Source of the DNA: Geodermatophilus sp. YIM 151500
Lineage (GTDB): Bacteria > Actinomycetota > Actinomycetes > Mycobacteriales > Geodermatophilaceae
NCBI RefSeq assembly: GCF_025716945.1
Contig: NZ_JAOVZT010000005.1
Coordinates: 124,001 to 188,000 of the forward strand
Length of the DNA: 64,000 nt
Direction: 5' to 3'
Shown: positions 1-64,000 of the stretch, piece after piece
Position numbering within the stretch: the stretch's first letter is position 1
How the letters are laid out: each line of letters opens with the position of its first letter
Position numbers and translations under genes: made by a program
The notes under the pieces: generated by a model
Database searches by the model: none
The model's input: the letters and a program-made list of their open reading frames with translations, nothing else
What the model was told of the DNA's origin: nothing

Positions 1-291
1 GTACTCCGCGCCCGGTTGGGCGAACCCAGCCTGCAGGTCCTCGGGCAGGTCATCGCGGAACCGCAGCTCGGCGTCCGCGACGGCCAGCGTGGCCTTGGCG
101 TGGAAGGCGCGGTCCACCCCGTGTGGGACGCCGCGGGAACTGGCAGCTCGCTGGTTCTTCCGCTGGACCCGCATGATCTCCCGCGCGAGGTCGTCGAACA
201 GCTGGCGCTCGGCCTCCGGGCTGCCGCCGGCGTACTCCTCGGTCCACGGGGCGGTCATCGCGCTCGTCGGGACGGTCCTCGTGGCGCTCAT
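1..291 (-). CDS. Catalase-family protein, N-terminal fragment (runs off the left edge)
   Basis: This is a 97-codon open frame that continues beyond the window start. The visible part has an Ala/Thr-rich start, a charged helix and then the stretch FHAKATLAVADAELRF followed by DLPEDLQAGFAQPG. That resembles the opening of heme catalase-like proteins, in which a lead-in of this kind precedes the strand that names the substrate channel. No heme-binding residue is visible because the rest of the protein lies outside. I chose the ATG at 291 because GGAGGA lies just upstream, although its 3-nt spacing is short; an ATG at 257 is the alternative. The next gene on the same strand, the ThDP enzyme, ends 48 bp upstream, so co-transcription is possible. 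The family call rests on recall of the motif pattern. Confidence 0.55.
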   Translation of the reverse strand, partial: MSATRTVPTSAMTAPWTEEYAGGSPEAERQLFDDLAREIMRVQRKNQRAASSRGVPHGVDRAFHAKATLAVADAELRFRDDLPEDLQAGFAQPGAEY

Positions 292-339
292 CAGTCCTCC
301 GATGTGCGTGGTGTGCTGCGAAGGGGACGCGTCGGGGGT

Positions 340-2055
340 TCACTCGTCCCGGAACCGCTCCTCGATCATCTCGACCAGACCGTCGATCACCCCGTCCGGC
401 GAGGGGCTGTAGTGCGGCACGGCCCAGCGGGTGATCCGCGCGTCGATCACCGACGGTCGGCCGGAGGCCAGTGCGGCGGCGAACGCCTGCTCGAACCCGT
501 CCTCGTCGTCGACCGCGTAGCCGTCGGCACCACAGGCGCGGGCGTACGCGGCGAAGTCGGGGTTCTGGAACTCCACCAGCGCGCTGCGGCCGTAGGCCGA
601 CAGCTGATAGAGCCTGATCAGCTTGAACTGGTTGTCGTCGAAGATCACCCAGATGACTGGAATGTCGTGTTCCACAGCGGTCATCAATTCGAAGCCGGAC
701 AGCGAGTAGCAGCCGTCGCCGCAGCCGACGACGACGGTGCGGTCCGGCTGAGCCACCTTCACCCCGAGCGCACCGTTCGTGTGCCCGGCCATCGGGCCGA
801 ACTGCCCGGCCTTGCGGAAGTTCTGCCCCTCCTCGAGCTCGACGTAGTAGCCGAGCCAGGCGAGGTGGGCGCCGGCATCGGCCAGCAGGACGGCGTCGCG
901 CGGCAGCATCCGGCCGACGATCCGCGCGAGCTTCCCAGGGTGAATGGTCTCCGGCGTCGGCAGCCGGATCCGCCGGGCCTCCCAGTCGCGCCCCAGGACC
1001 TCGCGGCGGGGAACGGGGCCGACCTTCCGGTCGAGAGCGTCGGTGAGGGCGGCGACTCCCCGCCGGGCGTCGGCCAACAGCGTGTAGGCGGGCTTGTAGC
1101 CGCTGCGGCCGAACTCGGACTCGGCGATGTTGAGCTGGATGAGGACCTTGCCGTCGAACAGGTCCTCCCGGTAGTTGAAGGTGGCGTGCTGGGCGAGTGA
1201 GTTTCCGATGGCCAGCACCACTCGAGCCTGCTGGAACGCCTTCCACGCGCTGGCGTGACCGCTGTCGGCGAACACGCCGACCGACAGGGGATGGCCCTCG
1301 GACACGATGCCTTTGCCGTCCAGCGTCGTCAGGAGCGGGATCTGGAACCGCTCGATGAACCGCTGCACCTCCGCGCCGGCGCCGCTGCGGATCGCGCCGA
1401 AGCCGACCAGCGCCACGATGGAGTCGTCGCGCTCGATCGCCTCGGCGAGGACCCTGGCGATGGTCTCCAGCCGAGCCGGATCGGGCAGCACGTGCGGCAC
1501 GCGTGCCCGAACGTCGTGGTAGTTCTCGACCTCCACGCCGCGCTCGGTGAGGTCCTCCGGGACGTGCAAGTGCACTGGGCCGGGTTTGCCGGAGAGCGCG
1601 ACATTGACCAGGTCCTCAACGACGTCGGAGGTGTCGGCGACGTCCTCCAGGAGGATCGACTTCTTCGTCGTCGCCTCGAACATCCGCCGCGAGTCCGGCG
1701 TGCCACCGAGGCCGGAGGTCTCGTTGAGCGATCCCCGTCCACTCCATTTCCGGTCGGCGTATCCGGAGACGGCGAACACCGGATAGGAATCTGACATCGC
1801 CATGGCCAGGCCGGAGACGAGATTGAACGCGCCCGGTCCGGCCGTGGCGAAACAAAAGCCGATCTTGCCGGTGAACATCGCGTGGCCGCATGCCATGAAC
1901 GACGCGGCCTGCTCGTTCCTGGTGATGATCGGGCGGATCTTCTCCGATTCGTTCAGGGCGATCATCAACCCGGCGGCGTTCTCACCGGCACCGCCGTAGG
2001 CAGCCTCGACACCGGCCGATTCCAGTCCCTTGACGATCGCCTCGTACACACGCAC
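340..2055 (-). CDS. Thiamine-diphosphate-dependent enzyme (acetolactate synthase-like fold)
   Basis: This 571-residue protein has the three-domain layout of ThDP enzymes. The N-terminal PYR domain carries the conserved Glu (RNEQAAS, Glu48) that activates the cofactor, and a TAGPG turn near residue 72. The C-terminal PP domain has the ThDP/Mg motif GDG near 446-448 ending in DDNQF near 473-477. The length is typical for the acetolactate synthase, sulfoacetaldehyde acetyltransferase and benzoylformate decarboxylase superfamily. The start is GTG at 2055 with AGGAGG 8 nt upstream. Nothing nearby identifies the substrate: the only neighbour on this strand is a catalase-like gene. It has no regulatory-subunit gene beside it, so a biosynthetic acetolactate synthase is less likely. 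Cofactor class is secure; substrate is unknown. Confidence 0.85.
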   Translation of the reverse strand: MRVYEAIVKGLESAGVEAAYGGAGENAAGLMIALNESEKIRPIITRNEQAASFMACGHAMFTGKIGFCFATAGPGAFNLVSGLAMAMSDSYPVFAVSGYADRKWSGRGSLNETSGLGGTPDSRRMFEATTKKSILLEDVADTSDVVEDLVNVALSGKPGPVHLHVPEDLTERGVEVENYHDVRARVPHVLPDPARLETIARVLAEAIERDDSIVALVGFGAIRSGAGAEVQRFIERFQIPLLTTLDGKGIVSEGHPLSVGVFADSGHASAWKAFQQARVVLAIGNSLAQHATFNYREDLFDGKVLIQLNIAESEFGRSGYKPAYTLLADARRGVAALTDALDRKVGPVPRREVLGRDWEARRIRLPTPETIHPGKLARIVGRMLPRDAVLLADAGAHLAWLGYYVELEEGQNFRKAGQFGPMAGHTNGALGVKVAQPDRTVVVGCGDGCYSLSGFELMTAVEHDIPVIWVIFDDNQFKLIRLYQLSAYGRSALVEFQNPDFAAYARACGADGYAVDDEDGFEQAFAAALASGRPSVIDARITRWAVPHYSPSPDGVIDGLVEMIEERFRDE

Positions 2056-2711
2056 GGTCTGCGCCTCCTATCTCGTCTGGGGCTCGCCCGCCGTGGCAAC
2101 GCGCGCTCCGAATGGCAGAAACGGCTCGAGGACATTTCCGCCGGGCCACGGCCGGTCCATTCCGGACTCCACCGCGGTCGCCGCGTCTCACGCAGGCAGC
2201 GTGCCCGCCTCCACGGGGACACCTGTCGGGGGAGTCGGCCGCCCGCACAGGCAGCGGTGCCGTTCGAGTCCAGTGTCATGTCGTGGTCGCTTCAGGCGCC
2301 GAAGCAGACGCTCAGTGGAGTTCGATGAAAGTCATCTCACCGGGCTCGTGGCCCAGCGACGCTGGCTCGTGGCCCGGGTGTGCCGGGCCAGCACTCCTGG
2401 CTCCGGGGCATTCGTCCACCTCTCGTCCGCGACACCGGGGACAGGCTCCATGTGTAGTGAGGCTCAGTGCCGCGTCGACCGGAGTGCCGGTCGCTGCGAT
2501 GTGCGGCTCGGCGACGAGCGGACGGAGCACGTGCAATCTCGTCGCAACGTACGGAGGAGGCGTCACCGGGCCGTCACCGTTGCGTCAAGAGGTTTCTGTG
2601 GAACGTGCGACACCGCTGGTCCTGCGTCCCGGCCGAAGGACCGACACGAAATGACTCGTGGGTGTGGCGGAGCGGACCCGCGGCGATCAGCCGCCGCGAT
2701 CTGGTGCCGGG
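2056..2711. other. Intergenic region, no supported gene
   Basis: About 650 bp separate the ThDP enzyme start from the IS630 remnant. Open frames here on both strands are Arg/Pro/Ser-rich and match no family I recognise. The region should contain the promoter of the ThDP enzyme, read leftward. The base composition is somewhat less GC-biased than the flanking genes, which suits decayed or imported DNA. Confidence 0.5.
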
Positions 2712-2960
2712 TCAGGCAACCTTCGCCCTGGTGACGGCTGAGGCGCGCTTGATCACCTTCCGGAGCTCGGGATCCGTGGCGTGCTGGTTCCGCCAGGCGA
2801 TGTAGCGGCGCGGCGATCTTGGCCACCGGCATGCCCTGGGCCGAGAGCAGCACCATCTGCGCCCGGCGCCAGGTCACCACCGAGCCGGTGCCCCGGCGCA
2901 CAAGCGCAGCAGCCGGTTGCCCTCGTCGTTGCTGATCGGGCGCACCTGCACGGGTTGAGC
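2712..2960 (-). pseudogene. IS630-family transposase remnant (N- and C-terminal ends joined)
   Basis: Read on the minus strand, the first part encodes VQVRPISNDEGNRLL. After a one-base frameshift it continues RRGTGSVVTWRRAQMVLLSA and QGMPVAKIA, the helix-turn-helix N-terminus of actinobacterial IS630 transposases. It then jumps in another frame to RYIAWRNQHATDPELRKV and IKRA, which resembles the extreme C-terminus of the same family, ending at the TGA at 2714-2712. The central DDE catalytic region is absent, so roughly two thirds of the gene has been deleted. The element is dead. It marks one edge of the accessory island that begins with the SLATT and SLOG genes. Terminal inverted repeats were not found by eye. 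Confidence 0.75.
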
Positions 2961-3253
2961 CGTCGCGCGCCTGCGGGGAAGTCAGGATCGAACGAGACGA
3001 CCGTGACAGCCTCACCCTCAGCGAGAAGCCGATCGTTCACTACCCGGCGAAGGTTCGCAGCCGCGGCACTGGCTGCCGACTCCTGGAGCGCATGGGGCAC
3101 GGGGCGGGCTGGCTGGCGGCCCCAGCTGGCTGGGCACCGCACCGCGTTCGGGACGCCGGATCCGCGCCGGCTGCCCTTCGGCAATCCGTGCCTGGTCACG
3201 AACCTGTTCGGCGCCGCCCGCCCGCGCCGGCGCTGCTTCGACCGTCATTGGTG

Positions 3254-3781
3254 TCAGCGGCCGCCGTCTGTCGGTGGCTCGGGCTGGGCTGCGGTCGGGG
3301 GGCTTCGGGCGGCCACGCCGTCGGCGGTCCTGGCGGCCTCGGCGCCAGCTTCGGAGATGAGTTGGCCCCACTGGCCGATCTCGCTGGTGAAGATCTCCTC
3401 CACGCGGTCGACGTCGTGTTCCAGGTCTGCGTCGGGTGTGCGGGTGGTCCAGTCGATCTCCGCCTCGGCAAGATTGCGCGCGGCGTCGGTGTACAGCTTC
3501 GTCAGGTGCGGGAACCCGATCAGGGCCTCGAAACCCGTGACGGCGACGGCCAGGGCCCCGAGCACCGCCGCGACGACGGCCAGCGCGCCACGGACGGTGG
3601 GACCGGTGAGCTGCCCGGCGACGCTCGCGAGGGCTGCCAGGACGAGCAGTGCGTTTCGGACGACGACGGTCTGCCGATGTGCCGCCTCGTACTCCGTGCG
3701 GCGGTCGTCGTAGTACTTCTTCTGGTCCTCGATCCGCAAAGCGAGATACAGGGCCTGGAACTCATCGTCCCGATCGGTCAT
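3254..3781 (-). CDS. SLATT-domain two-TM protein (first of two)
   Basis: The 175-residue protein begins with a charged helix (EDQKKYYDDRRTEYEAAHRQ, about residues 18-37) and then has two hydrophobic spans at about 39-58 and 62-82. A long amphipathic helix follows (LYTDAARNLAEAEIDW, 96-111) and the tail is Pro/Ala-rich. This arrangement matches SLATT, the two-TM effector domain that accompanies SMODS and SLOG nucleotide-sensing proteins. Family members are predicted membrane-perforating effectors triggered by a nucleotide signal. The ATG at 3781 overlaps the stop of the next SLATT gene as ATGA, which implies translational coupling. The SLOG gene lies just upstream. Assignment is by fold pattern and context; function is inferred. 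Confidence 0.75.
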   Translation of the reverse strand: MTDRDDEFQALYLALRIEDQKKYYDDRRTEYEAAHRQTVVVRNALLVLAALASVAGQLTGPTVRGALAVVAAVLGALAVAVTGFEALIGFPHLTKLYTDAARNLAEAEIDWTTRTPDADLEHDVDRVEEIFTSEIGQWGQLISEAGAEAARTADGVAARSPPTAAQPEPPTDGGR

Positions 3782-4278
3782 GTGGGCTCCTTGCCGAACC
3801 GGATGGCGACGACGGCGCGCCGTAGGTCGGCCTCTCGGTCGGCGCCGGCGTAGGGCCCGGTTCGGGACAGGAAGAGAAAATGCAGAGCGCGGAGCCGTTC
3901 GGCCTTGACCCGCTCGGTCAGGTAGCCATTGAGGTCGTCGAGTTCGCGGGTGGCGCGGCCGGTCGCCGCGAGGAGGACCCCGAGCACCGCCAGGAGCAGG
4001 CCAGGCCAGTGCTGATCGGCGCAGAGAGCCTGCAGTCCGCCGAGACCGGTGAGCGCCGCGGAGCCGAGCAGGATGATCACCTGCTGTCGCCGGTAGCGAT
4101 TCTGGCGCCGGAGCGCGGCCAGGTCCGCTTCGACGAAGGCCGCCGTCACCTCTCGGTCGAGCACCTGGAAATCCGGGGCCAGTGACGGATACGAGACCCG
4201 CTTGTGGTCGGGGATGACCGGCCAGGACACCGCCGGGGCGCGCACTGTGGGAAACCGGACGAGCATCCGCGGTCGCAT
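3778..4278 (-). CDS. SLATT/DUF4231-type two-TM protein (second of two)
   Basis: The 166-residue protein has an N-terminal soluble part, a basic helix (AALRRQNRYRRQQ, about 54-66), two membrane spans at about 67-86 and 92-107, and then YLTERVKAERLRALHFLFL ending in GPY near 119-143. That last segment is characteristic of the DUF4231/SLATT group. It overlaps the downstream SLATT gene by 4 nt (ATGA), so the two are probably made together and may pair in the membrane. I chose the ATG at 4278 because GGAGG lies 4 nt upstream; an in-frame TTG at 4344 has no clear ribosome site. The SLOG gene stops 112 bp upstream on the same strand. Predicted role: membrane effector of a nucleotide-sensing conflict system. 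Confidence 0.75.
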   Translation of the reverse strand: MRPRMLVRFPTVRAPAVSWPVIPDHKRVSYPSLAPDFQVLDREVTAAFVEADLAALRRQNRYRRQQVIILLGSAALTGLGGLQALCADQHWPGLLLAVLGVLLAATGRATRELDDLNGYLTERVKAERLRALHFLFLSRTGPYAGADREADLRRAVVAIRFGKEPT

Positions 4279-4390
4279 CGCACCTCCAGCGATGAGCGCC
4301 TTTGCCCTGCGTCGCCTGAGCGGAGAAGCGGCCCGATTGTTCAACAGCGCGGCGGCCTCGGGACCAGTTCGGGTACGCGGCGGCGACAGG

Positions 4391-5164
4391 TCATGCGTGG
4401 CCGGCGGAGGATGACTGCCTCAGCACCGCCCGCAGCGTCCGCGTGAGCACCTCGGGATCGCTCACGTCGACGATGCGGGTCAGCGGGGAGGCGGCGATCC
4501 GCACGGCACGGGGATCCGCCATCTCACCTGCCGCCGCCGCGGCCACGGCGTCGGCTGTGCGCCCGGTCCCGGCCAGCACGAGGACCGGCCGGCCGCCGGC
4601 CAGGCTCTGCTCGACGTCGGCGTAGGTGATCTCGCCGCCATTGACGACGAGCGTCGCGGACGGTTCCTCGCCGGCGATCGCGGAGGCGACAGCGGCGAGC
4701 CAGGGCGACTCGTCGCCCCAGGACCTCCCGGGCACGAGGAGCAGGTGCGTGTGGTGCGGCTCGAGCTCGGCGGTGTCCCCGCCGTTCGGCTGGGCGCCGC
4801 CCAGTGCGGCGACCGTTCCTTCGGCGACCACCCCGACCAGCGGGAAACCGGCTCTGCACACCGACCGGGCCTGGCCGATGACCCGCATGATCCCCGCATC
4901 GGTCCCGCCGTCGACCACGGCACCTCGGCAGCTGTCGACGACCGGGATGACCGCCGAGCGAAAGACCTCGTCGACGAGCTCGAGGTGCGTGTGGTCCATG
5001 CCGGCTGCGCCGCCGACCAGCGCGAGCACCGGGCGGCTCCGCGAGATGCCCAATCGGGCCAGCGCCGTCGGCAGCGCCGCGACCGCATCGACCCGTGCAA
5101 GCGGGATCCCTGGCCCCACGGCCTCCTGGCCGCTCATCACAGCCTCCTGCGCAGGTGCGGCCAT
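4391..5164 (-). CDS. SLOG-family (TRPM/LSDAT-like) predicted nucleotide sensor
   Basis: The 257-residue protein has a Rossmann-like fold with the small-residue loops of the LSDAT/TRPM branch of SLOG: LVGGAAGM (49-56), VVDGGTDAGIMRVIG (83-97), LVVNGGEITYADVE (172-185) and RPVLVLAGTGRTADA (192-206). SLOG domains are related to LOG and DprA folds and are predicted to bind a nucleotide or nucleotide-derived ligand. There is no transmembrane segment, so it should be cytosolic and signal to the SLATT proteins encoded downstream. The start is ATG at 5164 with AGGAGGGAGG upstream; ATG at 5137 also has AGGAGG 5 nt away and may be used. An LSDAT domain next to two SLATT genes is the diagnostic context for this call. 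Confidence 0.8.
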   Translation of the reverse strand: MAAPAQEAVMSGQEAVGPGIPLARVDAVAALPTALARLGISRSRPVLALVGGAAGMDHTHLELVDEVFRSAVIPVVDSCRGAVVDGGTDAGIMRVIGQARSVCRAGFPLVGVVAEGTVAALGGAQPNGGDTAELEPHHTHLLLVPGRSWGDESPWLAAVASAIAGEEPSATLVVNGGEITYADVEQSLAGGRPVLVLAGTGRTADAVAAAAAGEMADPRAVRIAASPLTRIVDVSDPEVLTRTLRAVLRQSSSAGHA

Positions 5165-5489
5165 CCCGCCTCCCTCCTGCGCTGGTCCCCGCCCGAGGCG
5201 GTCGCCGCGCGCAGAGTACGGGCGCCCGGTGCACGGCGGGGGACCCATGGTTCCGACCCATCGCGGTGCGCCGACTCCGCCACCTCGCGCGGAGGCGCGG
5301 CCAGCGGTGGAGCGATGGCTGCTGCCACGGGTTGCCTCTGGCTGGCACGGGTTCCGCGTCGCGAGGTGGCCTGAGAAGGTCGTTTCGGATCATGCTTGGC
5401 GGCAGGTCGCCAAACCGGGAGCATCGACGGCGAGCTCGCCGGTGACGGCGAGCCCGCCGAGATGAGCGTAGAAGGCACTCTGGAATCGA
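5165..5489. other. Intergenic region upstream of the SLOG-SLATT operon
   Basis: This 325-bp gap separates the dispanin stop from the SLOG start, both on the minus strand. It probably holds the promoter of the SLOG operon. No gene was supported, and I could not pick out a convincing -35/-10 pair. Confidence 0.4.
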
Positions 5490-5891
5490 TCAGTATCCGG
5501 GGCTGGAGAACGTGACGAGCAGGAAGAAGACGCCTATCACGATACCGATGATATCGATGACAAGTGCGAGATTCGACGCCTTCCGTGCTCCTGCAACATC
5601 CCCCGCGTTCCATCTTGTCGTCACCTGACTGGAGAAGTAGAGGCCGATTGCGCCGAAGAGAAGCGAGCACACCAACGCCGCGATCGACAGCGCCATGTGG
5701 TTCGGCGGCTGCTTCTCGCCGGTGTACATGGGATTCGCACCGACATACATGGGGGTCGCACGGGTGTACATGGGATTTGCGCCGGTGTACATGTGGGCGA
5801 CAGGTGATGTGGGCGGGGGTGGCGGCGGAAATTTCGGCGCACCGTGGGCGGCGCCGTTCCGGCTCGGCTGCAGGGGATTCTGCGTGGTCAT
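5490..5891 (-). CDS. CD225/dispanin-like two-TM protein with tandem heptapeptide repeats
   Basis: The 133-residue protein has a Pro-rich N-terminus (FPPPPPPTSP, 21-30), then four copies of a seven-residue unit of the form MYTGANP (34-61), and then a CD225-type module. The first span is MALSIAALVCSLLFGAIGLY (66-85). The conserved loop VTTRWNAGDVAGARKASNLA follows (90-109), and the second span is about 110-127. CD225 proteins include interferon-induced transmembrane proteins; bacterial members are small membrane proteins of unknown role. It starts 38 bp after the TIR gene stops, so the two are probably one operon. A ribosome site (GGAGCGACC) precedes the ATG. Its link to a TIR protein suggests a membrane partner or target. 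The domain call is firm; function is unknown. Confidence 0.8.
   Translation of the reverse strand: MTTQNPLQPSRNGAAHGAPKFPPPPPPTSPVAHMYTGANPMYTRATPMYVGANPMYTGEKQPPNHMALSIAALVCSLLFGAIGLYFSSQVTTRWNAGDVAGARKASNLALVIDIIGIVIGVFFLLVTFSSPGY
5722..5793. repeat. 21-bp tandem repeat within the dispanin gene
   Basis: Units begin at 5722, 5743, 5764 and 5785 with the plus-strand core GTGTACATG (second copy CATACATG). They encode the MYxGANP heptads. Units differ at several positions, so the array is not a very recent expansion. Confidence 0.85.
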
Positions 5892-5929
5892 GGTCGCTCC
5901 TTCGTGGGGGGCACTTCTCTTGCTGATGT

Positions 5930-6784
5930 TCAGAAGTTGGGGTCGTCGACGACCGTGCCGTTGTCCGAGGCGTAGGGCGTCCAGTCACCGTCGAACCAAC
6001 GCAACTGATGCCGTCCGGAGGGGTCCGGGTACCAACCGGGAGGACACATCGACTCGTGCTCCTGCATCGGAACGGGCTGCACTGCGTCGTCTTCGGGAAT
6101 CGTCCACTCCCGCTGCACTAGTTCGTCGAGCTCCTGCCAGGTTGCGTGGTACAGGTCGGGCCGACGTCGAAGCGTCCGCACCAGTTCCAGCGCGGTTGCT
6201 CTTTCCCGCGCCCGAGTGATCTCGTAGCGGAGGGAAGCCACCAATGCGAGCTGCTCCTGGAGCGAGAGGTGCTGAGCGCCGAGTCGCTGCGCCAGCTCGG
6301 CGAGGGGCGGCACCGGGCGCGGGGGAGGCTCGGGCAGCGGCTCGGGCAGCCGCGGTGCCGATGGGACGGCGGCGAGGGCTGCCGCGAGCTGGAAGCCCGT
6401 CATCGGCCCCGGATTCGTGTAGTCCACGATTTGCAACGGAGCGATGTCAGGCGGCAGGAGTTCGGGCAGAACCGGATCCACCTGCGCTGGTAGCAGTGGT
6501 TTCCCCAGGAGACGCGCGTACTCGCGTTCTTTGACAGCAGCGTCGGATTCCAGCAGAGCCGGGGAGACGGCGATGATCATCACATCGCACTCGCGGATTC
6601 GTTGCAGGATCCGGTCCCACCAGTCCTGTCCGCCGTTGAGCCGCTGATCGAACCACACCTCGTGGTTGAGCGTCTCGAGGCCGTCGCGCAGCGTGCGCAG
6701 CGCTGTACTGTCCTCCCGCGCGTAGGAGATGAAGGCGTGTAGTCGCTTGCCGATGAGCGCCTGCTGGGGAGCAGTCATCATCAT
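5930..6784 (-). CDS. TIR-domain protein with C-terminal DUF2510
   Basis: Numbered from the first of three consecutive ATGs, this is a 284-residue protein. The TIR domain spans about 15-122: HAFISYAREDS (strand A), GGQDWWDRILQRIRECD (51-67), and then SPALLESDAAVKE, which places the candidate NADase glutamate at Glu86. A Pro-rich linker (about 141-161) and a helical region follow. The C-terminus carries a DUF2510 motif (PPGWYPDPSGRHQLRWFDG, 248-266). Bacterial TIR domains commonly cleave NAD or make cyclic ADP-ribose isomers during defence. GAGAGG precedes the ATGs; the third ATG (6778) has the best spacing. The dispanin gene follows 38 bp downstream. The open frame extends upstream to 7219, but that part looks non-coding. 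The TIR and DUF2510 calls are confident; a defence role is inference. Confidence 0.88.
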   Translation of the reverse strand: MMMTAPQQALIGKRLHAFISYAREDSTALRTLRDGLETLNHEVWFDQRLNGGQDWWDRILQRIRECDVMIIAVSPALLESDAAVKEREYARLLGKPLLPAQVDPVLPELLPPDIAPLQIVDYTNPGPMTGFQLAAALAAVPSAPRLPEPLPEPPPRPVPPLAELAQRLGAQHLSLQEQLALVASLRYEITRARERATALELVRTLRRRPDLYHATWQELDELVQREWTIPEDDAVQPVPMQEHESMCPPGWYPDPSGRHQLRWFDGDWTPYASDNGTVVDDPNF

Positions 6785-7357
6785 GCCTCTCGACGCATCA
6801 GGTGACCCGGGCATTGGAAGCATCCCGAGAGCCGGAACAAACCTGAGGTCCATGCTGCGGACCAGCGCGCTCTTCGCCGGCACGGATCCGACATCCCTAT
6901 TGAGCGTTGTCCCGTCGTCCTGATACTGGCTCGAGGATGTGGACCTGGGTCTGCCCTCCGACCGGAGAGCCAGCAGCACAGGCGGCCGGAAATGCGACCA
7001 TTGTGGGGGAGGTAGTGCGAGGTGCGCGATCAACGGTACGACGCGACACGTGGGCGGTTCCTTCTGATAGGGCTCGTCGGATCCGGACGATCCGGCGATG
7101 GCCTGCGACAAGTGTTGAGGGGCGTCCACTCCGTCGATAGCCACCCTGGGTGGCGAGGATCTCCACCTGGGTGTCGACGATCCACACCTGCGACGCGCGA
7201 CGGACGCGACGCCGGCCACCCGGAACGACCACTGACGACTGTAGGTGTTGAAAGCCGCCTTTCAGGGCGACCAGCGAAACGCACGTGTCGAGGGCCTCGA
7301 GGACCGCGGCGCGCCGGTGGTGCCAACTCGGCGCCGGACGGCGGCCGCCCCCAACCT
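6785..7357. other. Intergenic region upstream of the TIR gene
   Basis: No gene is supported. Around 7140-7195 there is a run of imperfect GGTGG and CCACC elements (CCACCCTGGGTGG is a short palindrome) that could form hairpins, but I can assign no function. The TIR promoter should lie in the part nearest 6785. Confidence 0.4.
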
Positions 7358-7848
7358 CTACGTGCCGACCTCGAGGTCGATGGCGTTCCAGGACACGGTC
7401 TCGCCGATGCGCAGCCCTGTGGCCATCAGGAAGGCGACCAGGACGGGCTGATCACGGGCTATGACGCGGTCGTCGTAGCTGGGCGTGGCGCGCAGCTGCC
7501 GCAACCTGCGGCACGGTCGGCGCGCGCGGCGCCTTCTTCCCGGCCGTTCACCGGGCCGAAGGCCCGCACCGTGTTCTGGGCCGAGGCGCCCCGGCGAGCG
7601 GCCAGCGTGCACATGCCCGAGGGCACCGAGTGGCACATCCGCCGCGTGATCGCCGTCCTCGACGCGAGCCCGACGCGGGCGGTCTGCTGCAGGACCGCCG
7701 GGTAGTTCACCGCGCTGATCGTGGCGTCGTCGCCTGCCGTGGCGCGGACCCCGACCTCCCGGCTGAGCTTGCGGTTGATCAGGCTCAGCGGGGCGGAGAC
7801 GTCGAGGACGATCACTCGCCGCCATGGTCGTCGCGGAAAGCCGGGCAC
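7358..7848 (-). pseudogene. Tyrosine recombinase (phage integrase) remnant
   Basis: Two fragments in different frames resemble actinobacterial phage-type integrases. The upstream one contains SGMCTLAARRGASAQNTVR, the end of the N-terminal core-binding region. The downstream one contains LVAFLMATGLRIGE, the first catalytic-arginine box, followed shortly by a TAG at 7360-7358. The HxxR and Tyr boxes are missing, so the gene is broken by at least one frameshift and truncated. With the IS630 remnant at 2.7 kb it marks the neighbourhood as a site of past integration. I found no adjacent tRNA gene or attachment repeat. Confidence 0.65.
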
Positions 7849-7875
7849 GGTCGGCGGTCGGCGGTCGGCGGTCGG
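7848..7875. repeat. Short tandem repeat (CGGTCGG, four copies)
   Basis: Four successive seven-base units of CGGTCGG lie just upstream of the integrase remnant in otherwise non-coding DNA. It is low-complexity with no assigned role. Confidence 0.7.
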
Positions 7876-8087
7876 TGACCAGTCGGTCGTTGGAGGCGGA
7901 CTTCGTCAGCAGCCCCCCGGAACCGCTGTCAGTGGCGTTCCTGGGAGGCGCGGCGCCGGGTGTCCCACCTGGAGCCAGGGCGTCCTCGTCCGTCCCACGC
8001 TGCCTCGTGACGTCACACGGGAGTCGCCAACGGCAAGACTTGGACGCCCCGCAGCGACCGCGCCGTCGCTGCCCCTGCTCCTGGGAC

Positions 8088-9458
8088 TCAGACCGGGAGG
8101 ATCCGGATGGAGGTCCCGTAGCCGGGGATCACCCGATCCCCCCCTGCCAGCAGACGCTGGAACGCGCCCCTGGCGGTCGGGAGGCCCTCCTCCTGCATCG
8201 TGCGGACGATGGCACCGACGATCTGGGGGGCCGCGAAGGACGTTCCGCTCCAGGTGGCCCACGAGTTTCGCGGGAAGGTGTCGGGCTGCTGCTTGTCGGC
8301 CGCCGGCGACTCCGTCCCGACGACGTAGGTCGAGACCACCCCCTGACCCAGGGTGGAGCAGGTCACCCAGTCGCCATGCGTGGACCACTCTGCGCCGACG
8401 ACCTCGTTGTCGTTCTCGTAGTCCAGGCGCAGGGCCGCGACCGAGACCACGTGGTCGGCGAACTCGGGATCCCGGCAGAACGTCGCCGGCCAACAGGGGC
8501 GCTCGTCGCCGTAGTTGCCCGCGGCGCAAACCAGGACGAGATGCTTGCCGTGCTCCTCCTGGGCGACTCGGATCGCGCAGCGGATGGCCTCCTCCAGTGC
8601 GACGGGCGGCCGGTCCTCGGCAGTGACGAATCCGAGCGAAAGGTTCACGATCTCGGCGCCGTCCCTCGCGGCACTCATGATCTCGCGCGCGACCTCCACT
8701 TCGTCCCCGACCCCGTCGGTGTCGAGGGCGCGGCGCACCTCGATGCGGGCGACCGGCGCAACCTGCTGCACGATGCCGGCGGCGAAGGTGCCGTGGCCGG
8801 CGCCGAGGTCGAGATAGTCGTCCCGTGGCACGACGTTCAGCAGGTCGAGGTTGTCCGCGCGGGCGAGCCCGGCCAGCCATCCGTCGGCGCGGTGTTCGGC
8901 GCTGACCCCGTTGTCGATGATCACGACGAGGGGTCCGGCGTCCCGGTCGTCCGCACCCTCCATCCGCCAGAGTTCACCGCTCGGCGGACCCGAGGGCTCC
9001 GGGCCGCCCTCGGCCTTGCGGACGGCACCCAGGAGGACGACGTAGCTCGGCACTGCCCGGCCGTCCAGGGCTCGCGCGACGCTCCCGGAGGCGCGGAGGC
9101 GGCGCTTGCCTGCCCCGATGTCCTGCAGCACACAGATCTGCTCCAGTCCCGGGATCGGGACCTCCTGTGTCGCGTACTCCTCCTCGAGCGCCCGCATGAC
9201 GGCGGCCGCGTGGGCCCTGCGCACGAGCAACCGGTTCGGGGCGACCGGGAACTCGTCCCGGTCGAGCTCGAACGGCGTTGCCCGGCGCTCCCGCAGGGCG
9301 GTCAGGGCCTGCGCCTCTGCGGACTGGCGCTGCGCCGCGTCGGCCATCTGAGCAACCCACCGTTCGATGTGCGCGCGCACCGCCGCGCGCTGAGCCTTGA
9401 TCTCCGGCTCCGGGCGCCGCTCCGGGGGGGCGTACCGGAATTCGGGGACAACCGCCAT
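8088..9458 (-). CDS. Subtilisin-like S8 serine protease (cytosolic type)
   Basis: The 456-residue protein has a subtilase catalytic domain in its C-terminal two thirds. Asp182 lies in VVIIDNGVS, His222 in GHGTFAAGI, the oxyanion Asn315 in CAAGN and Ser407 in SGTSFAAPQ. The first 170 residues form a charged, largely helical extension with no signal peptide, so it is probably intracellular and may be held inactive by that extension or a partner. The start is ATG at 9458, with GAGGAGGAG 7 nt upstream. It is divergent from the TPR-CHAT gene, with under 50 bp between the two starts, which implies shared control. Pairing with a second protease and an ECF sigma factor suggests a proteolytic signalling or conflict module. 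Confidence 0.88.
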   Translation of the reverse strand: MAVVPEFRYAPPERRPEPEIKAQRAAVRAHIERWVAQMADAAQRQSAEAQALTALRERRATPFELDRDEFPVAPNRLLVRRAHAAAVMRALEEEYATQEVPIPGLEQICVLQDIGAGKRRLRASGSVARALDGRAVPSYVVLLGAVRKAEGGPEPSGPPSGELWRMEGADDRDAGPLVVIIDNGVSAEHRADGWLAGLARADNLDLLNVVPRDDYLDLGAGHGTFAAGIVQQVAPVARIEVRRALDTDGVGDEVEVAREIMSAARDGAEIVNLSLGFVTAEDRPPVALEEAIRCAIRVAQEEHGKHLVLVCAAGNYGDERPCWPATFCRDPEFADHVVSVAALRLDYENDNEVVGAEWSTHGDWVTCSTLGQGVVSTYVVGTESPAADKQQPDTFPRNSWATWSGTSFAAPQIVGAIVRTMQEEGLPTARGAFQRLLAGGDRVIPGYGTSIRILPV

Positions 9459-9492
9459 CTGGCATCTCCTCCTCGATGCGCCGGGGTCCGGG

Positions 9493-9498
9493 CAGAAT
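9493..9498 (+). promoter_or_regulatory. Candidate -10 box (CAGAAT) for the CHAT gene
   Basis: CAGAAT lies 7 nt before the GTG at 9506, the spacing seen at other apparently leaderless genes in this window. It resembles TANNNT except at the first base. Confirmation would need a mapped transcription start. Confidence 0.35.
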
Positions 9499-9505
9499 CC
9501 TTTCG

Positions 9506-12133
9506 GTGACCGTCGTTGCACGGGAAGAGTCGGCCACGACGCTCCTGATACGTGCTCAGGAGGCCTACGACGGAGTGGCGGGCGACCCTCGGCGGTACGC
9601 CCCGCTCGCCGCGGACCTCGTGGCGGAGGCCCGGCGCGCCGCCGACCAGGAGGCGCTGGTGGTGGCGCTGCGGGCGGTGGCCTGGGCGGCCCGCGCGCGG
9701 CGGCACAACGGCCAGGCCCTGCGGCTGCTCGACGAGGCGATCCGTCTGGCCCGCCGCGCCGGCATGAGCCAGCGGCTCACCGAGCTGCTCGTCACCCGGG
9801 CGGCGACCGTCCTGGAGCTCGGGCGGGTCGCCGCCGCCGTCCGTGACCTCGACCGGGCCGCGATCGGCGGAGGTCGCCCCGCACCCGAGATCGAGTTCAT
9901 GCGCGCCGTGCTGTTGCACAACCTCGGACGCCTGGAGCCGGCGGCGACCGCGTACCGCCGCGTGCTCGCCGACCCGTCGGCCTCCCTGGACAACCAGGGG
10001 AGCGCGGCGAACAACCTCGCCCTGGTGGCCGCCGCTCAGGGCCGGTTCGACGAGAGCCTGCGCTACTTGACCCGCGCGGACCAGCTGGCCGCCACCGTCG
10101 GGCCGTCGCTGTACGCGTTCGCAGCCCACAACCGGGGGCTGGTCCTGGCACAGAGCGGGCGGCTCGCCGAGGGTCTGGCGGAGCTGGACCGCTCGACCCA
10201 GCTCTTTGCGCAGACCGACGTGCCGCTCGGCGAGTACTACATGGAACACGCGGACGTCCTCACCGAGCTCCGGCTGCTGCCGGAGGCGCGCGAGCTCGCG
10301 CGGCGTGCCGTCGCCGAGCTGGATGCGCAGGGCGTCCTGCTCCTGGCCGCCGAGGCCCGGCTGACCTTGGCCCAGACGGTGATGCTCACCGGTGACGCAA
10401 GGGCGGCGAGAGCGGCCGCGACCGAGGCCGAAGCGCTGTTCCGCCGGCAGCGCCGGACCGCCTGGGCCGCCCGGGCATCGGTCCTCGTCGCCCAGGCGGC
10501 GCTCGCTGACGGAACCGCCGACGTGGATCTGCTCCGCCGTGCGTCACGGGCGGCCGGGGTGCTCGACCGGTCGGGCATGCCGTCGGTGGCCGCGGCCGCA
10601 CACCTGACCGCGGGCGAGCTGGCAGAGCGGCTCGGCCGTCCCAGCATCGCGCAGCGGTGCTTCGGAGCGGCCCACGACCGGAGCCGCCAAGGGCCGGTGC
10701 TCGTGCGCGTGCGCGGACGGCTCGCCGCCGCTCGAGCCGAGCGGCTCGCCGGGCGCGACGACGCCGTCCTGCGGCACTGCCGCGCAGGCCTGGCGGACCT
10801 GGCACGTCACCGCGCCGCGCTGGGTTCGACGGAGCTGCGGGCGCTCGCCTCCGGCCACGGCGTGCAGCTCGGCCGCCTGGGATTCGAGACCTTGCTGCGC
10901 ACCGGCTCCGCGCTCCGGGTGCTGGGCTGGATGGAGCGGACGCGCGCCGCGGCGCTGCTCACCGTGGAGCCACCGGCACCGGACGACCTGCAGGACGAGT
11001 TCACCGAGCTGCGGCTCGTGCAGGCCGAACTGGCGGAGGCGCGCCGCGGCACCGGCGAGGAACCCGTGGAGCTCCGCACCCAGCAGGCCGCCGTCGAGGC
11101 GCGCATCCGGCGCAGCATGTGGCGGCGCGCGGGACCGGGCGGCGATCCAGCCCCCTGCTGCTCGCCCGGCGAGCTGCGCCGGCGGCTCGACGGGCGCGCC
11201 CTGGCGTCGTTCGCCACTGTCGACGGCGAGCTGGTCGCGGTCGTGATGCACGGACCCCGCAGCAGCCTGGTCGGGCTCGGCCCGGCCGACGCCGTGCGGT
11301 CCGAGTGCGACAGCCTGCTTTTCGCCCTGCGCCGGCTCACCCGCCCCGGTCGGGCGGCGACGGCGGCCGCCGCGCGCGCGGGAGCGGAGTACGGACTGCG
11401 GCGGCTCACCGACCTCCTGCTCCGGCCGCTGGACCTCCCCGCGGATGCGCCCCTCGTGGTGGTGCCGGACGCGCGGACCTACCGCGTGCCGTGGTCGGCG
11501 CTGCACGCCGGCCCCGTCTGCGTCGCGCCCTCCGCCGCGCTGTGGGCACGCACGCGGGTATCGGAGCCCGGTGGCGCCGGTCACGTGGTGCTGGTCGCCG
11601 GACCTCGACTGCCCGGCGCCGTCGCCGAGGTGGCCGCAGTGCGCGCGCTGTACGACCGGCCCACCGTCCTGGCCGCAGAGGCGGCGACCGTTGCGGCGAC
11701 CACGGAGGCGCTGGCCGGGGCCGGGCTCGCCCACCTCGCGTGCCACGGCCGGCTCCGGTCGGACAACCCGACGTTCTCCGCGCTCGAGCTGGCCGACGGC
11801 CTGCTCACCGTCCACGAGCTGGACCGGCGCAGCATCGCTCCGGCGCGGGTGGTCCTCGCCGCCTGCGACTCGGCCGCGGACGTGACATATGCGGGCGACG
11901 AGCTGCTCGGGTTCGTCAGCGCCCTCCTGGCACGGGGCACGGCGGGCATCGTGGCGAGCATGATCGCCGTCGGTGACCTGGAGTCCGTCGGCCTGATGGC
12001 GCAGCTGCACCACGGGCTGCTGGCCGGCCGTTCGATGGCCGAGGCGCTGCACGCCGCCCGGGCCACGCTCGATCCCGCCGACCCGCTGCAGTGCGTCAAC
12101 TGGTGCGCCTTCGCCGCCTACGGGGGCGGGTGA
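9506..12133 (+). CDS. TPR-CHAT protein (caspase-like protease)
   Basis: The protein has 875 residues if it starts at the GTG at 9506. The N-terminal ~450 residues are Ala/Leu/Arg-rich helical repeats of tetratricopeptide type (for example ALRLLDEAIRLARRAG and LVLAQSGRLAEGLAELDRS). The C-terminal ~300 residues form a CHAT domain with the catalytic His in AHLACHG (about 747) and Cys in VVLAACDSA (about 787). CHAT peptidases belong to the caspase/separase clan and are often switched on by partner proteins. The ATG at 9476 is an alternative start, but it has no ribosome site. A small protein and an ECF sigma gene follow, and an S8 protease is divergent. Substrate unknown. Confidence 0.88.
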   Translation: MTVVAREESATTLLIRAQEAYDGVAGDPRRYAPLAADLVAEARRAADQEALVVALRAVAWAARARRHNGQALRLLDEAIRLARRAGMSQRLTELLVTRAATVLELGRVAAAVRDLDRAAIGGGRPAPEIEFMRAVLLHNLGRLEPAATAYRRVLADPSASLDNQGSAANNLALVAAAQGRFDESLRYLTRADQLAATVGPSLYAFAAHNRGLVLAQSGRLAEGLAELDRSTQLFAQTDVPLGEYYMEHADVLTELRLLPEARELARRAVAELDAQGVLLLAAEARLTLAQTVMLTGDARAARAAATEAEALFRRQRRTAWAARASVLVAQAALADGTADVDLLRRASRAAGVLDRSGMPSVAAAAHLTAGELAERLGRPSIAQRCFGAAHDRSRQGPVLVRVRGRLAAARAERLAGRDDAVLRHCRAGLADLARHRAALGSTELRALASGHGVQLGRLGFETLLRTGSALRVLGWMERTRAAALLTVEPPAPDDLQDEFTELRLVQAELAEARRGTGEEPVELRTQQAAVEARIRRSMWRRAGPGGDPAPCCSPGELRRRLDGRALASFATVDGELVAVVMHGPRSSLVGLGPADAVRSECDSLLFALRRLTRPGRAATAAAARAGAEYGLRRLTDLLLRPLDLPADAPLVVVPDARTYRVPWSALHAGPVCVAPSAALWARTRVSEPGGAGHVVLVAGPRLPGAVAEVAAVRALYDRPTVLAAEAATVAATTEALAGAGLAHLACHGRLRSDNPTFSALELADGLLTVHELDRRSIAPARVVLAACDSAADVTYAGDELLGFVSALLARGTAGIVASMIAVGDLESVGLMAQLHHGLLAGRSMAEALHAARATLDPADPLQCVNWCAFAAYGGG

Positions 12134-12281
12134 TACGCGGGGTCGGTATCACGGGCGGCCGGATGGCCTCCGTCATGTGCAGGGGTCCGAGGAGCCGGAT
12201 CCGAGATGTGCTGGCGATCCTCGCCCTGGGGATGGACGATGCGGCCGCAGGCCGGAGGGCGCGAGAGGAAGGCGACCGTCG

Positions 12282-12731
12282 ATGACAGCGCCAGGGCGCG
12301 ACGAGGATGACGTCCTCCTCGAGCAGTTGCGCGCGGCTGTGCGCCAGGCGGGCCCCCCCACCCCGACGATGACCGCCGCCGGCTACGCCGCCTACTCGTG
12401 GGCCACCGTCGACGCGGAACTCGCCGCGCTGACCCACGACTCCCTCGTCGACGAGCCGGCCGGCGTCCGCGGTGCGTCGGGACCCCGGGATCTCGTGTTC
12501 GAGGGCGAACGGCTGTCAGTAGAACTGGAGCACGACCAGGACTGCCTGGTCGGCCAGCTCGTCCCTCCGGCCCCCGGGGAGGTGATCCTGCTCCGCCCGG
12601 ACGGCGCATTGGCCAGGTCGGCGGCCGATGAGCTGGGGCGCTTCCGGTTCCCGGGGCCCGTCGCCGGTCTCGTCCGGCTGCGCTGCGACACGCCCTCGGA
12701 TGTCCTGCTCACCGACTGGATCCGTCTGTGA
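12282..12731 (+). CDS. Small acidic protein downstream of TPR-CHAT, unknown function
   Basis: This 149-residue acidic protein has no signal peptide or membrane segment. The first half is helical; residues from about 75 form a beta-rich part with alternating hydrophobics (RLSVELEHDQDCLVGQL and GEVILLRPDG). It ends with LVRLRCDTPSDVLLTDWIRL-like strands. The beta-rich part resembles small carboxypeptidase-regulatory-like or bactofilin-like sandwiches, but I do not assign a family. The start is ATG at 12282 with AGAGGAAGG upstream; in-frame sequence upstream looks non-coding. It lies 150 bp after the CHAT gene on the same strand and converges on the ECF sigma gene with a 12-bp gap. It may be a regulator or substrate of the CHAT protein. 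Function is not known. Confidence 0.65.
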   Translation: MTAPGRDEDDVLLEQLRAAVRQAGPPTPTMTAAGYAAYSWATVDAELAALTHDSLVDEPAGVRGASGPRDLVFEGERLSVELEHDQDCLVGQLVPPAPGEVILLRPDGALARSAADELGRFRFPGPVAGLVRLRCDTPSDVLLTDWIRL

Positions 12732-12743
12732 GCGGACCCATCC

Positions 12744-13322
12744 TCAGACGACGGTCAATGCCTGAACCGCCCCGTGCGCGCGGATCCGGGTGAGCGCGCG
12801 GGCCCTCGTCGGGCCGATGCTGCCCACGGGCATGGCGAGCCGCCGGCTGATCTCCTCGTACGACAGCGGCGGGTCCTCGATGAGCAGGAGCAGGAGGGCG
12901 CGCTGCCGCTCGGGGAGTTCGGCGAGGGCGATGAGCAGAGCCTCGTGCCGCTGCGCCTCGAGCAGGTTGCCGGCGAGGTCGGCCGCGCCGTCCCCCTCCG
13001 GTTGTCCTCTCTCCTGGAGGTCCGTGGGGGAGACGAGGTGGTGGCCCCGGAGCACGCGCAGGCACTCGTGCCGGCCGGTGGTGGCGATCCAGCCGGGTAG
13101 CGCCTGCGGATCCCGGATCTCGCCGAGGTGCTCGACGAGGCGCAGCCACACGGTCTGGACCACGTCCTCGGCGTCGCCGCCCTGGAGGCGGTGCCGGCGG
13201 ACGATCGACAGCACCAGGGGCGTGTACCGGTCGACCAGGCGGTTCCAGGACGACTGATCCCCGCGGAGAGCCTCGGCGACCAGCTCGGGAACGCCCGCGT
13301 CCGCATCGGGAGACAAGTTCAT
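12744..13322 (-). CDS. ECF-type RNA polymerase sigma factor
   Basis: The 192-residue protein has sigma-70 region 2 (SSWNRLVDRYTPLVLSIVRR, then GGDAEDVVQTVWLRLVEHLG) and region 4 (LPERQRALLLLLIEDPPLSY, then EEISRRLAMPVGSIGPTRAR, the recognition helix-turn-helix). The order and length are typical of ECF factors. ATG at 13322 follows GGGGAAGGGG. An in-frame extension to 13391 exists but is probably upstream sequence. There is no obvious anti-sigma gene alongside; the only neighbours are the CHAT operon (convergent) and a long gap upstream. Similar sigma genes sit beside CHAT and S8 protease genes in actinobacteria, so it may drive that module. Confidence 0.88.
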   Translation of the reverse strand: MNLSPDADAGVPELVAEALRGDQSSWNRLVDRYTPLVLSIVRRHRLQGGDAEDVVQTVWLRLVEHLGEIRDPQALPGWIATTGRHECLRVLRGHHLVSPTDLQERGQPEGDGAADLAGNLLEAQRHEALLIALAELPERQRALLLLLIEDPPLSYEEISRRLAMPVGSIGPTRARALTRIRAHGAVQALTVV

Positions 13323-14243
13323 CCCCTTCCCCTGCGGGGGCGCCACAGCAGAGGTCAGCGTAACGGCGGCCGCGCCAACTTCTAGCCTCACAAGTGCCGC
13401 AAGGGGTGCGAACCGTCCCAGTCCGCGCTGCCGTTCGCTGGATGTCCGAGGTTTGTGCTCGTATTCGGCGGACGCCGGAGGGAACGCGATGCGAGACGTC
13501 GGACCGGATACGCGTCGCCCTGCTCGGGGGTTCCGGCTGATCCGTGGCGAGACCGTCGGCCGACCCGGCCCGGGGCTGATCGACGTCCGGGAGACGGCTC
13601 ACGCCCCCGGCTCGGCAAGCGGAAGGGCCGCGGGCCTGCCGTGAGACGACGCGTGGCCGCGCGCATCACGGGGCCCCGCGCGTCGCCTCCGGCAGACATG
13701 CACCTCCGTGCGCAGCCAGCTCACCCGTCCTGCGGACGTCGACGCCCGAGACCCCCCTACCGCAAGGAATCCCGGATCGACGGGCGGACCACCAGCGTCC
13801 GCCGTCGTACGTCGGTGCGCTCGAGGCCGCCGATGCCCTCGGCCGCACCGACGGCCTCCTCGCCGCCGAACTCGGATCGCCCGAGGAACCGTCGGCCGTG
13901 GGTGCGACGTGCGGGGGACGCGACCCTGAGGACTTCGCCCGACTCCCGTGGGGGCGCGGACCTGGGCCGCCGCCGTCCGGACTGCGGATCAACGCCCCGC
14001 TCTGGAACGCGCGGGCTTCGGCCTCGCCGTCGCAGAGCAGCGGGTGGCACCGTCGTTCCGGCCGGAGCCGTGACACCGCCCGGGCCGGGAGGCATCCGAC
14101 GCGCGGCCGTGCGTCGACTGGTCACGGCCTCGTCACGACGTCGTCGTGACGGGGCCGTGACGGCGGTGGCCGTACCGTCGGGCGCCGTGGCTCCGGGGCG
14201 GGCGACCCTCGCACTCACCTGACATCCCGACGTGGAGAAGGTC
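13323..14243. other. Long non-coding or degenerate region
   Basis: About 900 bp carry no complete gene. One plus-strand frame from about 13775 to 14045 has coding-like third-position GC bias and reads YVGALEAADALGRTDGLLAA and later GGRDPEDFARLP. It lacks a proper start and then becomes Arg/Ser-rich, so it may be the relic of a lost gene. I do not recognise the family. Promoters for the sigma gene (leftward) and the DUF2235 gene (rightward) should lie at the two ends. Confidence 0.35.
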
Positions 14244-15788
14244 ATGCGTCATCTCATCGTCTGCTGCGACGGCACGTGGCAGACACCCGACAACCGGACG
14301 AACGTGCACCGCTTGGCGCAGGCCCTGGAACCCACCGATCCCGATGGTGTCCCGCAGGTGCGCCAGTATTTCCCGGGAGTCGGCGTCGCAGGGTCCCTCT
14401 GGTCGCGGATCGCCGGTGGGGTGGCCGGGACGGGGCTCTCCCGGAAGGTGATGGAGGCCTACCACTGGACGGCGACCCACTACCGCGATGGCGACCGGGT
14501 CGCCCTGTTCGGCTTCAGCCGGGGGGCGTACACGGCGCGCAGCCTCGGCGGGATGATCAGCGCCTGCGGGCTGCTCGACCTGAGCGACACGACCGACCCG
14601 GAGGCGCTCGACCTGGTGGAGCGCGTGTACCGGGACAAGTACCGGGCCGGCAACGCGGCGACGCCGGGCTGGCGGCGGGGGCTCCGCTTCCGGTTCGATC
14701 CGGACGACAAGGCGGAGATCCCGATCGGGTTCATCGGGGTCTGGGACACGGTCGGGTCCCTCGGCATCCCGGACCACATCGCGTTCGCCAACGTGATCGA
14801 TCCGCCGGCCCGCTACCGGTTCCACGACGTGACTCTCAACCCCTTCATCGCGCATGCACGCCAGGCCGTCGCGCTGGACGAGTTCCGCGGCCCGTTCGCC
14901 CCCACTCTCTGGAGCGAGCCCGCGGAAGAACAGGACATCCGGCAGGTCTGGTTCCCCGGCGACCACAGCGATGTCGGCGGCGGGCGCCCGGCGACGGGCC
15001 TGAGCGACGGCGCCCTGCTGTGGATGATGCGGGAGGCCACCGACGCCGTCGGGCTCGCCTTCGACAAGACCACGACGGACGACATCCGGCCCGACCCGCT
15101 CGCCGACCTCGGGGACGGCGACACCCTGCCCGGTCCCGCCGGGGTGATCGCCGACGCGCTGTTCCAGCCCCGGCCGCGGGCCGTGCCCCTGATCAACCCC
15201 GAGGAACCGGCCGATCCCTCGGTCCACGAGTCCGCCTACCTCCGCCAGCGGAGCTGGGCGCAGGACGGCCGGCGGTACCGGGCCACCCGGCGGCTCGACG
15301 CCGGGACGTCGGTGTCTCTCGAGGTCTCGGCGCGCGAAGGCTGGAACGAGACGGGTCTGTACCTGGAACGAGGCATGCACCGCTTGACGGCGGAGGGCAG
15401 ATGGCGCAGTGGTGCCGTCCGTTCGGGCCCGGACGGGGTGAGGGGCCCCCGCCTGCTGCAGCCGCGCGCCCTCGGCCAGGTGCTGGGCACCGTCATCGGC
15501 CACGCGGAAGGTCTGCTCCGTCGGCTGAGCGGGAATCGCGCAGCCGAGTTCTACGGCGCCCGCCGCGAGGAGCGGTTGCCCTGGATGTCGCTGGTGGGCG
15601 TCGTCGCCAACGAGACGCCCGACGCAGCACCGCGTCGCGCTCGGCCGCACGAGGTGATCGGCATCGGCGCCGGAGTCGAACACGACGTGGCCCGCCCCGG
15701 CTACCTCTACGCCTTCGCGAACGACGCCTGGGGCTTCTACCGCAACAACTCCGGCACGGTCCGGCTCACCGTGACCCGGCTCCGATGA
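14244..15788 (+). CDS. DUF2235 (Tle1-like) alpha/beta hydrolase with lectin-like C-terminus
   Basis: The 514-residue protein has the DUF2235 hydrolase start (MRHLIVCCDGTWQTPDN), nucleophile Ser92 in GFSRGAYTARS, a conserved Asp169 in GVWDTVGSLG, and His242 in FPGDHSDVGGG. This family includes the type VI secretion phospholipase Tle1. After about residue 345 comes a second domain (EVSAREGWNETGLYLERG, and at the end LYAFANDAWGFYRNNSG) that resembles the PA-IL/LecA-type carbohydrate-binding fold. There is no signal peptide. ATG at 14244 is preceded by GGAGA at 5 nt; a GTG at 14232 is also in frame. A truncated gene begins 22 bp downstream. The enzyme may be a lipase or esterase acting on glycosylated lipid, but no secretion system is visible here. 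Confidence 0.82.
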   Translation: MRHLIVCCDGTWQTPDNRTNVHRLAQALEPTDPDGVPQVRQYFPGVGVAGSLWSRIAGGVAGTGLSRKVMEAYHWTATHYRDGDRVALFGFSRGAYTARSLGGMISACGLLDLSDTTDPEALDLVERVYRDKYRAGNAATPGWRRGLRFRFDPDDKAEIPIGFIGVWDTVGSLGIPDHIAFANVIDPPARYRFHDVTLNPFIAHARQAVALDEFRGPFAPTLWSEPAEEQDIRQVWFPGDHSDVGGGRPATGLSDGALLWMMREATDAVGLAFDKTTTDDIRPDPLADLGDGDTLPGPAGVIADALFQPRPRAVPLINPEEPADPSVHESAYLRQRSWAQDGRRYRATRRLDAGTSVSLEVSAREGWNETGLYLERGMHRLTAEGRWRSGAVRSGPDGVRGPRLLQPRALGQVLGTVIGHAEGLLRRLSGNRAAEFYGARREERLPWMSLVGVVANETPDAAPRRARPHEVIGIGAGVEHDVARPGYLYAFANDAWGFYRNNSGTVRLTVTRLR

Positions 15789-15810
15789 CCAGACCCACCC
15801 TTGGAGCCCG

Positions 15811-15990
15811 ATGACCGTGTCCACCGTCCCCGCGCAGCAGGGCACCGACCTGACCTTTGACGCCGCCGACCGTCCCCGCGGGTTCACCGTCGACACCCGC
15901 GTCCCCCGCAGCAGCATCTCCGACCGCATGGACAACTACGACGGCAGCGGGACCATCGCCCGCGTCAACTGGGAGGAGCGATTCGCCCGC
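15811..15990 (+). pseudogene. 5' fragment of a gene following the DUF2235 gene, truncated
   Basis: An ATG at 15811 with GGAG upstream opens a frame that reads like a real protein for about 60 residues (LTFDAADRPRGFTVDTRV, SSISDRMDNYDGSGTIARV). It then runs into DNA matching the glutamate-cysteine ligase gene in antisense. I read it as the beginning of a downstream operon partner of the DUF2235 enzyme, cut off by a rearrangement at about 15990-16010. The family is not recognised. If the DUF2235 protein is a toxin, this could have been an accessory or immunity gene, but nothing in the sequence proves that. Confidence 0.5.
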
Positions 15991-16008
15991 GGCGGGGTGG
16001 GGGTGATT

Positions 16009-16455
16009 CCGCATGTGCTCGATGTAGCGCCGCAGCATCTCCCGCAGCGAGTCGCGGCGGTCCAGCGGCTGCTGCTCGTCGTCGATGCGGTGGAACGTTT
16101 CCGCCTGCCATTCCGCTCCGTTGCGGTAGGTGGTGCGGCACCGGGTCCTCGATCACACCGGGGACCCGGTGCTCCACCAGCAGGTGCGGCTTGCCGCGGT
16201 GGATGTCGTACATCTGGACGCCGGCGATGCACTGCGCGGCGTTCCAGGTGGCCGCGTAGTCCTGCGGGCTGACCTGCAGGTGGAACTGGACGCTGGTGCA
16301 GGCCGCCTCCGGCGCGATCGTGTCCGCGCGCATGGAGAGCCGCTCGGTGCCGTCGATCTCGATGTGCAGGTCCTCGCCGCGGGCGGCGAAGATCTGCTCG
16401 TTGAGCAGCGCGTACCGCGCGTCGGCGGTGAGCGACGCCCCGGTGAGGTGACCCG
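16009..16455 (-). pseudogene. Mosaic partial copy of the glutamate-cysteine ligase gene
   Basis: Three blocks of the intact gene at 19583-21064 are present here in order, with the DNA between them missing. Block 1 (16009-16140) matches from about 19620; its first ~85 bp are identical and then differences appear. Block 2 (about 16150-16212) resembles 20050-20097 with several mismatches. Block 3 (about 16222-16450) matches 20421-20650 almost perfectly (one difference seen). Read on the minus strand it begins HLTGASLTADARYALLNEQI and then jumps. The copy lacks the N-terminus and most of the catalytic core, so it is not functional. It sits at the edge of the accessory island. Confidence 0.85.
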
Positions 16456-16701
16456 GTGCGGCGTGGGCAACCCTGGCTGAGGCGTCATCGCCCTGATCAA
16501 GCGTTCTCGACCCGTGGATTCGGATGGACTTGTGGGGGCCCGGAGAGAAGGCCTCGCGCCGATCGCGTGGCGAGGACAGCACTGCGTGCCACCCAGCTCC
16601 GCGACCTGACCCCGGCAACCACCTGTGCTACCGCCGGACCGCCGGTGACGTCCTGCGCCGCTGCCAGGGCTCGATACGTCCGGGCGGATCGTCCCGGCTG
16701 G

Positions 16702-16707
16702 CACGAT
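16702..16707 (+). promoter_or_regulatory. Candidate -10 box (CACGAT) for the patatin gene
   Basis: CACGAT is followed by exactly 6 nt and then the GTG at 16714, as at other apparently leaderless genes here. It deviates from TANNNT at position 1. Confidence 0.35.
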
Positions 16708-16713
16708 GCGACC

Positions 16714-17592
16714 GTGGCGTCGTCGGGGGGGCCGGCCGGCCGGGGCGGTACGGCGTTCGTCCTCGGCGGCGGGGGACTGCTCGGCGCGGCCGAGGTCGGG
16801 ATGTTGCGGGCCCTGTTCGAGCACGGGATCCGCCCGGATCTGGTCGTGGGCACGTCGGTGGGCGCGATCAACGGTGCGTTCGTCGCTGCCGATCCCGCGC
16901 CGAGCGCGGTCGACCGGTTGCGCGGGGTGTGGGAGGAGCTGGCGTCCACGGGGATCTTCGCCGGGTCCGTGCTGGGCCGGGTGCGCACCTTGGCGCGCAC
17001 CCGCACCCACCTGCACCCGCGGGAACCACTGAGGGACCTGCTGACGGCACACCTGCCGGTGCGGACGTTCGCCGAGCTGCAGGTCCCGTTCCAGTGCGTC
17101 GCGGCCAGCATCGAGCGGGCCGCGGAGCAGTGGTTCACCGAGGGCCCGCTGATCGAGGCGGTGCTCGCCTCCTGCGCGGTCCCCGGGCTGCTGCCGCCGG
17201 TCGAGCTCGACGGCGAGCACTACCTGGACGGGGGGCTGGTGCACAGCATCCCGATCGGCCGGGCGGTGGCCCTCGGTGCCGACACGATCTACGTGCTGCA
17301 CGTCGGGCGGATCGACCGTCCGCTGCGCCCGCCGGCCCGGCCGTGGGAGGTCGCCCAGGTCGCCTTCGAGGTCGCCCGTCGGCACCGGGTCGCCGCCGAC
17401 CTGGCCGCGCTGCCACCGGACGTCACGGTGCACGTGCTGCCCTCGGGCGAGGCGGCCCCGCCCGCGGCCGGCGACCTGCGGGACCTGCGCTACCGCGACT
17501 TCTCCGGCGTGCCCGACCGGATCGAGCGGGCGTACGGCGCGGTCCGCGGCTACCTGCAGCGGACCGGCCGGTCCGGGGAAGGACCGGCCTGA
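16714..17592 (+). CDS. Patatin-like phospholipase
   Basis: The 292-residue protein has the full patatin signature. The oxyanion glycine loop is VLGGGGLLGAAEVGML (16-31), the nucleophile Ser48 lies in GTSVGAINGAF, and the catalytic Asp172 lies in YLDGGLVHSIPIG. These enzymes use a Ser-Asp dyad to release fatty acids from lipids. The protein has no signal peptide or membrane span, so it is cytosolic or membrane-peripheral. I chose the GTG at 16714, where the recognisable domain begins; the open frame further upstream covers ligase-pseudogene DNA and looks non-coding. The acyltransferase gene starts 1 bp after its stop, so the two are probably a deacylation-reacylation pair in lipid turnover. 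Confidence 0.88.
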   Translation: MASSGGPAGRGGTAFVLGGGGLLGAAEVGMLRALFEHGIRPDLVVGTSVGAINGAFVAADPAPSAVDRLRGVWEELASTGIFAGSVLGRVRTLARTRTHLHPREPLRDLLTAHLPVRTFAELQVPFQCVAASIERAAEQWFTEGPLIEAVLASCAVPGLLPPVELDGEHYLDGGLVHSIPIGRAVALGADTIYVLHVGRIDRPLRPPARPWEVAQVAFEVARRHRVAADLAALPPDVTVHVLPSGEAAPPAAGDLRDLRYRDFSGVPDRIERAYGAVRGYLQRTGRSGEGPA

Positions 17593-17593
17593 C

Positions 17594-18700
17594 GTGCTGC
17601 CCCCGCGCCGCGTGCGACGCTTCGCCGCCCCGCTGCTCGTCGGTGCCCTGGTGGCCGCGGTCGTGTCGCTGCCCCTGCTCGTCGTGGTCGCGGTGATCGT
17701 CTCGATCTGGTTGCCGGGACGCTGGTACGCGCTGCGGCTGCTGTGCTTCGCCCTGGTGTACCTGGCGCTGCAACTGGTGGGGCTCGTGGTCGCCGCGGTG
17801 CTGTGGGCGCTCAGCGGCCTCGGTCGCCGGGTGTCCGAGCCGGCGTACCGCGCGGCGCACTACACCGTGCTGCGCCTGCTGCTGGACGTGCTCGTGCGCG
17901 TGGCGCAGCGGCTGTTCGCGCTGCGGCTGGTCACCGACGGCACGTCCTGGTCACCTCTGGACGACGGGCAGCCCGGCTCGACCAACGCGATGGTGGTGCT
18001 CTCCCGGCACGCCGGTCCGGGCGACTCGGCCATCCTCGTGCACACGCTGATGAACCGGGACCACCTGCGCCGGCCGCGGATCGTCCTCAAGGACGTGCTG
18101 CAGCTGGATCCGTTGATCGACGTGTACCTCAACCGGTTGCCCAACCACTTCGTGTCGGCCGGTGCGGGGGACGGCGCCGTGGCGGCGATCGCCGACCTGG
18201 CCCAGGGTCTGGGTGAGGAGGACGCGCTGCTCATCTTCCCCGAGGGGGCGAACTTCACCGTGCAGCGCCGATCGCGGGCCATCGAGCGACTGCGCGACCG
18301 GGGGCTGGCGTCCGCCGTCCGCCGGGCCGAGGCGATGCGGCACCTGCTGCCGCCGCGTCCGGCCGGGGTGACGGCGGCGCTGCGCGCAGCCCCGCACGCC
18401 GACGTCGTCTTCGTCGCGCACACCGGGCTGGAACACCTGGACACGGTGCGGGACCTGTGGCGGAGCCTCCCGATGGACAAGACCCTGCACCTGCGCTGGT
18501 GGTTCGTCCCCGCCGCGGACGTGCCGCGCGACGAGACCGAGCAGACCGACTGGCTCTACCACTGGTGGGAGACCATCGACGACTGGATCAGCACCACGCG
18601 GCAACGGGAGTCGGGCGAGGGCGGGGACGAGCGACCGGCGGAGCGTCGGGTCGGCAGGGGCCGGCCGGCCCGCCGCCGGACGCGGTGGCGCCGCACCTGA
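17594..18700 (+). CDS. 1-acylglycerol-3-phosphate acyltransferase-like (PlsC family) membrane protein
   Basis: The 368-residue protein starts with two or three membrane spans (about 12-38 and 45-73). It then has the acyltransferase HX4D motif as SRHAGPGDS (His139, Asp144) and the substrate-binding box IFPEGANFT (about 214-222). The family transfers acyl groups to lysophosphatidate or related lysolipids. The GTG start at 17594 lies one base after the patatin stop and has GGGGAAGGA upstream. The protein is longer than minimal PlsC because of the N-terminal membrane part and an Arg-rich C-terminal tail. With the patatin it suggests a phospholipid remodelling operon. Confidence 0.85.
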   Translation: MLPPRRVRRFAAPLLVGALVAAVVSLPLLVVVAVIVSIWLPGRWYALRLLCFALVYLALQLVGLVVAAVLWALSGLGRRVSEPAYRAAHYTVLRLLLDVLVRVAQRLFALRLVTDGTSWSPLDDGQPGSTNAMVVLSRHAGPGDSAILVHTLMNRDHLRRPRIVLKDVLQLDPLIDVYLNRLPNHFVSAGAGDGAVAAIADLAQGLGEEDALLIFPEGANFTVQRRSRAIERLRDRGLASAVRRAEAMRHLLPPRPAGVTAALRAAPHADVVFVAHTGLEHLDTVRDLWRSLPMDKTLHLRWWFVPAADVPRDETEQTDWLYHWWETIDDWISTTRQRESGEGGDERPAERRVGRGRPARRRTRWRRT

Positions 18701-18727
18701 CCGCCCCGCGACCTGCGGCGGTCAGGT
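18695..18727. terminator. Hairpin between convergent genes, containing both stop codons
   Basis: ACCTGACCGCC (18695-18705) pairs perfectly with GGCGGTCAGGT (18717-18727) across an 11-nt loop. The arms contain the stop codon of the acyltransferase gene and, on the other strand, that of the next gene. No U-tract follows, as is common in GC-rich actinobacteria, so a bidirectional intrinsic terminator is likely but unproven. Confidence 0.6.
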
Positions 18728-19090
18728 CGGTCCGGGGCCGGGGTCACCGCCCGGCGGCGTCGGCTCCGGTCGGGCCTCGCGCTCGTTCTCGGGCCGCGCT
18801 CCCGGGGTCTGCTTGTCCAGGCGCTCGAGGCGCTGGCGGATCGCCGCGACGTTGAGCGCCAGGTCCTCGAGCGCCTCGACGGCGCGCGTCGCGAGGGCGG
18901 ACGTGAGGTGCTCGACCTGCCGCTCCGAGCCGGGTCCGCGGCCGCCCTGGGTGGTCCCGGAGCGCTCCTGCCAACGGCGCGTCGCCTCCCCCCACGGCTC
19001 GTCCTCGCGGCGCGGGTCGCCGAACAGCTCGCGCAGCATCCGCTGCGCCAGCTCGAGGAACTCGCCCGGGTCCGGCCGGTTGGTCGCCAT
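18722..19090 (-). CDS. Small hypothetical helical protein
   Basis: This 122-residue protein begins with a helix (PGEFLELAQRMLRELFGD, 8-25). A loop follows, and then a long amphipathic heptad-like helix (LTSALATRAVEALEDLALNV then AAIRQRLERLDKQ, about 70-102) that could form a coiled coil. It ends in a Pro/Glu/Gly-rich disordered tail. No signal peptide or membrane span is present. The ATG at 19090 follows GAGAGGGGA. I do not recognise the family; a coiled-coil adaptor or granule-associated protein would suit the shape. It converges on the acyltransferase gene. Confidence 0.65.
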   Translation of the reverse strand: MATNRPDPGEFLELAQRMLRELFGDPRREDEPWGEATRRWQERSGTTQGGRGPGSERQVEHLTSALATRAVEALEDLALNVAAIRQRLERLDKQTPGARPENEREARPEPTPPGGDPGPGPT

Positions 19091-19374
19091 CCGGTCCCCT
19101 CTCGACAGGTGTGGGCCCGTGGCCCGGACCGGGGGACGTCCGGTCCGCGACCGCACGACCAATCTACGACCCACGGAGCGCCCCAGCAGGCGGAACGGCC
19201 GACCAGGCCCGGGTGTGGCGGGGAATCCGCTCCTCCACTGCCTCGCTCGCCCGTCGCGGCCGGATCGACGCCGCCCGGCCCTTCCGGCGCGGGCGGGTGG
19301 GGGCCAGGATCGGCGACGGCGCTGACGCGGGACCGCAGCGACCTGCCGCACAGGACCTGACCCTGGAGGCGAAC

Positions 19375-19554
19375 GTGGCCAGCTACACCGCCACCGCGAT
19401 CTGCGAGGGCGACCACTGGGTGATCGACGTCCCGGGTGTCGGGACCACCGAGGCCGGCAGCGTCGACGACGTCCACGAGATGGCCGTCGACCTCGTCGTC
19501 GCCATGACGCACGTCGCGGCCGAGGACGTGCGGGTCGACGTCCGCATCGTCTGA
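19375..19554 (+). CDS. HicB-like small protein (orphan antitoxin-type fold)
   Basis: This 59-residue protein reads SYTATAICEGDHWVIDVPGV then GTTEAGSVDDVHEMAVDLVV, the beta-beta-alpha pattern of the HicB/UPF0150 antitoxin domain, in which a short strand pair with a WxxxxP-type turn is followed by one helix. The GTG start at 19375 has GGAGG 5 nt upstream. No HicA toxin gene is next to it, and the C-terminal DNA-binding part of full HicB is missing. It may be a stand-alone regulator instead of a toxin-antitoxin component. The glutamate-cysteine ligase gene converges on it with a 28-bp gap. Confidence 0.65.
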   Translation: MASYTATAICEGDHWVIDVPGVGTTEAGSVDDVHEMAVDLVVAMTHVAAEDVRVDVRIV

Positions 19555-19582
19555 CCCGGTCGGCGCGCTCGGCCGGGGCGGG

Positions 19583-21064
19583 TCAACCCGTCGGCCAGGT
19601 GTGCACGGGTTCGTTGCTGTGCATGTGCTCGATGTAGCGCCGCAGCATCTCCCGCAGCGAGTCGCGGCGGTCCAGCGGCTGCTGCTCGTCGTCGATGCGG
19701 TGGAACGTCTCGGCCTGCCACTCCGCTCCGTTGCGGTAGGTGGTGCAGCGCCGCTCGATCACGCCGAGCAGGTGGTCGCTGACGGCGGTGTCGACGTCCC
19801 AGGCGGCGAGGCCCTCCTGGGCGATCGGCAGCAGCCGCCGGAGGACCAGCTCGGTGGCCGGAACGGTGCCGAGACCCGGCCAGTAGAGCTGGGCGTTGAT
19901 GCCGTGCCGGGCGGCCTGGAAGAAGTTGTCCTCCGCGGTGGAGAACGACATCCGCGACCACAGCGGCCGCTCCTGGGCGGCGAGCACGCGCAGCAGGCCG
20001 AAGTAGAAGGCGCCGTTGGCGAGCACGTCGACGACGGTGGGTCCCGCGGGCAGGACCCGGTTCTCGACCCGCAGGTGCGGTCTGCCCCGGTGGATGTCGT
20101 ACACCGGCCGGTTCCAGCGGTAGATGGTGCCGTTGTGCATCCGCAGCTCGGGGAGCCGGGGGACGTCTCCGCGGGCCAGCACCTCCGCGGGGTCCTCGTC
20201 GTCGCAGACCGGCAGCAGGGCGGGGAAGTAGGTGACGTTCTCCTCGAAGTGGTCGAAGACGGAGGTGATCCAGCGCTCGCCGAACCAGACCCGGGGGCGG
20301 ACGCCCTGCGCCTTGAGCTCCTCCGGCCGGGTGTCGGTGGCCTGTTCGAACAGCGCGATCCGGGTCTCCCGCCACAGCTCCTTGCCGAACAGGAACGGTG
20401 AGTTGGCGCCGAGGGCGACCTGGACGCCGGCGATGCACTGCGCGGCGTTCCAGGTGGCCGCGTAGTCCTGCGGGCTGACCTGCAGGTGGAACTGGACGCT
20501 GGTGCAGGCCGCCTCCGGCGCGATCGTGTCCGCGCGCATGGAGAGCCGCTCGGTGCCGTCGATCTCGATGTGCAGGTCCTCGCCGCGGGCGGCGAAGATC
20601 TGCTCGTTGAGCAGCGCGTACCGCGCGTCGGCGGTGAGCGACGCGCCGGTGAGGTGGGCCGGTGCCAGCGTGGGCAGGGTGCCGATCATCACCAGGTGCG
20701 CCCCGACGGCCCGGGCCCGCTCGTCGGCGTCGTTGAGGCTCGCGCGCAAGGCGGCCTCGAGGTCCGTGGCGGCCGCCCCGGCGAGGGACCCGGGACGCAC
20801 GTTGAGCTCGATGTTGAACTGGCCCAGCTCGGCCTGGAAGACCTCGTTCGCGATGGCGGCGAGGACCTCCTCGTTCCGCATCGCCGGCTCGGCGTCGTCG
20901 TCGACGAGGTTGAGCTCGATCTCCATGCCGGTGAGCGGCCGTTCGAAGTCGAACGTCGACTCGGTCAGCATCCGGCCGAAGACGTCGAGCGTGCGCCGCA
21001 GCTTGTCCCGGTAGCGCTGCCGGTCCGCGCGCGAGAAGGCCCGAGCCGCGACCCGTTCGCCCAC
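19583..21064 (-). CDS. Glutamate-cysteine ligase family (GCS2-type carboxylate-amine ligase)
   Basis: This 493-residue enzyme has the GCS2 fold signatures: GMEIELNLVD (46-55, metal and glutamate binding), FNIELNVRP (about 84-92), the SVQFHLQVSP strand, and RVENRVLPAGPT near 330. The family forms an ATP-dependent amide bond between a carboxylate (usually the gamma-carboxyl of glutamate) and an amine such as cysteine. Actinobacteria make mycothiol instead of glutathione, so the product may be gamma-glutamylcysteine (as in ergothioneine EgtA) or another amide. Substrate is uncertain. The GTG start at 21064 has GGGGAGG 6 nt upstream. A scrambled partial copy lies at 16009-16455. No other pathway gene is adjacent. 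Confidence 0.85.
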   Translation of the reverse strand: MGERVAARAFSRADRQRYRDKLRRTLDVFGRMLTESTFDFERPLTGMEIELNLVDDDAEPAMRNEEVLAAIANEVFQAELGQFNIELNVRPGSLAGAAATDLEAALRASLNDADERARAVGAHLVMIGTLPTLAPAHLTGASLTADARYALLNEQIFAARGEDLHIEIDGTERLSMRADTIAPEAACTSVQFHLQVSPQDYAATWNAAQCIAGVQVALGANSPFLFGKELWRETRIALFEQATDTRPEELKAQGVRPRVWFGERWITSVFDHFEENVTYFPALLPVCDDEDPAEVLARGDVPRLPELRMHNGTIYRWNRPVYDIHRGRPHLRVENRVLPAGPTVVDVLANGAFYFGLLRVLAAQERPLWSRMSFSTAEDNFFQAARHGINAQLYWPGLGTVPATELVLRRLLPIAQEGLAAWDVDTAVSDHLLGVIERRCTTYRNGAEWQAETFHRIDDEQQPLDRRDSLREMLRRYIEHMHSNEPVHTWPTG

Positions 21065-21185
21065 GGCGGACCTCCCCTCGCTGCCGATCCGCTGAGAGTC
21101 GCACAGAACCCGCCGCCGCGCGTCGTCCGCGCGCCACCGCCCCGCGGGAACTCCCCGCGGGGCGGTCGCGTGCGCCCGGCTGCGG

Positions 21186-22598
21186 TTACCGCTGCTCCGC
21201 CGCGGGCACCAGCCGCGCGGCCGGCTCGACCGCGGGCGGCGGAGCCGCCGCGCGGCGCCGGGCCAGGGCGGCCCTGCTCTCCGCCGTCGGCACGAGCAGC
21301 GTGAGCAGGCTCCCGACGACGGCCAACGCGGTCAGCACGTAGAAGATCGAGTTGAGGGCGATGCCGGACGCCACGAGCAGGCCGCCGATGAGGGGACCGC
21401 CGATGCCGCCGAGCCGCCCGAAGCCCGCGCACCAGGCCACGCCCGCGCTGCGCACGTTCGTGCGGTAGTAGGTGGCGACGAAGCCGTAGATGAGGATCTG
21501 CGTCCCGCTGGTACCCAGGCCCACGACCGCCACGAAGGCCAGGAGGACGCCGAGCGGCAGGCTGACGGTCAGCAGCGCGATCGCCGCGGCGCCCAGCACG
21601 AACGACGCCGCGACCACGGGCTTGGGCCCGAACCGGTCGGCGACGCGGGACGCGGCCAGCGCGCCCAGCACCGCGCCGCCGTTGAGCACCAGCAGGAACG
21701 CCAGCGACCCGTTGGTGGAGAACCCGGCCCGCCCCATCAGCTCGGGCAGCCACGTGTTGAGGGCGTAGACCAGCAGCAGGCCCGTGGCGCTGAGCAGGCC
21801 GAGCAGGATCGTCGGCAGCAGGTAGACCCGGGAGGCCAGCCCGGCGAAGCCCGCCCGGCCCCCGGCGACCGGGTCGACGGTCGCCGGGCCCCCGGTCACG
21901 GCCGCGGTCGGGTGCTCGACCGGGGCCTCGGCCAGCTCCACGCCGGTCCGCGCCGCGACCGCCCGCGCCTCGTCGAGCCGGCCGCGCGAGGCCAGCCAGG
22001 CCGGCGATTCGGGCATCTTGGCGATGGCGAGGGGCAGCAGGGTCACCATGGGGAGGGCGCCGATCCAGAACATGCCCCGCCAGCCGATCGCGTCCAGCAG
22101 CAGGATGGCCAGCAGCGCGGCGAGCAGGCTGCCCAGCGGCACACCCGAGTAGGTGATCGCGTTGGCGAGGTTCTTCTTCCCGCGCGGGGCGAACTCGGCC
22201 ACCAGCGCACCGGTGGTGGCGACCAGCGCGCCGACCCCGATCCCGGTGACGAAGCGGAGCAGCCCGAACGCGGTCGTGGTCGTGGCGAGCGCGGTGAGCG
22301 CCATGCCGACGGAGAACCACGCGTACGCGGTGAGCATGACCTTCCGGCGGCCGATGACGTCCGCGACGCTGCCGGCCAGCAGGGCGCCGACGAGCACACC
22401 GACGAGGGCGTAGCTGCCGAGAGCCCCGGCCACGGCCGGGGTGAGCGCACCGATCTGCTGCGGGTCGCGCAGGAAGAGGGGGACGACGGTGCCGTAGACG
22501 ACCAGGTCGTAGCCGTCGAACACGAGGCCCACCGTGGCCAGCGAGACGATCCAGGCGACGGACCTGCGGCGCAGCGCGTCCTGTCGGGTTGATGCCAC
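21186..22598 (-). CDS. AAHS-family aromatic acid:H+ symporter (MFS)
   Basis: The 470-residue protein has 12 predicted spans and the markers of the aromatic-acid symporter group: FDGYDLVVYGTVVP in the first span (the DGYD motif), GRRKVMLTAY between spans 2 and 3, and WRGMFWIGALP. Members import benzoate, 4-hydroxybenzoate or protocatechuate with a proton. GTG at 22598 is preceded by GAGGAGAAG; an in-frame ATG further upstream at 22679 has no ribosome site. It lies 247 bp downstream of catA on the same strand and is close in sequence to the transporter at 35558, indicating a duplicated carrier. Inner membrane; substrate probably benzoate or a related acid. Confidence 0.88.
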   Translation of the reverse strand: MASTRQDALRRRSVAWIVSLATVGLVFDGYDLVVYGTVVPLFLRDPQQIGALTPAVAGALGSYALVGVLVGALLAGSVADVIGRRKVMLTAYAWFSVGMALTALATTTTAFGLLRFVTGIGVGALVATTGALVAEFAPRGKKNLANAITYSGVPLGSLLAALLAILLLDAIGWRGMFWIGALPMVTLLPLAIAKMPESPAWLASRGRLDEARAVAARTGVELAEAPVEHPTAAVTGGPATVDPVAGGRAGFAGLASRVYLLPTILLGLLSATGLLLVYALNTWLPELMGRAGFSTNGSLAFLLVLNGGAVLGALAASRVADRFGPKPVVAASFVLGAAAIALLTVSLPLGVLLAFVAVVGLGTSGTQILIYGFVATYYRTNVRSAGVAWCAGFGRLGGIGGPLIGGLLVASGIALNSIFYVLTALAVVGSLLTLLVPTAESRAALARRRAAAPPPAVEPAARLVPAAEQR

Positions 22599-22845
22599 TG
22601 CTCTTCTCCTCGGGAGTTGGCGCTGCCACGGCCGGCGGCCGTGCCAGGGCAGGGGACACCCGGCGAGCGACGTCGCCACGGGTGGGGGAGGGGGACGCGC
22701 CGGGCGGAGTTGTCGGACGCCGGGCGGTCGGGTGGTGCAGCGGTGCGGTTCGTGCGGGTGATGCGGTCAGCGGTTCGTGCGGTCGTCGTGGTTCAGTGCG
22801 AGGACGCGTCACCTGCAGCGGGGGCGTCCGGCACGGGGAGCCGGC

Positions 22846-24924
<2,079 letters not shown>

Positions 24925-24928
<4 letters not shown>

Positions 24929-25869
24929 CGGGTGCCTCCCAGCGGTGCTGTGTCCGGTGCGGTCGGGGCGGGGGACCCCTCGCCGGGCACGAGGAAGCCG
25001 TTGGCATCCAGCGCGTCGAGCAGCCGGGCGAGGGCGGGGGAGCGGTCCTCGCGGCGCCATGCCAGGGCCAGGTCGACGAACACGTCGTCGGCGAGGGGCA
25101 CGAAGCGGACCCCGTCGACGCGCAGGGCCAGCACGGACTCGGGCAGCAGGGCCACCCCCAGCCCGGCCGCGACCAGCGTGAGCACGATCGAGGTCTCGGC
25201 GGCCTGGTGGGTGCGCCGGGGCAGGAAGCCCTCGGCGAGGCAGGCCTGGATGACGACGGTGTTCACGACGGAGCCCTCGGCGCCGTAGACGACGAAGTCC
25301 TCGTCCCGGAGGTCGGTCAGCCCGACCGGCTCCTCACCGGCGAGCCGATGGCCGCCCGGCGCGACGAGGACCAGCCGCTCCCGGGTGATCAGCCGGGACG
25401 ACAGCCCCGTCCGGCGCAGCGGTGGACGCAGCACGGCCAGGTCGATGCGGTCCTCCTCGAGGGCTGCCTCCTGCGCCGGCGTGAGCAGGTCGGGGTGGAA
25501 GCGCAGCACGAGGCCCGGAACCTCCCGGGCGGCGATCCGGGCCAGGCGGGGCAGCTGGCGGAGCGCCGCCAGCCCGGTCGTCCCGACGCGGAGCAGACCG
25601 CTGCTGCCGGCGCCGATCAGCCCGACCCGGGTCCGCGCGGCCTCGATCGAGTCGAGGATGCGCTCGGCGTCCTGCAGGAGGGCCTCGCCGGCGGCGGTGA
25701 GCTCGACCCGCCGCGTCGTCCGGGTGAACAGGGTGACCCCGAGCTGGTTCTCCAGCTGTCGGATGGCCTGGGACAGCGGGGACTGGGCCATGTGCAGACG
25801 CTCGGCCGCCCGACCGAAGTGACGGGTCCGGGCCACGGTGACGAAGTAGTGCAGTTGGCGGATCTCCAC
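24925..25869 (-). CDS. catR: LysR-type regulator of the catechol genes
   Basis: The 314-residue protein has the LysR N-terminal winged helix (IRQLHYFVTVARTRHFGRAA, then LHMAQSPLSQAIRQLENQLG as recognition helix) and a periplasmic-binding-like effector domain (DLAVLRPPLRRTG and TLVAAGLGVALLPES). CatR and BenM relatives sense muconate or benzoate and activate cat and ben genes. The GTG at 25869 has GGGAGG 4 nt upstream; ATG at 25881 is an alternative. It is divergent from benA with about 245 bp between, and its stop overlaps the catB start. The gene order strongly supports a CatR/BenM role; the inducer is inferred. Confidence 0.85.
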
Positions 25870-25987
25870 GTGCCCTCCCATCGCTCCATCGGGCTCTCTC
25901 AGGCGGACACTCGTGCTCCGCCTGCCGTGTGATTCGCCCAACATAGGGGCGCCACCGTGTATGTACAAAGACTCTGTTTCGACGCTC

Positions 25988-26006
25988 TGAGATGTAGAGC
26001 ATCTCA
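25988..26006. promoter_or_regulatory. Palindromic candidate operator in the catR-benA region
   Basis: TGAGATG and CATCTCA form a perfect 7-bp inverted repeat with 5 bp between. It lies upstream of a possible benA -10 (TAGGCA, 26026-26031), about where a LysR activator would sit next to the -35 position. CatR binding is inference. Confidence 0.55.
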
Positions 26007-26113
26007 ATGACACCCTGGTCAGGACTAGGCACATTGCTGACGCGAACGTGATGCGCGCCACTCAGAGTGGGTGGAGCGCACTCGAACCACCATCGCCGAA
26101 CCGGAGGTCCGCC

Positions 26114-27490
26114 ATGGCAGTCGACGCCACCCAGCTCCGCAGCGTCCTCGCCGACGCCGTCATCGACGACCCCGAGGCCGGGATCTACCGCGCCAACCGT
26201 CGGATCTTCACCGACGAGGAGATCTTCGAGCTGGAGATGACCCACATCTTCGAGGGCAACTGGGTCTACCTGGCGCACGAGAGCCAGATCCCGAACCCGG
26301 GTGACTACTTCACCACCTACATCGGCCGCCAGCCGGTCGTCATCACGCGGGGCAAGGACGGTGAGCTGCACTGCCTGATCAATGCCTGCGCGCACCGCGG
26401 CTCGATGCTCTGCCGCCGCAAGACCGACAACCGGATGACGCTGACCTGCCCGTTCCACGGCTGGACGTTCCGGAACGACGGCAAGCTGCTCAAGGTCAAG
26501 GACCCGGACGGTGCCGGCTACCCGGAGAGCTTCGCCAAGGACGGCTCCCACGACCTGGTCAAGGTCGCGCGGTTCGACAGCTACCGCGGATTCCTGTTCG
26601 GCAGCGTCAACCCGGACGTGAGCACGCTCACCGAGCACCTCGGTGACACGACCAAGGTCATCGACATGCTGGTCGACCAGTCGCCGGAGGGGTTGGAGGT
26701 GCTGCGTGGCTCGTCCACCTACACCTACGACGGCAACTGGAAGGTCCAGGCCGAGAACGGTGCCGACGGCTACCACGTCAGCGCGACCCACTGGAACTAC
26801 GCGGCCACGACCTCGCGGCGCAGCACCGGCGAGTCGAAGAACACCACCAAGGCGTTGGACGCCGGCGGCTGGGGCAAGTCCGGTGGCGGCTACTGGTCCT
26901 ACCCCAACGGGCACCTGTGCCTGTGGACGTGGGCGGCCAACCCGCAGGACCGGCCGCTGTGGGACCGCATGGACGAGCTCAAGGCCCAGTTCGGCGACGC
27001 CAAGGGCGAGTTCATGGTCAAGGGCTCCCGCAACCTGTGCCTGTACCCGAACGTCTACCTGATGGACCAGTTCAGCACCCAGATCCGGCACTTCCGGCCG
27101 ATCTCGCCCGAGCAGACCGAGGTCACCATCTACTGCATCGCCCCCAAGGGCGAGAGCGCCGAAGCCCGGGAGCACCGGATCCGCCAGTACGAGGACTTCT
27201 TCAACGCCTCGGGCATGGCCACCCCGGACGACCTGGAGGAGTTCCGCTCCTGCCAGCTCACCTTCCGGGCGACCGCAGCCCCGTGGAACGACATGAGCCG
27301 CGGTGCCGAGCACTGGCTCAACGGGCCGGACCCGGTCGCCGCAGCCCTCGGCATGGACGACGTCATCTCCGCGGGGCAGCGCAACGAGGACGAGGGGCTG
27401 TACCCGATCCAGCACGGCTACTGGTTGCAGACCATGCGCGCCGCAGTCGAGAAGCAGACCGCCGCGACCACGAAGGGCACAGACCGATGA
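26114..27490 (+). CDS. benA: Benzoate 1,2-dioxygenase, large (alpha) subunit
   Basis: This 458-residue Rieske oxygenase subunit adds O2 to benzoate, giving the 1,2-cis-dihydrodiol carboxylate. The Rieske cluster ligands are Cys92, His94 (CAHRG) and Cys112, His115 (CPFHGW). The mononuclear iron is bound by His221 and His226 ([11 protein letters not shown]), with the bridging Asp218 between centres. The final Fe-ligand Asp is expected further on. The ATG at 26114 has GGAGG 7 nt upstream. The benB gene overlaps its stop by ATGA. The neighbourhood (benB, benC/D fusion, cat genes, benE) confirms benzoate; toluate is the main alternative substrate. Confidence 0.94.
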
Positions 27491-28032
27491 CCACGACGCA
27501 GAACCCCCTGAACACGGTTGCCGAGGCGCCCGCCGGCGGGAAGCTCATCACCCAAAACATGATCGAGCAGTTCCTCTACCGTGAGGCCCGCTACCTCGAC
27601 GACCGCGAGTTCGAGAAGTGGCTGGAGTGCTACGCCGACGACGTCGTCTTCTGGATGCCGTCGTGGGCCGACGACGACCGGCTCACCGAGGACCCGCAGC
27701 GGGAGATGTCCCTCATCTACTACCCGAACAAGGGGGGCCTCGAGGACCGCGTCTTCCGGATCCGCACCGAGCGCTCGAGTGCGACGTCACTGCCCGAGCC
27801 GCGGACCAGCCACAACATCAGCAACGTGGAGGTCATCGAGCGCCGCGGCGACCTGGTCGACATCCGGTTCAACTGGCACACCATGTACTTCCGGTACAAG
27901 ACCGTCGACCCCTACTACGGGACCTCGTTCTACACGATCGACTTCTCGGGGCCCGCGCCGCTGATCCGGCGCAAGACCGTGGTGCTGAAGAACGACTACA
28001 TCCACCACGTCGTCGACGTCTACCACCTCTGA
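27487..28032 (+). CDS. benB: Benzoate 1,2-dioxygenase, small (beta) subunit
   Basis: The 181-residue protein has the cystatin-like cone fold of ring-hydroxylating dioxygenase beta subunits: [20 protein letters not shown] near the N-terminus, then [12 protein letters not shown], and late strands ending in [12 protein letters not shown]. It packs with BenA as an alpha3beta3 hexamer and has a structural role. The ATG at 27487 overlaps the benA stop (ATGA), implying coupled translation and a fixed subunit ratio. The reductase gene follows 63 bp downstream. Confidence 0.93.
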
Positions 28033-28095
28033 GCAGCGGCTCCTCCAGCCCGTTCCCCCGCAAGCTGCTGTTCCGCCGAGACGACGGAGATCTCC

Positions 28096-30885
28096 ATGGA
28101 CCACCGCGTGGCACTCGCGTTCGAGGACGGGGTCACCCGTTTCATCACCTGCCGGGACGACCAGACCGTCGCCGACGCGTCCTACCGGTCGCGGATCAAC
28201 ATCCCGCTGGACTGCCGGGACGGCGTCTGCGGCACCTGCAAGGCCTTCTGCGAGTCGGGCGAGTTCGACATGGGCGGCTACCTCGAGGACGCGCTGTCGG
28301 ACGACGAGGCCGGCAGCGGGTACGTGCTGACCTGCAGCATGCGGCCGCGCTCGGACCTGGTGCTGCAGATCGCGTCCACCTCGGCGGTGGCCAAGACCAG
28401 CGCCGCCACCCACCGCGGTCGGATCACCGCGCTGGACCGGCTGTCCCCGACGACGGTCGGGCTGGCCGTGGAGATCGACGACCGGGACGCCCTGGCGTTC
28501 CTCCCCGGGCAGTACGTCAACATCGCCGTCCCGGGGACCGAGGAGTCCCGGTCGTACTCCTTCAGCAGCGCTCCGCAGGACGAGGAGCTGACCTTCCTGG
28601 TCAAGCTCACGCCCGGCGGCGTCATGTCCACCTACCTGGAGGAGCGAGCCCGGGTCGGGGACGAGATCACCTTCACCGGTCCGCACGGCAGCTTCTTCCT
28701 GCGCGAGTCCGACGCCCCGCTGCTGCTGCTGGCCGGCGGGACCGGGCTGGCGCCGATCCTGTCCATCCTGCGGACGCTGGAGAGCGACGGCATCGCCAAC
28801 GGCCGGCCGATGCACCTGGTCTACGGGGTCACGACCGACGACGACCTGGTCGAGATGGCGGCCATCGAGCGGCTCGCCGGCGGCATCGAGGGGCTGACCT
28901 GGGACTACTGCGTCGCCGACCCCGCCACCACGGCCCCCAACCAGGGCTACGTCACCGGCCTGTACGGGCCCGAGCACCTGCACGACGGCGGTGCCGCGGT
29001 GTACCTCTGCGGCCCACCGGCCATGGTGGAGGCGGTCCGCAAGCACGTCTCCGGGCTCGGGGTGGCCCCCTCGGGCTTCTACTACGAGAAGTTCGCGCTG
29101 GCCGCGGTCCCGACCGAGGCCGCCGAGGAGGTCGTCGCGCCGGAGCCCGAGGCGGTCGTGCCGGAGGTCGTGCCGGAGGCCGCGCCGCAGCCCGAGGCCG
29201 TCGCCCCCGAGCCGCCGCCGGTCGTCGTCCCGGACACCGTCGCCGAGCTGCTGGCCCTGGGCGGCCGGGAGGGCAGATCCGCCGCCGGGCAGGTCCTGTT
29301 CCCGCCGGTCGAGCTGGGCGCTCTCGGCGCCGACGGCGCCGGACCGCGCTCGGAGTCGGCGGCCGACAAGTGGCGGCTGGCGGGGCAGCAGCTGGGGGAG
29401 CCGACCGCCGCCGGGGACGTCCTGCCGGTGGGCGACGCCGAGGACCTCGTGCCCGCCGTCGGTGCCCGCGCCGTCGCCGGTCAGCAGATGCTGCCCGCGG
29501 TGGAGCTGGAGCAGCTCGTCCCGCCGGCGCCACCGGCGCCACCAGTGCTGGCCGGCCGGCCCGACGCGGAGGCGCAGCCGGCGTCGACCCCCGACGGCCG
29601 CGCCATCACGGCCGACGGGTACGAGATCGGCGAGGAGCACCCGTCGGTGCACGAGTCCGACGCCATCTTCGACGCCCGCCGGGCGTTGGAGCTCGGTGCC
29701 CTGGAGCTCACCATCGGTCGCCTGACGCACCAGCAGCTCATCGGCTACCGGGTGCTGGCCGAGGCCACCGTGCCCTACGTCGAGGGTGACCGGTTCGTCG
29801 ACGCGGCGGCGTACACCGAGACCAACGCCGCCTTCCACGACTACCTGTTCACCCTCACCGGCAACGAGCACCTGCTGCGCGCCTACCAGGCGCTCGGCGT
29901 CAAGGGGCACATGGAGGAGTCGCTGCGCTCGGCCACGTGGGTCCACCCGCGCTGCGCGCAGGACCACCTCGACATCGTCGAGGCCTTCCGGGACGGCGAC
30001 CGCGAGCGGGCCCGGGTGCTCATCACCGAGCACGCGGAGCGGTCGAAGGAGACCACCCGCCGGGCCATGCACGACGTCGCCACGGGACGCCGTCCCCGCT
30101 TCGTCACGCCGGGCCGGTTCGCCGGCCAGGTCGTCCTGGTGACCGGGGCGGGTCAGGGGATCGGCGAGCGCACGGCCCGGCGGATCAGCGCCGAGGGTGG
30201 GACCCTGGTGCTGGCCGACCGCGCCGAGCTGGTCCGCGACCTCGCCCACGAGCTCGGGCAACCGGGCGCCGAGGCGCTCCCCGTCGTCGCCGACCTCGAG
30301 ACGTGGGACGGCGCCAAGTCGGTCGTGGACGCCGCACTGCAGCGGTTCGGCCGCATCGACGTCGCCATCCACACCGTCGGCGGCACGATCTGGGCCAAGC
30401 CGTTCGAGCACTATCCGCCCGACCAGATCCAGGCCGAGGTCAACCGGTCCCTCTGGCCGACGTTGTGGTGCTGCCGTGCCGTCGTGCCGCACATGGTCGA
30501 GCGTGGTCGGGGCACGATCGTCAACGTGTCGTCGGTGGCCACCCGGGGGCTCAACCGCCTGCCGTACGCCGCGGCCAAGGGCGGGGTCAACGCCATCACC
30601 AGCGCGCTGGCCCTGGAGATGGCACCGCACGGCGTGCGTGTCGTGGCCACCGCCCCCGGGGGCACCGACGCGCCCCCGCGCCGTACGCCGCGCGGCCCCG
30701 CGCCGGACTCGGAGCAGGAGAAGGCCTGGTACCGGACGATCGTCGACCAGACGGTCGAGTCCTCGCTGATGAAGCGGTACGGAACCCTGGACGAGCAGGC
30801 CGCGGCCATCACCTTCCTGGCGTCGGAGGAGGCCTCCTACATCACCGGGACCATCCTGCCCGTGGCCGGCGGCGATCTCGGCTGA
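28096..30885 (+). CDS. benC: Trifunctional fusion: BenC reductase - FCD domain - BenD diol dehydrogenase
   Basis: A single uninterrupted frame encodes 929 residues. Residues 1-95 are a plant-type 2Fe-2S ferredoxin (Cys40, Cys45, Cys48, Cys80). Residues 100-330 are the FAD/NAD reductase (RSYSFSSAP at 152-160, GGTGLAPIL at 214-222, LCGPPAMV at 304-311). A Pro/Glu/Ala-rich linker covers about 335-510. Residues 518-662 match an FCD all-helical ligand domain without its GntR DNA-binding part (NAAFHDYLF, QDHLDIVEAFRDGD, ITEHAERS). Residues 674-929 are a short-chain dehydrogenase (TGAGQGIG at 683-690; Ser812 or Ser813, Tyr824 and Lys828), matching BenD, which oxidises the diol to catechol with release of CO2. 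ATG at 28096 follows GGAGA. No separate benD was found, supporting the fusion. Confidence 0.9.
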   Translation: MDHRVALAFEDGVTRFITCRDDQTVADASYRSRINIPLDCRDGVCGTCKAFCESGEFDMGGYLEDALSDDEAGSGYVLTCSMRPRSDLVLQIASTSAVAKTSAATHRGRITALDRLSPTTVGLAVEIDDRDALAFLPGQYVNIAVPGTEESRSYSFSSAPQDEELTFLVKLTPGGVMSTYLEERARVGDEITFTGPHGSFFLRESDAPLLLLAGGTGLAPILSILRTLESDGIANGRPMHLVYGVTTDDDLVEMAAIERLAGGIEGLTWDYCVADPATTAPNQGYVTGLYGPEHLHDGGAAVYLCGPPAMVEAVRKHVSGLGVAPSGFYYEKFALAAVPTEAAEEVVAPEPEAVVPEVVPEAAPQPEAVAPEPPPVVVPDTVAELLALGGREGRSAAGQVLFPPVELGALGADGAGPRSESAADKWRLAGQQLGEPTAAGDVLPVGDAEDLVPAVGARAVAGQQMLPAVELEQLVPPAPPAPPVLAGRPDAEAQPASTPDGRAITADGYEIGEEHPSVHESDAIFDARRALELGALELTIGRLTHQQLIGYRVLAEATVPYVEGDRFVDAAAYTETNAAFHDYLFTLTGNEHLLRAYQALGVKGHMEESLRSATWVHPRCAQDHLDIVEAFRDGDRERARVLITEHAERSKETTRRAMHDVATGRRPRFVTPGRFAGQVVLVTGAGQGIGERTARRISAEGGTLVLADRAELVRDLAHELGQPGAEALPVVADLETWDGAKSVVDAALQRFGRIDVAIHTVGGTIWAKPFEHYPPDQIQAEVNRSLWPTLWCCRAVVPHMVERGRGTIVNVSSVATRGLNRLPYAAAKGGVNAITSALALEMAPHGVRVVATAPGGTDAPPRRTPRGPAPDSEQEKAWYRTIVDQTVESSLMKRYGTLDEQAAAITFLASEEASYITGTILPVAGGDLG

Positions 30886-30948
30886 GACGATCTCGGCCGA
30901 GACGTCAAGCGGGTGGCTCGGACCGGGGAGCACGCCGCCGCCCGGGCC

Positions 30949-30954
30949 TACGGT
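30949..30954 (+). promoter_or_regulatory. Candidate -10 box (TACGGT) for the LuxR regulator gene
   Basis: TACGGT fits TANNNT and stands exactly 6 nt before the GTG at 30961, the leaderless arrangement seen elsewhere in the window. It would give the regulator a promoter separate from the ben operon. Confidence 0.5.
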
Positions 30955-30960
30955 GTCGAC

Positions 30961-33774
30961 GTGAGCCCGCCCGACGAGGACCTCCACGTCGTCGGGCTGA
31001 CCGCCGAGACCACGCAGCTCGAGGCCCTGCTCGACCAGGCCCGGGCAGGCGGGCCGGCGGTCGCCCTCGTCGAGGGCCCGGCCGGGATCGGCAAGACCAC
31101 CCTGCTGCGCCGGTTCCTCCGGCGGCATCCGGAGCTGCCGACGACGACGGCCGCCGGCTTGCCGTGGGAGAACCGCCGGGCCGGTGCGCTAGCCCGGCGG
31201 CTGCTCGACGACGTCCCCCACGACGCCTCGCCCGAGCCGGCCGGTGACGACCCGGTCGACCTCGGCGTCGCGCTCGCCCGGCACTGGGCCGCCCGGGCCG
31301 GGGAGCAGCCGCTTCTCGTCGTCGTCGACGACGCCGACTGCGCGGACCCGGTGTCCCTGCAAGCGATCGGCTCCGCGGTCGCCCGCGTCCGCCGGAACCC
31401 CGTCGTGCTGCTGCTCACCCGTACCACCGGGTGGCCGGAGACCGGTGACCCCGGGGCCGGTGCCGTCCTCGACCGGCTCGCCGCCGTCTCCGTGCCCGTA
31501 CCGCCGCTCGGACCGGCCGAGATCCGTCTGCTCGCCGCGCGGGTGGCGGAAGTCGACCTCCCGGGGCCGGTCGCCCGGCGGCTCTCCGAGCACACGGCCG
31601 GCATCCCGCGTCAGGTCCTCGAGCTGATCCGTGACACGCCCCGGTCCCGCTGGTCGGACCGGCACCTCCGGATGCCGGCGCCGGCCGGCATCCAGCGCCG
31701 CGTGCAGCGGGCGCTCGACCTGTGCTCCCCGGAGGCCCGGGCGCTGGTCCAGGCGGCGGCGGTGCTCGGCCAGGACCCCGTGCTCGCCGACGCCGCGGCC
31801 GTGGCCGGCCTCACCGATCCCATCGCCGCTCTCGAGGAGGCCTGTGCCGCGGACCTTCTGGTCATCGCTGCCGGCCACGGCCTGGACGCGCTCGCCTTCC
31901 CGGCGCGGCTCGTCCGCACCGCCGTCCAGGGGACCCTGTCCCCGCAGGCACGGCACGATCTGCACCTGCGAGCGGCAGCCGTGGTCACGGACGACACCGA
32001 GCGCCTCCGCCACCGGGTCGAGGCGGCACCCCTCCCGGACGCCGACCTCGCCGACGAGCTGGTGGAGCTGGCGCGGCGCAAGGCCGACGAGGGGGCGTGG
32101 GCGGTCGTCGCCCGCACACTCGTCGACGCCAGCCGGATCAGCCCTACCCGGGTCGTCCGGGAGGACCGCCTCATCGAGGCTGTCGACGCGCTGGCCGGCG
32201 CCGGCCTCATCGGTCAGGCCGTCGACGCCCTCCCCGAGGTGGAGGCGCTGCCCGCCGGTCCCCACCGGGACGCCGTCCTGGCACACGTCGCCATCCAGCG
32301 GGGCCGCCGGACCGAGGCCGCCATCCACCTCGACGCCGCCTGGCGCCGACGCGGCCCGGACCGGCGCGCCGCCGCGGTCGTGTGCCAACGGCACGTGCTG
32401 CACGCCCTGGCCGACTGGGACGGGGAGGCGTTGGTCCAGTGGGCCGGCCGGGCGGTCGAGCACGCCGAGCCCGGTACGCCCGCGGCGGTGGAGTCACGTG
32501 CCATCGTCGGCCTCGGGCATGCCGCCCGCGGCGACGTGGCCGCGGCGTTCACCGCGTACCGGCACGCCGTGGCCGAGAGCCCGACCGGACCCCAGCACCA
32601 GCGGGCGCGCATGGGCCTGGGCTGGCTGTCCCTCGCCCAGGACGATCCCGAGGCCGCGCGGCGCGAGCTGGAATTCGCCGTTCCCACCGCCCGGCAGGCC
32701 GGCTCCAACCGCATCTCGCTGTGGGCACTGGTGTGGCTGGCCCGCACCCGCGTCGCGCTGGGGGACTGGCCCGGGGCCCTGGACGCGGTCGCGGAGGGGG
32801 AGGCGCTGCTCGGCACCACCGGGCTGGACCTGCTGCGGCCCCTCGTCCACTGGACCGGCGCGCAGATCCGGGCGCTGTGCGGTGAGCCGGAGGCGGCGGA
32901 ACGGCACCTGCGGCTGGGCGGCGCGGGCGAGCAGGACTACACGGTCATGACCGTGCCCGCGTTGCTCGCGCGGGCGCATGCCGCCGAGGCGGCGTCGGAC
33001 CATCCCGCCGTCGTCCGTCACCTTGCCCCGCTCACCACCCGGATGCCGCGAGGTGGGCTCGACGAACCCGGCTTCTGGCCCTGGCACGAGGTCTACGCCG
33101 AGGCCCTCGTCGCCACCGACCGGCTCCTCGAGGCGGAGGAGTTCCTCGCTCCGGTCGAGGCGGTGGCGCAGCTCCGGGGGCACCGCTCGGCGAGCGCCCG
33201 GCTCGGCTACGTCCGTGGCCGGCTGCTGGCCGCACGGGGTGACATCGCGGGCGCGGAGGCGGTCTTCGAGGAGGCGAGGTCCCGGCTGGCGGAGCTGCCG
33301 CTGCCGTACGACCGGGCGCGCGGGGACTTCGTCCATGGCCTCACCTTGCGTCGGGCGGGGCGGCGCCGGGACGCCGCCGCCCTGCTCACCACGGCACGGC
33401 AGGTCTTCGCCGCGCTGGGCGCGCAGGTCTACGTCGAGCGCTGCGATCGCGAGCTCAAGACGGGCCGTCCCGCACTACGGGGAACGGACGCCGGCGCGCA
33501 CGGCCTCACCGAGCAGGAGCGGAGCGTCGCCGAGCTCGTCGCAACGGGCCTGACCAACAAGGAGGTGGCTGCGTCGATGCTGCTGTCGGTCAAGACCGTC
33601 CAGTTCCACCTCACCCGTGTCTACACCAAGCTCGGGGTCCGGTCCCGCTCCGAGCTCGCCGCGCGCTTCTCCCGCGAAGCCGCTCTCCGTGGGGACGGAG
33701 GCCGCGGCCGGGGGGCCGGTGCGGTGCCCGGCGGTGACGACCGGGGCGCCCGGCCCGCCGCACGGCGCGGCTGA
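30961..33774 (+). CDS. Large ATP-binding LuxR (LAL/MalT-like) transcriptional regulator
   Basis: The protein has about 937 residues. It has an N-terminal ATPase with Walker A GPAGIGKTT (39-47) and Walker B PLLVVVDDAD (117-126). A long helical repeat region follows (TPR-like, about 300-820). The C-terminal LuxR DNA-binding domain has LTEQERSVAELVATGLTNKE and LLSVKTVQFHLTRVYTKLG. LAL proteins are usually activators controlled by ligand and nucleotide. The GTG at 30961 fits a leaderless start; a GTG at 30913 is also possible. It lies right after the benC/D fusion on the same strand and faces catC, so it may control the second half of the cluster. A decayed copy of its C-terminus lies at 38930-39330. 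Confidence 0.88.
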   Translation: MSPPDEDLHVVGLTAETTQLEALLDQARAGGPAVALVEGPAGIGKTTLLRRFLRRHPELPTTTAAGLPWENRRAGALARRLLDDVPHDASPEPAGDDPVDLGVALARHWAARAGEQPLLVVVDDADCADPVSLQAIGSAVARVRRNPVVLLLTRTTGWPETGDPGAGAVLDRLAAVSVPVPPLGPAEIRLLAARVAEVDLPGPVARRLSEHTAGIPRQVLELIRDTPRSRWSDRHLRMPAPAGIQRRVQRALDLCSPEARALVQAAAVLGQDPVLADAAAVAGLTDPIAALEEACAADLLVIAAGHGLDALAFPARLVRTAVQGTLSPQARHDLHLRAAAVVTDDTERLRHRVEAAPLPDADLADELVELARRKADEGAWAVVARTLVDASRISPTRVVREDRLIEAVDALAGAGLIGQAVDALPEVEALPAGPHRDAVLAHVAIQRGRRTEAAIHLDAAWRRRGPDRRAAAVVCQRHVLHALADWDGEALVQWAGRAVEHAEPGTPAAVESRAIVGLGHAARGDVAAAFTAYRHAVAESPTGPQHQRARMGLGWLSLAQDDPEAARRELEFAVPTARQAGSNRISLWALVWLARTRVALGDWPGALDAVAEGEALLGTTGLDLLRPLVHWTGAQIRALCGEPEAAERHLRLGGAGEQDYTVMTVPALLARAHAAEAASDHPAVVRHLAPLTTRMPRGGLDEPGFWPWHEVYAEALVATDRLLEAEEFLAPVEAVAQLRGHRSASARLGYVRGRLLAARGDIAGAEAVFEEARSRLAELPLPYDRARGDFVHGLTLRRAGRRRDAAALLTTARQVFAALGAQVYVERCDRELKTGRPALRGTDAGAHGLTEQERSVAELVATGLTNKEVAASMLLSVKTVQFHLTRVYTKLGVRSRSELAARFSREAALRGDGGRGRGAGAVPGGDDRGARPAARRG

Positions 33775-33920
33775 GGACCGCGCGGCGGAGCCGCCCGGGC
33801 CGCCGGCCGTCCGCGACGGCGTGCAGGCGCGCGCGGGCACGCGGCCCTCGGCCCGGCGCCGTCGGCGAGGGTCCGGACGCCTCGACGTCCGGCGGCCGCC
33901 GCGGCGTTCCACGAGCGGCC

Positions 33921-34208
33921 TCACGGGTTGGCCGACAGCGCCGACGGGTGCTCGGTCAGCGGGGTCACCGTGATCGTCATGTACGGGAACAGCGGGAGGC
34001 TCCACAGGATCTCGTGCAACTCGTCGCCGGAGTCGACCTCGAAGACGCTGATGTTGCTGTACTGGCCGACCACCCTCCACAGGTGCACCCACTTGCCGCT
34101 GCGCTGCAGGTCCAGAGCCCGGGCCTTCTCGGTGGTGACCAGCCGGGTGCGCTCCTGCGGGTCGATGTCGTGCGGGACGGCGACGTCCATGCGGACGTGG
34201 AAGAGCAT
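33921..34208 (-). CDS. catC: Muconolactone delta-isomerase
   Basis: This 95-residue protein has the compact ferredoxin-like fold of muconolactone isomerase: MLFHVRMDVAVPHDI at the start, then EKARALDLQRSGKWVHLWRV, YSNISVFEV, and LWSLPLFPYMTITVTPL at the end. It converts muconolactone to 3-oxoadipate enol-lactone. Length and motifs match the family exactly. ATG at 34208 has AGGAGGG 7 nt upstream. It follows catA2 by 91 bp on the same strand, so the two probably form an operon. The catB step is encoded in the other arm of the cluster. Confidence 0.94.
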   Translation of the reverse strand: MLFHVRMDVAVPHDIDPQERTRLVTTEKARALDLQRSGKWVHLWRVVGQYSNISVFEVDSGDELHEILWSLPLFPYMTITVTPLTEHPSALSANP

Positions 34209-34299
34209 GGTCAGTCCCTCCTGGACCGGGCGACGGCGGCCGGATCGAGCCCCGCTCCGGCCGGACGCGGCGTCTCGCTGACCGGCCCGGGTGCGGCGG

Positions 34300-35557
<1,258 letters not shown>

Positions 35558-36964
35558 ATGTCAACCGCCACCGCCAGCTCACCGGACGCCGTCACGGGGC
35601 CGACCCCGGAGCAGGAGGCCCGGCGCCGACGGACCGTGGCCTGGGTCGTCGCGCTGGCCACCCTCGGCCTCATCTTCGACGGGTACGACCTGGTGGTCTA
35701 CGGCACCGTCGTCCCGCTGTTCCTCGCCGACGCCACCCAGATCGGGCAGGTCACACCCCCCGTGGCCGGGGCGCTGGGCAGCTACGCCCTGTTCGGCGTG
35801 CTGGTGGGGGCACTGCTCGCCGGCAGCGTCGCCGACATCGTCGGACGCCGGAAGGTCATGCTGACGGCGTACGCGTGGTTCAGCGTCGGCATGGGCGCCA
35901 CCGCCGTGATGAGCAGCATCGGCGGGTTCGGCCTCATGCGGTTCGTCACCGGCATCGGCGTCGGGGCCCTGGTCGCGACCACCGGCGCCCTGGTGGCCGA
36001 GTACGCGCCGGCGGGGAAGAAGAACCTCGCCAACGCCATCACCTACTCGGGCGTGCCGATCGGGAGCCTGATGGCCGCGCTGTTGGCGATCCTGCTCCTG
36101 GAGCAGATCGGCTGGCGTGGCATGTTCTGGATCGGCGCGCTCCCCTTGCTGACACTTCTGCCGCTGGCCTTCTTCCTGATGCCCGAGTCGCCCAGCTGGC
36201 TCGCGTCCCGCGGTCGGCTGGAGGAGGCCCGGGAGGTGTCCGAGCGCACGGGCGTGCCGATCATCTCGGCGTCCGCCCCCGCGGCCGGCGACGCCACGGC
36301 GCCGGTCCGGCGCGAGCGGGCGGGCTTTGCGGGCCTGTTCGGGCGGCAGTACTGGTTTCCCACGCTGGTGCTGGGGCTCATGAGCGCGACCGGGTTGATC
36401 CTCGTCTACGTGTTGAACACCTGGTTGCCCGAGCTCATGGGCCGTGCCGGGTACTCGACGCAGGGATCGTTGTCCTTCCTCCTGGTGCTCAACGGCGGGG
36501 CGGTCGTCGCAGCCCTGGTGGCGTCCCGCCTCGCCGACAGGTTCGGGCCCAAGCCGGTGGTGGTCGCGTCGTTCGTGTGCGGGGCCGTCTCCCTGTCGCT
36601 GCTCACCCTGAACGCGCCGCTCGCGCTGCTCCTGCTCTTCGTCGCGGTGGTGGGTGCGGGGACGAGCGGCACCCAGATCTTGATCTACGGCTTCGTGGCC
36701 AACTACTACCGCACCAACGTGCGCAGCGCCGGCGTCGCCTGGTGCGCGGGGTTCGGGCGCCTCGGCGGCGTCGCGGGCCCCATGGTCGGCGGGCTCCTCG
36801 TGGCCGCGGGGCTCGGGCTGGAAGCCATCTTCTACGTGCTGACCGGGCTGGCGACCTTCGGTGCGCTCCTCACCCTGCTCGTTCCCGTGGCCCGGGGAGC
36901 CGCCGCGGCCAGGACCGTGCCGGTGGAGCCGACCGCACCGGCGCAGCAGTCCGCCGGGCGATGA
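35558..36964 (+). CDS. Second AAHS-family aromatic acid:H+ symporter (MFS)
   Basis: The 468-residue, 12-span transporter is closely related to the one at 21186-22598. It has FDGYDLVVYGTVVP, GRRKVMLTAYAWFSVGM and WRGMFWIGALPL, with near-identical blocks around NLANAITYSGVP and TNVRSAGVAWCAGFGR. It should import benzoate or another aromatic acid with protons. ATG at 35558 has AGGAGG 7 nt upstream. It is divergent from catA2 and followed by UspA and benE genes on the same strand. Confidence 0.9.
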   Translation: MSTATASSPDAVTGPTPEQEARRRRTVAWVVALATLGLIFDGYDLVVYGTVVPLFLADATQIGQVTPPVAGALGSYALFGVLVGALLAGSVADIVGRRKVMLTAYAWFSVGMGATAVMSSIGGFGLMRFVTGIGVGALVATTGALVAEYAPAGKKNLANAITYSGVPIGSLMAALLAILLLEQIGWRGMFWIGALPLLTLLPLAFFLMPESPSWLASRGRLEEAREVSERTGVPIISASAPAAGDATAPVRRERAGFAGLFGRQYWFPTLVLGLMSATGLILVYVLNTWLPELMGRAGYSTQGSLSFLLVLNGGAVVAALVASRLADRFGPKPVVVASFVCGAVSLSLLTLNAPLALLLLFVAVVGAGTSGTQILIYGFVANYYRTNVRSAGVAWCAGFGRLGGVAGPMVGGLLVAAGLGLEAIFYVLTGLATFGALLTLLVPVARGAAAARTVPVEPTAPAQQSAGR

Positions 36965-37039
36965 GCACCGTTCGCGTCGAGCTGCTCCGCGGAGCGGGTG
37001 GTCCGTCCCGGACCTGTTCCTCCGAGGAGGCGAGCACCC

Positions 37040-37498
37040 ATGTATGAGCGGATCCTCGTGGCGATCGATGCGCGTCCGACGGACGAGAACGCCTCCGCCA
37101 TCCGGCGCACCGAGCAGATCGGCACCCTGACCGGGGCCACCGTGCACGTGCTCCACGTGGCGCGGGGGCACATCATCCCAGAGGACATCACCGGCGGATC
37201 GGCGCGCCTCGGGGTCTGGGCCGCCGAGGACGATCCCGAGGACGCCGACCGGGCCGCGGTGCAGCAGCTGGTCGACCGGCTCTGCGCTGCAGGCATCGAC
37301 GCGCACGGCGAGATCGTGACCGCCACCGAGCACGACGCTGCCGACGTCATCCTGCGGCGGGCCGACGAGCTCGACGTGGACCTCCTCGTCCTCGGTCACC
37401 AGCACCACCGGGGATCCCGGACGGCCGAGCGCGTGATCCACAAGCACCCGCCGTACTCGATCCTGCTGGCCCGGCCACCCCAGGAGGAGCGGCGATAG
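37040..37498 (+). CDS. Universal stress protein (UspA family)
   Basis: The 152-residue protein has a single Usp fold: MYERILVAIDARP at the start, HVLHVARG, DLLVLGHQHHRGSRTAERVI, and the end strand YSILLARPP. The canonical ATP-binding GxxGxxxxxxxxGS(V) pattern is altered (GHQHHRGSRTAERV), so nucleotide binding is uncertain. GAGGAGG lies about 10 nt before the ATG at 37040. It stands between the symporter and benE genes. UspA genes near aromatic-acid transport genes are common and may relate to acid stress from benzoate uptake; that role is inference. Confidence 0.88.
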   Translation: MYERILVAIDARPTDENASAIRRTEQIGTLTGATVHVLHVARGHIIPEDITGGSARLGVWAAEDDPEDADRAAVQQLVDRLCAAGIDAHGEIVTATEHDAADVILRRADELDVDLLVLGHQHHRGSRTAERVIHKHPPYSILLARPPQEERR

Positions 37499-37583
37499 CG
37501 GTTCCGCCGGTCGATCGCCCGAGCTCGACCCGCAGGCCCGTGCCTGGCCTCGACCGAGCGGCGACCGACCGGGAACGGAGCAC

Positions 37584-38885
37584 ATGAGACCTCAGCGCGC
37601 CGATGGGAACGCCCAGACCGCATCGGCGGTCCACGAGCACCTGTTCGAACGACCCGTCCGGCCCCTGCCGGGCCCGCGCCGCCTGCTGCGGGACGCAGGA
37701 GGTGTCCACGCCGCCAACGGCCTCATCGGACTGGTCTTCGCGGCCACCGGCCCGGTCGCGGTGATCCTGGCGGTGGGCGCACAGGGCGGGCTGTCCCAGG
37801 AGGAGCTGGCCTCGTGGATCTTCGGCGCCTTCTTCCTCAACGGCGTCCTCACGGTCGTGGCCTGCTGGCTCTACCGGCAGCCGTTGGCCTTCTTCTGGAC
37901 GATCCCGGGCACCGTGCTCGTCGGACCCGCGCTGACGCACCTCGCCTGGGGCCAGGTGGTCGGGGCCTTCTTCCTCACGGGTGTGCTGGTCCTGCTCCTC
38001 GGACTGACCGGCTGGGTCCGGCGGGCCATGGCCGTCGTCCCGATGCCCATCGTGATGGCCATGGTCGCCGGTGTGTTCCTGCGCTTCGGCGTGGACCTCG
38101 TGCGTTCGCTGCGCGAGGACGTCGCGATCACCGCGCCGATGATCGTGACGTTCCTGGCGCTCAGTGCGCTCCCCGGGCTCGGGCGCCGCGTGCCCCCGGT
38201 CCTCGGGGCGCTGGCCGTCGGCGCGGTCGCCGTGGGGTTGTCGGGTCGGTTCCGACCCTCGGCGTCCGGGACCGAGTGGTTCGCCGCGCCGGTGGTGCAG
38301 GTGCCGCAGTGGTCGGTGCAGGCCGCGCTGGAACTCGTCGTCCCCCTGGCCATCACGGTGCTGGTGGTCCAGAACGGTCAGGGTGTCGCAGTGCTGCGCG
38401 CGGCCGGGCACGAGCCGCCGGTCAACACCGTCACCATCGCCTGCGGCGCGTGGTCGCTGCTGACCGCCACGGTCGGCACGGTGTCCACCTGTCTGACAGG
38501 TCCGACGAACGCGTTGCTGTCGGCATCCGGCGCGCGGTCCCGGCAGTACACCGCCGGCATCGTCTGCGGCCTGCTGGCGATGGTCTTCGGCCTCCTCGCG
38601 CCGCTGGTCACCGGCGTGATGCTGGCCACACCGGTCGCCTTCGTCGCCACTCTCGGCGGGCTGGCCATGCTGCGGGTCCTGCAGGCGGCCTTCGTCACGG
38701 CGTTCAGCACGCACTTCACCCTCGGGGCCCTCGTCACCTTCGTGGTGACCGTCTCCGACGTGTCGGCGTGGAACGTCGGCGCTCCGTTCTGGGGACTGCT
38801 CGCCGGGCTCGCCGTGTCCTGGTTGCTCGAGCGTCCGGACCACTCCGACCGGGGCTCCGTCGACCGCAGCGCTCCCGGCCGGTGA
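37584..38885 (+). CDS. benE: Benzoate/H+ symporter BenE
   Basis: The 433-residue membrane protein has about 12 spans and the BenE pattern: LVFAATGPVAVILAVG, WIFGAFFLNGVLTVVACWLY, FFWTIPGTVLVGPAL, VVPMPIVMAMVAGVFLRFG, and the late VSTCLTGPTNALLSASGAR. BenE carriers import benzoate with protons and have an internal repeat related to the UraA fold. ATG at 37584 has GGAACGGAG upstream. It is the third uptake gene in the cluster, after two AAHS carriers. It is followed directly by the decayed LuxR copy. Confidence 0.92.
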   Translation: MRPQRADGNAQTASAVHEHLFERPVRPLPGPRRLLRDAGGVHAANGLIGLVFAATGPVAVILAVGAQGGLSQEELASWIFGAFFLNGVLTVVACWLYRQPLAFFWTIPGTVLVGPALTHLAWGQVVGAFFLTGVLVLLLGLTGWVRRAMAVVPMPIVMAMVAGVFLRFGVDLVRSLREDVAITAPMIVTFLALSALPGLGRRVPPVLGALAVGAVAVGLSGRFRPSASGTEWFAAPVVQVPQWSVQAALELVVPLAITVLVVQNGQGVAVLRAAGHEPPVNTVTIACGAWSLLTATVGTVSTCLTGPTNALLSASGARSRQYTAGIVCGLLAMVFGLLAPLVTGVMLATPVAFVATLGGLAMLRVLQAAFVTAFSTHFTLGALVTFVVTVSDVSAWNVGAPFWGLLAGLAVSWLLERPDHSDRGSVDRSAPGR

Positions 38886-38929
38886 GGAGGACCGCGGCTC
38901 GACGCGCTCCCCGGCGACGGGTCGGCACG

Positions 38930-39330
38930 ACGGCGGGGCACCGCTCCGCGACCGCCCGGCTCGGCTGCTGGCCGGGCGGGGTGACCTGCCCGGCGCGGAG
39001 GAGGCGTTCGAGGGCGCACGGGCGCGCCTGGTCCCACTGCCGCTGCCGTACGAGCGAGCGCGCTGTGGACTTCGCCCACGGCATCACGCTCCGCCGGGCG
39101 GGGCGTCGACGAGACGCCACCGCGCTGCTCACCGCGGCGCGCCAGGCCTTCGCCGCGCTGGGCGCGGAGGTCCACGTGGAGCGCTGCGACCGCGAGCTCA
39201 AGACGGGTAGCCCGACACCCCGGGGGGCCGACTCCGGTGCCGCCGCTCTCACCGAGCAGTAACGGACCGTCGCCGGCCTCGTCGCCACCGGCCTGAGCAA
39301 CAAGGAGGTGGCGACGTCGATGCTGCTGTC
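38930..39330 (+). pseudogene. Decayed C-terminal copy of the LAL/LuxR regulator
   Basis: Reading through frameshifts, the segment gives GHRSATARL, then RLLAGRGDLPGAEEAFEGAR, DFAHGITLRRAGRRRDATAL, VHVERCDRELKTG, LTEQ followed by a TAA, then LVATGLSNKEVATSMLLS. Each piece matches the end of the regulator at 30961-33774 in order. There is at least one deletion, one frameshift and one nonsense change, and the last part of the LuxR helix-turn-helix is missing where the DNA joins the mazF fragment. It lies right after benE. It may be a leftover of a cluster duplication. Confidence 0.85.
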
Positions 39331-39477
39331 CGGCACCACGGTGACGACTCTGCGGCCCAGGCGACTGGCGGCGGCGTTGGCGCGGTCGTTGCTGACGATG
39401 ACGGCCGGTCGGCGCTTGGCGGCCTCGCTGCCGCGTACCGGCTCCAGGTCGGTCAACCGGATCTCACCGCGCAGCAT
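39331..39477 (-). pseudogene. Truncated MazF/PemK-type toxin
   Basis: The ATG at 39477 opens with MLRGEIRLTDLEPVRGSEA and KRRPAVIVSNDRANAAA, then RRVVTVVP. That is the N-terminal half of MazF RNase toxins, including the RPAVIVS box with its catalytic Arg. After 49 residues the sequence crosses into the decayed LuxR DNA and the second half is lost, including the Thr/Ser active-site strand. The start overlaps the antitoxin gene by 14 bp, the normal arrangement in MazEF operons. The toxin is very probably inactive. Confidence 0.75.
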
Positions 39478-39694
39478 CGGGGAGTCCGTCGCCGGCCGTC
39501 GTCTCCCAGGCTGCCTGCTCGCCGGAAGCCTCCCACTCCCGCCAGGCGGCGGCGTAGTCCTCCTCCAGACCGGCATGGCGGAGCAGTCGGATCGCGTGCC
39601 GCAGCGCCGCCGACCGCGAGCGCAGACCCGAGGCGCGGGTGTACTCGTCGAGCAGGACGACGTCTTCCTCCGACAGGCTGACGCTGGGCTTCAC
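39464..39694 (-). CDS. Ribbon-helix-helix antitoxin of a broken MazEF-type pair
   Basis: This 76-residue protein starts KPSVSLSEEDVVLLDEYTRA and SGLRSRSAALRHAIRLLR, the strand-helix-helix DNA-binding fold of CopG/MazE-type antitoxins. The acidic, Trp-containing tail (YAAAWREWEASGEQAAWE) is the usual toxin-wrapping segment. The GTG at 39694 has GGAGGAG 10 nt upstream. It overlaps the start of the truncated toxin. With the toxin gone, it can only act as an autoregulator or neutralise a related toxin elsewhere. Confidence 0.78.
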   Translation of the reverse strand: MKPSVSLSEEDVVLLDEYTRASGLRSRSAALRHAIRLLRHAGLEEDYAAAWREWEASGEQAAWETTAGDGLPDAAR

Positions 39695-39870
39695 GCCGGC
39701 AATGCTCCTCCGGTAGCAATCGAGTGGTAGTAGAAGGGCGGGTTCGACCGAGCCCCTCCAGCCGTTGCCGAGGACACGGGGAGGCACCCGGGGCGGACGG
39801 GTGCCGGCGGCGTTGCCCGCGAGCCGGGCCAGCGGCCACCATCGGGGAACCCGCGTCCCAGGGAGCTCCG

Positions 39871-41313
39871 ATGCCCGCTTGGCACCGTCCACCCACCCGC
39901 CTCGCCGCGTGGGGCGCCGCTGCGGTTCTCGGGCTGCAGGCCGCGTCGGCCGGTCCGCCGCGCGGCGGCCGCGGACCCGGTGACGGTGCGGTGCACCGGC
40001 GGTCCACTCCGGACGACGCGGTGCACGTCCCGGGCGCGGAGCGAACCGACACCGCGTGCCTGCCGGACCTCACGACCGCCGGGCTGCTGCAGGCACCTGC
40101 GGGTCGGTTCACCGACCAGACGGACTGGCTCCCCCTCCACGCGCCCGGCGCCTGCAACCCGACCGGCGTGCCCGGGCTGCAGGTCGACGGCTGCTTCCCG
40201 GACACCTCCACCTCCAACGCCACCCACGGCTGGGACCACGACAGCCAGTTCGTGCTGCGTATCCCGGACACCTGGAACGGCGGCCTGGTCCTGACCGGCG
40301 CGCCGGGCGTCCGCAAGCAGTACGCCTGCGACTTCCTCGTCTCCGACTTCGTCCTGGCGCGGGGCTTCGCCTACGCGTCCACGGACAAGGGCAACACCGG
40401 CCCGGACTTCTACCGCGACGGCGAACGGCCGGGCGACGCGGTGGCCGAGTGGCACGAGCGGGTGACCCAGCTCGCGATCGCCGCGCGGGACGCGCTGCGC
40501 GACCACTTCGGCTCCTCGCCGCAGCGCACCTACCTGGCCGGCATCAGCAACGGCGGCTACCTGGTGCGCTGGCAGCTGGAGAACCGCCCCGAGCTCTACG
40601 ACGGCGGCGTCGACTGGGAGGGGACCCTGTTCACGCCCGACGGGCCCAACCTGTTCACCTACCTGCCGACGGCCGTGCGCTACACCCTCGGCCAGGCCAC
40701 CGCCGCGGACATGCACGCCGCCGGCTTCGCCCACGGCTCCGAGCCGCTGTGGCCCTTCCACCAGAGCTTCTACTGGGGGGTGACGCAGAAGACCTACCGG
40801 GCGGAGTTCGACCCGGCGTACGACCCGGCCTGCCCCGGGGCGACGGCGGGCACGAGCCTGCCGGAGATCCTGGCGCCGTGCCCGAGCGACGCCGCCTACG
40901 ACGCGTGGTTCGCCGATCCGCGCTCCCGGCCGGTGCACGAGGCGCTGGCCCGGATCAGCCTGTCCGGCGCGATCGGCAAGCCGCTGCTCACCCTCCACGG
41001 CACCCTGGACACCCTGCTCCCGATCGGCCTCCACGGCGACGTCTACGCCCGGATGATCGCCGATGCGCAGCGGGGTGGGCTGCACCGGTACTACCGCATC
41101 GAGGGCGGCAACCACGTCGACAGCCTGATGCACCTGGACCCCGAGCGCCTGCGTCCGATGCTGCCCTGCTTCCGGACCGCCTTCGACGCCCTGACCGCCT
41201 GGGTGGAGGACGGGGAGGAACCGCCGGCCAGCGCGACCGTCCCGCGCCCGGTGGGCAACGGCGCGACCGACCCGGAGTTGCTGAACTCCTGCTCGCTGCG
41301 CTCCGGGGGCTGA
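39871..41313 (+). CDS. Secreted alpha/beta-hydrolase, tannase/3-hydroxybutyrate oligomer hydrolase-like
   Basis: The 480-residue protein has an N-terminal signal-like segment (TRLAAWGAAAVLGLQAASA, about 9-27). The hydrolase part follows, with Ser226 in AGISNGGYL, a late Asp in LHGTLDTLLP and His in GGNHVDSLMH. The nucleophile elbow, large lid and disulfide-suggestive Cys pattern fit secreted esterases of the tannase or 3-hydroxybutyrate oligomer hydrolase type. The substrate is not certain; feruloyl or gallate esters would suit the aromatic neighbourhood, but that is inference. ATG at 39871 has GGGAG upstream. It stands alone. Confidence 0.75.
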   Translation: MPAWHRPPTRLAAWGAAAVLGLQAASAGPPRGGRGPGDGAVHRRSTPDDAVHVPGAERTDTACLPDLTTAGLLQAPAGRFTDQTDWLPLHAPGACNPTGVPGLQVDGCFPDTSTSNATHGWDHDSQFVLRIPDTWNGGLVLTGAPGVRKQYACDFLVSDFVLARGFAYASTDKGNTGPDFYRDGERPGDAVAEWHERVTQLAIAARDALRDHFGSSPQRTYLAGISNGGYLVRWQLENRPELYDGGVDWEGTLFTPDGPNLFTYLPTAVRYTLGQATAADMHAAGFAHGSEPLWPFHQSFYWGVTQKTYRAEFDPAYDPACPGATAGTSLPEILAPCPSDAAYDAWFADPRSRPVHEALARISLSGAIGKPLLTLHGTLDTLLPIGLHGDVYARMIADAQRGGLHRYYRIEGGNHVDSLMHLDPERLRPMLPCFRTAFDALTAWVEDGEEPPASATVPRPVGNGATDPELLNSCSLRSGG

Positions 41314-41538
41314 CCGCCGGGGCGGCCTGCCGCAGTTCGCCGGCGACGGGCCTCACGGCCGGCCGATCGCGTCGCACGTCGACGCCGGCGTCCGTGCTGA
41401 CGCCCATCCGTCGTACGTCGAGGAGCGACGCCGGTCTCGCCGGCAGGCGGCAGACCCGAGGGGACGGCGGACCTAGCGTCGCTGGGCGACGGCGCCCCGC
41501 CCGGGCGTCGCGTCGATCAGCGGAAGGACCCCACCGAG

Positions 41539-42066
41539 ATGGCCCGCACGAGACTCACCACGGCGGCGCTCGTCGTCCTCGTGTGGACGGCGATGCTGTC
41601 CTTCGGCGGCGTGGCCGCCGAGACCGTGGTGCTCTACCCGAACATCTTCGACGATCCGCCGGCGTCGCTGGACCGGGCCCGGGAGTTCCTCGTGGCGGGC
41701 AGTCCCCATGACTACTTCCCGCCGCTGGGTGCCTCGGTCGTGCTGAGCAGCCTCGCCGCGGTGGTGCTGACGTGGCGGGAGCCGCGGCTGCGGTGGTGGG
41801 TGGTCGGCGCGGCGGCGGTGTTCGTCGCCTGCGAGTTCCTGTTCTCGGTGGCGTTCTTCTGGCCGCGCAACGCGGTGATGTTCGTCGACCCGGTCGGCAC
41901 CCACTCCGCGGAGTACCTGCGTCAGGTTGCCGAGGAGTTCGTCGCCGGCCACCGGGTGCGCCTTGCCGGTGGCGGGGTGACCGCGGCCCTGGCGTTCACC
42001 GCGCTGCTGCGCTGGGTCCGCGTCACCGCTCCCGCCCCGGCCGAGCACGTGGAGGCCGGCCGATGA
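41539..42066 (+). CDS. Four-TM membrane protein, DUF1772-like
   Basis: This 175-residue protein has spans near 9-28, 62-78, 88-108 and 140-156. The first span is followed by a periplasmic-type loop (AETVVLYPNIFDDPP). The layout resembles DUF1772/anthrone-oxygenase-like small membrane proteins. ATG at 41539 has GGAAGGACC upstream, and a TAGCGT box at about 41474 may be its promoter. The next gene overlaps its stop by ATGA, so the two form a coupled pair. Function unknown. Confidence 0.65.
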   Translation: MARTRLTTAALVVLVWTAMLSFGGVAAETVVLYPNIFDDPPASLDRAREFLVAGSPHDYFPPLGASVVLSSLAAVVLTWREPRLRWWVVGAAAVFVACEFLFSVAFFWPRNAVMFVDPVGTHSAEYLRQVAEEFVAGHRVRLAGGGVTAALAFTALLRWVRVTAPAPAEHVEAGR

Positions 42067-42674
42067 GCACCGCCCGCCGTTCGCTGGGGTTCTCCTGGCC
42101 GGTCCTCGTCGGGCTCGCCGCCCTCGCGGCCCCACGGGTCGTCCTGCACGACCTGGGCGTCATCGAGGAGGGGAGCGTCGTCAACGGGTTGTTCGTCTTC
42201 GTCCCGCCGGTCTGCTGGATCGCCGTCGTGCTGTGGAAGCGGCCACCGCGCCCGTTCGCCACGGTGGTGGTGATCGGCGTGCTCTACGGCGTGTTCCTGG
42301 CGGTCGGGCACCAGGTGCTGTGGGCCGCCGCCTTCGCCGGGGACCCGCCGGTCCTGGGTGGGAACCTCGCTGGGATCGATCCCGCCACGCAGGAGGTGGT
42401 CCTCCGCACGGCCGCGGTCCTGTCCAGCCTGGTCACCGGCGCCCTCGTCGGAGTCGTCACCGCCGTCGTCACGACGGCGCTCCGGCGGGCGCTCCGTCGC
42501 CTCGTGCCCACGCGGTGGGGCACGTCGTTGCGTCCGGCGCGAGCCACCCATCCGCCGACGGTGGGTCGCGCGTCGCCGGAGGCCGCGGAGGGGCGGGCGA
42601 CCCGGTCGGTGGACACGACCGGGATCGGCAGGAGGGCCAACGGCTCGTCGTGCGCACCCGTTCCGCACGGGTGA
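42063..42674 (+). CDS. Membrane protein, unknown function
   Basis: The 203-residue protein has about four spans (near 11-27, 40-58, 65-86 and 116-140) followed by a basic, disordered tail. It overlaps the preceding DUF1772-like gene by ATGA, implying coupled synthesis and perhaps a two-subunit membrane complex. I do not recognise a family. The last 50 residues (Arg/Pro/Ser/Thr-rich) look unstructured, and the true end may be functionally shorter. Confidence 0.6.
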   Translation: MSTARRSLGFSWPVLVGLAALAAPRVVLHDLGVIEEGSVVNGLFVFVPPVCWIAVVLWKRPPRPFATVVVIGVLYGVFLAVGHQVLWAAAFAGDPPVLGGNLAGIDPATQEVVLRTAAVLSSLVTGALVGVVTAVVTTALRRALRRLVPTRWGTSLRPARATHPPTVGRASPEAAEGRATRSVDTTGIGRRANGSSCAPVPHG

Positions 42675-42824
42675 GCGCGATCGCGACCATCCCGGGGCAG
42701 ACGAACACCGCCGCACCCGGCGGGAGCCGAATGGAGGTCCAGCGGCCGCAGCACGCCCTTCCGGGTCGGCGCCGGCGCGGGCAGCCTTCCCCTGGTGCGG
42801 ACCGGCCGGAGGGGGGGAGCAGCG

Positions 42825-43727
42825 GTGCCCGTGACCGAGTACGACGTCGGCCCCGGCGCCTACGGGGTGGCCGTCGGAGCGGACGGCGTCGTGTGGACGA
42901 CCCTGGTCGAGCGCGGCGAGCTGGCCCGGCTCGCTCCCGACGGTCGCGTCACCAGGATCCGCGTGGACGGCGACGACAGCCGGCCGATGGTGCCGACCAT
43001 CGGGCCCGATGGCGCGGTGTGGTTCAGCCGGGGCGACGGCCGGATCGGACGCGTCGACGCGTCCGGGACGGTCTCCTCGGTCCCCGTGCTCACGCCGGCG
43101 GGAGCTCCGTACGGGCTCTGCGTCGGTCCCGATCGGGCCCTCTGGTACACCCTGCTGTCCGCGGACCGGATCGGTCGGCTCGCCCTCGACGGGACGACCG
43201 ACGAGTTCCCGCTGGCCCCGGGTGGGATGCCGTCCATGATCACCGCCGGGCCGGACGGCGCGCTGTGGTTCACCCTCAACCGCGCCGACGCCATCGGCCG
43301 GATAGCACCCGGCGGGGACGTCACCACCCGTCCGCTGCCCACGCCCGGCGCGGCACCGGTCGGCATCCACGCCGGTCCGAGCGCCGTCTGGTTCGCCGAG
43401 ATCGGCGCCGGCCGGATCGGACGCGTCGATCCGGACGGGACGATCGAGGAGTTCCCCCTTCCCGACCCCGCGAGCCGGCCGCACGCGGTCGCCGCGACCG
43501 ACGACGGGGGGTGCTGGGCGACGCTGTGGGCCAGCAGCTCCGCCGTGCGGCTCGACCGGCACGGCCGGGTCGTCGACGACGTGGTCTTCCGGCCGGGGGC
43601 CGAGCCGCACGGCTTGGCCGTCGCGGCCGACGGGTCGCTGTGGGTCGCGCTCGAGGCGGGCTCGCTCGTGCGCGTCACCCGTGCGGCGGATCCCCCCACG
43701 GTCCCGGAGCAGCGGGCCCACGCGTGA
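42825..43727 (+). CDS. Virginiamycin B lyase-like beta-propeller protein
   Basis: The 300-residue protein is made of repeated blades with the pattern GPDGAVWFS, RIGRVDASG, GPDGALWFTL, ADAIGRIAPGG and RIGRVDPDG, as in Vgb streptogramin lyases. Vgb opens the cyclic depsipeptide of type B streptogramins using a catalytic His; a candidate His lies in ASRPHAVAATDDG, and another in EPHGLAVAADG. Many homologues act on other substrates or are only structural, so resistance should not be assumed. The GTG at 42825 has GGAGGGGGGGAG upstream. It is followed by a sensor kinase gene with its own promoter. Confidence 0.8.
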   Translation: MPVTEYDVGPGAYGVAVGADGVVWTTLVERGELARLAPDGRVTRIRVDGDDSRPMVPTIGPDGAVWFSRGDGRIGRVDASGTVSSVPVLTPAGAPYGLCVGPDRALWYTLLSADRIGRLALDGTTDEFPLAPGGMPSMITAGPDGALWFTLNRADAIGRIAPGGDVTTRPLPTPGAAPVGIHAGPSAVWFAEIGAGRIGRVDPDGTIEEFPLPDPASRPHAVAATDDGGCWATLWASSSAVRLDRHGRVVDDVVFRPGAEPHGLAVAADGSLWVALEAGSLVRVTRAADPPTVPEQRAHA

Positions 43728-43855
43728 CGACACGGACCGGAGGCGCACCGGCCGCGGACGGTCCCCGCCCCTCGTCCCGGGCCGACGGGCGTCGTCGCCT
43801 CCAGGCGACCCGGTCGGTCGACCCGGAGGGGATGTCCGACCGGCGGCAGTGTTCC

Positions 43856-43861
43856 TAGGCT
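43856..43861 (+). promoter_or_regulatory. Candidate -10 box (TAGGCT) for the kinase-regulator operon
   Basis: TAGGCT fits TANNNT and stands 6 nt before the GTG at 43868, suggesting a leaderless transcript for the sensor kinase. Confidence 0.55.
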
Positions 43862-43867
43862 GGCGGC

Positions 43868-45037
43868 GTGTCCACCGCCAGGGACGCGCCGGCCGGCGGG
43901 GTGGACCGGCGGCTCACCGACCTGCTGCTGGCCACCGCCCAGACGCTGGGGGTGGCGCTGGTCATCGCCGCCGACCTGCAGGGGACCGGCCGCGCGACGG
44001 CCGGCGCCTACCTGTTCGCCGTCGGCTTCGGTGTCCTCGTGCTGGCCGCCCGATGGGCGCCCGCGACGGTGCTGGCGCTGACCGTGCTGGCGATCTTCGC
44101 CTACTACGCGCTCGACCTCCCACCGATCGGCATCGCGCTGCCCGCCGTGGCCGCGCTCTACCGGGCGGCCGACGTCGGTGCCCTCCGCGCGGCGGTGGGG
44201 GCCGGTGCGGTGCTGGTCGCGGTCGCCGGCTGGGCCCGGGTCGCCGAAGGGCTGCCGACCACCTACCTGCTCAGCTACGAGCTGCTCACCAACGTGGCGC
44301 TCGTCGCCGCGGCGATCGCGCTCGGGGTCAGCGTGCGCGCCCGGCGGGAGACCCGCTCCTCCCAGGAGCGGCTCCGCGAGCTGACAGCGGCCGAGCACGC
44401 CCGGGAGGCCGAGCGCCGGCTGCAGGCCGAGCGGGTCCGCCTGGCCCGGGACCTGCACGACTCGGTGGGGCACGCGATGTCGGTCATCGCGCTGCACAGC
44501 AACGTGGCCGCCGAGGCCATCGGTCGCGACGACGGTGCCGCCCGGCGCGCGGTCGAGCAGATCGGTGCCGCGACGTCGGCCCAGCTGCGCGAGCTGCGGG
44601 CCACCGTCAAGCTGCTGCGCTCGCCGGCGGTCGACGTCGAACGCGGAGCCGTGGGGCTGGCCGGTCTGCACCGGTTGGCCGAGGGCGCCCGCGAGGCCGG
44701 TGTCGCGGTCGACCTGGACGTCGACGTGGCCGACGGCTGCCTGGACGGGGCGATCGAGGCGGCCGCCTACCGGATCGTGCAGGAGTCGCTGACCAACGTG
44801 CTCCGGCACTCGGGCGCCACGCACGCCGCGGTCACCGCCGGCATCCGCGGGGACCGGCTGGAGCTGGTCGTCGTCGACGACGGTGCGGGTACGTGTCCCG
44901 ACGACGACCAGGGCAGCGGCTCCGGGCTCGTCGGCATGCGGGAACGGGCCGCCATGCTGGGCGGGCAGGTGACCGCCGGCCGCGGCGACGGCGGCTTCGT
45001 GGTCCGTGCCGCGCTGCCGACGAGGCTCGACACGTGA
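43868..45037 (+). CDS. NarL-type sensor histidine kinase
   Basis: The 389-residue protein has four to six N-terminal spans (residues 20-155), a coiled linker, and then the HisKA_3 dimerisation box with the phosphorylated His in LARDLHDSVGHAMSVIALH (near 190-208). The GHKL ATPase follows, with N-box YRIVQESLTNVLRHSG, VVDDGAGT and GSGSGLVGMRERAAMLGG. No extracellular sensor domain is evident, so it may sense a membrane state. It overlaps the response regulator as GTGA. Confidence 0.92.
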   Translation: MSTARDAPAGGVDRRLTDLLLATAQTLGVALVIAADLQGTGRATAGAYLFAVGFGVLVLAARWAPATVLALTVLAIFAYYALDLPPIGIALPAVAALYRAADVGALRAAVGAGAVLVAVAGWARVAEGLPTTYLLSYELLTNVALVAAAIALGVSVRARRETRSSQERLRELTAAEHAREAERRLQAERVRLARDLHDSVGHAMSVIALHSNVAAEAIGRDDGAARRAVEQIGAATSAQLRELRATVKLLRSPAVDVERGAVGLAGLHRLAEGAREAGVAVDLDVDVADGCLDGAIEAAAYRIVQESLTNVLRHSGATHAAVTAGIRGDRLELVVVDDGAGTCPDDDQGSGSGLVGMRERAAMLGGQVTAGRGDGGFVVRAALPTRLDT

Positions 45038-45693
45038 TCGGCATCGTGCTCGTCGACGACCAGGAGCTCGTCCGCACCGGGCTGCGGGCCCTGGCCGAGC
45101 GCGACGGCGACATCGCCGTGGTGGGGGAGGCGGGCACCGGCCGGTCGGGGCTCTCCCGGGTCCGGGAGCTGCACCCGGACGTCGTCCTGATGGACATCCG
45201 GATGCCGGACATGGACGGCCTGCAGGCGACTCGAGAGATCGTCGCCGATCCCCGGCTGGACGACGTCCGGGTGCTGGTGCTCACGACGTTCGACGAGGAC
45301 GAGCACGTGTTCGAGGCGATCCGCGCCGGCGCCGCGGGTTACCTGCTCAAGGACGTCTCACCGACCGACCTGCGGCAGGCGATCCGCGTGGTGGCCGACG
45401 GAGGGTCGTTGCTGGCGCCGTCGGTGACGCGCACCGTCATGCGGACGCTGGCCGACCGGCTGCGCACAACGGTGGACGACCGGCCGCTGCGCGAGCTGAC
45501 CGAACGCGAACGGGAGGTGCTCGCCCTCGTCGGTCGGGGCCTGTCCAACGAGGAGATCGCGCGGGAGCTGTTCCTCTCCCCTGCGACGGCGCGCACCTAC
45601 GTCTCCCGGTTGCTGGCCAAGCTCGGCGCCCGGGACCGCGCCCGCCTGGTGGTGCTCGCCTACGAGACCGGCCTCGTGGTCCCCGGGTCGTGA
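45034..45693 (+). CDS. NarL/FixJ-type response regulator
   Basis: The 219-residue protein has a receiver domain (VDDQELVRTGL, phospho-acceptor Asp in DVVLMDIRMPDMDG, Lys in YLLKDV). A LuxR-type helix-turn-helix follows (LTEREREVLALVGRGLSNEE, then LFLSPATARTYVSRLLAKLG). It is translationally coupled to its kinase (GTGA overlap) and to the following glycosyltransferase (GTGA again). It is the likely output of the pair; targets are unknown, and autoregulation of the operon is possible. Confidence 0.93.
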   Translation: MIGIVLVDDQELVRTGLRALAERDGDIAVVGEAGTGRSGLSRVRELHPDVVLMDIRMPDMDGLQATREIVADPRLDDVRVLVLTTFDEDEHVFEAIRAGAAGYLLKDVSPTDLRQAIRVVADGGSLLAPSVTRTVMRTLADRLRTTVDDRPLRELTEREREVLALVGRGLSNEEIARELFLSPATARTYVSRLLAKLGARDRARLVVLAYETGLVVPGS

Positions 45694-46853
45694 GCGGAGC
45701 CTGGTCGACCGTGGCGGAGCGGATGCTGGTCAACTTCTTCTACGCCCAGCCGGTCGGGCATGCCGTGGAGGCCCTGCACTACTGCCACGGGCACGCGGTG
45801 GCCGTCCCCGGGCGGGAGGTCTCGCTGGCCCTGAACGCGGCATCGGCCCCCGAACTGGCCGGCCTCTGCCCGTTCGTCACCGCCGCGCACGCGATCGACC
45901 ACCCCTTCCTGGAGCCGTGCGCGGACTCGCTGTCCCGGTTGGGCGCCGTGCCCCGCGACTGGGACTGGATCGTCGACGACGGCCGGAGGCACCAGCCGTT
46001 CCAGCTCGAGATGTTCCCCGGCATGCGCGACTACTACGCGGCCTCCGACGTCCACCTCCGGGGCCGCCGCGGCCGCTCGGTGACCGGAGCGCAGCGGGCC
46101 GGCTACCTGCCGCACCAGCCGCTGCGCTTCGTGCTGCCCCCGGCCGCCCGCGCCGCCGCGGCCGCGCGGCTCGAAACCGGCCTCCCGGTGAGCGGGCGGA
46201 TCGCGCTGCTGCCCGCCGGGTCGAGCGATCCCTCGCTCTACCCGTCACCCGGCTCGTGGCAGCTGGTCCTCGACGCGCTGACCGACGCCCTGCCCGGCGT
46301 CCAGATGGTGCTGGTCGGCCGCACGGCGCGCGACGAGCGGACGAGCACCGCCCTGGGGCCGGACGGCCTGCGGCGTTTGCTGGCGCACCGGTCGGCCCCG
46401 GTCGACTGCGTCGACGTGCCGCTGGTCGAGCAGCTGGCGGTGGTCGAGGCCTGCGACGTCTTCCTCGCCCCGCACACCGGCTTCGGCCTGGCGGCGCTCG
46501 CCGTCGGCACGCCGTGGCTGTCCCTGTCGGGCGGGCGCTGGTTCGAGTACTACTTCAACCACGTGCCGTTCCGCTCGATCCTGCCCGACCCGGACCGCTA
46601 TCCGAGCTTCAGCCAGTTCGACCCGGCGGTCACCGCCCCGGACGGCGACGAGGGGCCGCGGACACCGAGCATGAGCCGCGCCCGCATCCGCGACGACCTC
46701 GACCGGATCGTGGCCGCCGCGGGAGAGCTGCTGGCCGGCTCGCTGAGCTACGACCAGGCGCTGCGCGACTACTTCCCGGCCCTGCGTGCCGCCCACCACG
46801 GCGATCCGACGGCGATCTGGTCGATCGACTCGGTCCACCTGGACCACCTCTGA
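45690..46853 (+). CDS. Glycosyltransferase family 9-like protein coupled to a two-component system
   Basis: The 387-residue protein has two Rossmann-like halves of GT-B type. The C-terminal half contains GRIALLPAGSSDPSLYPSPG, MVLVGRTARDERTS, DCVDVPLVEQLAVVEACDVF and LAPHTGFGLAALAVGTPWLS, resembling the ADP-heptose transferase fold with its conserved HTGF box. The GTG start overlaps the response regulator stop as GTGA; an internal ATG at 45723 could also serve. Sugar donor and acceptor are unknown. Its tight coupling to a kinase-regulator pair suggests envelope or glycan modification under that system. Confidence 0.7.
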   Translation: MSGAWSTVAERMLVNFFYAQPVGHAVEALHYCHGHAVAVPGREVSLALNAASAPELAGLCPFVTAAHAIDHPFLEPCADSLSRLGAVPRDWDWIVDDGRRHQPFQLEMFPGMRDYYAASDVHLRGRRGRSVTGAQRAGYLPHQPLRFVLPPAARAAAAARLETGLPVSGRIALLPAGSSDPSLYPSPGSWQLVLDALTDALPGVQMVLVGRTARDERTSTALGPDGLRRLLAHRSAPVDCVDVPLVEQLAVVEACDVFLAPHTGFGLAALAVGTPWLSLSGGRWFEYYFNHVPFRSILPDPDRYPSFSQFDPAVTAPDGDEGPRTPSMSRARIRDDLDRIVAAAGELLAGSLSYDQALRDYFPALRAAHHGDPTAIWSIDSVHLDHL

Positions 46854-46877
46854 CTCTCGGTCCACCTGGACCACCTC
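46829..46877. repeat. 22-bp direct repeat spanning the glycosyltransferase stop codon
   Basis: CTCGGTCCACCTGGACCACC plus TC occurs at 46829-46850 and again at 46856-46877 with 5 bp between. The first copy encodes the last residues of the protein (SVHLDHL) and the TGA lies in the spacer. It looks like a slip duplication. Confidence 0.85.
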
Positions 46878-46916
46878 CGACAGAGCGTCTGCGCCGACGC
46901 CGTCGACGGGGGCGCG

Positions 46917-47735
46917 TCAGTGGTGGTGGCCGTGCCGGCCGAGGGTCTCCACGGGGGTCGCGCCGGGGCGGGTCCACTGCGGCACGGGGCGGCTGGTCGG
47001 CCCCCAGGTGGCGTTCCCGTCGGCGTCCGAGCGCCAGTACCAGCAGATCGGCGCGCCGTGCCCGCCGACCGGCGCTTCGGTGACCCGGGGGGCCTCGGGC
47101 CAGCCCCCGGGGACGTCCTCCCACGCCTCGCGGCGGCCGTAGGGCGTCATGTCGAGCAGGCCGAGGGAGCCGTTGGCCGGCTCGTTGCCACGGCCCGTCG
47201 TGGCGTAGGTCAGGAACACGCGGTCGCCGTCGCGCAGGAAGCAGGTGAGGGAACCCATGTCGTCGCCGACCGGCGCGTCCACGTCGCGCACCGAGTACCA
47301 GGGTTGGGTGTAGCCCATGAATTCGACGTAGGAGGCCACGTCGTCCCACCGGCCCGTGGTCAGGATGGCGAACGACACGCCGCGGGCGTTGAGGTAGACG
47401 GCGTCCCTCAGGTGCCAGGCCGTGGTGGTGCAGCCCTCGCACTGCCCCTGGTGCGGCGCGCCGTCGTACCACATGTGCTTGTAGACCACGAGCTCGTCGC
47501 GGCCCTGGAACAGGTCCAGGAACGGGACCGGGCCGTCGGGTCCGACGACCTCGACCGTCCCGTCGAACTCCACCATCGGCAGCCGGCGGCGGGCCGCGGC
47601 GAGGGCGTCGCCCTCGCGCGTGTGGGCCTTCTCGCGGACCAGGAGCTCGTCCCGGGCGGTCTGCCAGGTGGCCAGGTCGACGACGGGCGGGCGGCCGGGC
47701 AGCGCGGTGATCGGGTGGTCCGGCGTGGTCGTCAT
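46917..47735 (-). CDS. DUF899 thioredoxin-like protein
   Basis: The 272-residue protein matches DUF899: LVREKAHTREGDALAAARRR, then LPMVEFDG, LFQGRDELVVYKHMWYD, a QCEGCTTTAWHLRDAVYLN box (Cys-x2-Cys in a thioredoxin-like position), and SLGLLDMTPYGRREAWED near the end. Members are cytosolic and of unsettled function, sometimes called thioredoxin-like or dithiol oxidoreductase. ATG at 47735 has GGAGG 5 nt upstream; a second copy of the same ribosome site lies 21 bp earlier because of a tandem duplication. Transcribed toward the glycosyltransferase gene. Confidence 0.85.
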   Translation of the reverse strand: MTTTPDHPITALPGRPPVVDLATWQTARDELLVREKAHTREGDALAAARRRLPMVEFDGTVEVVGPDGPVPFLDLFQGRDELVVYKHMWYDGAPHQGQCEGCTTTAWHLRDAVYLNARGVSFAILTTGRWDDVASYVEFMGYTQPWYSVRDVDAPVGDDMGSLTCFLRDGDRVFLTYATTGRGNEPANGSLGLLDMTPYGRREAWEDVPGGWPEAPRVTEAPVGGHGAPICWYWRSDADGNATWGPTSRPVPQWTRPGATPVETLGRHGHHH

Positions 47736-47777
47736 GGTGTCCTCCGGGTGCCTCGCGGTGTCCTCCGGGTGCCTCGC
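47736..47777. repeat. 21-bp tandem duplication containing the ribosome-binding site of the DUF899 gene
   Basis: GGTGTCCTCCGGGTGCCTCG plus C occurs twice back to back (47736-47756 and 47757-47777). On the gene strand each copy carries GGAGGACACC, so the site GGAGG is doubled. Only the copy nearest 47735 is well spaced from the ATG. Confidence 0.85.
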
Positions 47778-47903
47778 GCCGGGCGGCGTCGTCCGACGTC
47801 CGACCACGGTCACCGGAACGGACCGGCGACCCGGCCGGAACTCATCGCGACCGGGGGCGCCTGCGGTCGGGCCGGCCCCGGGGGCCGGCTCGCTCCAGCC
47901 GCG

Positions 47904-48518
47904 TCAGAGCACCGAGAAGCCGGCCGGCAGGCCCGGACGGCCGGTCGCGGCGAGCAGCAGCGGTCCGGCGCGGCCATCGGTGACGGCGAGCTCGGTGATG
48001 ATCCGCAGCGCCTGGGCCGCGGACGTCGCCGGGACGTCCAGGGGGACCTGCAGTGCGGTGGCGAGGTCGGACGTGTGGACGGCGAGCTCGAAGGAGCGCG
48101 TCGGCAGGTAGTCCGCCAGCCGCATGCCGCCCGCGATCGTGGTGACCAGTTCGGTGCCGTCGCAGCCGTCCAGGCGGGCGAGCACGCGGTCGGCGATGTC
48201 CGCGACGGCGGCTGCGGGATCGGCGCCCAGCGCGGCGCCTGCGTCGCGTCCGCGCGCCGCGACGGCCGGGCCGGCGGCGATCGCCCGCGTGGCGCGGACG
48301 TACTCGGCGGGGGAGGGGATCTCGACGGTGGCCGCGGGTTGGCCGAGGTAGTTCTCGACGGTCAGCAGCGATCGGCTGGTGTGCCCGACCAGCGCGCGGA
48401 CGTCCCACTCGCCGAGGCCGGGGCGGTCCCACCGGTCCCCGACGAGGGCCGCCGTGCGGACGAACCACCGGGCGCCGTCGGTGAACGCTCGACGCGAGTC
48501 GGCCCACGAGAACGTCAT
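47904..48518 (-). CDS. Maleylpyruvate isomerase-type (MDMPI/DinB-like) mycothiol-dependent protein
   Basis: This 204-residue protein has the four-helix MDMPI N-terminal domain: RWDRPGLGEWDVRALVGHTS with the conserved W and H residues, and later YLPTRSFELAVHTSDLATAL, with His in the metal-binding position. Family members include mycothiol-dependent maleylpyruvate isomerase and S-transferases of actinobacteria. The substrate is not known here. The start is ATG at 48518, seven nt after a TAGCCT box (48526-48531), so it is probably leaderless. Its neighbours are unrelated. Confidence 0.8.
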   Translation of the reverse strand: MTFSWADSRRAFTDGARWFVRTAALVGDRWDRPGLGEWDVRALVGHTSRSLLTVENYLGQPAATVEIPSPAEYVRATRAIAAGPAVAARGRDAGAALGADPAAAVADIADRVLARLDGCDGTELVTTIAGGMRLADYLPTRSFELAVHTSDLATALQVPLDVPATSAAQALRIITELAVTDGRAGPLLLAATGRPGLPAGFSVL

Positions 48519-48582
48519 GCCCGCGAGGCTAGACACGCCGCCGTGGCCGCCGGCCGGCCGCCTCCGGCGCAGGGGGTGCGGT

Positions 48583-49500
48583 TCACGGTCCGACCGCCGC
48601 CGCCGCCGGCGAGCGGGCGGCCCCGATGCTGGCGACGACGACCAGGGCGACCGCCAGCAGCTGGAGCGGGGTCAGCAGCTGTCCGAGGACGAGCAACCCG
48701 GCCAGTGCCGCCGCGGCCGGCTCCAGGCTCATGAGCACGCCGAACACCCGGCTGGCCAGCGCCCGCAGCGCGGTGAGCTCCAGCGCGTAGGGCACCACCG
48801 ACGACAGCAGGGCCACCGCCAGGCCGACCAGCAGCACGTCGGGGGCCGCCAGCGCCGGCCCGGCCGAGGCCAGGCCGATGGGCAGCACGAGGACGGCGGC
48901 CAGCGCGCTCGCCAGGGCCAGCCCGTCGAGGCCCGGGAACCGGCGCCCGGTCCGGGCCGACAGCAGGATGTAGCCGGCCCAGCACACGCCCGCGCCGAGG
49001 GCGAAGGCGACCCCGACCGGGTCCAGCCCGGTCAGCGAGCCGTAACCCAGCAGCAGCACGCCCGTCGCCGCCATCAGCACCCAGCCGACGTGCCGGAGCC
49101 TCCGCGACAGCACCGCGGCCAGCCCGAGCGGCCCCAGGAACTCGACGGTGACCGCCGCGCCGATCGGCATCCGGGCCAGCGCCTCGTAGAACAACGCGTT
49201 CATGGCGGCCAGCGAGACGCCGAAGGCGCCCACGACGGCCCAGTCGGCCCGCGAGTGGCCCCGCCAGCGGGGGCGCACCAGCAGCAGGAGCACCAGGGCG
49301 GCCCCGCCCAGCCGCAGGGTCACCATGCCGGCCGGGCCGGCCCGGTCGAACATCGTCGCGGCCAGCGCGCCGCCGAACTGGACCGACAGGATGCCGCCGA
49401 GCACCATGCCGACCGCACCGCCCCGCCCGGGCGCCGACCAGCGGCTGGCAGCAGGTGCACGGGTGCCGGCGGAGCCGGTGGCCGGTGGCGAGGTGCTCAT
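48583..49500 (-). CDS. EamA/RhtA-type amino-acid or metabolite exporter
   Basis: The 305-residue protein has about ten spans with the two EamA repeats (LSVQFGGALAATMFDRAGPA for repeat 1 and VCWAGYILLSARTGRRFPGL for repeat 2), as in the RhtA threonine/homoserine exporter group. ATG at 49500 is the conservative start; a GTG at 49542 stands 4 nt after a TAGCGT box and may be a leaderless alternative. A LysR gene is divergent with about 110 bp between the ATGs, a common exporter-regulator arrangement. Substrate unknown. Confidence 0.85.
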   Translation of the reverse strand: MSTSPPATGSAGTRAPAASRWSAPGRGGAVGMVLGGILSVQFGGALAATMFDRAGPAGMVTLRLGGAALVLLLLVRPRWRGHSRADWAVVGAFGVSLAAMNALFYEALARMPIGAAVTVEFLGPLGLAAVLSRRLRHVGWVLMAATGVLLLGYGSLTGLDPVGVAFALGAGVCWAGYILLSARTGRRFPGLDGLALASALAAVLVLPIGLASAGPALAAPDVLLVGLAVALLSSVVPYALELTALRALASRVFGVLMSLEPAAAALAGLLVLGQLLTPLQLLAVALVVVASIGAARSPAAAAVGP

Positions 49501-49609
49501 GGCGGGAGGCGGTCCCCGGGGACGCAGCGGGTGGGTGGTCACCCCGACGCTAGGCACCGACCGGCCGTCGAGGGAAATGCCGATCCGCCGGGATCTATGC
49601 TCTCCGGGC

Positions 49610-50509
49610 ATGGAGCTCGAGCTCCGCCACGTCCGGGCCTTCCTGGCCATCGCCGAGGAGCCGACCATCACCCGGGCCGCGGCCCGGCTGCACATCACCC
49701 AGCCCGCCCTGTCGCGGACCCTGCGCCGGCTCGAGGAGGAACTCGGGACGGTGCTGGTGGAGCGCTCGACCCGGTCGCTGCGGCTGACGCCCACCGGCGA
49801 GGCCTTCCGCGACCGCTGCCGGGCCGTCCTCGCCGCCGTCGACGACGCCCTGGCGGTGGCGGCCCCGCTGCGCCCGCTGCGGCTGGGGCACGCCTGGGCC
49901 GCGGCCGGCGAGCACACCACGGAGCTTCTCCGCGCGTGGTCGCGGGCCCATCCGGACCGCCCGCTGCAGGTGGTCCGGGTCACCGACCGCACCGCCGGGC
50001 TCGCCGGGGGTGCGGTCGACGTCGCGCTGCTCCGCGGCCCCGTCGACGACCCTGGTCTGCACGTCCGGATGCTGCGCGAGGAACCGCGCGTCGCCGCCGT
50101 GGCAGCCGACGGTCGGCTGGCCGACCGGGACGAGGTGACCCTGGCCGACCTGGCGGAGGAGCCCGTCGTCCTCAACCGGCAGTACGGGACGACGACACTG
50201 CAGCTCTGGCCGGCCGGGGGACGGCCCGCCCGCACCGTCGACGTCCTCGACACCGAGGAGTGGCTGACCGCCATCGCCATGGGCCGGGGGGTCGGCGTGA
50301 CCCCGGTGTCCACCGCCTTCTTCCACAACCGGCCGGACGTGCACTACGTGCCTGTCCGGGACGCACCTCCCGTGCCACTGGTCCTCGCCTGGCGCACGTC
50401 GTCGGCCCACCCCGCGCTGCCCGACTTCCTCCGGCTGGCCGCCGACACGCTCGCCACCGACCCCGGGCGCGCGCACGAGCTCGGGAGGCATGCCCCGGCG
50501 GCGCCCTGA
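49610..50509 (+). CDS. LysR-type regulator divergent from the EamA exporter
   Basis: The 299-residue protein has the LysR winged helix (LRHVRAFLAIAEEPTITRAA, then LHITQPALSRTLRRLEEELG) and an effector domain ending near residue 285. The ATG at 49610 has a TATGCT box 8 nt upstream and no clear ribosome site, so it may be leaderless. It probably controls the divergent exporter gene through the shared 110-bp region. Confidence 0.88.
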   Translation: MELELRHVRAFLAIAEEPTITRAAARLHITQPALSRTLRRLEEELGTVLVERSTRSLRLTPTGEAFRDRCRAVLAAVDDALAVAAPLRPLRLGHAWAAAGEHTTELLRAWSRAHPDRPLQVVRVTDRTAGLAGGAVDVALLRGPVDDPGLHVRMLREEPRVAAVAADGRLADRDEVTLADLAEEPVVLNRQYGTTTLQLWPAGGRPARTVDVLDTEEWLTAIAMGRGVGVTPVSTAFFHNRPDVHYVPVRDAPPVPLVLAWRTSSAHPALPDFLRLAADTLATDPGRAHELGRHAPAAP

Positions 50510-51014
50510 GCGGCCGTCGGCCGAAGGCAGGGCTCCACGCCGATCCAGCCCGTGGCTCGCACCCTCGGCCACGCCGTGTCGTGCTGGCGTCGCGTGGTCG
50601 CTCCCGTGCGCCGCTGCCGCCGTGCCACCCGTCGACCCGCTGACGATGGGGTCCAGCGCCCGGTCGTTCGGCCGCCACCGGGAGGTGGCCGACGCCCTCG
50701 GCCGGGCCTTCGTCCTCCGTCTGGGGTTGGGAGGCAGACCAGGCGCCGTCGCGGCGGCGGGCACGATGCCGCGCCGGGCACGATGCCGCGCCAGGTGCGG
50801 GCGACGGCCACCGCGGCGACCCGGTCCCGCGCGATCGGCTCCCGCGGCCAGCCGCTCGTAGCCGTCCGCGACGGAGTCGTAGGAGCCCACCCCCCGGGCG
50901 CGCCCGTACCAGCGGTACCGGCGGGGAGGCGGGTGCCCCGTCCGGGCCGCCTGCCCGCCGGTCGTGCAGCGACGTCGTGGTGATCAGCGACGTCGTGGTG
51001 ATCAGCCGCCCTCC
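50510..51014. other. Intergenic region with two tandem duplications
   Basis: No gene is supported. It contains a 17-bp unit (GGGCACGATGCCGCGCC) twice at 50759-50792 and an 18-bp unit (GACGTCGTGGTGATCAGC) twice at 50971-51006, the second just beyond the sulfite-oxidase-type stop. A minus-strand frame from 50890 that begins GSYDSVADGYERLAAG resembles the start of a methyltransferase but degrades into Arg/Pro-rich sequence. Confidence 0.5.
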
Positions 51015-52412
51015 CTATCGCGCGGTGACGAGCACCTCCTGGATCGCGTTGTTGCCGTATCCCAGGCGGTTCCACTCCGGTCGTTCGGGCTGTGACCGCC
51101 CGGCGAGGTCGGTGGCCCGCGCCCGCAGGCTCACCGCCCCGGTCGCCTCCAGACGGGTGCGGAGCTCCCACCACTGCCAGCTGTGCCGGCGGCGCTCGCC
51201 CACCAGCCGGGCCTCCTGCCACGGTCGGGCGTCGATGCTCACCTCGACCCGGTCGATCGCGGCCGCCCCCGACCAGGCCACTCCCCGGACGGTGAGCTCG
51301 CCGGGGTCGACCTCGTCGTCCGGGGCCGGGTCGGTGATCAGGGCGCGGACCCGCTGGAGGGTCACCGGCTCCGACCGCGGCCGGTCCGCACCGTTCCACT
51401 CGTAGCGGTACTTCTCGGTCTGGAAGTACCCCTCGAACGGGCGGTCGGTCAGCTCGATCTCCGTCAGCCACTTGACCGACGCCACGCCGTACCAGTCGGG
51501 CACCACCAGGCGCACCGGGTAGCCGTGCCGGCGCGGGATCGGCTCGCCGTTCATGGCGTAGGCGAGCAGGACCCCCGCCTCCCGGACGACGTCCAGCGCG
51601 AGGCTCCGCTCGAAGCGGATCGGGTCGGCGCGGCCGTCCACCGTGCCGTGGTCCGCGCCGCGGAACACCACCTCCCGCGCTCCTGTACCCACGCCGACGC
51701 GGTCGAGGACCTCGGCCAGCGGGACGCCGGTCCACTCCGCGGTGCTCACCGCGCCGTGCCGCCACTGCTCGCCGGGCACCGCGGGGTCGAGCAGGAACCG
51801 GCCGTTGCCGGCGCACTCCATCGTGACGACCGTGCTCTGCGAGCGGTACGCGCGCAGCTCACCGAGCGTCAGACGCAGCGGCCGCTCGACCCGCCCCACG
51901 ACCTCGAGCCGCCACGCCGACGGGTCGAGCAGCGGGATCTGGAAGTGGTTGCGCACGTAGAAGTGGGCATTCGGCATGACCACGCCGCCCAGGAGCGCCG
52001 GGATCGAGGTCTCCCCGTTGAGCGGGTGCGCCCGGTGCACGACCAGCCCGGCCTCCATGGCGTCCTGGCAGACCTCCTCGGGGTCCGCGGCGGGCGTGCC
52101 CGGGTCGGTCACGGGCAGCGCGGCGCACCCTCCGCTCGCCACGACCCCGGCGCAGGTCGAGGCCGGGAGCACCTCGACCGTGCCGGCGCGGGCGAACGGC
52201 TCGAGGAAGTGTCGGACCCGGTCCTCGGCGTCGGCGGAGACGATCATGTAGAGCGCGTGCGCACCCTGCGCGACGGCTTCTCCGTGGATGTCGATGCCGT
52301 GGCGTCTCGTGTTCACCCGGCTCAGGTGGTTGAGCAGCAGGGCGCCCATCGCGGGGTCGGTGGCGGGGCAGTGGTCCGCGCGGTGTTCGTGGCGGACGAT
52401 GAACAGTCCCAT
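51015..52412 (-). CDS. Sulfite oxidase-type molybdopterin enzyme with an N-terminal extra domain
   Basis: The 465-residue protein has an N-terminal domain of about 95 residues (FIVRHEHRADHCPATDPAMG then AHALYMIVSADAEDRVRHFL) that resembles DUF3303/ferredoxin-like domains. The oxidoreductase molybdopterin domain follows, with the Mo-ligating Cys200 in TMECAGNGRF and RHGYPVRLVVPDWYGVASVK, and finally the Ig-like dimerisation domain (WSGAAAIDRVEVSID). No heme domain or Tat signal is visible, so electrons go to an unknown acceptor in the cytoplasm. ATG at 52412 has GAGGAG 6 nt upstream. Substrate is not proven to be sulfite. Confidence 0.85.
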   Translation of the reverse strand: MGLFIVRHEHRADHCPATDPAMGALLLNHLSRVNTRRHGIDIHGEAVAQGAHALYMIVSADAEDRVRHFLEPFARAGTVEVLPASTCAGVVASGGCAALPVTDPGTPAADPEEVCQDAMEAGLVVHRAHPLNGETSIPALLGGVVMPNAHFYVRNHFQIPLLDPSAWRLEVVGRVERPLRLTLGELRAYRSQSTVVTMECAGNGRFLLDPAVPGEQWRHGAVSTAEWTGVPLAEVLDRVGVGTGAREVVFRGADHGTVDGRADPIRFERSLALDVVREAGVLLAYAMNGEPIPRRHGYPVRLVVPDWYGVASVKWLTEIELTDRPFEGYFQTEKYRYEWNGADRPRSEPVTLQRVRALITDPAPDDEVDPGELTVRGVAWSGAAAIDRVEVSIDARPWQEARLVGERRRHSWQWWELRTRLEATGAVSLRARATDLAGRSQPERPEWNRLGYGNNAIQEVLVTAR

Positions 52413-52798
52413 GGGGGTCTCCTCGGTCAGCCCGCCCATGCTCCCAGGGGCCGCGTTCCCTGACCGATCCCCGAGGCGGAGCGGGCGGACCGGGGGACGC
52501 CCGGCCGGGGGCTTCCCATCCACGGTGACGTGCACGCGCTCGTGCTGACCGCTCACGCGCGACGAGCTTCGACAGGTGCGCCTTGGCGTCGGCCAGGGAC
52601 GACGTCGTCATGGCCCGGAGCACGACCAGATGCCTGCCTGGGCGTCCCGCGTCGTCCACTCCGGGCGCCAGCGGAGGTCTGCTCCCCGCGCCGCGGTTCA
52701 CACCGACGTCCCGGCCGGTTCCCAGCTCCGCCCCAGGAACAGCCCCGAGGCTCCTCCCCAGCGGCCGGAGGTCCCGGTCGCCGGCGAAGGAGTGACCC

Positions 52799-53371
52799 GT
52801 GCGCAAGAAGCTCATCATCGGCGTGACCGCCGGTGCCCTCACCCTCGGCGGGCTGGCCGTGGCGGTGCCGGCGGTGGCCGCCTCGGACACCGGTGCGGAT
52901 GCCGCGGCGTCGGCCGTCGAACGGATCCGGAACGCGCTCGACGGCCTGGTCTCCGACGGCACGTTGACCGAGGAGCAGGCCGACCGGGTCGCCACCACGC
53001 TTCGCGACGCGGGCCTCGGTGGGCACGGCGGTGGCCACCGCGGCGGCTTCCCGCTGGCGACCGCGGCCGAGGCGCTCGAGATGACCGAGGACGAGCTGCG
53101 CACCGCCCTGGAACCGGAGGGCACCACGCTGGCCGACGTCGCCGAGGCCCAGGGCGTCCCGCTGGAGACGCTGGTCGGGGCGCTGGTCGCCGCGGCGGAG
53201 GAGCGGGTCGCGCAGGCCGTCGAGGACGGGCGACTCACCCAGGAGGAGGCCGATCAGCGGGTGGCCGACCTCGAGGAGCGCATCACCGACCGGATGACCA
53301 GCGCCCTCCCGGACCGTCCCGCGGATGGCCGGGGCGGACCGGGCGGCCGGGGCGACGCCGGCGGGAACTGA
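52799..53371 (+). CDS. Secreted helical protein, unknown function
   Basis: The 190-residue protein has a clean signal peptide (RKKLIIGVTAGALTLGGLAV then VPAVAAS, cleavage near residue 28). Helical repeats with acidic surface follow (DGTLTEEQADRVATTLRDAG, EMTEDELRTALEPEGTTLAD, and DGRLTQEEADQRVADLEERI). The pattern of L-T-x-E-x-A-D-x-x motifs suggests a small repeat family found in secreted actinobacterial proteins. A His/Gly-rich patch (GGHGGGHRGG) could bind metal. The GTG at 52799 follows GAAGGAG. Followed by a strong hairpin. No known function. Confidence 0.7.
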   Translation: MRKKLIIGVTAGALTLGGLAVAVPAVAASDTGADAAASAVERIRNALDGLVSDGTLTEEQADRVATTLRDAGLGGHGGGHRGGFPLATAAEALEMTEDELRTALEPEGTTLADVAEAQGVPLETLVGALVAAAEERVAQAVEDGRLTQEEADQRVADLEERITDRMTSALPDRPADGRGGPGGRGDAGGN

Positions 53372-53388
53372 CCTCCGCACGGCCGCGC

Positions 53389-53417
53389 GGCGCCGTCGTC
53401 CGACGGGCGACGGCGCC
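53389..53417. terminator. Hairpin between the secreted protein and marR
   Basis: GGCGCCGTCG (53389-53398) pairs perfectly with CGACGGCGCC (53408-53417) across a 9-nt loop, in the 63-bp gap between convergent genes. A bidirectional terminator is likely. Confidence 0.65.
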
Positions 53418-53434
53418 GCCGCGCGCCGGCCGGG

Positions 53435-53959
53435 TCAGGCCCGGGTACCCCCCGATGTCGCCGCCGGGACGTCGGGTCCGGTGGGAGTGCGCGCGGTCAG
53501 GTTCCCGTCCGGGTCCAGCCGCCGCAGCAGCGCCTCGCCGATCCCGGCCAGCTGGCCGATCTGCTCGGGGGAGAGCGCGTCGATCACATACCTGCGGACG
53601 GTCGCCACGTGCCCCGGCGCGGTGTCCAGGATCTTGCGCCACCCGCCGTCGGTGAGGCGGGCGTTGGTGGCGCGGGCGTCCTCGGGGCAGGGGAAGCGCT
53701 CGACCAGCCCGCGCTCCTCGAGCCGGCGGACGACGTGCGACAGGCGGGGGAGCGTGGCATTGGTCCGCGCCGCCAGCGCCGTCATGCGCAGCGTCCGGAC
53801 CGGCGCCTCGGACAGCATGGCGAGCACGTAGTACTCGTAGTGGGTCAGCACCGCGTCCCGGCGCAGCTGGCCGTCCAGGACGCCGGGCAGCAGCTCGACC
53901 ACGGCGATCAGCCGGACCCACGCGGCCCGTTCGTCGTCGGTCAGCCACTCCACGCCCAC
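53435..53959 (-). CDS. MarR-family transcriptional regulator
   Basis: The 174-residue protein has the MarR winged helix: LTHYEYYVLAMLSEAP, RMTALAARTNATLPRLSHVV (recognition helix), RRLEERGLVERFPCPEDARA (wing) and a C-terminal dimerisation helix. Dimers of this family bind short palindromes and release them on binding phenolic ligands or on oxidation. The GTG at 53959 stands 6 nt after GACACT, so it is probably leaderless; the operator elements at 53980-54032 lie just upstream and overlap the divergent ribA-type promoter. Likely represses itself and that gene. Confidence 0.88.
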   Translation of the reverse strand: MGVEWLTDDERAAWVRLIAVVELLPGVLDGQLRRDAVLTHYEYYVLAMLSEAPVRTLRMTALAARTNATLPRLSHVVRRLEERGLVERFPCPEDARATNARLTDGGWRKILDTAPGHVATVRRYVIDALSPEQIGQLAGIGEALLRRLDPDGNLTARTPTGPDVPAATSGGTRA

Positions 53960-53979
53960 GGCACGAGTGTCGCAGACAA

Positions 53980-54032
53980 ATGGTTGACGCGACAACGATC
54001 CCCCCGTACCGTCCAGTTGTCGCTACAACCAT
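53980..54032 (+). promoter_or_regulatory. Promoter of the GTP cyclohydrolase II gene with two MarR operator-like sites
   Basis: TTGACG (53984-53989), a 17-bp spacer and TACCGT (54007-54012) form a well-spaced promoter reading right. ATGGTTGACGCGACAAC (53980-53996) covers the -35, and GTTGTCGCTACAACCAT (54016-54032) covers the start site; the two are inverted copies differing at two positions. MarR dimers at both would block transcription. Binding is inference. Confidence 0.75.
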
Positions 54033-54044
54033 CGAGGGGCCCCC

Positions 54045-54767
54045 ATGACCTCCTGTCGCACGGTCCACCCGGCTCCGGTCGGACGAGCGGTCGACAACGG
54101 GCCGGGCACCGCCCCCGCCGTCCGGCGGGGGGTGCCGGCGGCGGTGCGCACCCGGGTGACCGTTCCGCTGCGCTTCCCCGACGGGTACGCCACCACGGCC
54201 GACGTCCTCACCTTCACCGGCCTGGCCGACGGGCGGGAGCACCTGCTGGTCGGGCTGGGCGACTGGCGGGGCGCGCTCGGCCGCGCGGCGGCAGGGGGCG
54301 CCGCCCCGCTGGTGCGGCCGCACAGCGAGTGCCTCACCGGCGACGTGTTCGGCTCGCAGCGCTGCGACTGCGGCCCGCAGCTGCGCGAGGCGGCCGAGCG
54401 GATCACCGAGGCCGGCGGGTTCCTGCTGTACCTGCGGCAGGAGGGCCGGGGCATCGGCCTCTACGCCAAGCTCGACGCCTATGCGCTGCAGGACGCCGGT
54501 CTCGACACCTACCAGGCCAACCGGGCGCTGGGCCATGGCGAGGACGAACGCGACTACACCGCCGCGGCGCAGATGCTGCACGCCGTCGGCGTCGACCGCA
54601 TCCGGCTGCTGAGCAACAACCCGGACAAGGCCGCGCAGCTCGGGTTGCTCGGCGTCGCGATCACCGAGCGGGTGCCCACGGGCGTGCACCTGTCGGAGGC
54701 CAACGCCCGCTACCTGACCGCCAAGCGCGACCACACCGCCCACGTCCTCGACCTGCCCGCGGCCTGA
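54045..54767 (+). CDS. ribA: GTP cyclohydrolase II (RibA-type), stand-alone
   Basis: The 240-residue enzyme converts GTP to 2,5-diamino-6-ribosylamino-pyrimidinone phosphate, formate and pyrophosphate, the first riboflavin step. Zn ligands are Cys96, Cys107 and Cys109 (HSECLTGDVFGSQRCDCG). The GTP loop is LRQEGRGIGLYAK (130-142), and LLSNNPDKA follows. There is no RibB (DHBP synthase) domain and no other rib gene nearby, so it may be a second copy serving a special pathway or stress response. The ATG at 54045 overlaps the end of the second operator region. It is divergent from marR. Confidence 0.9.
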   Translation: MTSCRTVHPAPVGRAVDNGPGTAPAVRRGVPAAVRTRVTVPLRFPDGYATTADVLTFTGLADGREHLLVGLGDWRGALGRAAAGGAAPLVRPHSECLTGDVFGSQRCDCGPQLREAAERITEAGGFLLYLRQEGRGIGLYAKLDAYALQDAGLDTYQANRALGHGEDERDYTAAAQMLHAVGVDRIRLLSNNPDKAAQLGLLGVAITERVPTGVHLSEANARYLTAKRDHTAHVLDLPAA

Positions 54768-54918
54768 GGCCGAGGCTCCGTCCACCGCACGGGCCGCCCG
54801 TCGACCGGAGCCGGCCCGACCGCGTCAGGGATCGCCGGCACCGTCACCGCCGCAGCCGTTGCGCGCACCCGGGGCCGCCCCCGATCCTGCAGTCACCGGT
54901 CCGTGAGGGGGGAGCCGC

Positions 54919-56301
54919 GTGGACCCCATCGTGCTCGCCGACGCGGCGGAGAACCTCTACCCGGCGCGGATGCAGATGGCGCTGTCCCTGGGCTGGCACA
55001 TCGTCTTCGCCTGTTTCGGGATCGCCTTCCCGCTGATCACCGTCGTCAGCGAGTGGCTGGGCCACCGCCGCGGCGACGGCACGCTGACCGACCTCGCCCA
55101 CACCTGGGCGAAGGCCATGGGCGTGCTCTTCGCGGCGGGCGCGGTGTCCGGGACGCTGCTGTCCTTCGAGATGGGCATCCTCTGGCCGGGGCTGATGGAC
55201 CGCTTCGGGGAGGTGTTCGGCTTCCCCTTCGTGCTCGAGGGCTTCGCCTTCTTCATCGAGGCGATCTTCGTGGGCGTCTACCTCTTCGGCTGGAACCGGC
55301 TGTCCCCGCGTGCGCACATGCTCAGCGCGGTCCCGATGATCGTCTCGGGGATGGCCGGCGCCTTCTTCGTCGTGGCGGCCAACGCCTGGATGAACAACCC
55401 GACCGGGTTCCGCCTGGACGCGGACGGCCGGGTGGTCGACGCCCAGCCGTGGGCGGCGATGTTCGGGCCGTCGACCTGGCCGCAGGTGGTGCACATGCTG
55501 CTGGCGGCGTACATGGTCACCGGCTTCACGGTGGCCTCCGTGTACGCCGTCGGGATGCTGCGCGGACGCCGTGACCGCCGGCACCGGGCCGGCCTGCTGG
55601 TGCCGCTGGCGTTCGCGGCCGCGCTCACGCCGGTGCAGATCGGTGTGGGCGACTGGATCGCCAACACCGTGGCCGACAACCAGCCGGTCAAGCTGGCCGC
55701 GATGGAGGCGCAGTACGAGACGACCGCGGGCGCCCCCCTGTCGCTCGGTGGCATCTACCAGGACGACGAGCTGCGCTGGGCGCTGGAGATCCCGAACGGG
55801 CTGTCCCTGCTCATCCACCACGACCCCGACGGCGTCGTGCCCGGCCTCGAGGAGGTCCCGCCCGACGAGCGGCCGCCGGTCAACGTCGTCCACCTGGCCT
55901 ACAACGCGATGGTCGGTCTCGGCTCCGCGCTGCTGCTGCTGGCCGTCGTGTCCGGCTGGACGTGGTGGCGGCGCCGGGACATCCCGCGGACGCCGTGGTT
56001 CCTGCGCGCGGTCGCGGTCTCGGGGATCGCCGCGATCGTGGCCATGGAGGCCGGCTGGGTCACGACGGAGGTCGGCCGCCAGCCCTGGATCGTCCACGGC
56101 CTCCTGCGCACCGCCGACGCGGTCAGCCCGGCGTCGGGGCTGTACCTGGGCCTCTACGGCGTGGTGGCGGTGTACGCCGTGCTCACCGTGCTCACCGCGA
56201 TCGTGCTCCGGCGGCTGGCCCGGAGTCCCGACACACCCGCCCCGCAGGAGGCGGACGCCGGCACCCCCGACCGCGCCGCCGGCGAGGTGGCCGTCCGATG
56301 A
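54919..56301 (+). CDS. cydA: Cytochrome bd ubiquinol/menaquinol oxidase subunit I
   Basis: The 460-residue membrane protein has about nine spans: RMQMALSLGWHIVFACFGIA (heme-ligating His in the first span), GTLLSFEMGILWPGL, VLEGFAFFIEAIFVGVYLFG, GVGDWIANTVADNQPVKLAA, and GRQPWIVHGLLRTADAVSP late. The Q-loop between spans 6 and 7 is short, so it belongs to the short-Q-loop group that includes cyanide-insensitive oxidases. The GTG at 54919 follows GAGGGGGGAG. The cydB start overlaps its stop (ATGA). It reduces O2 to water at high affinity without proton pumping. Confidence 0.93.
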   Translation: MDPIVLADAAENLYPARMQMALSLGWHIVFACFGIAFPLITVVSEWLGHRRGDGTLTDLAHTWAKAMGVLFAAGAVSGTLLSFEMGILWPGLMDRFGEVFGFPFVLEGFAFFIEAIFVGVYLFGWNRLSPRAHMLSAVPMIVSGMAGAFFVVAANAWMNNPTGFRLDADGRVVDAQPWAAMFGPSTWPQVVHMLLAAYMVTGFTVASVYAVGMLRGRRDRRHRAGLLVPLAFAAALTPVQIGVGDWIANTVADNQPVKLAAMEAQYETTAGAPLSLGGIYQDDELRWALEIPNGLSLLIHHDPDGVVPGLEEVPPDERPPVNVVHLAYNAMVGLGSALLLLAVVSGWTWWRRRDIPRTPWFLRAVAVSGIAAIVAMEAGWVTTEVGRQPWIVHGLLRTADAVSPASGLYLGLYGVVAVYAVLTVLTAIVLRRLARSPDTPAPQEADAGTPDRAAGEVAVR

Positions 56302-57347
56302 CCCTCGCGGAGGTGCTGCTCAGCTGCATGTTCGTCGGGCTGGTCGCCTACGGCCTGTTCGCCGGGGCCGACTTCGGCGCCGGGATCTGGGACCTGCTGG
56401 CCGGCGGCACGCGCCGCGGTGCCCGGCAGCGCCAGCTCATCGAGCACACCATCGCGCCGGTCTGGGAGGCCAACCACGTCTGGCTGATCTTCGTCCTCGT
56501 CGTCCTCTGGACGGCGTTCTCCGGGGCGTTCGCCGCGATCGTGACCACCCTGTACATCCCGCTCACCCTCGCCGCCTTCGGCATGATCGCGCGGGGGGCG
56601 GCATTCGCCTTCCGCAAGAGCATCACGACGCTCCCGATGCGCCGCTTCCTCGGCGCCGCCTTCGCCCTGTCGTCGCTGGTGACCCCGTACTTCCTCGGCA
56701 GCGTCGTCGGCGCCGTCGCGTCGGGCCGGGTCCCGCCCGGCATCGCCGCGGGCGACGTGCTGACCAGCTGGCTCAACCCGACCTCCGCGCTGGGCGGGGT
56801 GCTCGCCGTCCTGGTGTGCGCCTACCTCGCCGCGGTGTTCCTCGGCGCGGACGCGCGCCGCGAGGGGGCCGACGACCTCGCCGAGCAGTTCCGCACCCGT
56901 GCCCTGGGGACGGCGGCGGCAACGGGTGCGCTGGGCATCGCCGGCCTCTTCGTCCTCCGCGCCGACGCGCCGCTGCTCTTCGACGGCCTCACCGGCCGGG
57001 GACTGCCGCTGGTGGTCCTGTCGGTCGTCGCCGGCCTCGTCGCGCTCGTGTTCCTGTGGCGCCGGCGGTTCCTGCCGGCGCGGGCGGCCTCGGCGCTCGC
57101 CGTGACCGCGATCCTGCTGGGCTGGGCGGCCGCGCAGTACCCCTACGTCCTCCTGCCCGAGCTGACCATCGAGGAGGCCGCCCGCGGCCGGGCCACGCTG
57201 GTCGCCATGCTGGTCGCCCTGGCCGTCGGGGCGCTGGTGCTCGTGCCGGCGCTGGCCTACCTCTACGCGCTGTTCCAGCGGTCACCCGGCGGCGAGGTCC
57301 GCGAGGGCCCGACAAGTGCACCCGGGCCGCGCGCCGGCGCGACCTGA
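56298..57347 (+). CDS. cydB: Cytochrome bd oxidase subunit II
   Basis: The 349-residue protein has eight to nine spans with the CydB signature: YGLFAGADFGAGIWDLLAGG, APVWEANHVWLIFVLVVLWT, AFAAIVTTLYIPLTLAAFGM and FALSSLVTPYFLGSVVGAVA. It forms a heterodimer with CydA. The ATG overlaps the cydA stop. No cydC or cydD genes follow, so the ABC exporter needed for assembly must be encoded elsewhere. A Gly/Pro/Ala-rich tail ends the protein. Confidence 0.93.
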   Translation: MTLAEVLLSCMFVGLVAYGLFAGADFGAGIWDLLAGGTRRGARQRQLIEHTIAPVWEANHVWLIFVLVVLWTAFSGAFAAIVTTLYIPLTLAAFGMIARGAAFAFRKSITTLPMRRFLGAAFALSSLVTPYFLGSVVGAVASGRVPPGIAAGDVLTSWLNPTSALGGVLAVLVCAYLAAVFLGADARREGADDLAEQFRTRALGTAAATGALGIAGLFVLRADAPLLFDGLTGRGLPLVVLSVVAGLVALVFLWRRRFLPARAASALAVTAILLGWAAAQYPYVLLPELTIEEAARGRATLVAMLVALAVGALVLVPALAYLYALFQRSPGGEVREGPTSAPGPRAGAT

Positions 57348-57420
57348 CACCGGTCGGGAGCCGTCGGCACGCCCCCGGCGGTACGCGCGGCCGTCGGCAC
57401 CGGCCGCACCCCGGCCGCCG

Positions 57421-57828
57421 TCAGTCCAACGCGTCGACGAACGCGGAGCCGACGACGACGGCCAGGAAGGTCAGGAGCAGCACGACCGCGACCCGACCCG
57501 CCCGCAGGCGCTCACCCCCGTCACCGCCGAGCGACGACCGCAGCTGCGCGACGGTCAGCGCGGCCAGCGCGCCCCACCCCGGCGGCGACGGCGAGGACGG
57601 CGCCGGTGGGAGGTCGGCCGTCAGCGGGCGCAGGTCCCGGCGGTGGACGGCGGCGAAGGCGGCGGCCATCCGCTGGTCCGCCTCGTCCGTGCCGAGCAGC
57701 CCGCGGGCGACGGCGTCCTGCAGGACCCGGACCGTCTCCGCGCGTTCGGTGTCCGACGCCCGCAGGGGCGGATGGATGCGGGATGGGTCGGACGGGGACG
57801 GATCGTCCCAGTCGGCCGAGGAGGTCAT
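57421..57828 (-). CDS. DUF1707 small membrane-associated protein
   Basis: The 135-residue protein has a DUF1707 core (LRASDTERAETVRVLQDAVA, then RGLLGTDEADQRMAAAFAAV and DLRPLTADLP, about 22-75), a linker, and one hydrophobic span near the C-terminus (VAVVLLLTFLAVVVGSAFV). DUF1707 is an actinobacterial domain, often followed by a membrane segment or SHOCT domain. No function is established. The ATG at 57828 has GGGATG upstream but no strong ribosome site; it converges on cydB. Confidence 0.82.
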   Translation of the reverse strand: MTSSADWDDPSPSDPSRIHPPLRASDTERAETVRVLQDAVARGLLGTDEADQRMAAAFAAVHRRDLRPLTADLPPAPSSPSPPGWGALAALTVAQLRSSLGGDGGERLRAGRVAVVLLLTFLAVVVGSAFVDALD

Positions 57829-58051
57829 CCCTGCTCCTCTCCGTCGTCAGGGGCGCACCCGGGAAGCGCCGTGCTCGCGAACCGTGCGCAGCATCGTGCC
57901 CCACGACGTGCCCGGGCGGGCGGCTCGGCGCCGCGGTTCCGCGGACGGTCCCGGGACGGGCCGGGCGCCGAGGGGGAGGGGCGGCTCGGGCACCCTGTCG
58001 CTGACCGCCCGCCCCAGGGCCACCCGCACAGCCTGCACCCGGAGGACGACC

Positions 58052-58786
58052 GTGCCCGGAACGACCGACGACATCCCGCGCAGGCTCCTCGTGATCGCCG
58101 CACACGCCGGCGACTTCGTCTGGCGGTCCGGGGGCGCCATCGCCACCGCGGTCGCCGCCGGCGGCGAGGCCCGCGTCGTCGCGCTCTCCTACGGCGAACG
58201 CGGCGAGTCCGGGGAGCTGTGGAAGGTCGCCGGGCAGACGGTGGAGGCGGTGAAGGAGGTCCGGCACGCGGAGGCGACCAGTGCGGCGGGGATCCTCGGC
58301 GCGTCGTTCGACTGCCTCGACCTGGGCGACTACCCGCTCCGGTTCGGTGAGGAGGTCGTCGACCGGCTGCGCGACGTCGTCCTCGACTTCGCGCCGCACG
58401 TGCTGCTCACCCACACCGAGCGCGACCCGTTCAATCCCGACCACCCGGTCGCGCACGCCGCCGTCGTGCGCGCCCGGCTGCTCGCCACCGGTGCCGGCGT
58501 GGCCGGCGCCTTCCCGACCGTCCCGCCGTCCGCGCTCTTCTTCTTCGAGCCGCACCAGCCGGAGCGGTGCGGCTTCCTGCCGGACACCTTCCTGGACATC
58601 ACGCCGGTGGTCGACCGCAAGATCGCCGCGATGGCGGCCTTCGCGTCGCAGTCGTACATGGGCACGCACTACGCGCAGCGGGCCGAGCACCGCGCCTGGC
58701 ACGCCCGCTACGCCAACGGCGACGCGTCGGTGCGGCACGCCGAGGCGTTCCAGCGCGCCGTGCCGGCCGTCGTCCGGCAGCTCTGA
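58052..58786 (+). CDS. PIG-L family hydrolase, 4-oxalomesaconate hydratase-like
   Basis: This 244-residue LmbE/PIG-L protein has the metal motif IAAHAGDFVWRSGGA (His18, Asp21) and the second motif DPFNPDHPVAH. The stretches SYGERGESGELWK, LDLGDYPLRFG and FFFEPHQPERCGFLPDTFLD resemble GalB, the zinc-dependent 4-oxalomesaconate hydratase of gallate/protocatechuate 4,5-cleavage, more than the usual deacetylases (which have AHPDDE). The GTG at 58052 has GGAGG 7 nt upstream. No other gallate genes are adjacent, so the assignment is by motif and should be treated as provisional. Confidence 0.7.
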   Translation: MPGTTDDIPRRLLVIAAHAGDFVWRSGGAIATAVAAGGEARVVALSYGERGESGELWKVAGQTVEAVKEVRHAEATSAAGILGASFDCLDLGDYPLRFGEEVVDRLRDVVLDFAPHVLLTHTERDPFNPDHPVAHAAVVRARLLATGAGVAGAFPTVPPSALFFFEPHQPERCGFLPDTFLDITPVVDRKIAAMAAFASQSYMGTHYAQRAEHRAWHARYANGDASVRHAEAFQRAVPAVVRQL

Positions 58787-58866
58787 GCCCGCGGCGGACC
58801 ACGGTGGGACGGCGCGTCGCCCGGCCCGGCACCGGCGCCCGTCGTGCGTGCCGGTGGAGCGGTCAC

Positions 58867-58872
58867 TAGGGT
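58867..58872 (+). promoter_or_regulatory. Candidate -10 box (TAGGGT) for the MFS gene
   Basis: TAGGGT matches TANNNT and lies 6 nt before the GTG at 58879. Confidence 0.6.
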
Positions 58873-58878
58873 CTGCCG

Positions 58879-60042
58879 GTGGCGTGGCGGCGGGCGGTGT
58901 TCGCGTTGTTCGCCGTCGCAGCCGGCACCAACGTGCCGACCCCGCTGCTGCTGGTCTACCAGGACCGGCTCGACCTCTCGCCCGAGGTGCTCACGGCGCT
59001 GTTCGGCAGTTACGCGGCCGGGCTGGTGCCCGCGCTCTTCCTCGCCGGCCCGCTGTCCGACCGCTTCGGCCGGCGCCGCGTCGCCCTCCCGGGGATCCTC
59101 CTCTCGGCCGCGGTGTCGCTGGCTTTCGCCGCGGCCGGCGACGCGCTCGCGCTCCTCTTCGTCGCCCGGTTCGTGCAGGGCGTCGTCAGCGGTGCCGTCT
59201 TCGGCGTGGTCAGCGCGTGGGTGGGGGAGCTGTCCCACGCCTCCGGCGAGGGTGCCGGTGGTCGGCGCGCGGCCTTCGCGATGACCGCCGGGTTCTCGCT
59301 CGGGCCGCTCACCAGCGGGCTGCTCGGCCAGTACGCCCCGGCCCCGACGGTGCTGCCCTACCTCGTGCACGTCGTCCTGGCGCTGGCCGGCCTGGCGGCC
59401 GCGGCGGGGCTGCCCGAGACCGTCGCCGTCGCCTCGCGCGGCGGCGGCGACCACGGTGGTCCCGAGTTCCCGCCGGCACCGCTCGTCCGGCCCGGGGACG
59501 GCTGGCTGGCGGCGACCGTCCTGGCGCCCGTGGCGGTCTGCGTCTACGCCTTCCCCAGCACGATGATCTCGGCGGTGCCGCTGCTGGTCGAGCTGCCCGC
59601 CGCCGGTGTGGCCGTCACCGGCGTGCTCGCCGGGGGCACGCTGGGCGCGGGCACGCTGGTCGCCGGGCTGCAGCGCCGGCTCGGGCCGTGGACCGCCGTC
59701 GTGGCCGCGGCGTCGGGCGCCGTCGGCTTCACCGCCGCCGCGACCTACGCCCTCACGACCGCGCTGCCGTGGCTCTTCCTGGCCGCGGTCGCCCTCGGGT
59801 CGGGCGGCGGGCTGGCGCTGGCCGCCGGCCTCACGCTGACCGCCCGGCTGTCCGCGCCCACCCGCCGTGGCGAGCTCACCTCGCTCTTCCTGGCGTGCGC
59901 CTACCTGGGCTTCGCCGCGCCGTTCCTCGCCGCGGTGACCGCGCGGGCCAGCGCGCCCGCGGTGCCGCTCGTCGCGGGCGCCGTCCTGACCGGGCTGCTC
60001 GCCGTGCGGCTGCTGCCGGTGGCCCGGACCGGGCGGGCGTAG
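58879..60042 (+). CDS. MFS transporter, drug/metabolite efflux type
   Basis: The 387-residue protein has about 12 spans and the MFS motif A as GPLSDRFGRRRVALPG between spans 2 and 3. FVARFVQGVVSGAVFGVVSA lies at span 4-5. It is shorter than the AAHS carriers and lacks their DGYD motif, so it belongs to a different subfamily, probably export. The leaderless GTG start follows a TAGGGT box. A strong hairpin lies 25 bp after its stop, between it and the convergent ABC substrate-binding gene. Confidence 0.83.
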   Translation: MAWRRAVFALFAVAAGTNVPTPLLLVYQDRLDLSPEVLTALFGSYAAGLVPALFLAGPLSDRFGRRRVALPGILLSAAVSLAFAAAGDALALLFVARFVQGVVSGAVFGVVSAWVGELSHASGEGAGGRRAAFAMTAGFSLGPLTSGLLGQYAPAPTVLPYLVHVVLALAGLAAAAGLPETVAVASRGGGDHGGPEFPPAPLVRPGDGWLAATVLAPVAVCVYAFPSTMISAVPLLVELPAAGVAVTGVLAGGTLGAGTLVAGLQRRLGPWTAVVAAASGAVGFTAAATYALTTALPWLFLAAVALGSGGGLALAAGLTLTARLSAPTRRGELTSLFLACAYLGFAAPFLAAVTARASAPAVPLVAGAVLTGLLAVRLLPVARTGRA

Positions 60043-60067
60043 GCCGCGCCGGCCGGCGCACGCAGAA

Positions 60068-60100
60068 CGGCGCCCCCTCCCGCCGGGGGAGGGGGCGCCG
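60068..60100. terminator. Strong bidirectional terminator hairpin
   Basis: A perfect 14-bp stem (CGGCGCCCCCTCCC with GGGAGGGGGCGCCG) and 5-nt loop lies between the convergent MFS and ABC binding-protein genes. No U-tract follows. Confidence 0.8.
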
Positions 60101-60116
60101 TCGCGGGGGTGCGGGG

Positions 60117-61370
60117 TCAGCCCCCGGCGACCGCCTGGGCCAGCTCGCTCTCGAAGGCCTCGGCCGCGACCGTGGCGCCGCCCGGGACGTCGGCCGGCCG
60201 CAGCACGAAGCTGGACAGGCTCGGCGACCGGCCGACCTCGAAGCCCTGGATGGGGACGATGAGGCCGCCGGTGTCGACCTCCTCCAGCGAGGTGAAGGCT
60301 TCGAGCACACCCGCGCGGGTGAGGTCACCGTTCTCGCAGGCGGTGTCGAGCACCTGCTTCATCGTCTCGCTCATCCCGAAGCCGAAGACGACGCCGAGGC
60401 TCGGCACGGAGTCCGGGTAGGCCTCCTGGTACTGCCGCAGCAGATCGGGGTGCTGGTCGAAGGCGGAGATGGGCGAGGCGATGTAGAGGTCCTCCTTCAG
60501 CTTGCCCGCCGCCGGGCCCTGCAGGAGGCCGGGGGCGAACACCGGGTTGCTGCCGAGGATCGGCACGTCCAGGCCCTGGGCCTGGGCCACCGTGGCCACC
60601 GACGCCAGCTGCGTCGGCGCGACGGTCAGCACGATGGCGTTCACCCCGGCCGAGGCGAACTGGGTGACGATCGCGCTCATGTCCTGGTCGGTGGCCTTGA
60701 TCTGGGCCTCGACCACCTCCAGACCGCGCTGCTCGGCGACCGCCCGGGTGCCCTCGAGGCCGTTGGCGCCGTACTCGCCCTCGAAGTAGATGTGGCCGAC
60801 GGTGTCGCCCTCGGCGAGCAGTCCCTCCTGGAAGAGGTAGTCGTAGCCGTTGGCGATCTCCACGTCGTAGGTGGCGCCGAGCACGCCGGTGCCGGGGATC
60901 TGGGTGAGCGTCTTGGACCAGGCCGACGGGAAGTTCACGATCTGGTCGGACTCGTACTCCGGCGCCAGCGCGGTGTTGATCGGCGAGCCGATCGTCTGCT
61001 GCATGGCCAGGACGCTGTCCTGGATGCTGCTGTACAGCTGCACGCCCTGCTGCGGGACGTAGCCGGTGTCCTGGATGTTCAGCTCGACGTCGTAGGTGTC
61101 GCAGACCTGGTTGTTCTGCCAGAACAGCGTGTTGGCGTTGGTGATGTCGTTGCCCAGCGCGGCGAACACACCGGTGAGGTCGGTGAGGACGCCCAGGGTG
61201 ATCGTGGTCCCCTCGACGCCGACGTCGGTGAGGACGTCGGCGGCCTCGCCTCCCCCGCCGCCACCGCCGCCGGAGGACTCCGGTGCCCGCGTGCTGCACC
61301 CGCTGGCCACCGCGACGACGGCGGCTGCGGCCAGCACCGTGGCGGTGCGCGGCTTCCTGGACTGCTTCAT
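60117..61370 (-). CDS. Branched-chain amino-acid-type ABC substrate-binding lipoprotein
   Basis: The 417-residue protein has a lipoprotein signal with Cys25 in VASGCSTR. A Ser/Gly linker follows, then a type I periplasmic-binding fold: ITLGVLTDLTGVFAALGNDI, GVQLYSSIQDSVLAMQQTIG, HIYFEGEYGANGLEGTRAVA and GLDVPILGSNPVFAPGLLQG. Homologues bind branched-chain amino acids, amides, urea or aromatic compounds. The start overlaps the upstream permease stop by ATGA. No ligand can be assigned from sequence; with the aromatic cluster 20 kb away, an aromatic acid is possible but unsupported. Confidence 0.88.
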   Translation of the reverse strand: MKQSRKPRTATVLAAAAVVAVASGCSTRAPESSGGGGGGGGEAADVLTDVGVEGTTITLGVLTDLTGVFAALGNDITNANTLFWQNNQVCDTYDVELNIQDTGYVPQQGVQLYSSIQDSVLAMQQTIGSPINTALAPEYESDQIVNFPSAWSKTLTQIPGTGVLGATYDVEIANGYDYLFQEGLLAEGDTVGHIYFEGEYGANGLEGTRAVAEQRGLEVVEAQIKATDQDMSAIVTQFASAGVNAIVLTVAPTQLASVATVAQAQGLDVPILGSNPVFAPGLLQGPAAGKLKEDLYIASPISAFDQHPDLLRQYQEAYPDSVPSLGVVFGFGMSETMKQVLDTACENGDLTRAGVLEAFTSLEEVDTGGLIVPIQGFEVGRSPSLSSFVLRPADVPGGATVAAEAFESELAQAVAGG

Positions 61371-62620
61371 GTGGTGGTGCTCCCTTGTGCTGGTCGGTCC
61401 GACGGGTCGGGACGGGTGGAACCTTCGGGGGAGTCCGGCGGCGGCGGGGTCGTCGTCCCGCCGCCGGGCCGGGTCAGGCGGCGGCGGAACCGGTGCGCGA
61501 ACCCGGCCAGCCCGGCCGGCTCGAAGAGGATGACGAGGATGATCGCCACGCCGAAGAGGAAGCGGGCGGCCTCACCGGGGGCCAGCCCGGCCTCGCCCGG
61601 GCCGCCGACGAACGGGACGACGTCGGCGTAGCGCTGGAAGACCAACGGCAGGGCGACGACGAACGCGGCGCCCAGCGCGGCCCCGCCCACCGAGCCCAGG
61701 CCGCCCAGGACGATCATGGCCAGGTAGAGGATCGACAGCTCCAGCCCGAAGGACTCCGGCGCGATGCTGCCGATCGACAGCGCGAGCATGACGCCCGACA
61801 GCCCGGCGTACATGGAGCTGATCATGAAGATCCGGGCCTTGTAGCCCTGCACGTTGACGCCCATGACCGCGGCCGCGACCTCGCTGTCGCGGGCGGTCTG
61901 CATCGCGCGGCCGGGGCGGGAGCGCAGCAGGTTCCGGGCGAACACGTACGCACCGATGGCCAGGACCAGGCCCAGGTACCACAGCCGCTCGGCCTCGCGG
62001 TACGGGACGCCCAGCACCCACAGCTGCGGGTCGGTGTTGCCGAACGTGAAGCCGAACAGCGAGAAGTCCGGAGCGGCGCGGCCGTTGAAGCCGCCGGTGA
62101 CCGGCGTCCAGGTGTTGAGCAGGTGGATGCCGATGAAGACCAGCGCCAGGGAGGCGACGCCGAGGTAGATGCCGCGCAGCCGGGCCGCGATGGGGCTGAA
62201 GATCAGCCCCGCCAGACCCGCGAGCAGGACGCCGACGACCATGCCGACCAGCGGCGGCAGGCCCAGCCCGTCGAGCTCCGCGACGCCGAGCCCGCCGGGC
62301 TCCCCGGACACGTAGACGTAGCTGGTCGCGCCGACGGCCAGGAAGAAGGCGTGCGCGAGGGAGAGCTGGCCGGCGTTGCCGACGAGCAGGTTGAGCCCGA
62401 TGGCACCCACGATCGCGCCGAACACCGCGAAGCCGGTGCGCAGCCAGAACTCCCCGAAGTAGAGGGGGAAGGCCAGCGCGACGAGCAGCAGCGCGAGCAG
62501 GACCACCAGCCCGACCAGCGAGCGCACGCCGCGGCGGCGACGCGCGGGAGCGGGCCGCGTCCCGCTCCCGGTGGCGCCGCCGGCCGGCGCCTCGGTGGTG
62601 CGTGCGGTCGGGCTAGACAC
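61367..62620 (-). CDS. Branched-chain-type ABC transporter permease (LivM-like)
   Basis: The 417-residue protein has about ten spans with the LivM pattern: GLNLLVGNAGQLSLAHAFFL, IYLGVASLALVFIGIHLLN, then the EAA-like ARDSEVAAAVMGVNVQGYKA loop that contacts the ATPase, and VLGGLGSVGGAALGAAFVV. It pairs with the adjacent LivH-like permease. It overlaps that gene by 8 bp and the binding protein by 4 bp. An Arg/Pro-rich N-terminus and a Thr/Pro-rich C-terminus are extra to the family core. Confidence 0.9.
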   Translation of the reverse strand: MSSPTARTTEAPAGGATGSGTRPAPARRRRGVRSLVGLVVLLALLLVALAFPLYFGEFWLRTGFAVFGAIVGAIGLNLLVGNAGQLSLAHAFFLAVGATSYVYVSGEPGGLGVAELDGLGLPPLVGMVVGVLLAGLAGLIFSPIAARLRGIYLGVASLALVFIGIHLLNTWTPVTGGFNGRAAPDFSLFGFTFGNTDPQLWVLGVPYREAERLWYLGLVLAIGAYVFARNLLRSRPGRAMQTARDSEVAAAVMGVNVQGYKARIFMISSMYAGLSGVMLALSIGSIAPESFGLELSILYLAMIVLGGLGSVGGAALGAAFVVALPLVFQRYADVVPFVGGPGEAGLAPGEAARFLFGVAIILVILFEPAGLAGFAHRFRRRLTRPGGGTTTPPPPDSPEGSTRPDPSDRPAQGSTTT

Positions 62621-63503
62621 GGGTCAGCTCCTTGGTCCCGAACAGTCCCGACGGCCGGACCAGCAGGACGGCGATCATCACGATGAAGGGCACGATGGCG
62701 CTGAACCCGCGGCCGAGGAACAACAGCTGGTCCTGGTAGCCGGCCGCGAGGGCCTCGGCGATGCCGATGAGCAACCCGCCGACCAGCGCCCCGCCGGTCG
62801 AGTCCAGGCCGCCGAGGATCGCCGCCGGGAATGCGCGCAGCGCCACGGCGTAGTTCGCCGGCGTGACCCCGGGGGTGGGGGAGCCGACCAGGAACAGGGC
62901 CGCGACCCCGGCCAGCACCCCGGCGACCACCCAGGACACGGCCGAGACCCGGCCCTGGCGGATGCCCATCAGCGCGGCGGTCTCACCGTCCTCGGCGGAC
63001 GCGCGCATCGCGACCCCCCAGCTGGAGTACTTGAAGGCGGCGAAGAAGGCGGCGATGAGCGCGCCGGCCACCAGGATGGCGATCAGCCGGTTCTGGCTGA
63101 GGCCGACCGGGCCGATCCGCACCGACTGCCCGCCCCACGGGTGGGGAACGTTGAGGATGTCCGAGCCGATCCGCCGGACCAGCTCGGTCAGCAGGATGAT
63201 GTCGACCCCGATGGTGACGATCGCCAGGCTGATCACCGCAGCTCCGCGCAGCCGGTTGATGATCAGCCGCTCGACCAGGAAGGCGGCCACCGCGGTGATC
63301 AGCAGGCCGGCCAGCACGGCGAGCCAGAAGCCGAGCGGTCCGGACAGCCGGGCGATGGAGTAGGCGCCGAGCAGCAGCAGCGAGCCGTGCGTGAAGCTCA
63401 CCACCTCGCTCGACTTGAAGATGATCACGAAGCCGAGGGCGATGAGGGCGTACAGCGCGCCCAGCGAGACGCCGTTCAGCAGCAGCGACAGGAACTGGTT
63501 CAC
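62613..63503 (-). CDS. Branched-chain-type ABC transporter permease (LivH-like)
   Basis: The 296-residue protein has eight or so spans: LLLNGVSLGALYALIALGFV, SSEVVSFTHGSLLLLGAYSI, MRASAEDGETAALMGIRQGR (EAA loop) and AFPAAILGGLDSTGGALVGG. The GTG start at 63503 overlaps the stop of the upstream ATPase gene as GTGA. Translational coupling runs through all four genes of this operon. Confidence 0.92.
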   Translation of the reverse strand: MNQFLSLLLNGVSLGALYALIALGFVIIFKSSEVVSFTHGSLLLLGAYSIARLSGPLGFWLAVLAGLLITAVAAFLVERLIINRLRGAAVISLAIVTIGVDIILLTELVRRIGSDILNVPHPWGGQSVRIGPVGLSQNRLIAILVAGALIAAFFAAFKYSSWGVAMRASAEDGETAALMGIRQGRVSAVSWVVAGVLAGVAALFLVGSPTPGVTPANYAVALRAFPAAILGGLDSTGGALVGGLLIGIAEALAAGYQDQLLFLGRGFSAIVPFIVMIAVLLVRPSGLFGTKELTRV

Positions 63504-64000
63504 GAGGACGTCCCGGGAGCGTCGGCGGGGTGGTGGTGGGCGGCGGCCGCGTCGGGGCTGACGTCGTCGCCCGAGCCGAGGTAGGCGCGGATGACCTCCG
63601 GGTCGCGCTGAACCTCGGCCGGAGTGCCGTCGGCGATCCGCCGTCCGAAGTCGAGCACGGTGACCCGGTCGGCCAGCGACATGACCATCCCCATGTCGTG
63701 CTCGACCAGGACGATCGAGATCCCCAGGGCCGACCGGATCTCCAGGATGGCGTCGGCCATGCGGCTGGTCTCGTCGGCGTTCATGCCGGCGACCGGCTCG
63801 TCGAGGAGCAGCAGGCGCGGCTCGGTGCACAGCGCCCGGGCCACCTCCACGCGCTTCTGGTCGCCGTAGGAGAGCACGCCCACCGGGACGTGCAGCTTGT
63901 CGCCCAGCTCGAGGAACTCGGCGATCTCCGCGACGCGGGCGCCGTGCCGCTTGCCCTCCCGGGTGGCCCGGGGCAGCCGCAGGCCGGCGGCCAGGAAGCC
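63500..64000 (-). CDS. ABC transporter ATP-binding protein (LivG-like), C-terminal part
   Basis: The visible 166 residues hold the back half of a LivG-type ATPase: signature LSYGDQKRVEVARAL, Walker B RLLLLDEPVAGMN, and the switch His in VLVEHDMGMVMSLADRV. DFGRRIADGTPAEV and an acidic, His-containing tail follow. The Walker A and start lie beyond the right edge. A second ATPase (LivF) is likely further upstream. It overlaps livH by GTGA. Confidence 0.92.
   Translation of the reverse strand, partial: GFLAAGLRLPRATREGKRHGARVAEIAEFLELGDKLHVPVGVLSYGDQKRVEVARALCTEPRLLLLDEPVAGMNADETSRMADAILEIRSALGISIVLVEHDMGMVMSLADRVTVLDFGRRIADGTPAEVQRDPEVIRAYLGSGDDVSPDAAAAHHHPADAPGTSS

Follow-up and report, generated by a model that had tools for sequence, protein, structure and literature searches.

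Why would the reductase of a benzoate dioxygenase carry, in one polypeptide, both an effector domain of the kind found in transcription factors and the enzyme for the next step of the pathway? The question is raised by an ORF in a 64,000-nucleotide stretch of DNA from Geodermatophilus sp. YIM 151500, the whole of which is referred to here as the window. The initial annotation had described one 929-residue frame with ferredoxin, FAD/NAD, FCD and SDR domains and their key residues, and this description is confirmed by Pfam and NCBIfam searches and by an alignment of 58 homologues. The ORF begins with ATG, and its 929 codons are open with no internal stops (Table 1).

Pfam locates Fer2 at residues 10-84 of the chain, FAD_binding_6 at 110-200, NAD_binding_1 at 211-316, FCD (PF07729; 57 bits against a gathering cut-off of 24.3) at 524-648 and adh_short at 678-860. 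The same search finds no GntR helix-turn-helix in the 929 residues. Because its FCD is preceded by a reductase and lacks a winged helix-turn-helix, the fused protein is not a regulator of the GntR/FCD family.

The two enzymatic parts score 468.6 bits (BenC, NCBIfam equivalog NF040810, cut-off 430) and 422.4 bits (BenD, NF040811, cut-off 380). Residues invariant among the 58 homologues include the Fe-S cysteines C40, C45, C48 and C80, the FAD motif R152/Y154/S155 and the NAD motif G215-T216-G217 of BenC, as well as the SDR glycine motif T683-G684...G688-G690, the catalytic Y824/K828 and the NAD-type acidic residue D708 of BenD. The solved chain nearest to the BenC part is 1krh, a benzoate dioxygenase reductase (E 1.3e-96). 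On the strength of its equivalog score, its motifs and the adjacency of benA and benB, the BenC part is assigned as a benzoate 1,2-dioxygenase reductase, and equivalog score and SDR motifs likewise assign the BenD part as a benzoate cis-diol dehydrogenase. An AlphaFold model of the fused chain (pTM 0.47) leaves the relative orientation of the domains unfixed.

The genes benA and benB lie directly upstream of the fused ORF, with catA-like, catB-like and LysR-type genes divergent from them and with genes for a BenE transporter and a second intradiol dioxygenase nearby. In every one of 80 related loci, the best of 176 FCD relatives, BenA and BenB likewise adjoin the fused gene. A 1113-aa frame on the minus strand (27787-31128) was taken to be the usual shadow ORF of a GC-rich region, this stretch being 64-81% GC.

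Table 1. Features of the fused ORF and neighbouring genes (positions in the window)
Feature	Position	Strand	Evidence
catA-like catechol 1,2-dioxygenase	22846..23694	-	Dioxygenase_N + Dioxygenase_C
catB-like muconate cycloisomerase	23825..25060	-	MR_MLE_N + MR_MLE_C
Divergent LysR-type regulator, start approximate	24925..25869	-	LysR-family models
benA, benzoate 1,2-dioxygenase large subunit, start approximate	26114..27490	+	TIGR03229, 802 bits vs cut-off 781
benB, benzoate 1,2-dioxygenase small subunit, start approximate	27562..28032	+	TIGR03232, 269 bits vs cut-off 226
BenC-linker-FCD-BenD ORF	28096..30885 (stop included)	+	929 aa, Pfam and NCBIfam matches
BenC part, residues 3-334, [2Fe-2S] ferredoxin, FAD and NADH domains	28102..29097	+	NF040810
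Variable low-confidence linker, residues 335-508, three R-x-[IVL]-A-G-Q copies	29098..29619	+	Conservation, shuffling, AlphaFold
Linker motif copy 1, R394-Q399, RSAAGQ	29275..29292	+	R394, G398, Q399 conserved 91, 95, 86%
Linker motif copy 2, W426-Q431, WRLAGQ	29371..29388	+	G430, Q431 conserved 91%
Linker motif copy 3, R458-Q463, RAVAGQ	29467..29484	+	R458, G462, Q463 conserved 93, 90, 95%
FCD domain with conserved N-terminal YEIGEEHPSVHESD, residues 509-660	29620..30075	+	PF07729, Foldseek, dN/dS
Predicted FCD metal ligands N577, H581, H624, H646 (span)	29824..30033	+	Invariant spacing, Atu1419 match
BenD part, residues 674-929, NAD-dependent cis-diol dehydrogenase, SDR family	30115..30882	+	NF040811
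Large AAA/LuxR-type regulator, directly downstream	30913..33774	+	PF13191 + PF00196

Distribution and origin of the fusion

Strong matches to the fused protein occur in 13 of 115 genomes of the family, the window's own included, and all 13 carry the full-length fusion; the 12 other examples are 73-91% identical to it. A separate draw of 40 relatives yielded no fusion besides the window's own, and thus the ben operon appears to be patchy within the family. When sampling was extended to the order, all four genomes with a ben-type match, the window's own aside, were found to carry the fusion. Named genomes were also scanned with the FCD as query, which returned 176 relatives, and the best 80 of these were analysed. 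BenC, FCD and BenD share a single frame in 80 of these 80, which come from Geodermatophilus, Blastococcus, Modestobacter, Pseudonocardia, Saccharopolyspora, Amycolatopsis, Prauserella, Gordonia, Williamsia, Rhodococcus, Mycobacterium and relatives, Nocardioides, Arsenicicoccus and Kitasatospora. The presence of the fusion in 12 further genomes of the family, in other families of the order and in 80 named loci excludes an artefactual join, and with it the concern that a sequencing error hides a stop or start between the domains.

Among the actinobacterial relatives recovered, BenC usually takes the fused form; because the scan selects for FCD relatives, it carries little information on how often the FCD is absent. 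The fusion is thus no rarity, since each of the 80 nearest named relatives shows the same architecture. It is also not new, since a benC-benD fusion with an FCD was described in 2019 for the benABCD operon of Gordonia alkanivorans YC-RL2 (PMC6362181). That report states the fusion only, giving no distribution, pocket, linker motif or function. A toluene study in Rhodococcus describes the product of benC as an FCD domain-containing protein and lists benD as an additional gene (PMC11858498). Ligand, metal or kinetic data, or other functional work, on any BenC-FCD protein were not found in the open literature. Automatic annotation can hide such fusions: an 861-aa protein from Tsukamurella and a 929-aa protein from Paraburkholderia are both labelled only 'BenC'.

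Other arrangements were recovered as well. One actinobacterial family (f18) has eight loci in which a BenC-FCD gene of about 520-580 codons lies beside a separate benD, and five loci (L120-L124) in which BenC lacks the FCD. In several of the split loci of this family, the end of benC and the beginning of benD share 1 or 4 bases, which offers a natural route to fusion, and the fusion may be only a small step from such translational coupling. On plasmids and chromids of Paraburkholderia, five records (including WP_310819464.1) encode BenC-FCD joined to a cytochrome P450. The protein is 929 aa long in the two records that were analysed over their full length, it is annotated as benC in RefSeq, and its P450 part has the heme-Cys motif FGNGMHKCLG and the I-helix motif AGHDT. 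Among 198 genomes of the phylum, the nearest other FCD belongs to a protein composed of a flavin reductase, a GntR-type helix-turn-helix and an FCD, whose gene adjoins one for an HpaB-like monooxygenase that does not reach the cut-off of the HpaB model. Thus, as the split BenC-FCD, the P450 fusion and the flavin reductase protein show, the FCD travels with the reductase and not with BenD.

In a tree of BenC, the fused proteins form one clade (SH-aLRT 100), and multiple independent fusions are rejected on this basis. The BenD tree requires two changes, a pattern that we read as exchange of the BenD part between fused genes and not as new fusions. The cases concern Pseudonocardia (L071 and L099) and Modestobacter (L034), together with two BenDs of family f18 (L119 and L123) that fall inside the fused group.

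The FCD pocket and the linker

The FCD is the best conserved portion of the chain. Its mean column conservation among the 58 homologues is 0.85, compared with 0.79 for BenC, 0.80 for BenD and 0.34 for the linker, and its dN/dS of about 0.11 (11 pairs) is the lowest of the four, followed by BenD (0.13), BenC (0.17) and the linker (about 0.47). The domain is under strong purifying selection, and this value of dN/dS rules out a vestigial FCD. The conserved block begins at Y509, ahead of the bounds that Pfam assigns.

Within the aligned homologues, N577, H581, H624 and H646 are invariant. Their spacing (N-x3-H, then His at +43 and +65) is the same in the fused, split and P450-linked BenC-type FCDs examined, with one split row whose aligned segment stops short of the last His. 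These residues match the zinc ligands Asn137, His141, His192 and His214 of the VanR-type regulator Atu1419, where bound citrate also contacts Arg86 and Tyr133 (PMC7797058). Judged from spacing and from the ends of the profile alignment, R528 and Y573 of the window's FCD correspond to these two positions, and both are conserved along with the metal quartet.

Structural searches agree with this assignment. The best solved matches of the FCD in Foldseek are Atu1419 (6z74) and the 2-hydroxyglutarate sensor DhdR (9jpl), each with a probability of 1.00 and TM-scores of about 0.6. A narrow FCD sequence profile finds no solved relatives at E 0.01, and a broader profile matches solved DhdR best (E 1e-4), consistent with weak sequence similarity. 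The window's FCD thus retains the complete predicted metal and carboxylate pocket of VanR-type regulators. The initial annotation had named two observations that could undo its interpretation, a hidden interruption of the frame and an FCD incapable of binding either ligand or metal. Neither is borne out at the level of sequence, because the frame contains no hidden stop and the residues of the pocket are complete.

A linker of about 170 residues between BenC and the FCD was missing from the initial annotation. Repeated along it, at a spacing of about 28-33 residues, is a motif whose extended form reads R-x-[IVL]-A-G-Q-x-[hydrophobic]-[FLW]-P. The 58 linkers contain 97 strict copies, compared with 0.22 expected after shuffling, and every one of them (58 of 58) has at least one loose copy. 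Of the three copies in the window's linker, one is strict (RAVAGQ) and the other two are variants (RSAAGQ and WRLAGQ). AlphaFold assigns most of the linker a pLDDT below 50 and places short EE--EE elements at the motifs; with pLDDT near 50 at these strand pairs, we claim no structure for them. The motif is absent from the split BenC-FCD and BenC-FCD-P450 proteins, and a search elsewhere in nine genomes gave no significant E-value (best non-self match 0.01). Within these comparisons a general tag is rejected, and the motif is private to the fused form. The linker would be a flexible tether, and our guess is that it docks a partner, which might be BenAB.

New in this analysis are the predicted pocket in the FCD and the strong purifying selection on this domain, its reductase-linked distribution, including the P450 fusion, and the private linker motif.

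Proposed function and alternatives

What is observed for the fused protein is its domain order, its distribution, the selection on it, the intact pocket and the private motif; from these we infer metal and ligand binding, gating and docking, and any channelling would be of the same standing. The reading that we prefer, to which we give about an even chance, is that the chain is a bifunctional NADH-recycling enzyme whose FCD serves as a metal-dependent carboxylate sensor that gates the reductase. The BenC part would pass electrons from NADH through FAD and the [2Fe-2S] cluster to BenAB, and the BenD part would convert the diol to catechol and return NADH. Since BenC spends NADH and BenD returns it, the chain would be redox-neutral per benzoate. 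The FCD would be a co-opted GntR effector domain that lacks the DNA-binding part. Its most likely ligands are a divalent metal and, held by that metal, an aromatic or diene carboxylate such as benzoate, the cis-diol or muconate. Self-association is usual for FCDs, and ligand binding together with self-association might switch or position the reductase such that NADH is consumed solely in the presence of substrate. Of the earlier interpretation, the suggested effector-sensor role of the FCD appears to be the best-supported part.

Consistent with gating, both halves exceed their equivalog cut-offs, keep their catalytic residues and sit in a benAB/cat cluster. Moreover, the FCD accompanies the reductase whether it is followed by nothing, by BenD or by a P450, and a related FCD occurs on another class of reductase, which argues for a function in electron delivery more than in diol transfer. 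Against gating is the existence of actinobacterial BenC proteins that lack the domain. BenC also functions without an FCD in proteobacteria, and electron transfer therefore does not depend on this domain. The weak sequence resemblance of the window's FCD to solved FCDs, its moderate TM-scores in Foldseek, the Asn among its predicted metal ligands, the loosely placed domains of the AlphaFold model and the unrelated nature of the domain added to reductase C1 (see below) count on the same side.

The strongest competitor, which we consider possible but clearly less probable, is that the FCD acts solely as a dimerising scaffold that sets the oligomeric state and the spacing between the reductase and its partner, with a structural metal and no gating. 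The FCD of Atu1419 takes part in oligomer contacts, and its zinc is structural as well as regulatory (PMC7797058). The FCD of the fusions, moreover, always lies between the reductase and the next part, BenD or P450. However, the conservation of R528 and Y573 with the quartet would be needless for a purely structural metal site. A parallel for gating exists in C1, the reductase of p-hydroxyphenylacetate 3-hydroxylase, which is reported to need substrate for effective catalysis and to have an autoinhibitory C-terminal domain (papers cited in PMC6165268). Between the two readings, each of which we infer, substrate gating is favoured because of this analogy and of the distribution of the FCD.

The initial annotation proposed that the fusion serves mainly to channel the cis-diol from BenC/BenAB to BenD and to recycle NADH locally. 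We find this unlikely as the main purpose. Its recycling component follows from the established stoichiometry, in which NADH used by BenC is remade by BenD, but NADH is soluble and a fusion is not needed to recycle it. Retention of the fusion, once formed, across a wide range of genera speaks for channelling, whereas BenAB, which makes the diol, lies outside the fused chain. The overlapping split genes further indicate that the fusion may be a small step, and the exchange of the BenD part between fused genes suggests that this part is not tightly co-adapted. As a reason for the FCD, channelling is weakened by the occurrence of this domain on BenC with a separate benD and on a P450-fused reductase without BenD.

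We regard as very improbable a trigger-enzyme role, in which the FCD would signal flux through the pathway to the operon's LysR or AAA/LuxR regulator. The AAA/LuxR-type gene directly downstream has a homologue in 73 of 80 related loci, and a LysR-type gene is likewise present in 73 of 80 (best 80 of 176); however, the BenC-FCD-P450 loci have an AraC-type neighbour instead. Neither an artefact of assembly or sequencing nor a vestigial FCD has more than a negligible chance of being correct, given the recurrence of the fusion and the selection on its FCD.

If the FCD does gate the reductase, then a redox enzyme has acquired its allosteric switch by reuse of a transcription-factor effector domain, and that domain could serve as a module for building substrate-gated oxygenases. 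The parts most worth following are the FCD pocket, its reductase-linked distribution and the linker motif.

Comparison with known systems

In many soil actinobacteria, the usual benzoate reductase departs from the textbook BenC in carrying an intact predicted sensor pocket as well as the enzyme for the following step. Classical BenC (1krh) and BenD are equivalogs of the window's parts and have the same Fe-S, FAD, NADH and SDR residues. However, each is a chain of its own, about 340 and 260 aa long respectively, and neither has an FCD, as in Pseudomonas (locus L128). Gordonia alkanivorans YC-RL2 resembles the window in having benC and benD as one gene with an FCD in a benAB operon, and the BenC-FCD-BenD architecture of strain NBRC 16433 (locus L087) is identical to the window's.

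Atu1419 and DhdR share the fold of the window's FCD. VanR-type FCDs also have the metal quartet and the carboxylate-contacting Arg and Tyr, but they are attached to a DNA-binding domain, whereas the window's FCD is attached to an oxygenase reductase and has no helix-turn-helix. One predicted metal ligand in the window is Asn rather than Asp, and Atu1419, which binds zinc, likewise has Asn. The Paraburkholderia proteins resemble the window in that a BenC-type reductase is followed by a homologous FCD (44% identity). They differ in that a P450 replaces BenD, the linker is short and lacks the AGQ motif, and there is no adjoining benAB.

A wider proposal, which we offer tentatively and consider less probable than gating in the ben enzyme itself, is that this metal-binding FCD lineage may be a plug-in, substrate-operated switch on the NADH reductases of unrelated oxygenases (Rieske dioxygenase, P450 and flavin monooxygenase). 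The ben enzyme would be its most widespread form, and the AGQ linker would be a multivalent tether that docks the oxygenase.

The nearest functional parallel is C1 from Acinetobacter baumannii (PDB 5zc2), which was matched over its flavin-reductase part. It too is an NADH reductase that serves an aromatic oxygenase and bears an extra domain at its C terminus, and the architecture of BenC-FCD is analogous. Unlike BenC, C1 is a flavin reductase and not Rieske-type, and its added domain, which is MarR-like, is unrelated to the FCD.

FCD domains joined to other proteins

The BenC-FCD-P450 chain. In Paraburkholderia, a BenC-type reductase, an FCD domain and a cytochrome P450 form a single chain of about 929 residues, which is apparently a self-sufficient P450. 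RefSeq names this chain benC, and in an annotated record its gene is surrounded by genes for an FAD-dependent oxidoreductase, an SDR protein and a helix-turn-helix regulator. We found no paper on this arrangement.

The flavin reductase-GntR HTH-FCD protein. This protein carries the closest non-BenC FCD in the phylum sample, and its gene adjoins an HpaB-like monooxygenase gene.

Linker and BenD portion of the fusion

The linker between BenC and FCD contains a repeated R-x-[IVL]-A-G-Q motif that is periodic and conserved in all fused homologues examined. Two Pseudonocardia loci (L071, L099) and one of Modestobacter (L034) seem to have kept BenC-FCD but to have swapped the BenD portion of the fused gene across lineages. 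The fusion also occurs on a Tsukamurella plasmid, where it is annotated as BenC only, and therefore the operon would seem to lack benD.

Features of the window and of related loci
Feature	Location	Strand	Remarks
Linker repeat	window 29275-29484		
AAA/LuxR-type regulator, large	window 30913-33774		directly 3' of fused gene
Second intradiol dioxygenase, catA-like	window 34300-35397	-	close to cluster
BenE benzoate transporter	window 37584-38885	+	
BenC-FCD-P450	L125:2987-5776, L127:2939-5728, L134		NZ_CP134198.1, NC_010625.1, NZ_CP012748.1
BenC-FCD-P450, further Paraburkholderia records			NZ_CP024940.1, NZ_AP023181.1
Flavin reductase-GntR HTH-FCD	L133/L136, G518 C1 about 1884140		~393 aa
Tsukamurella plasmid fusion	L126:3663-6245		NZ_LR134459.1

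Downstream regulator

The AAA/LuxR-type regulator is present at 73 of the 80 related loci (the best 80 of 176 FCD relatives) and is a possible second regulator of the ben genes. It is also noted, as R2, in the report on the Gordonia alkanivorans YC-RL2 fusion (PMC6362181).
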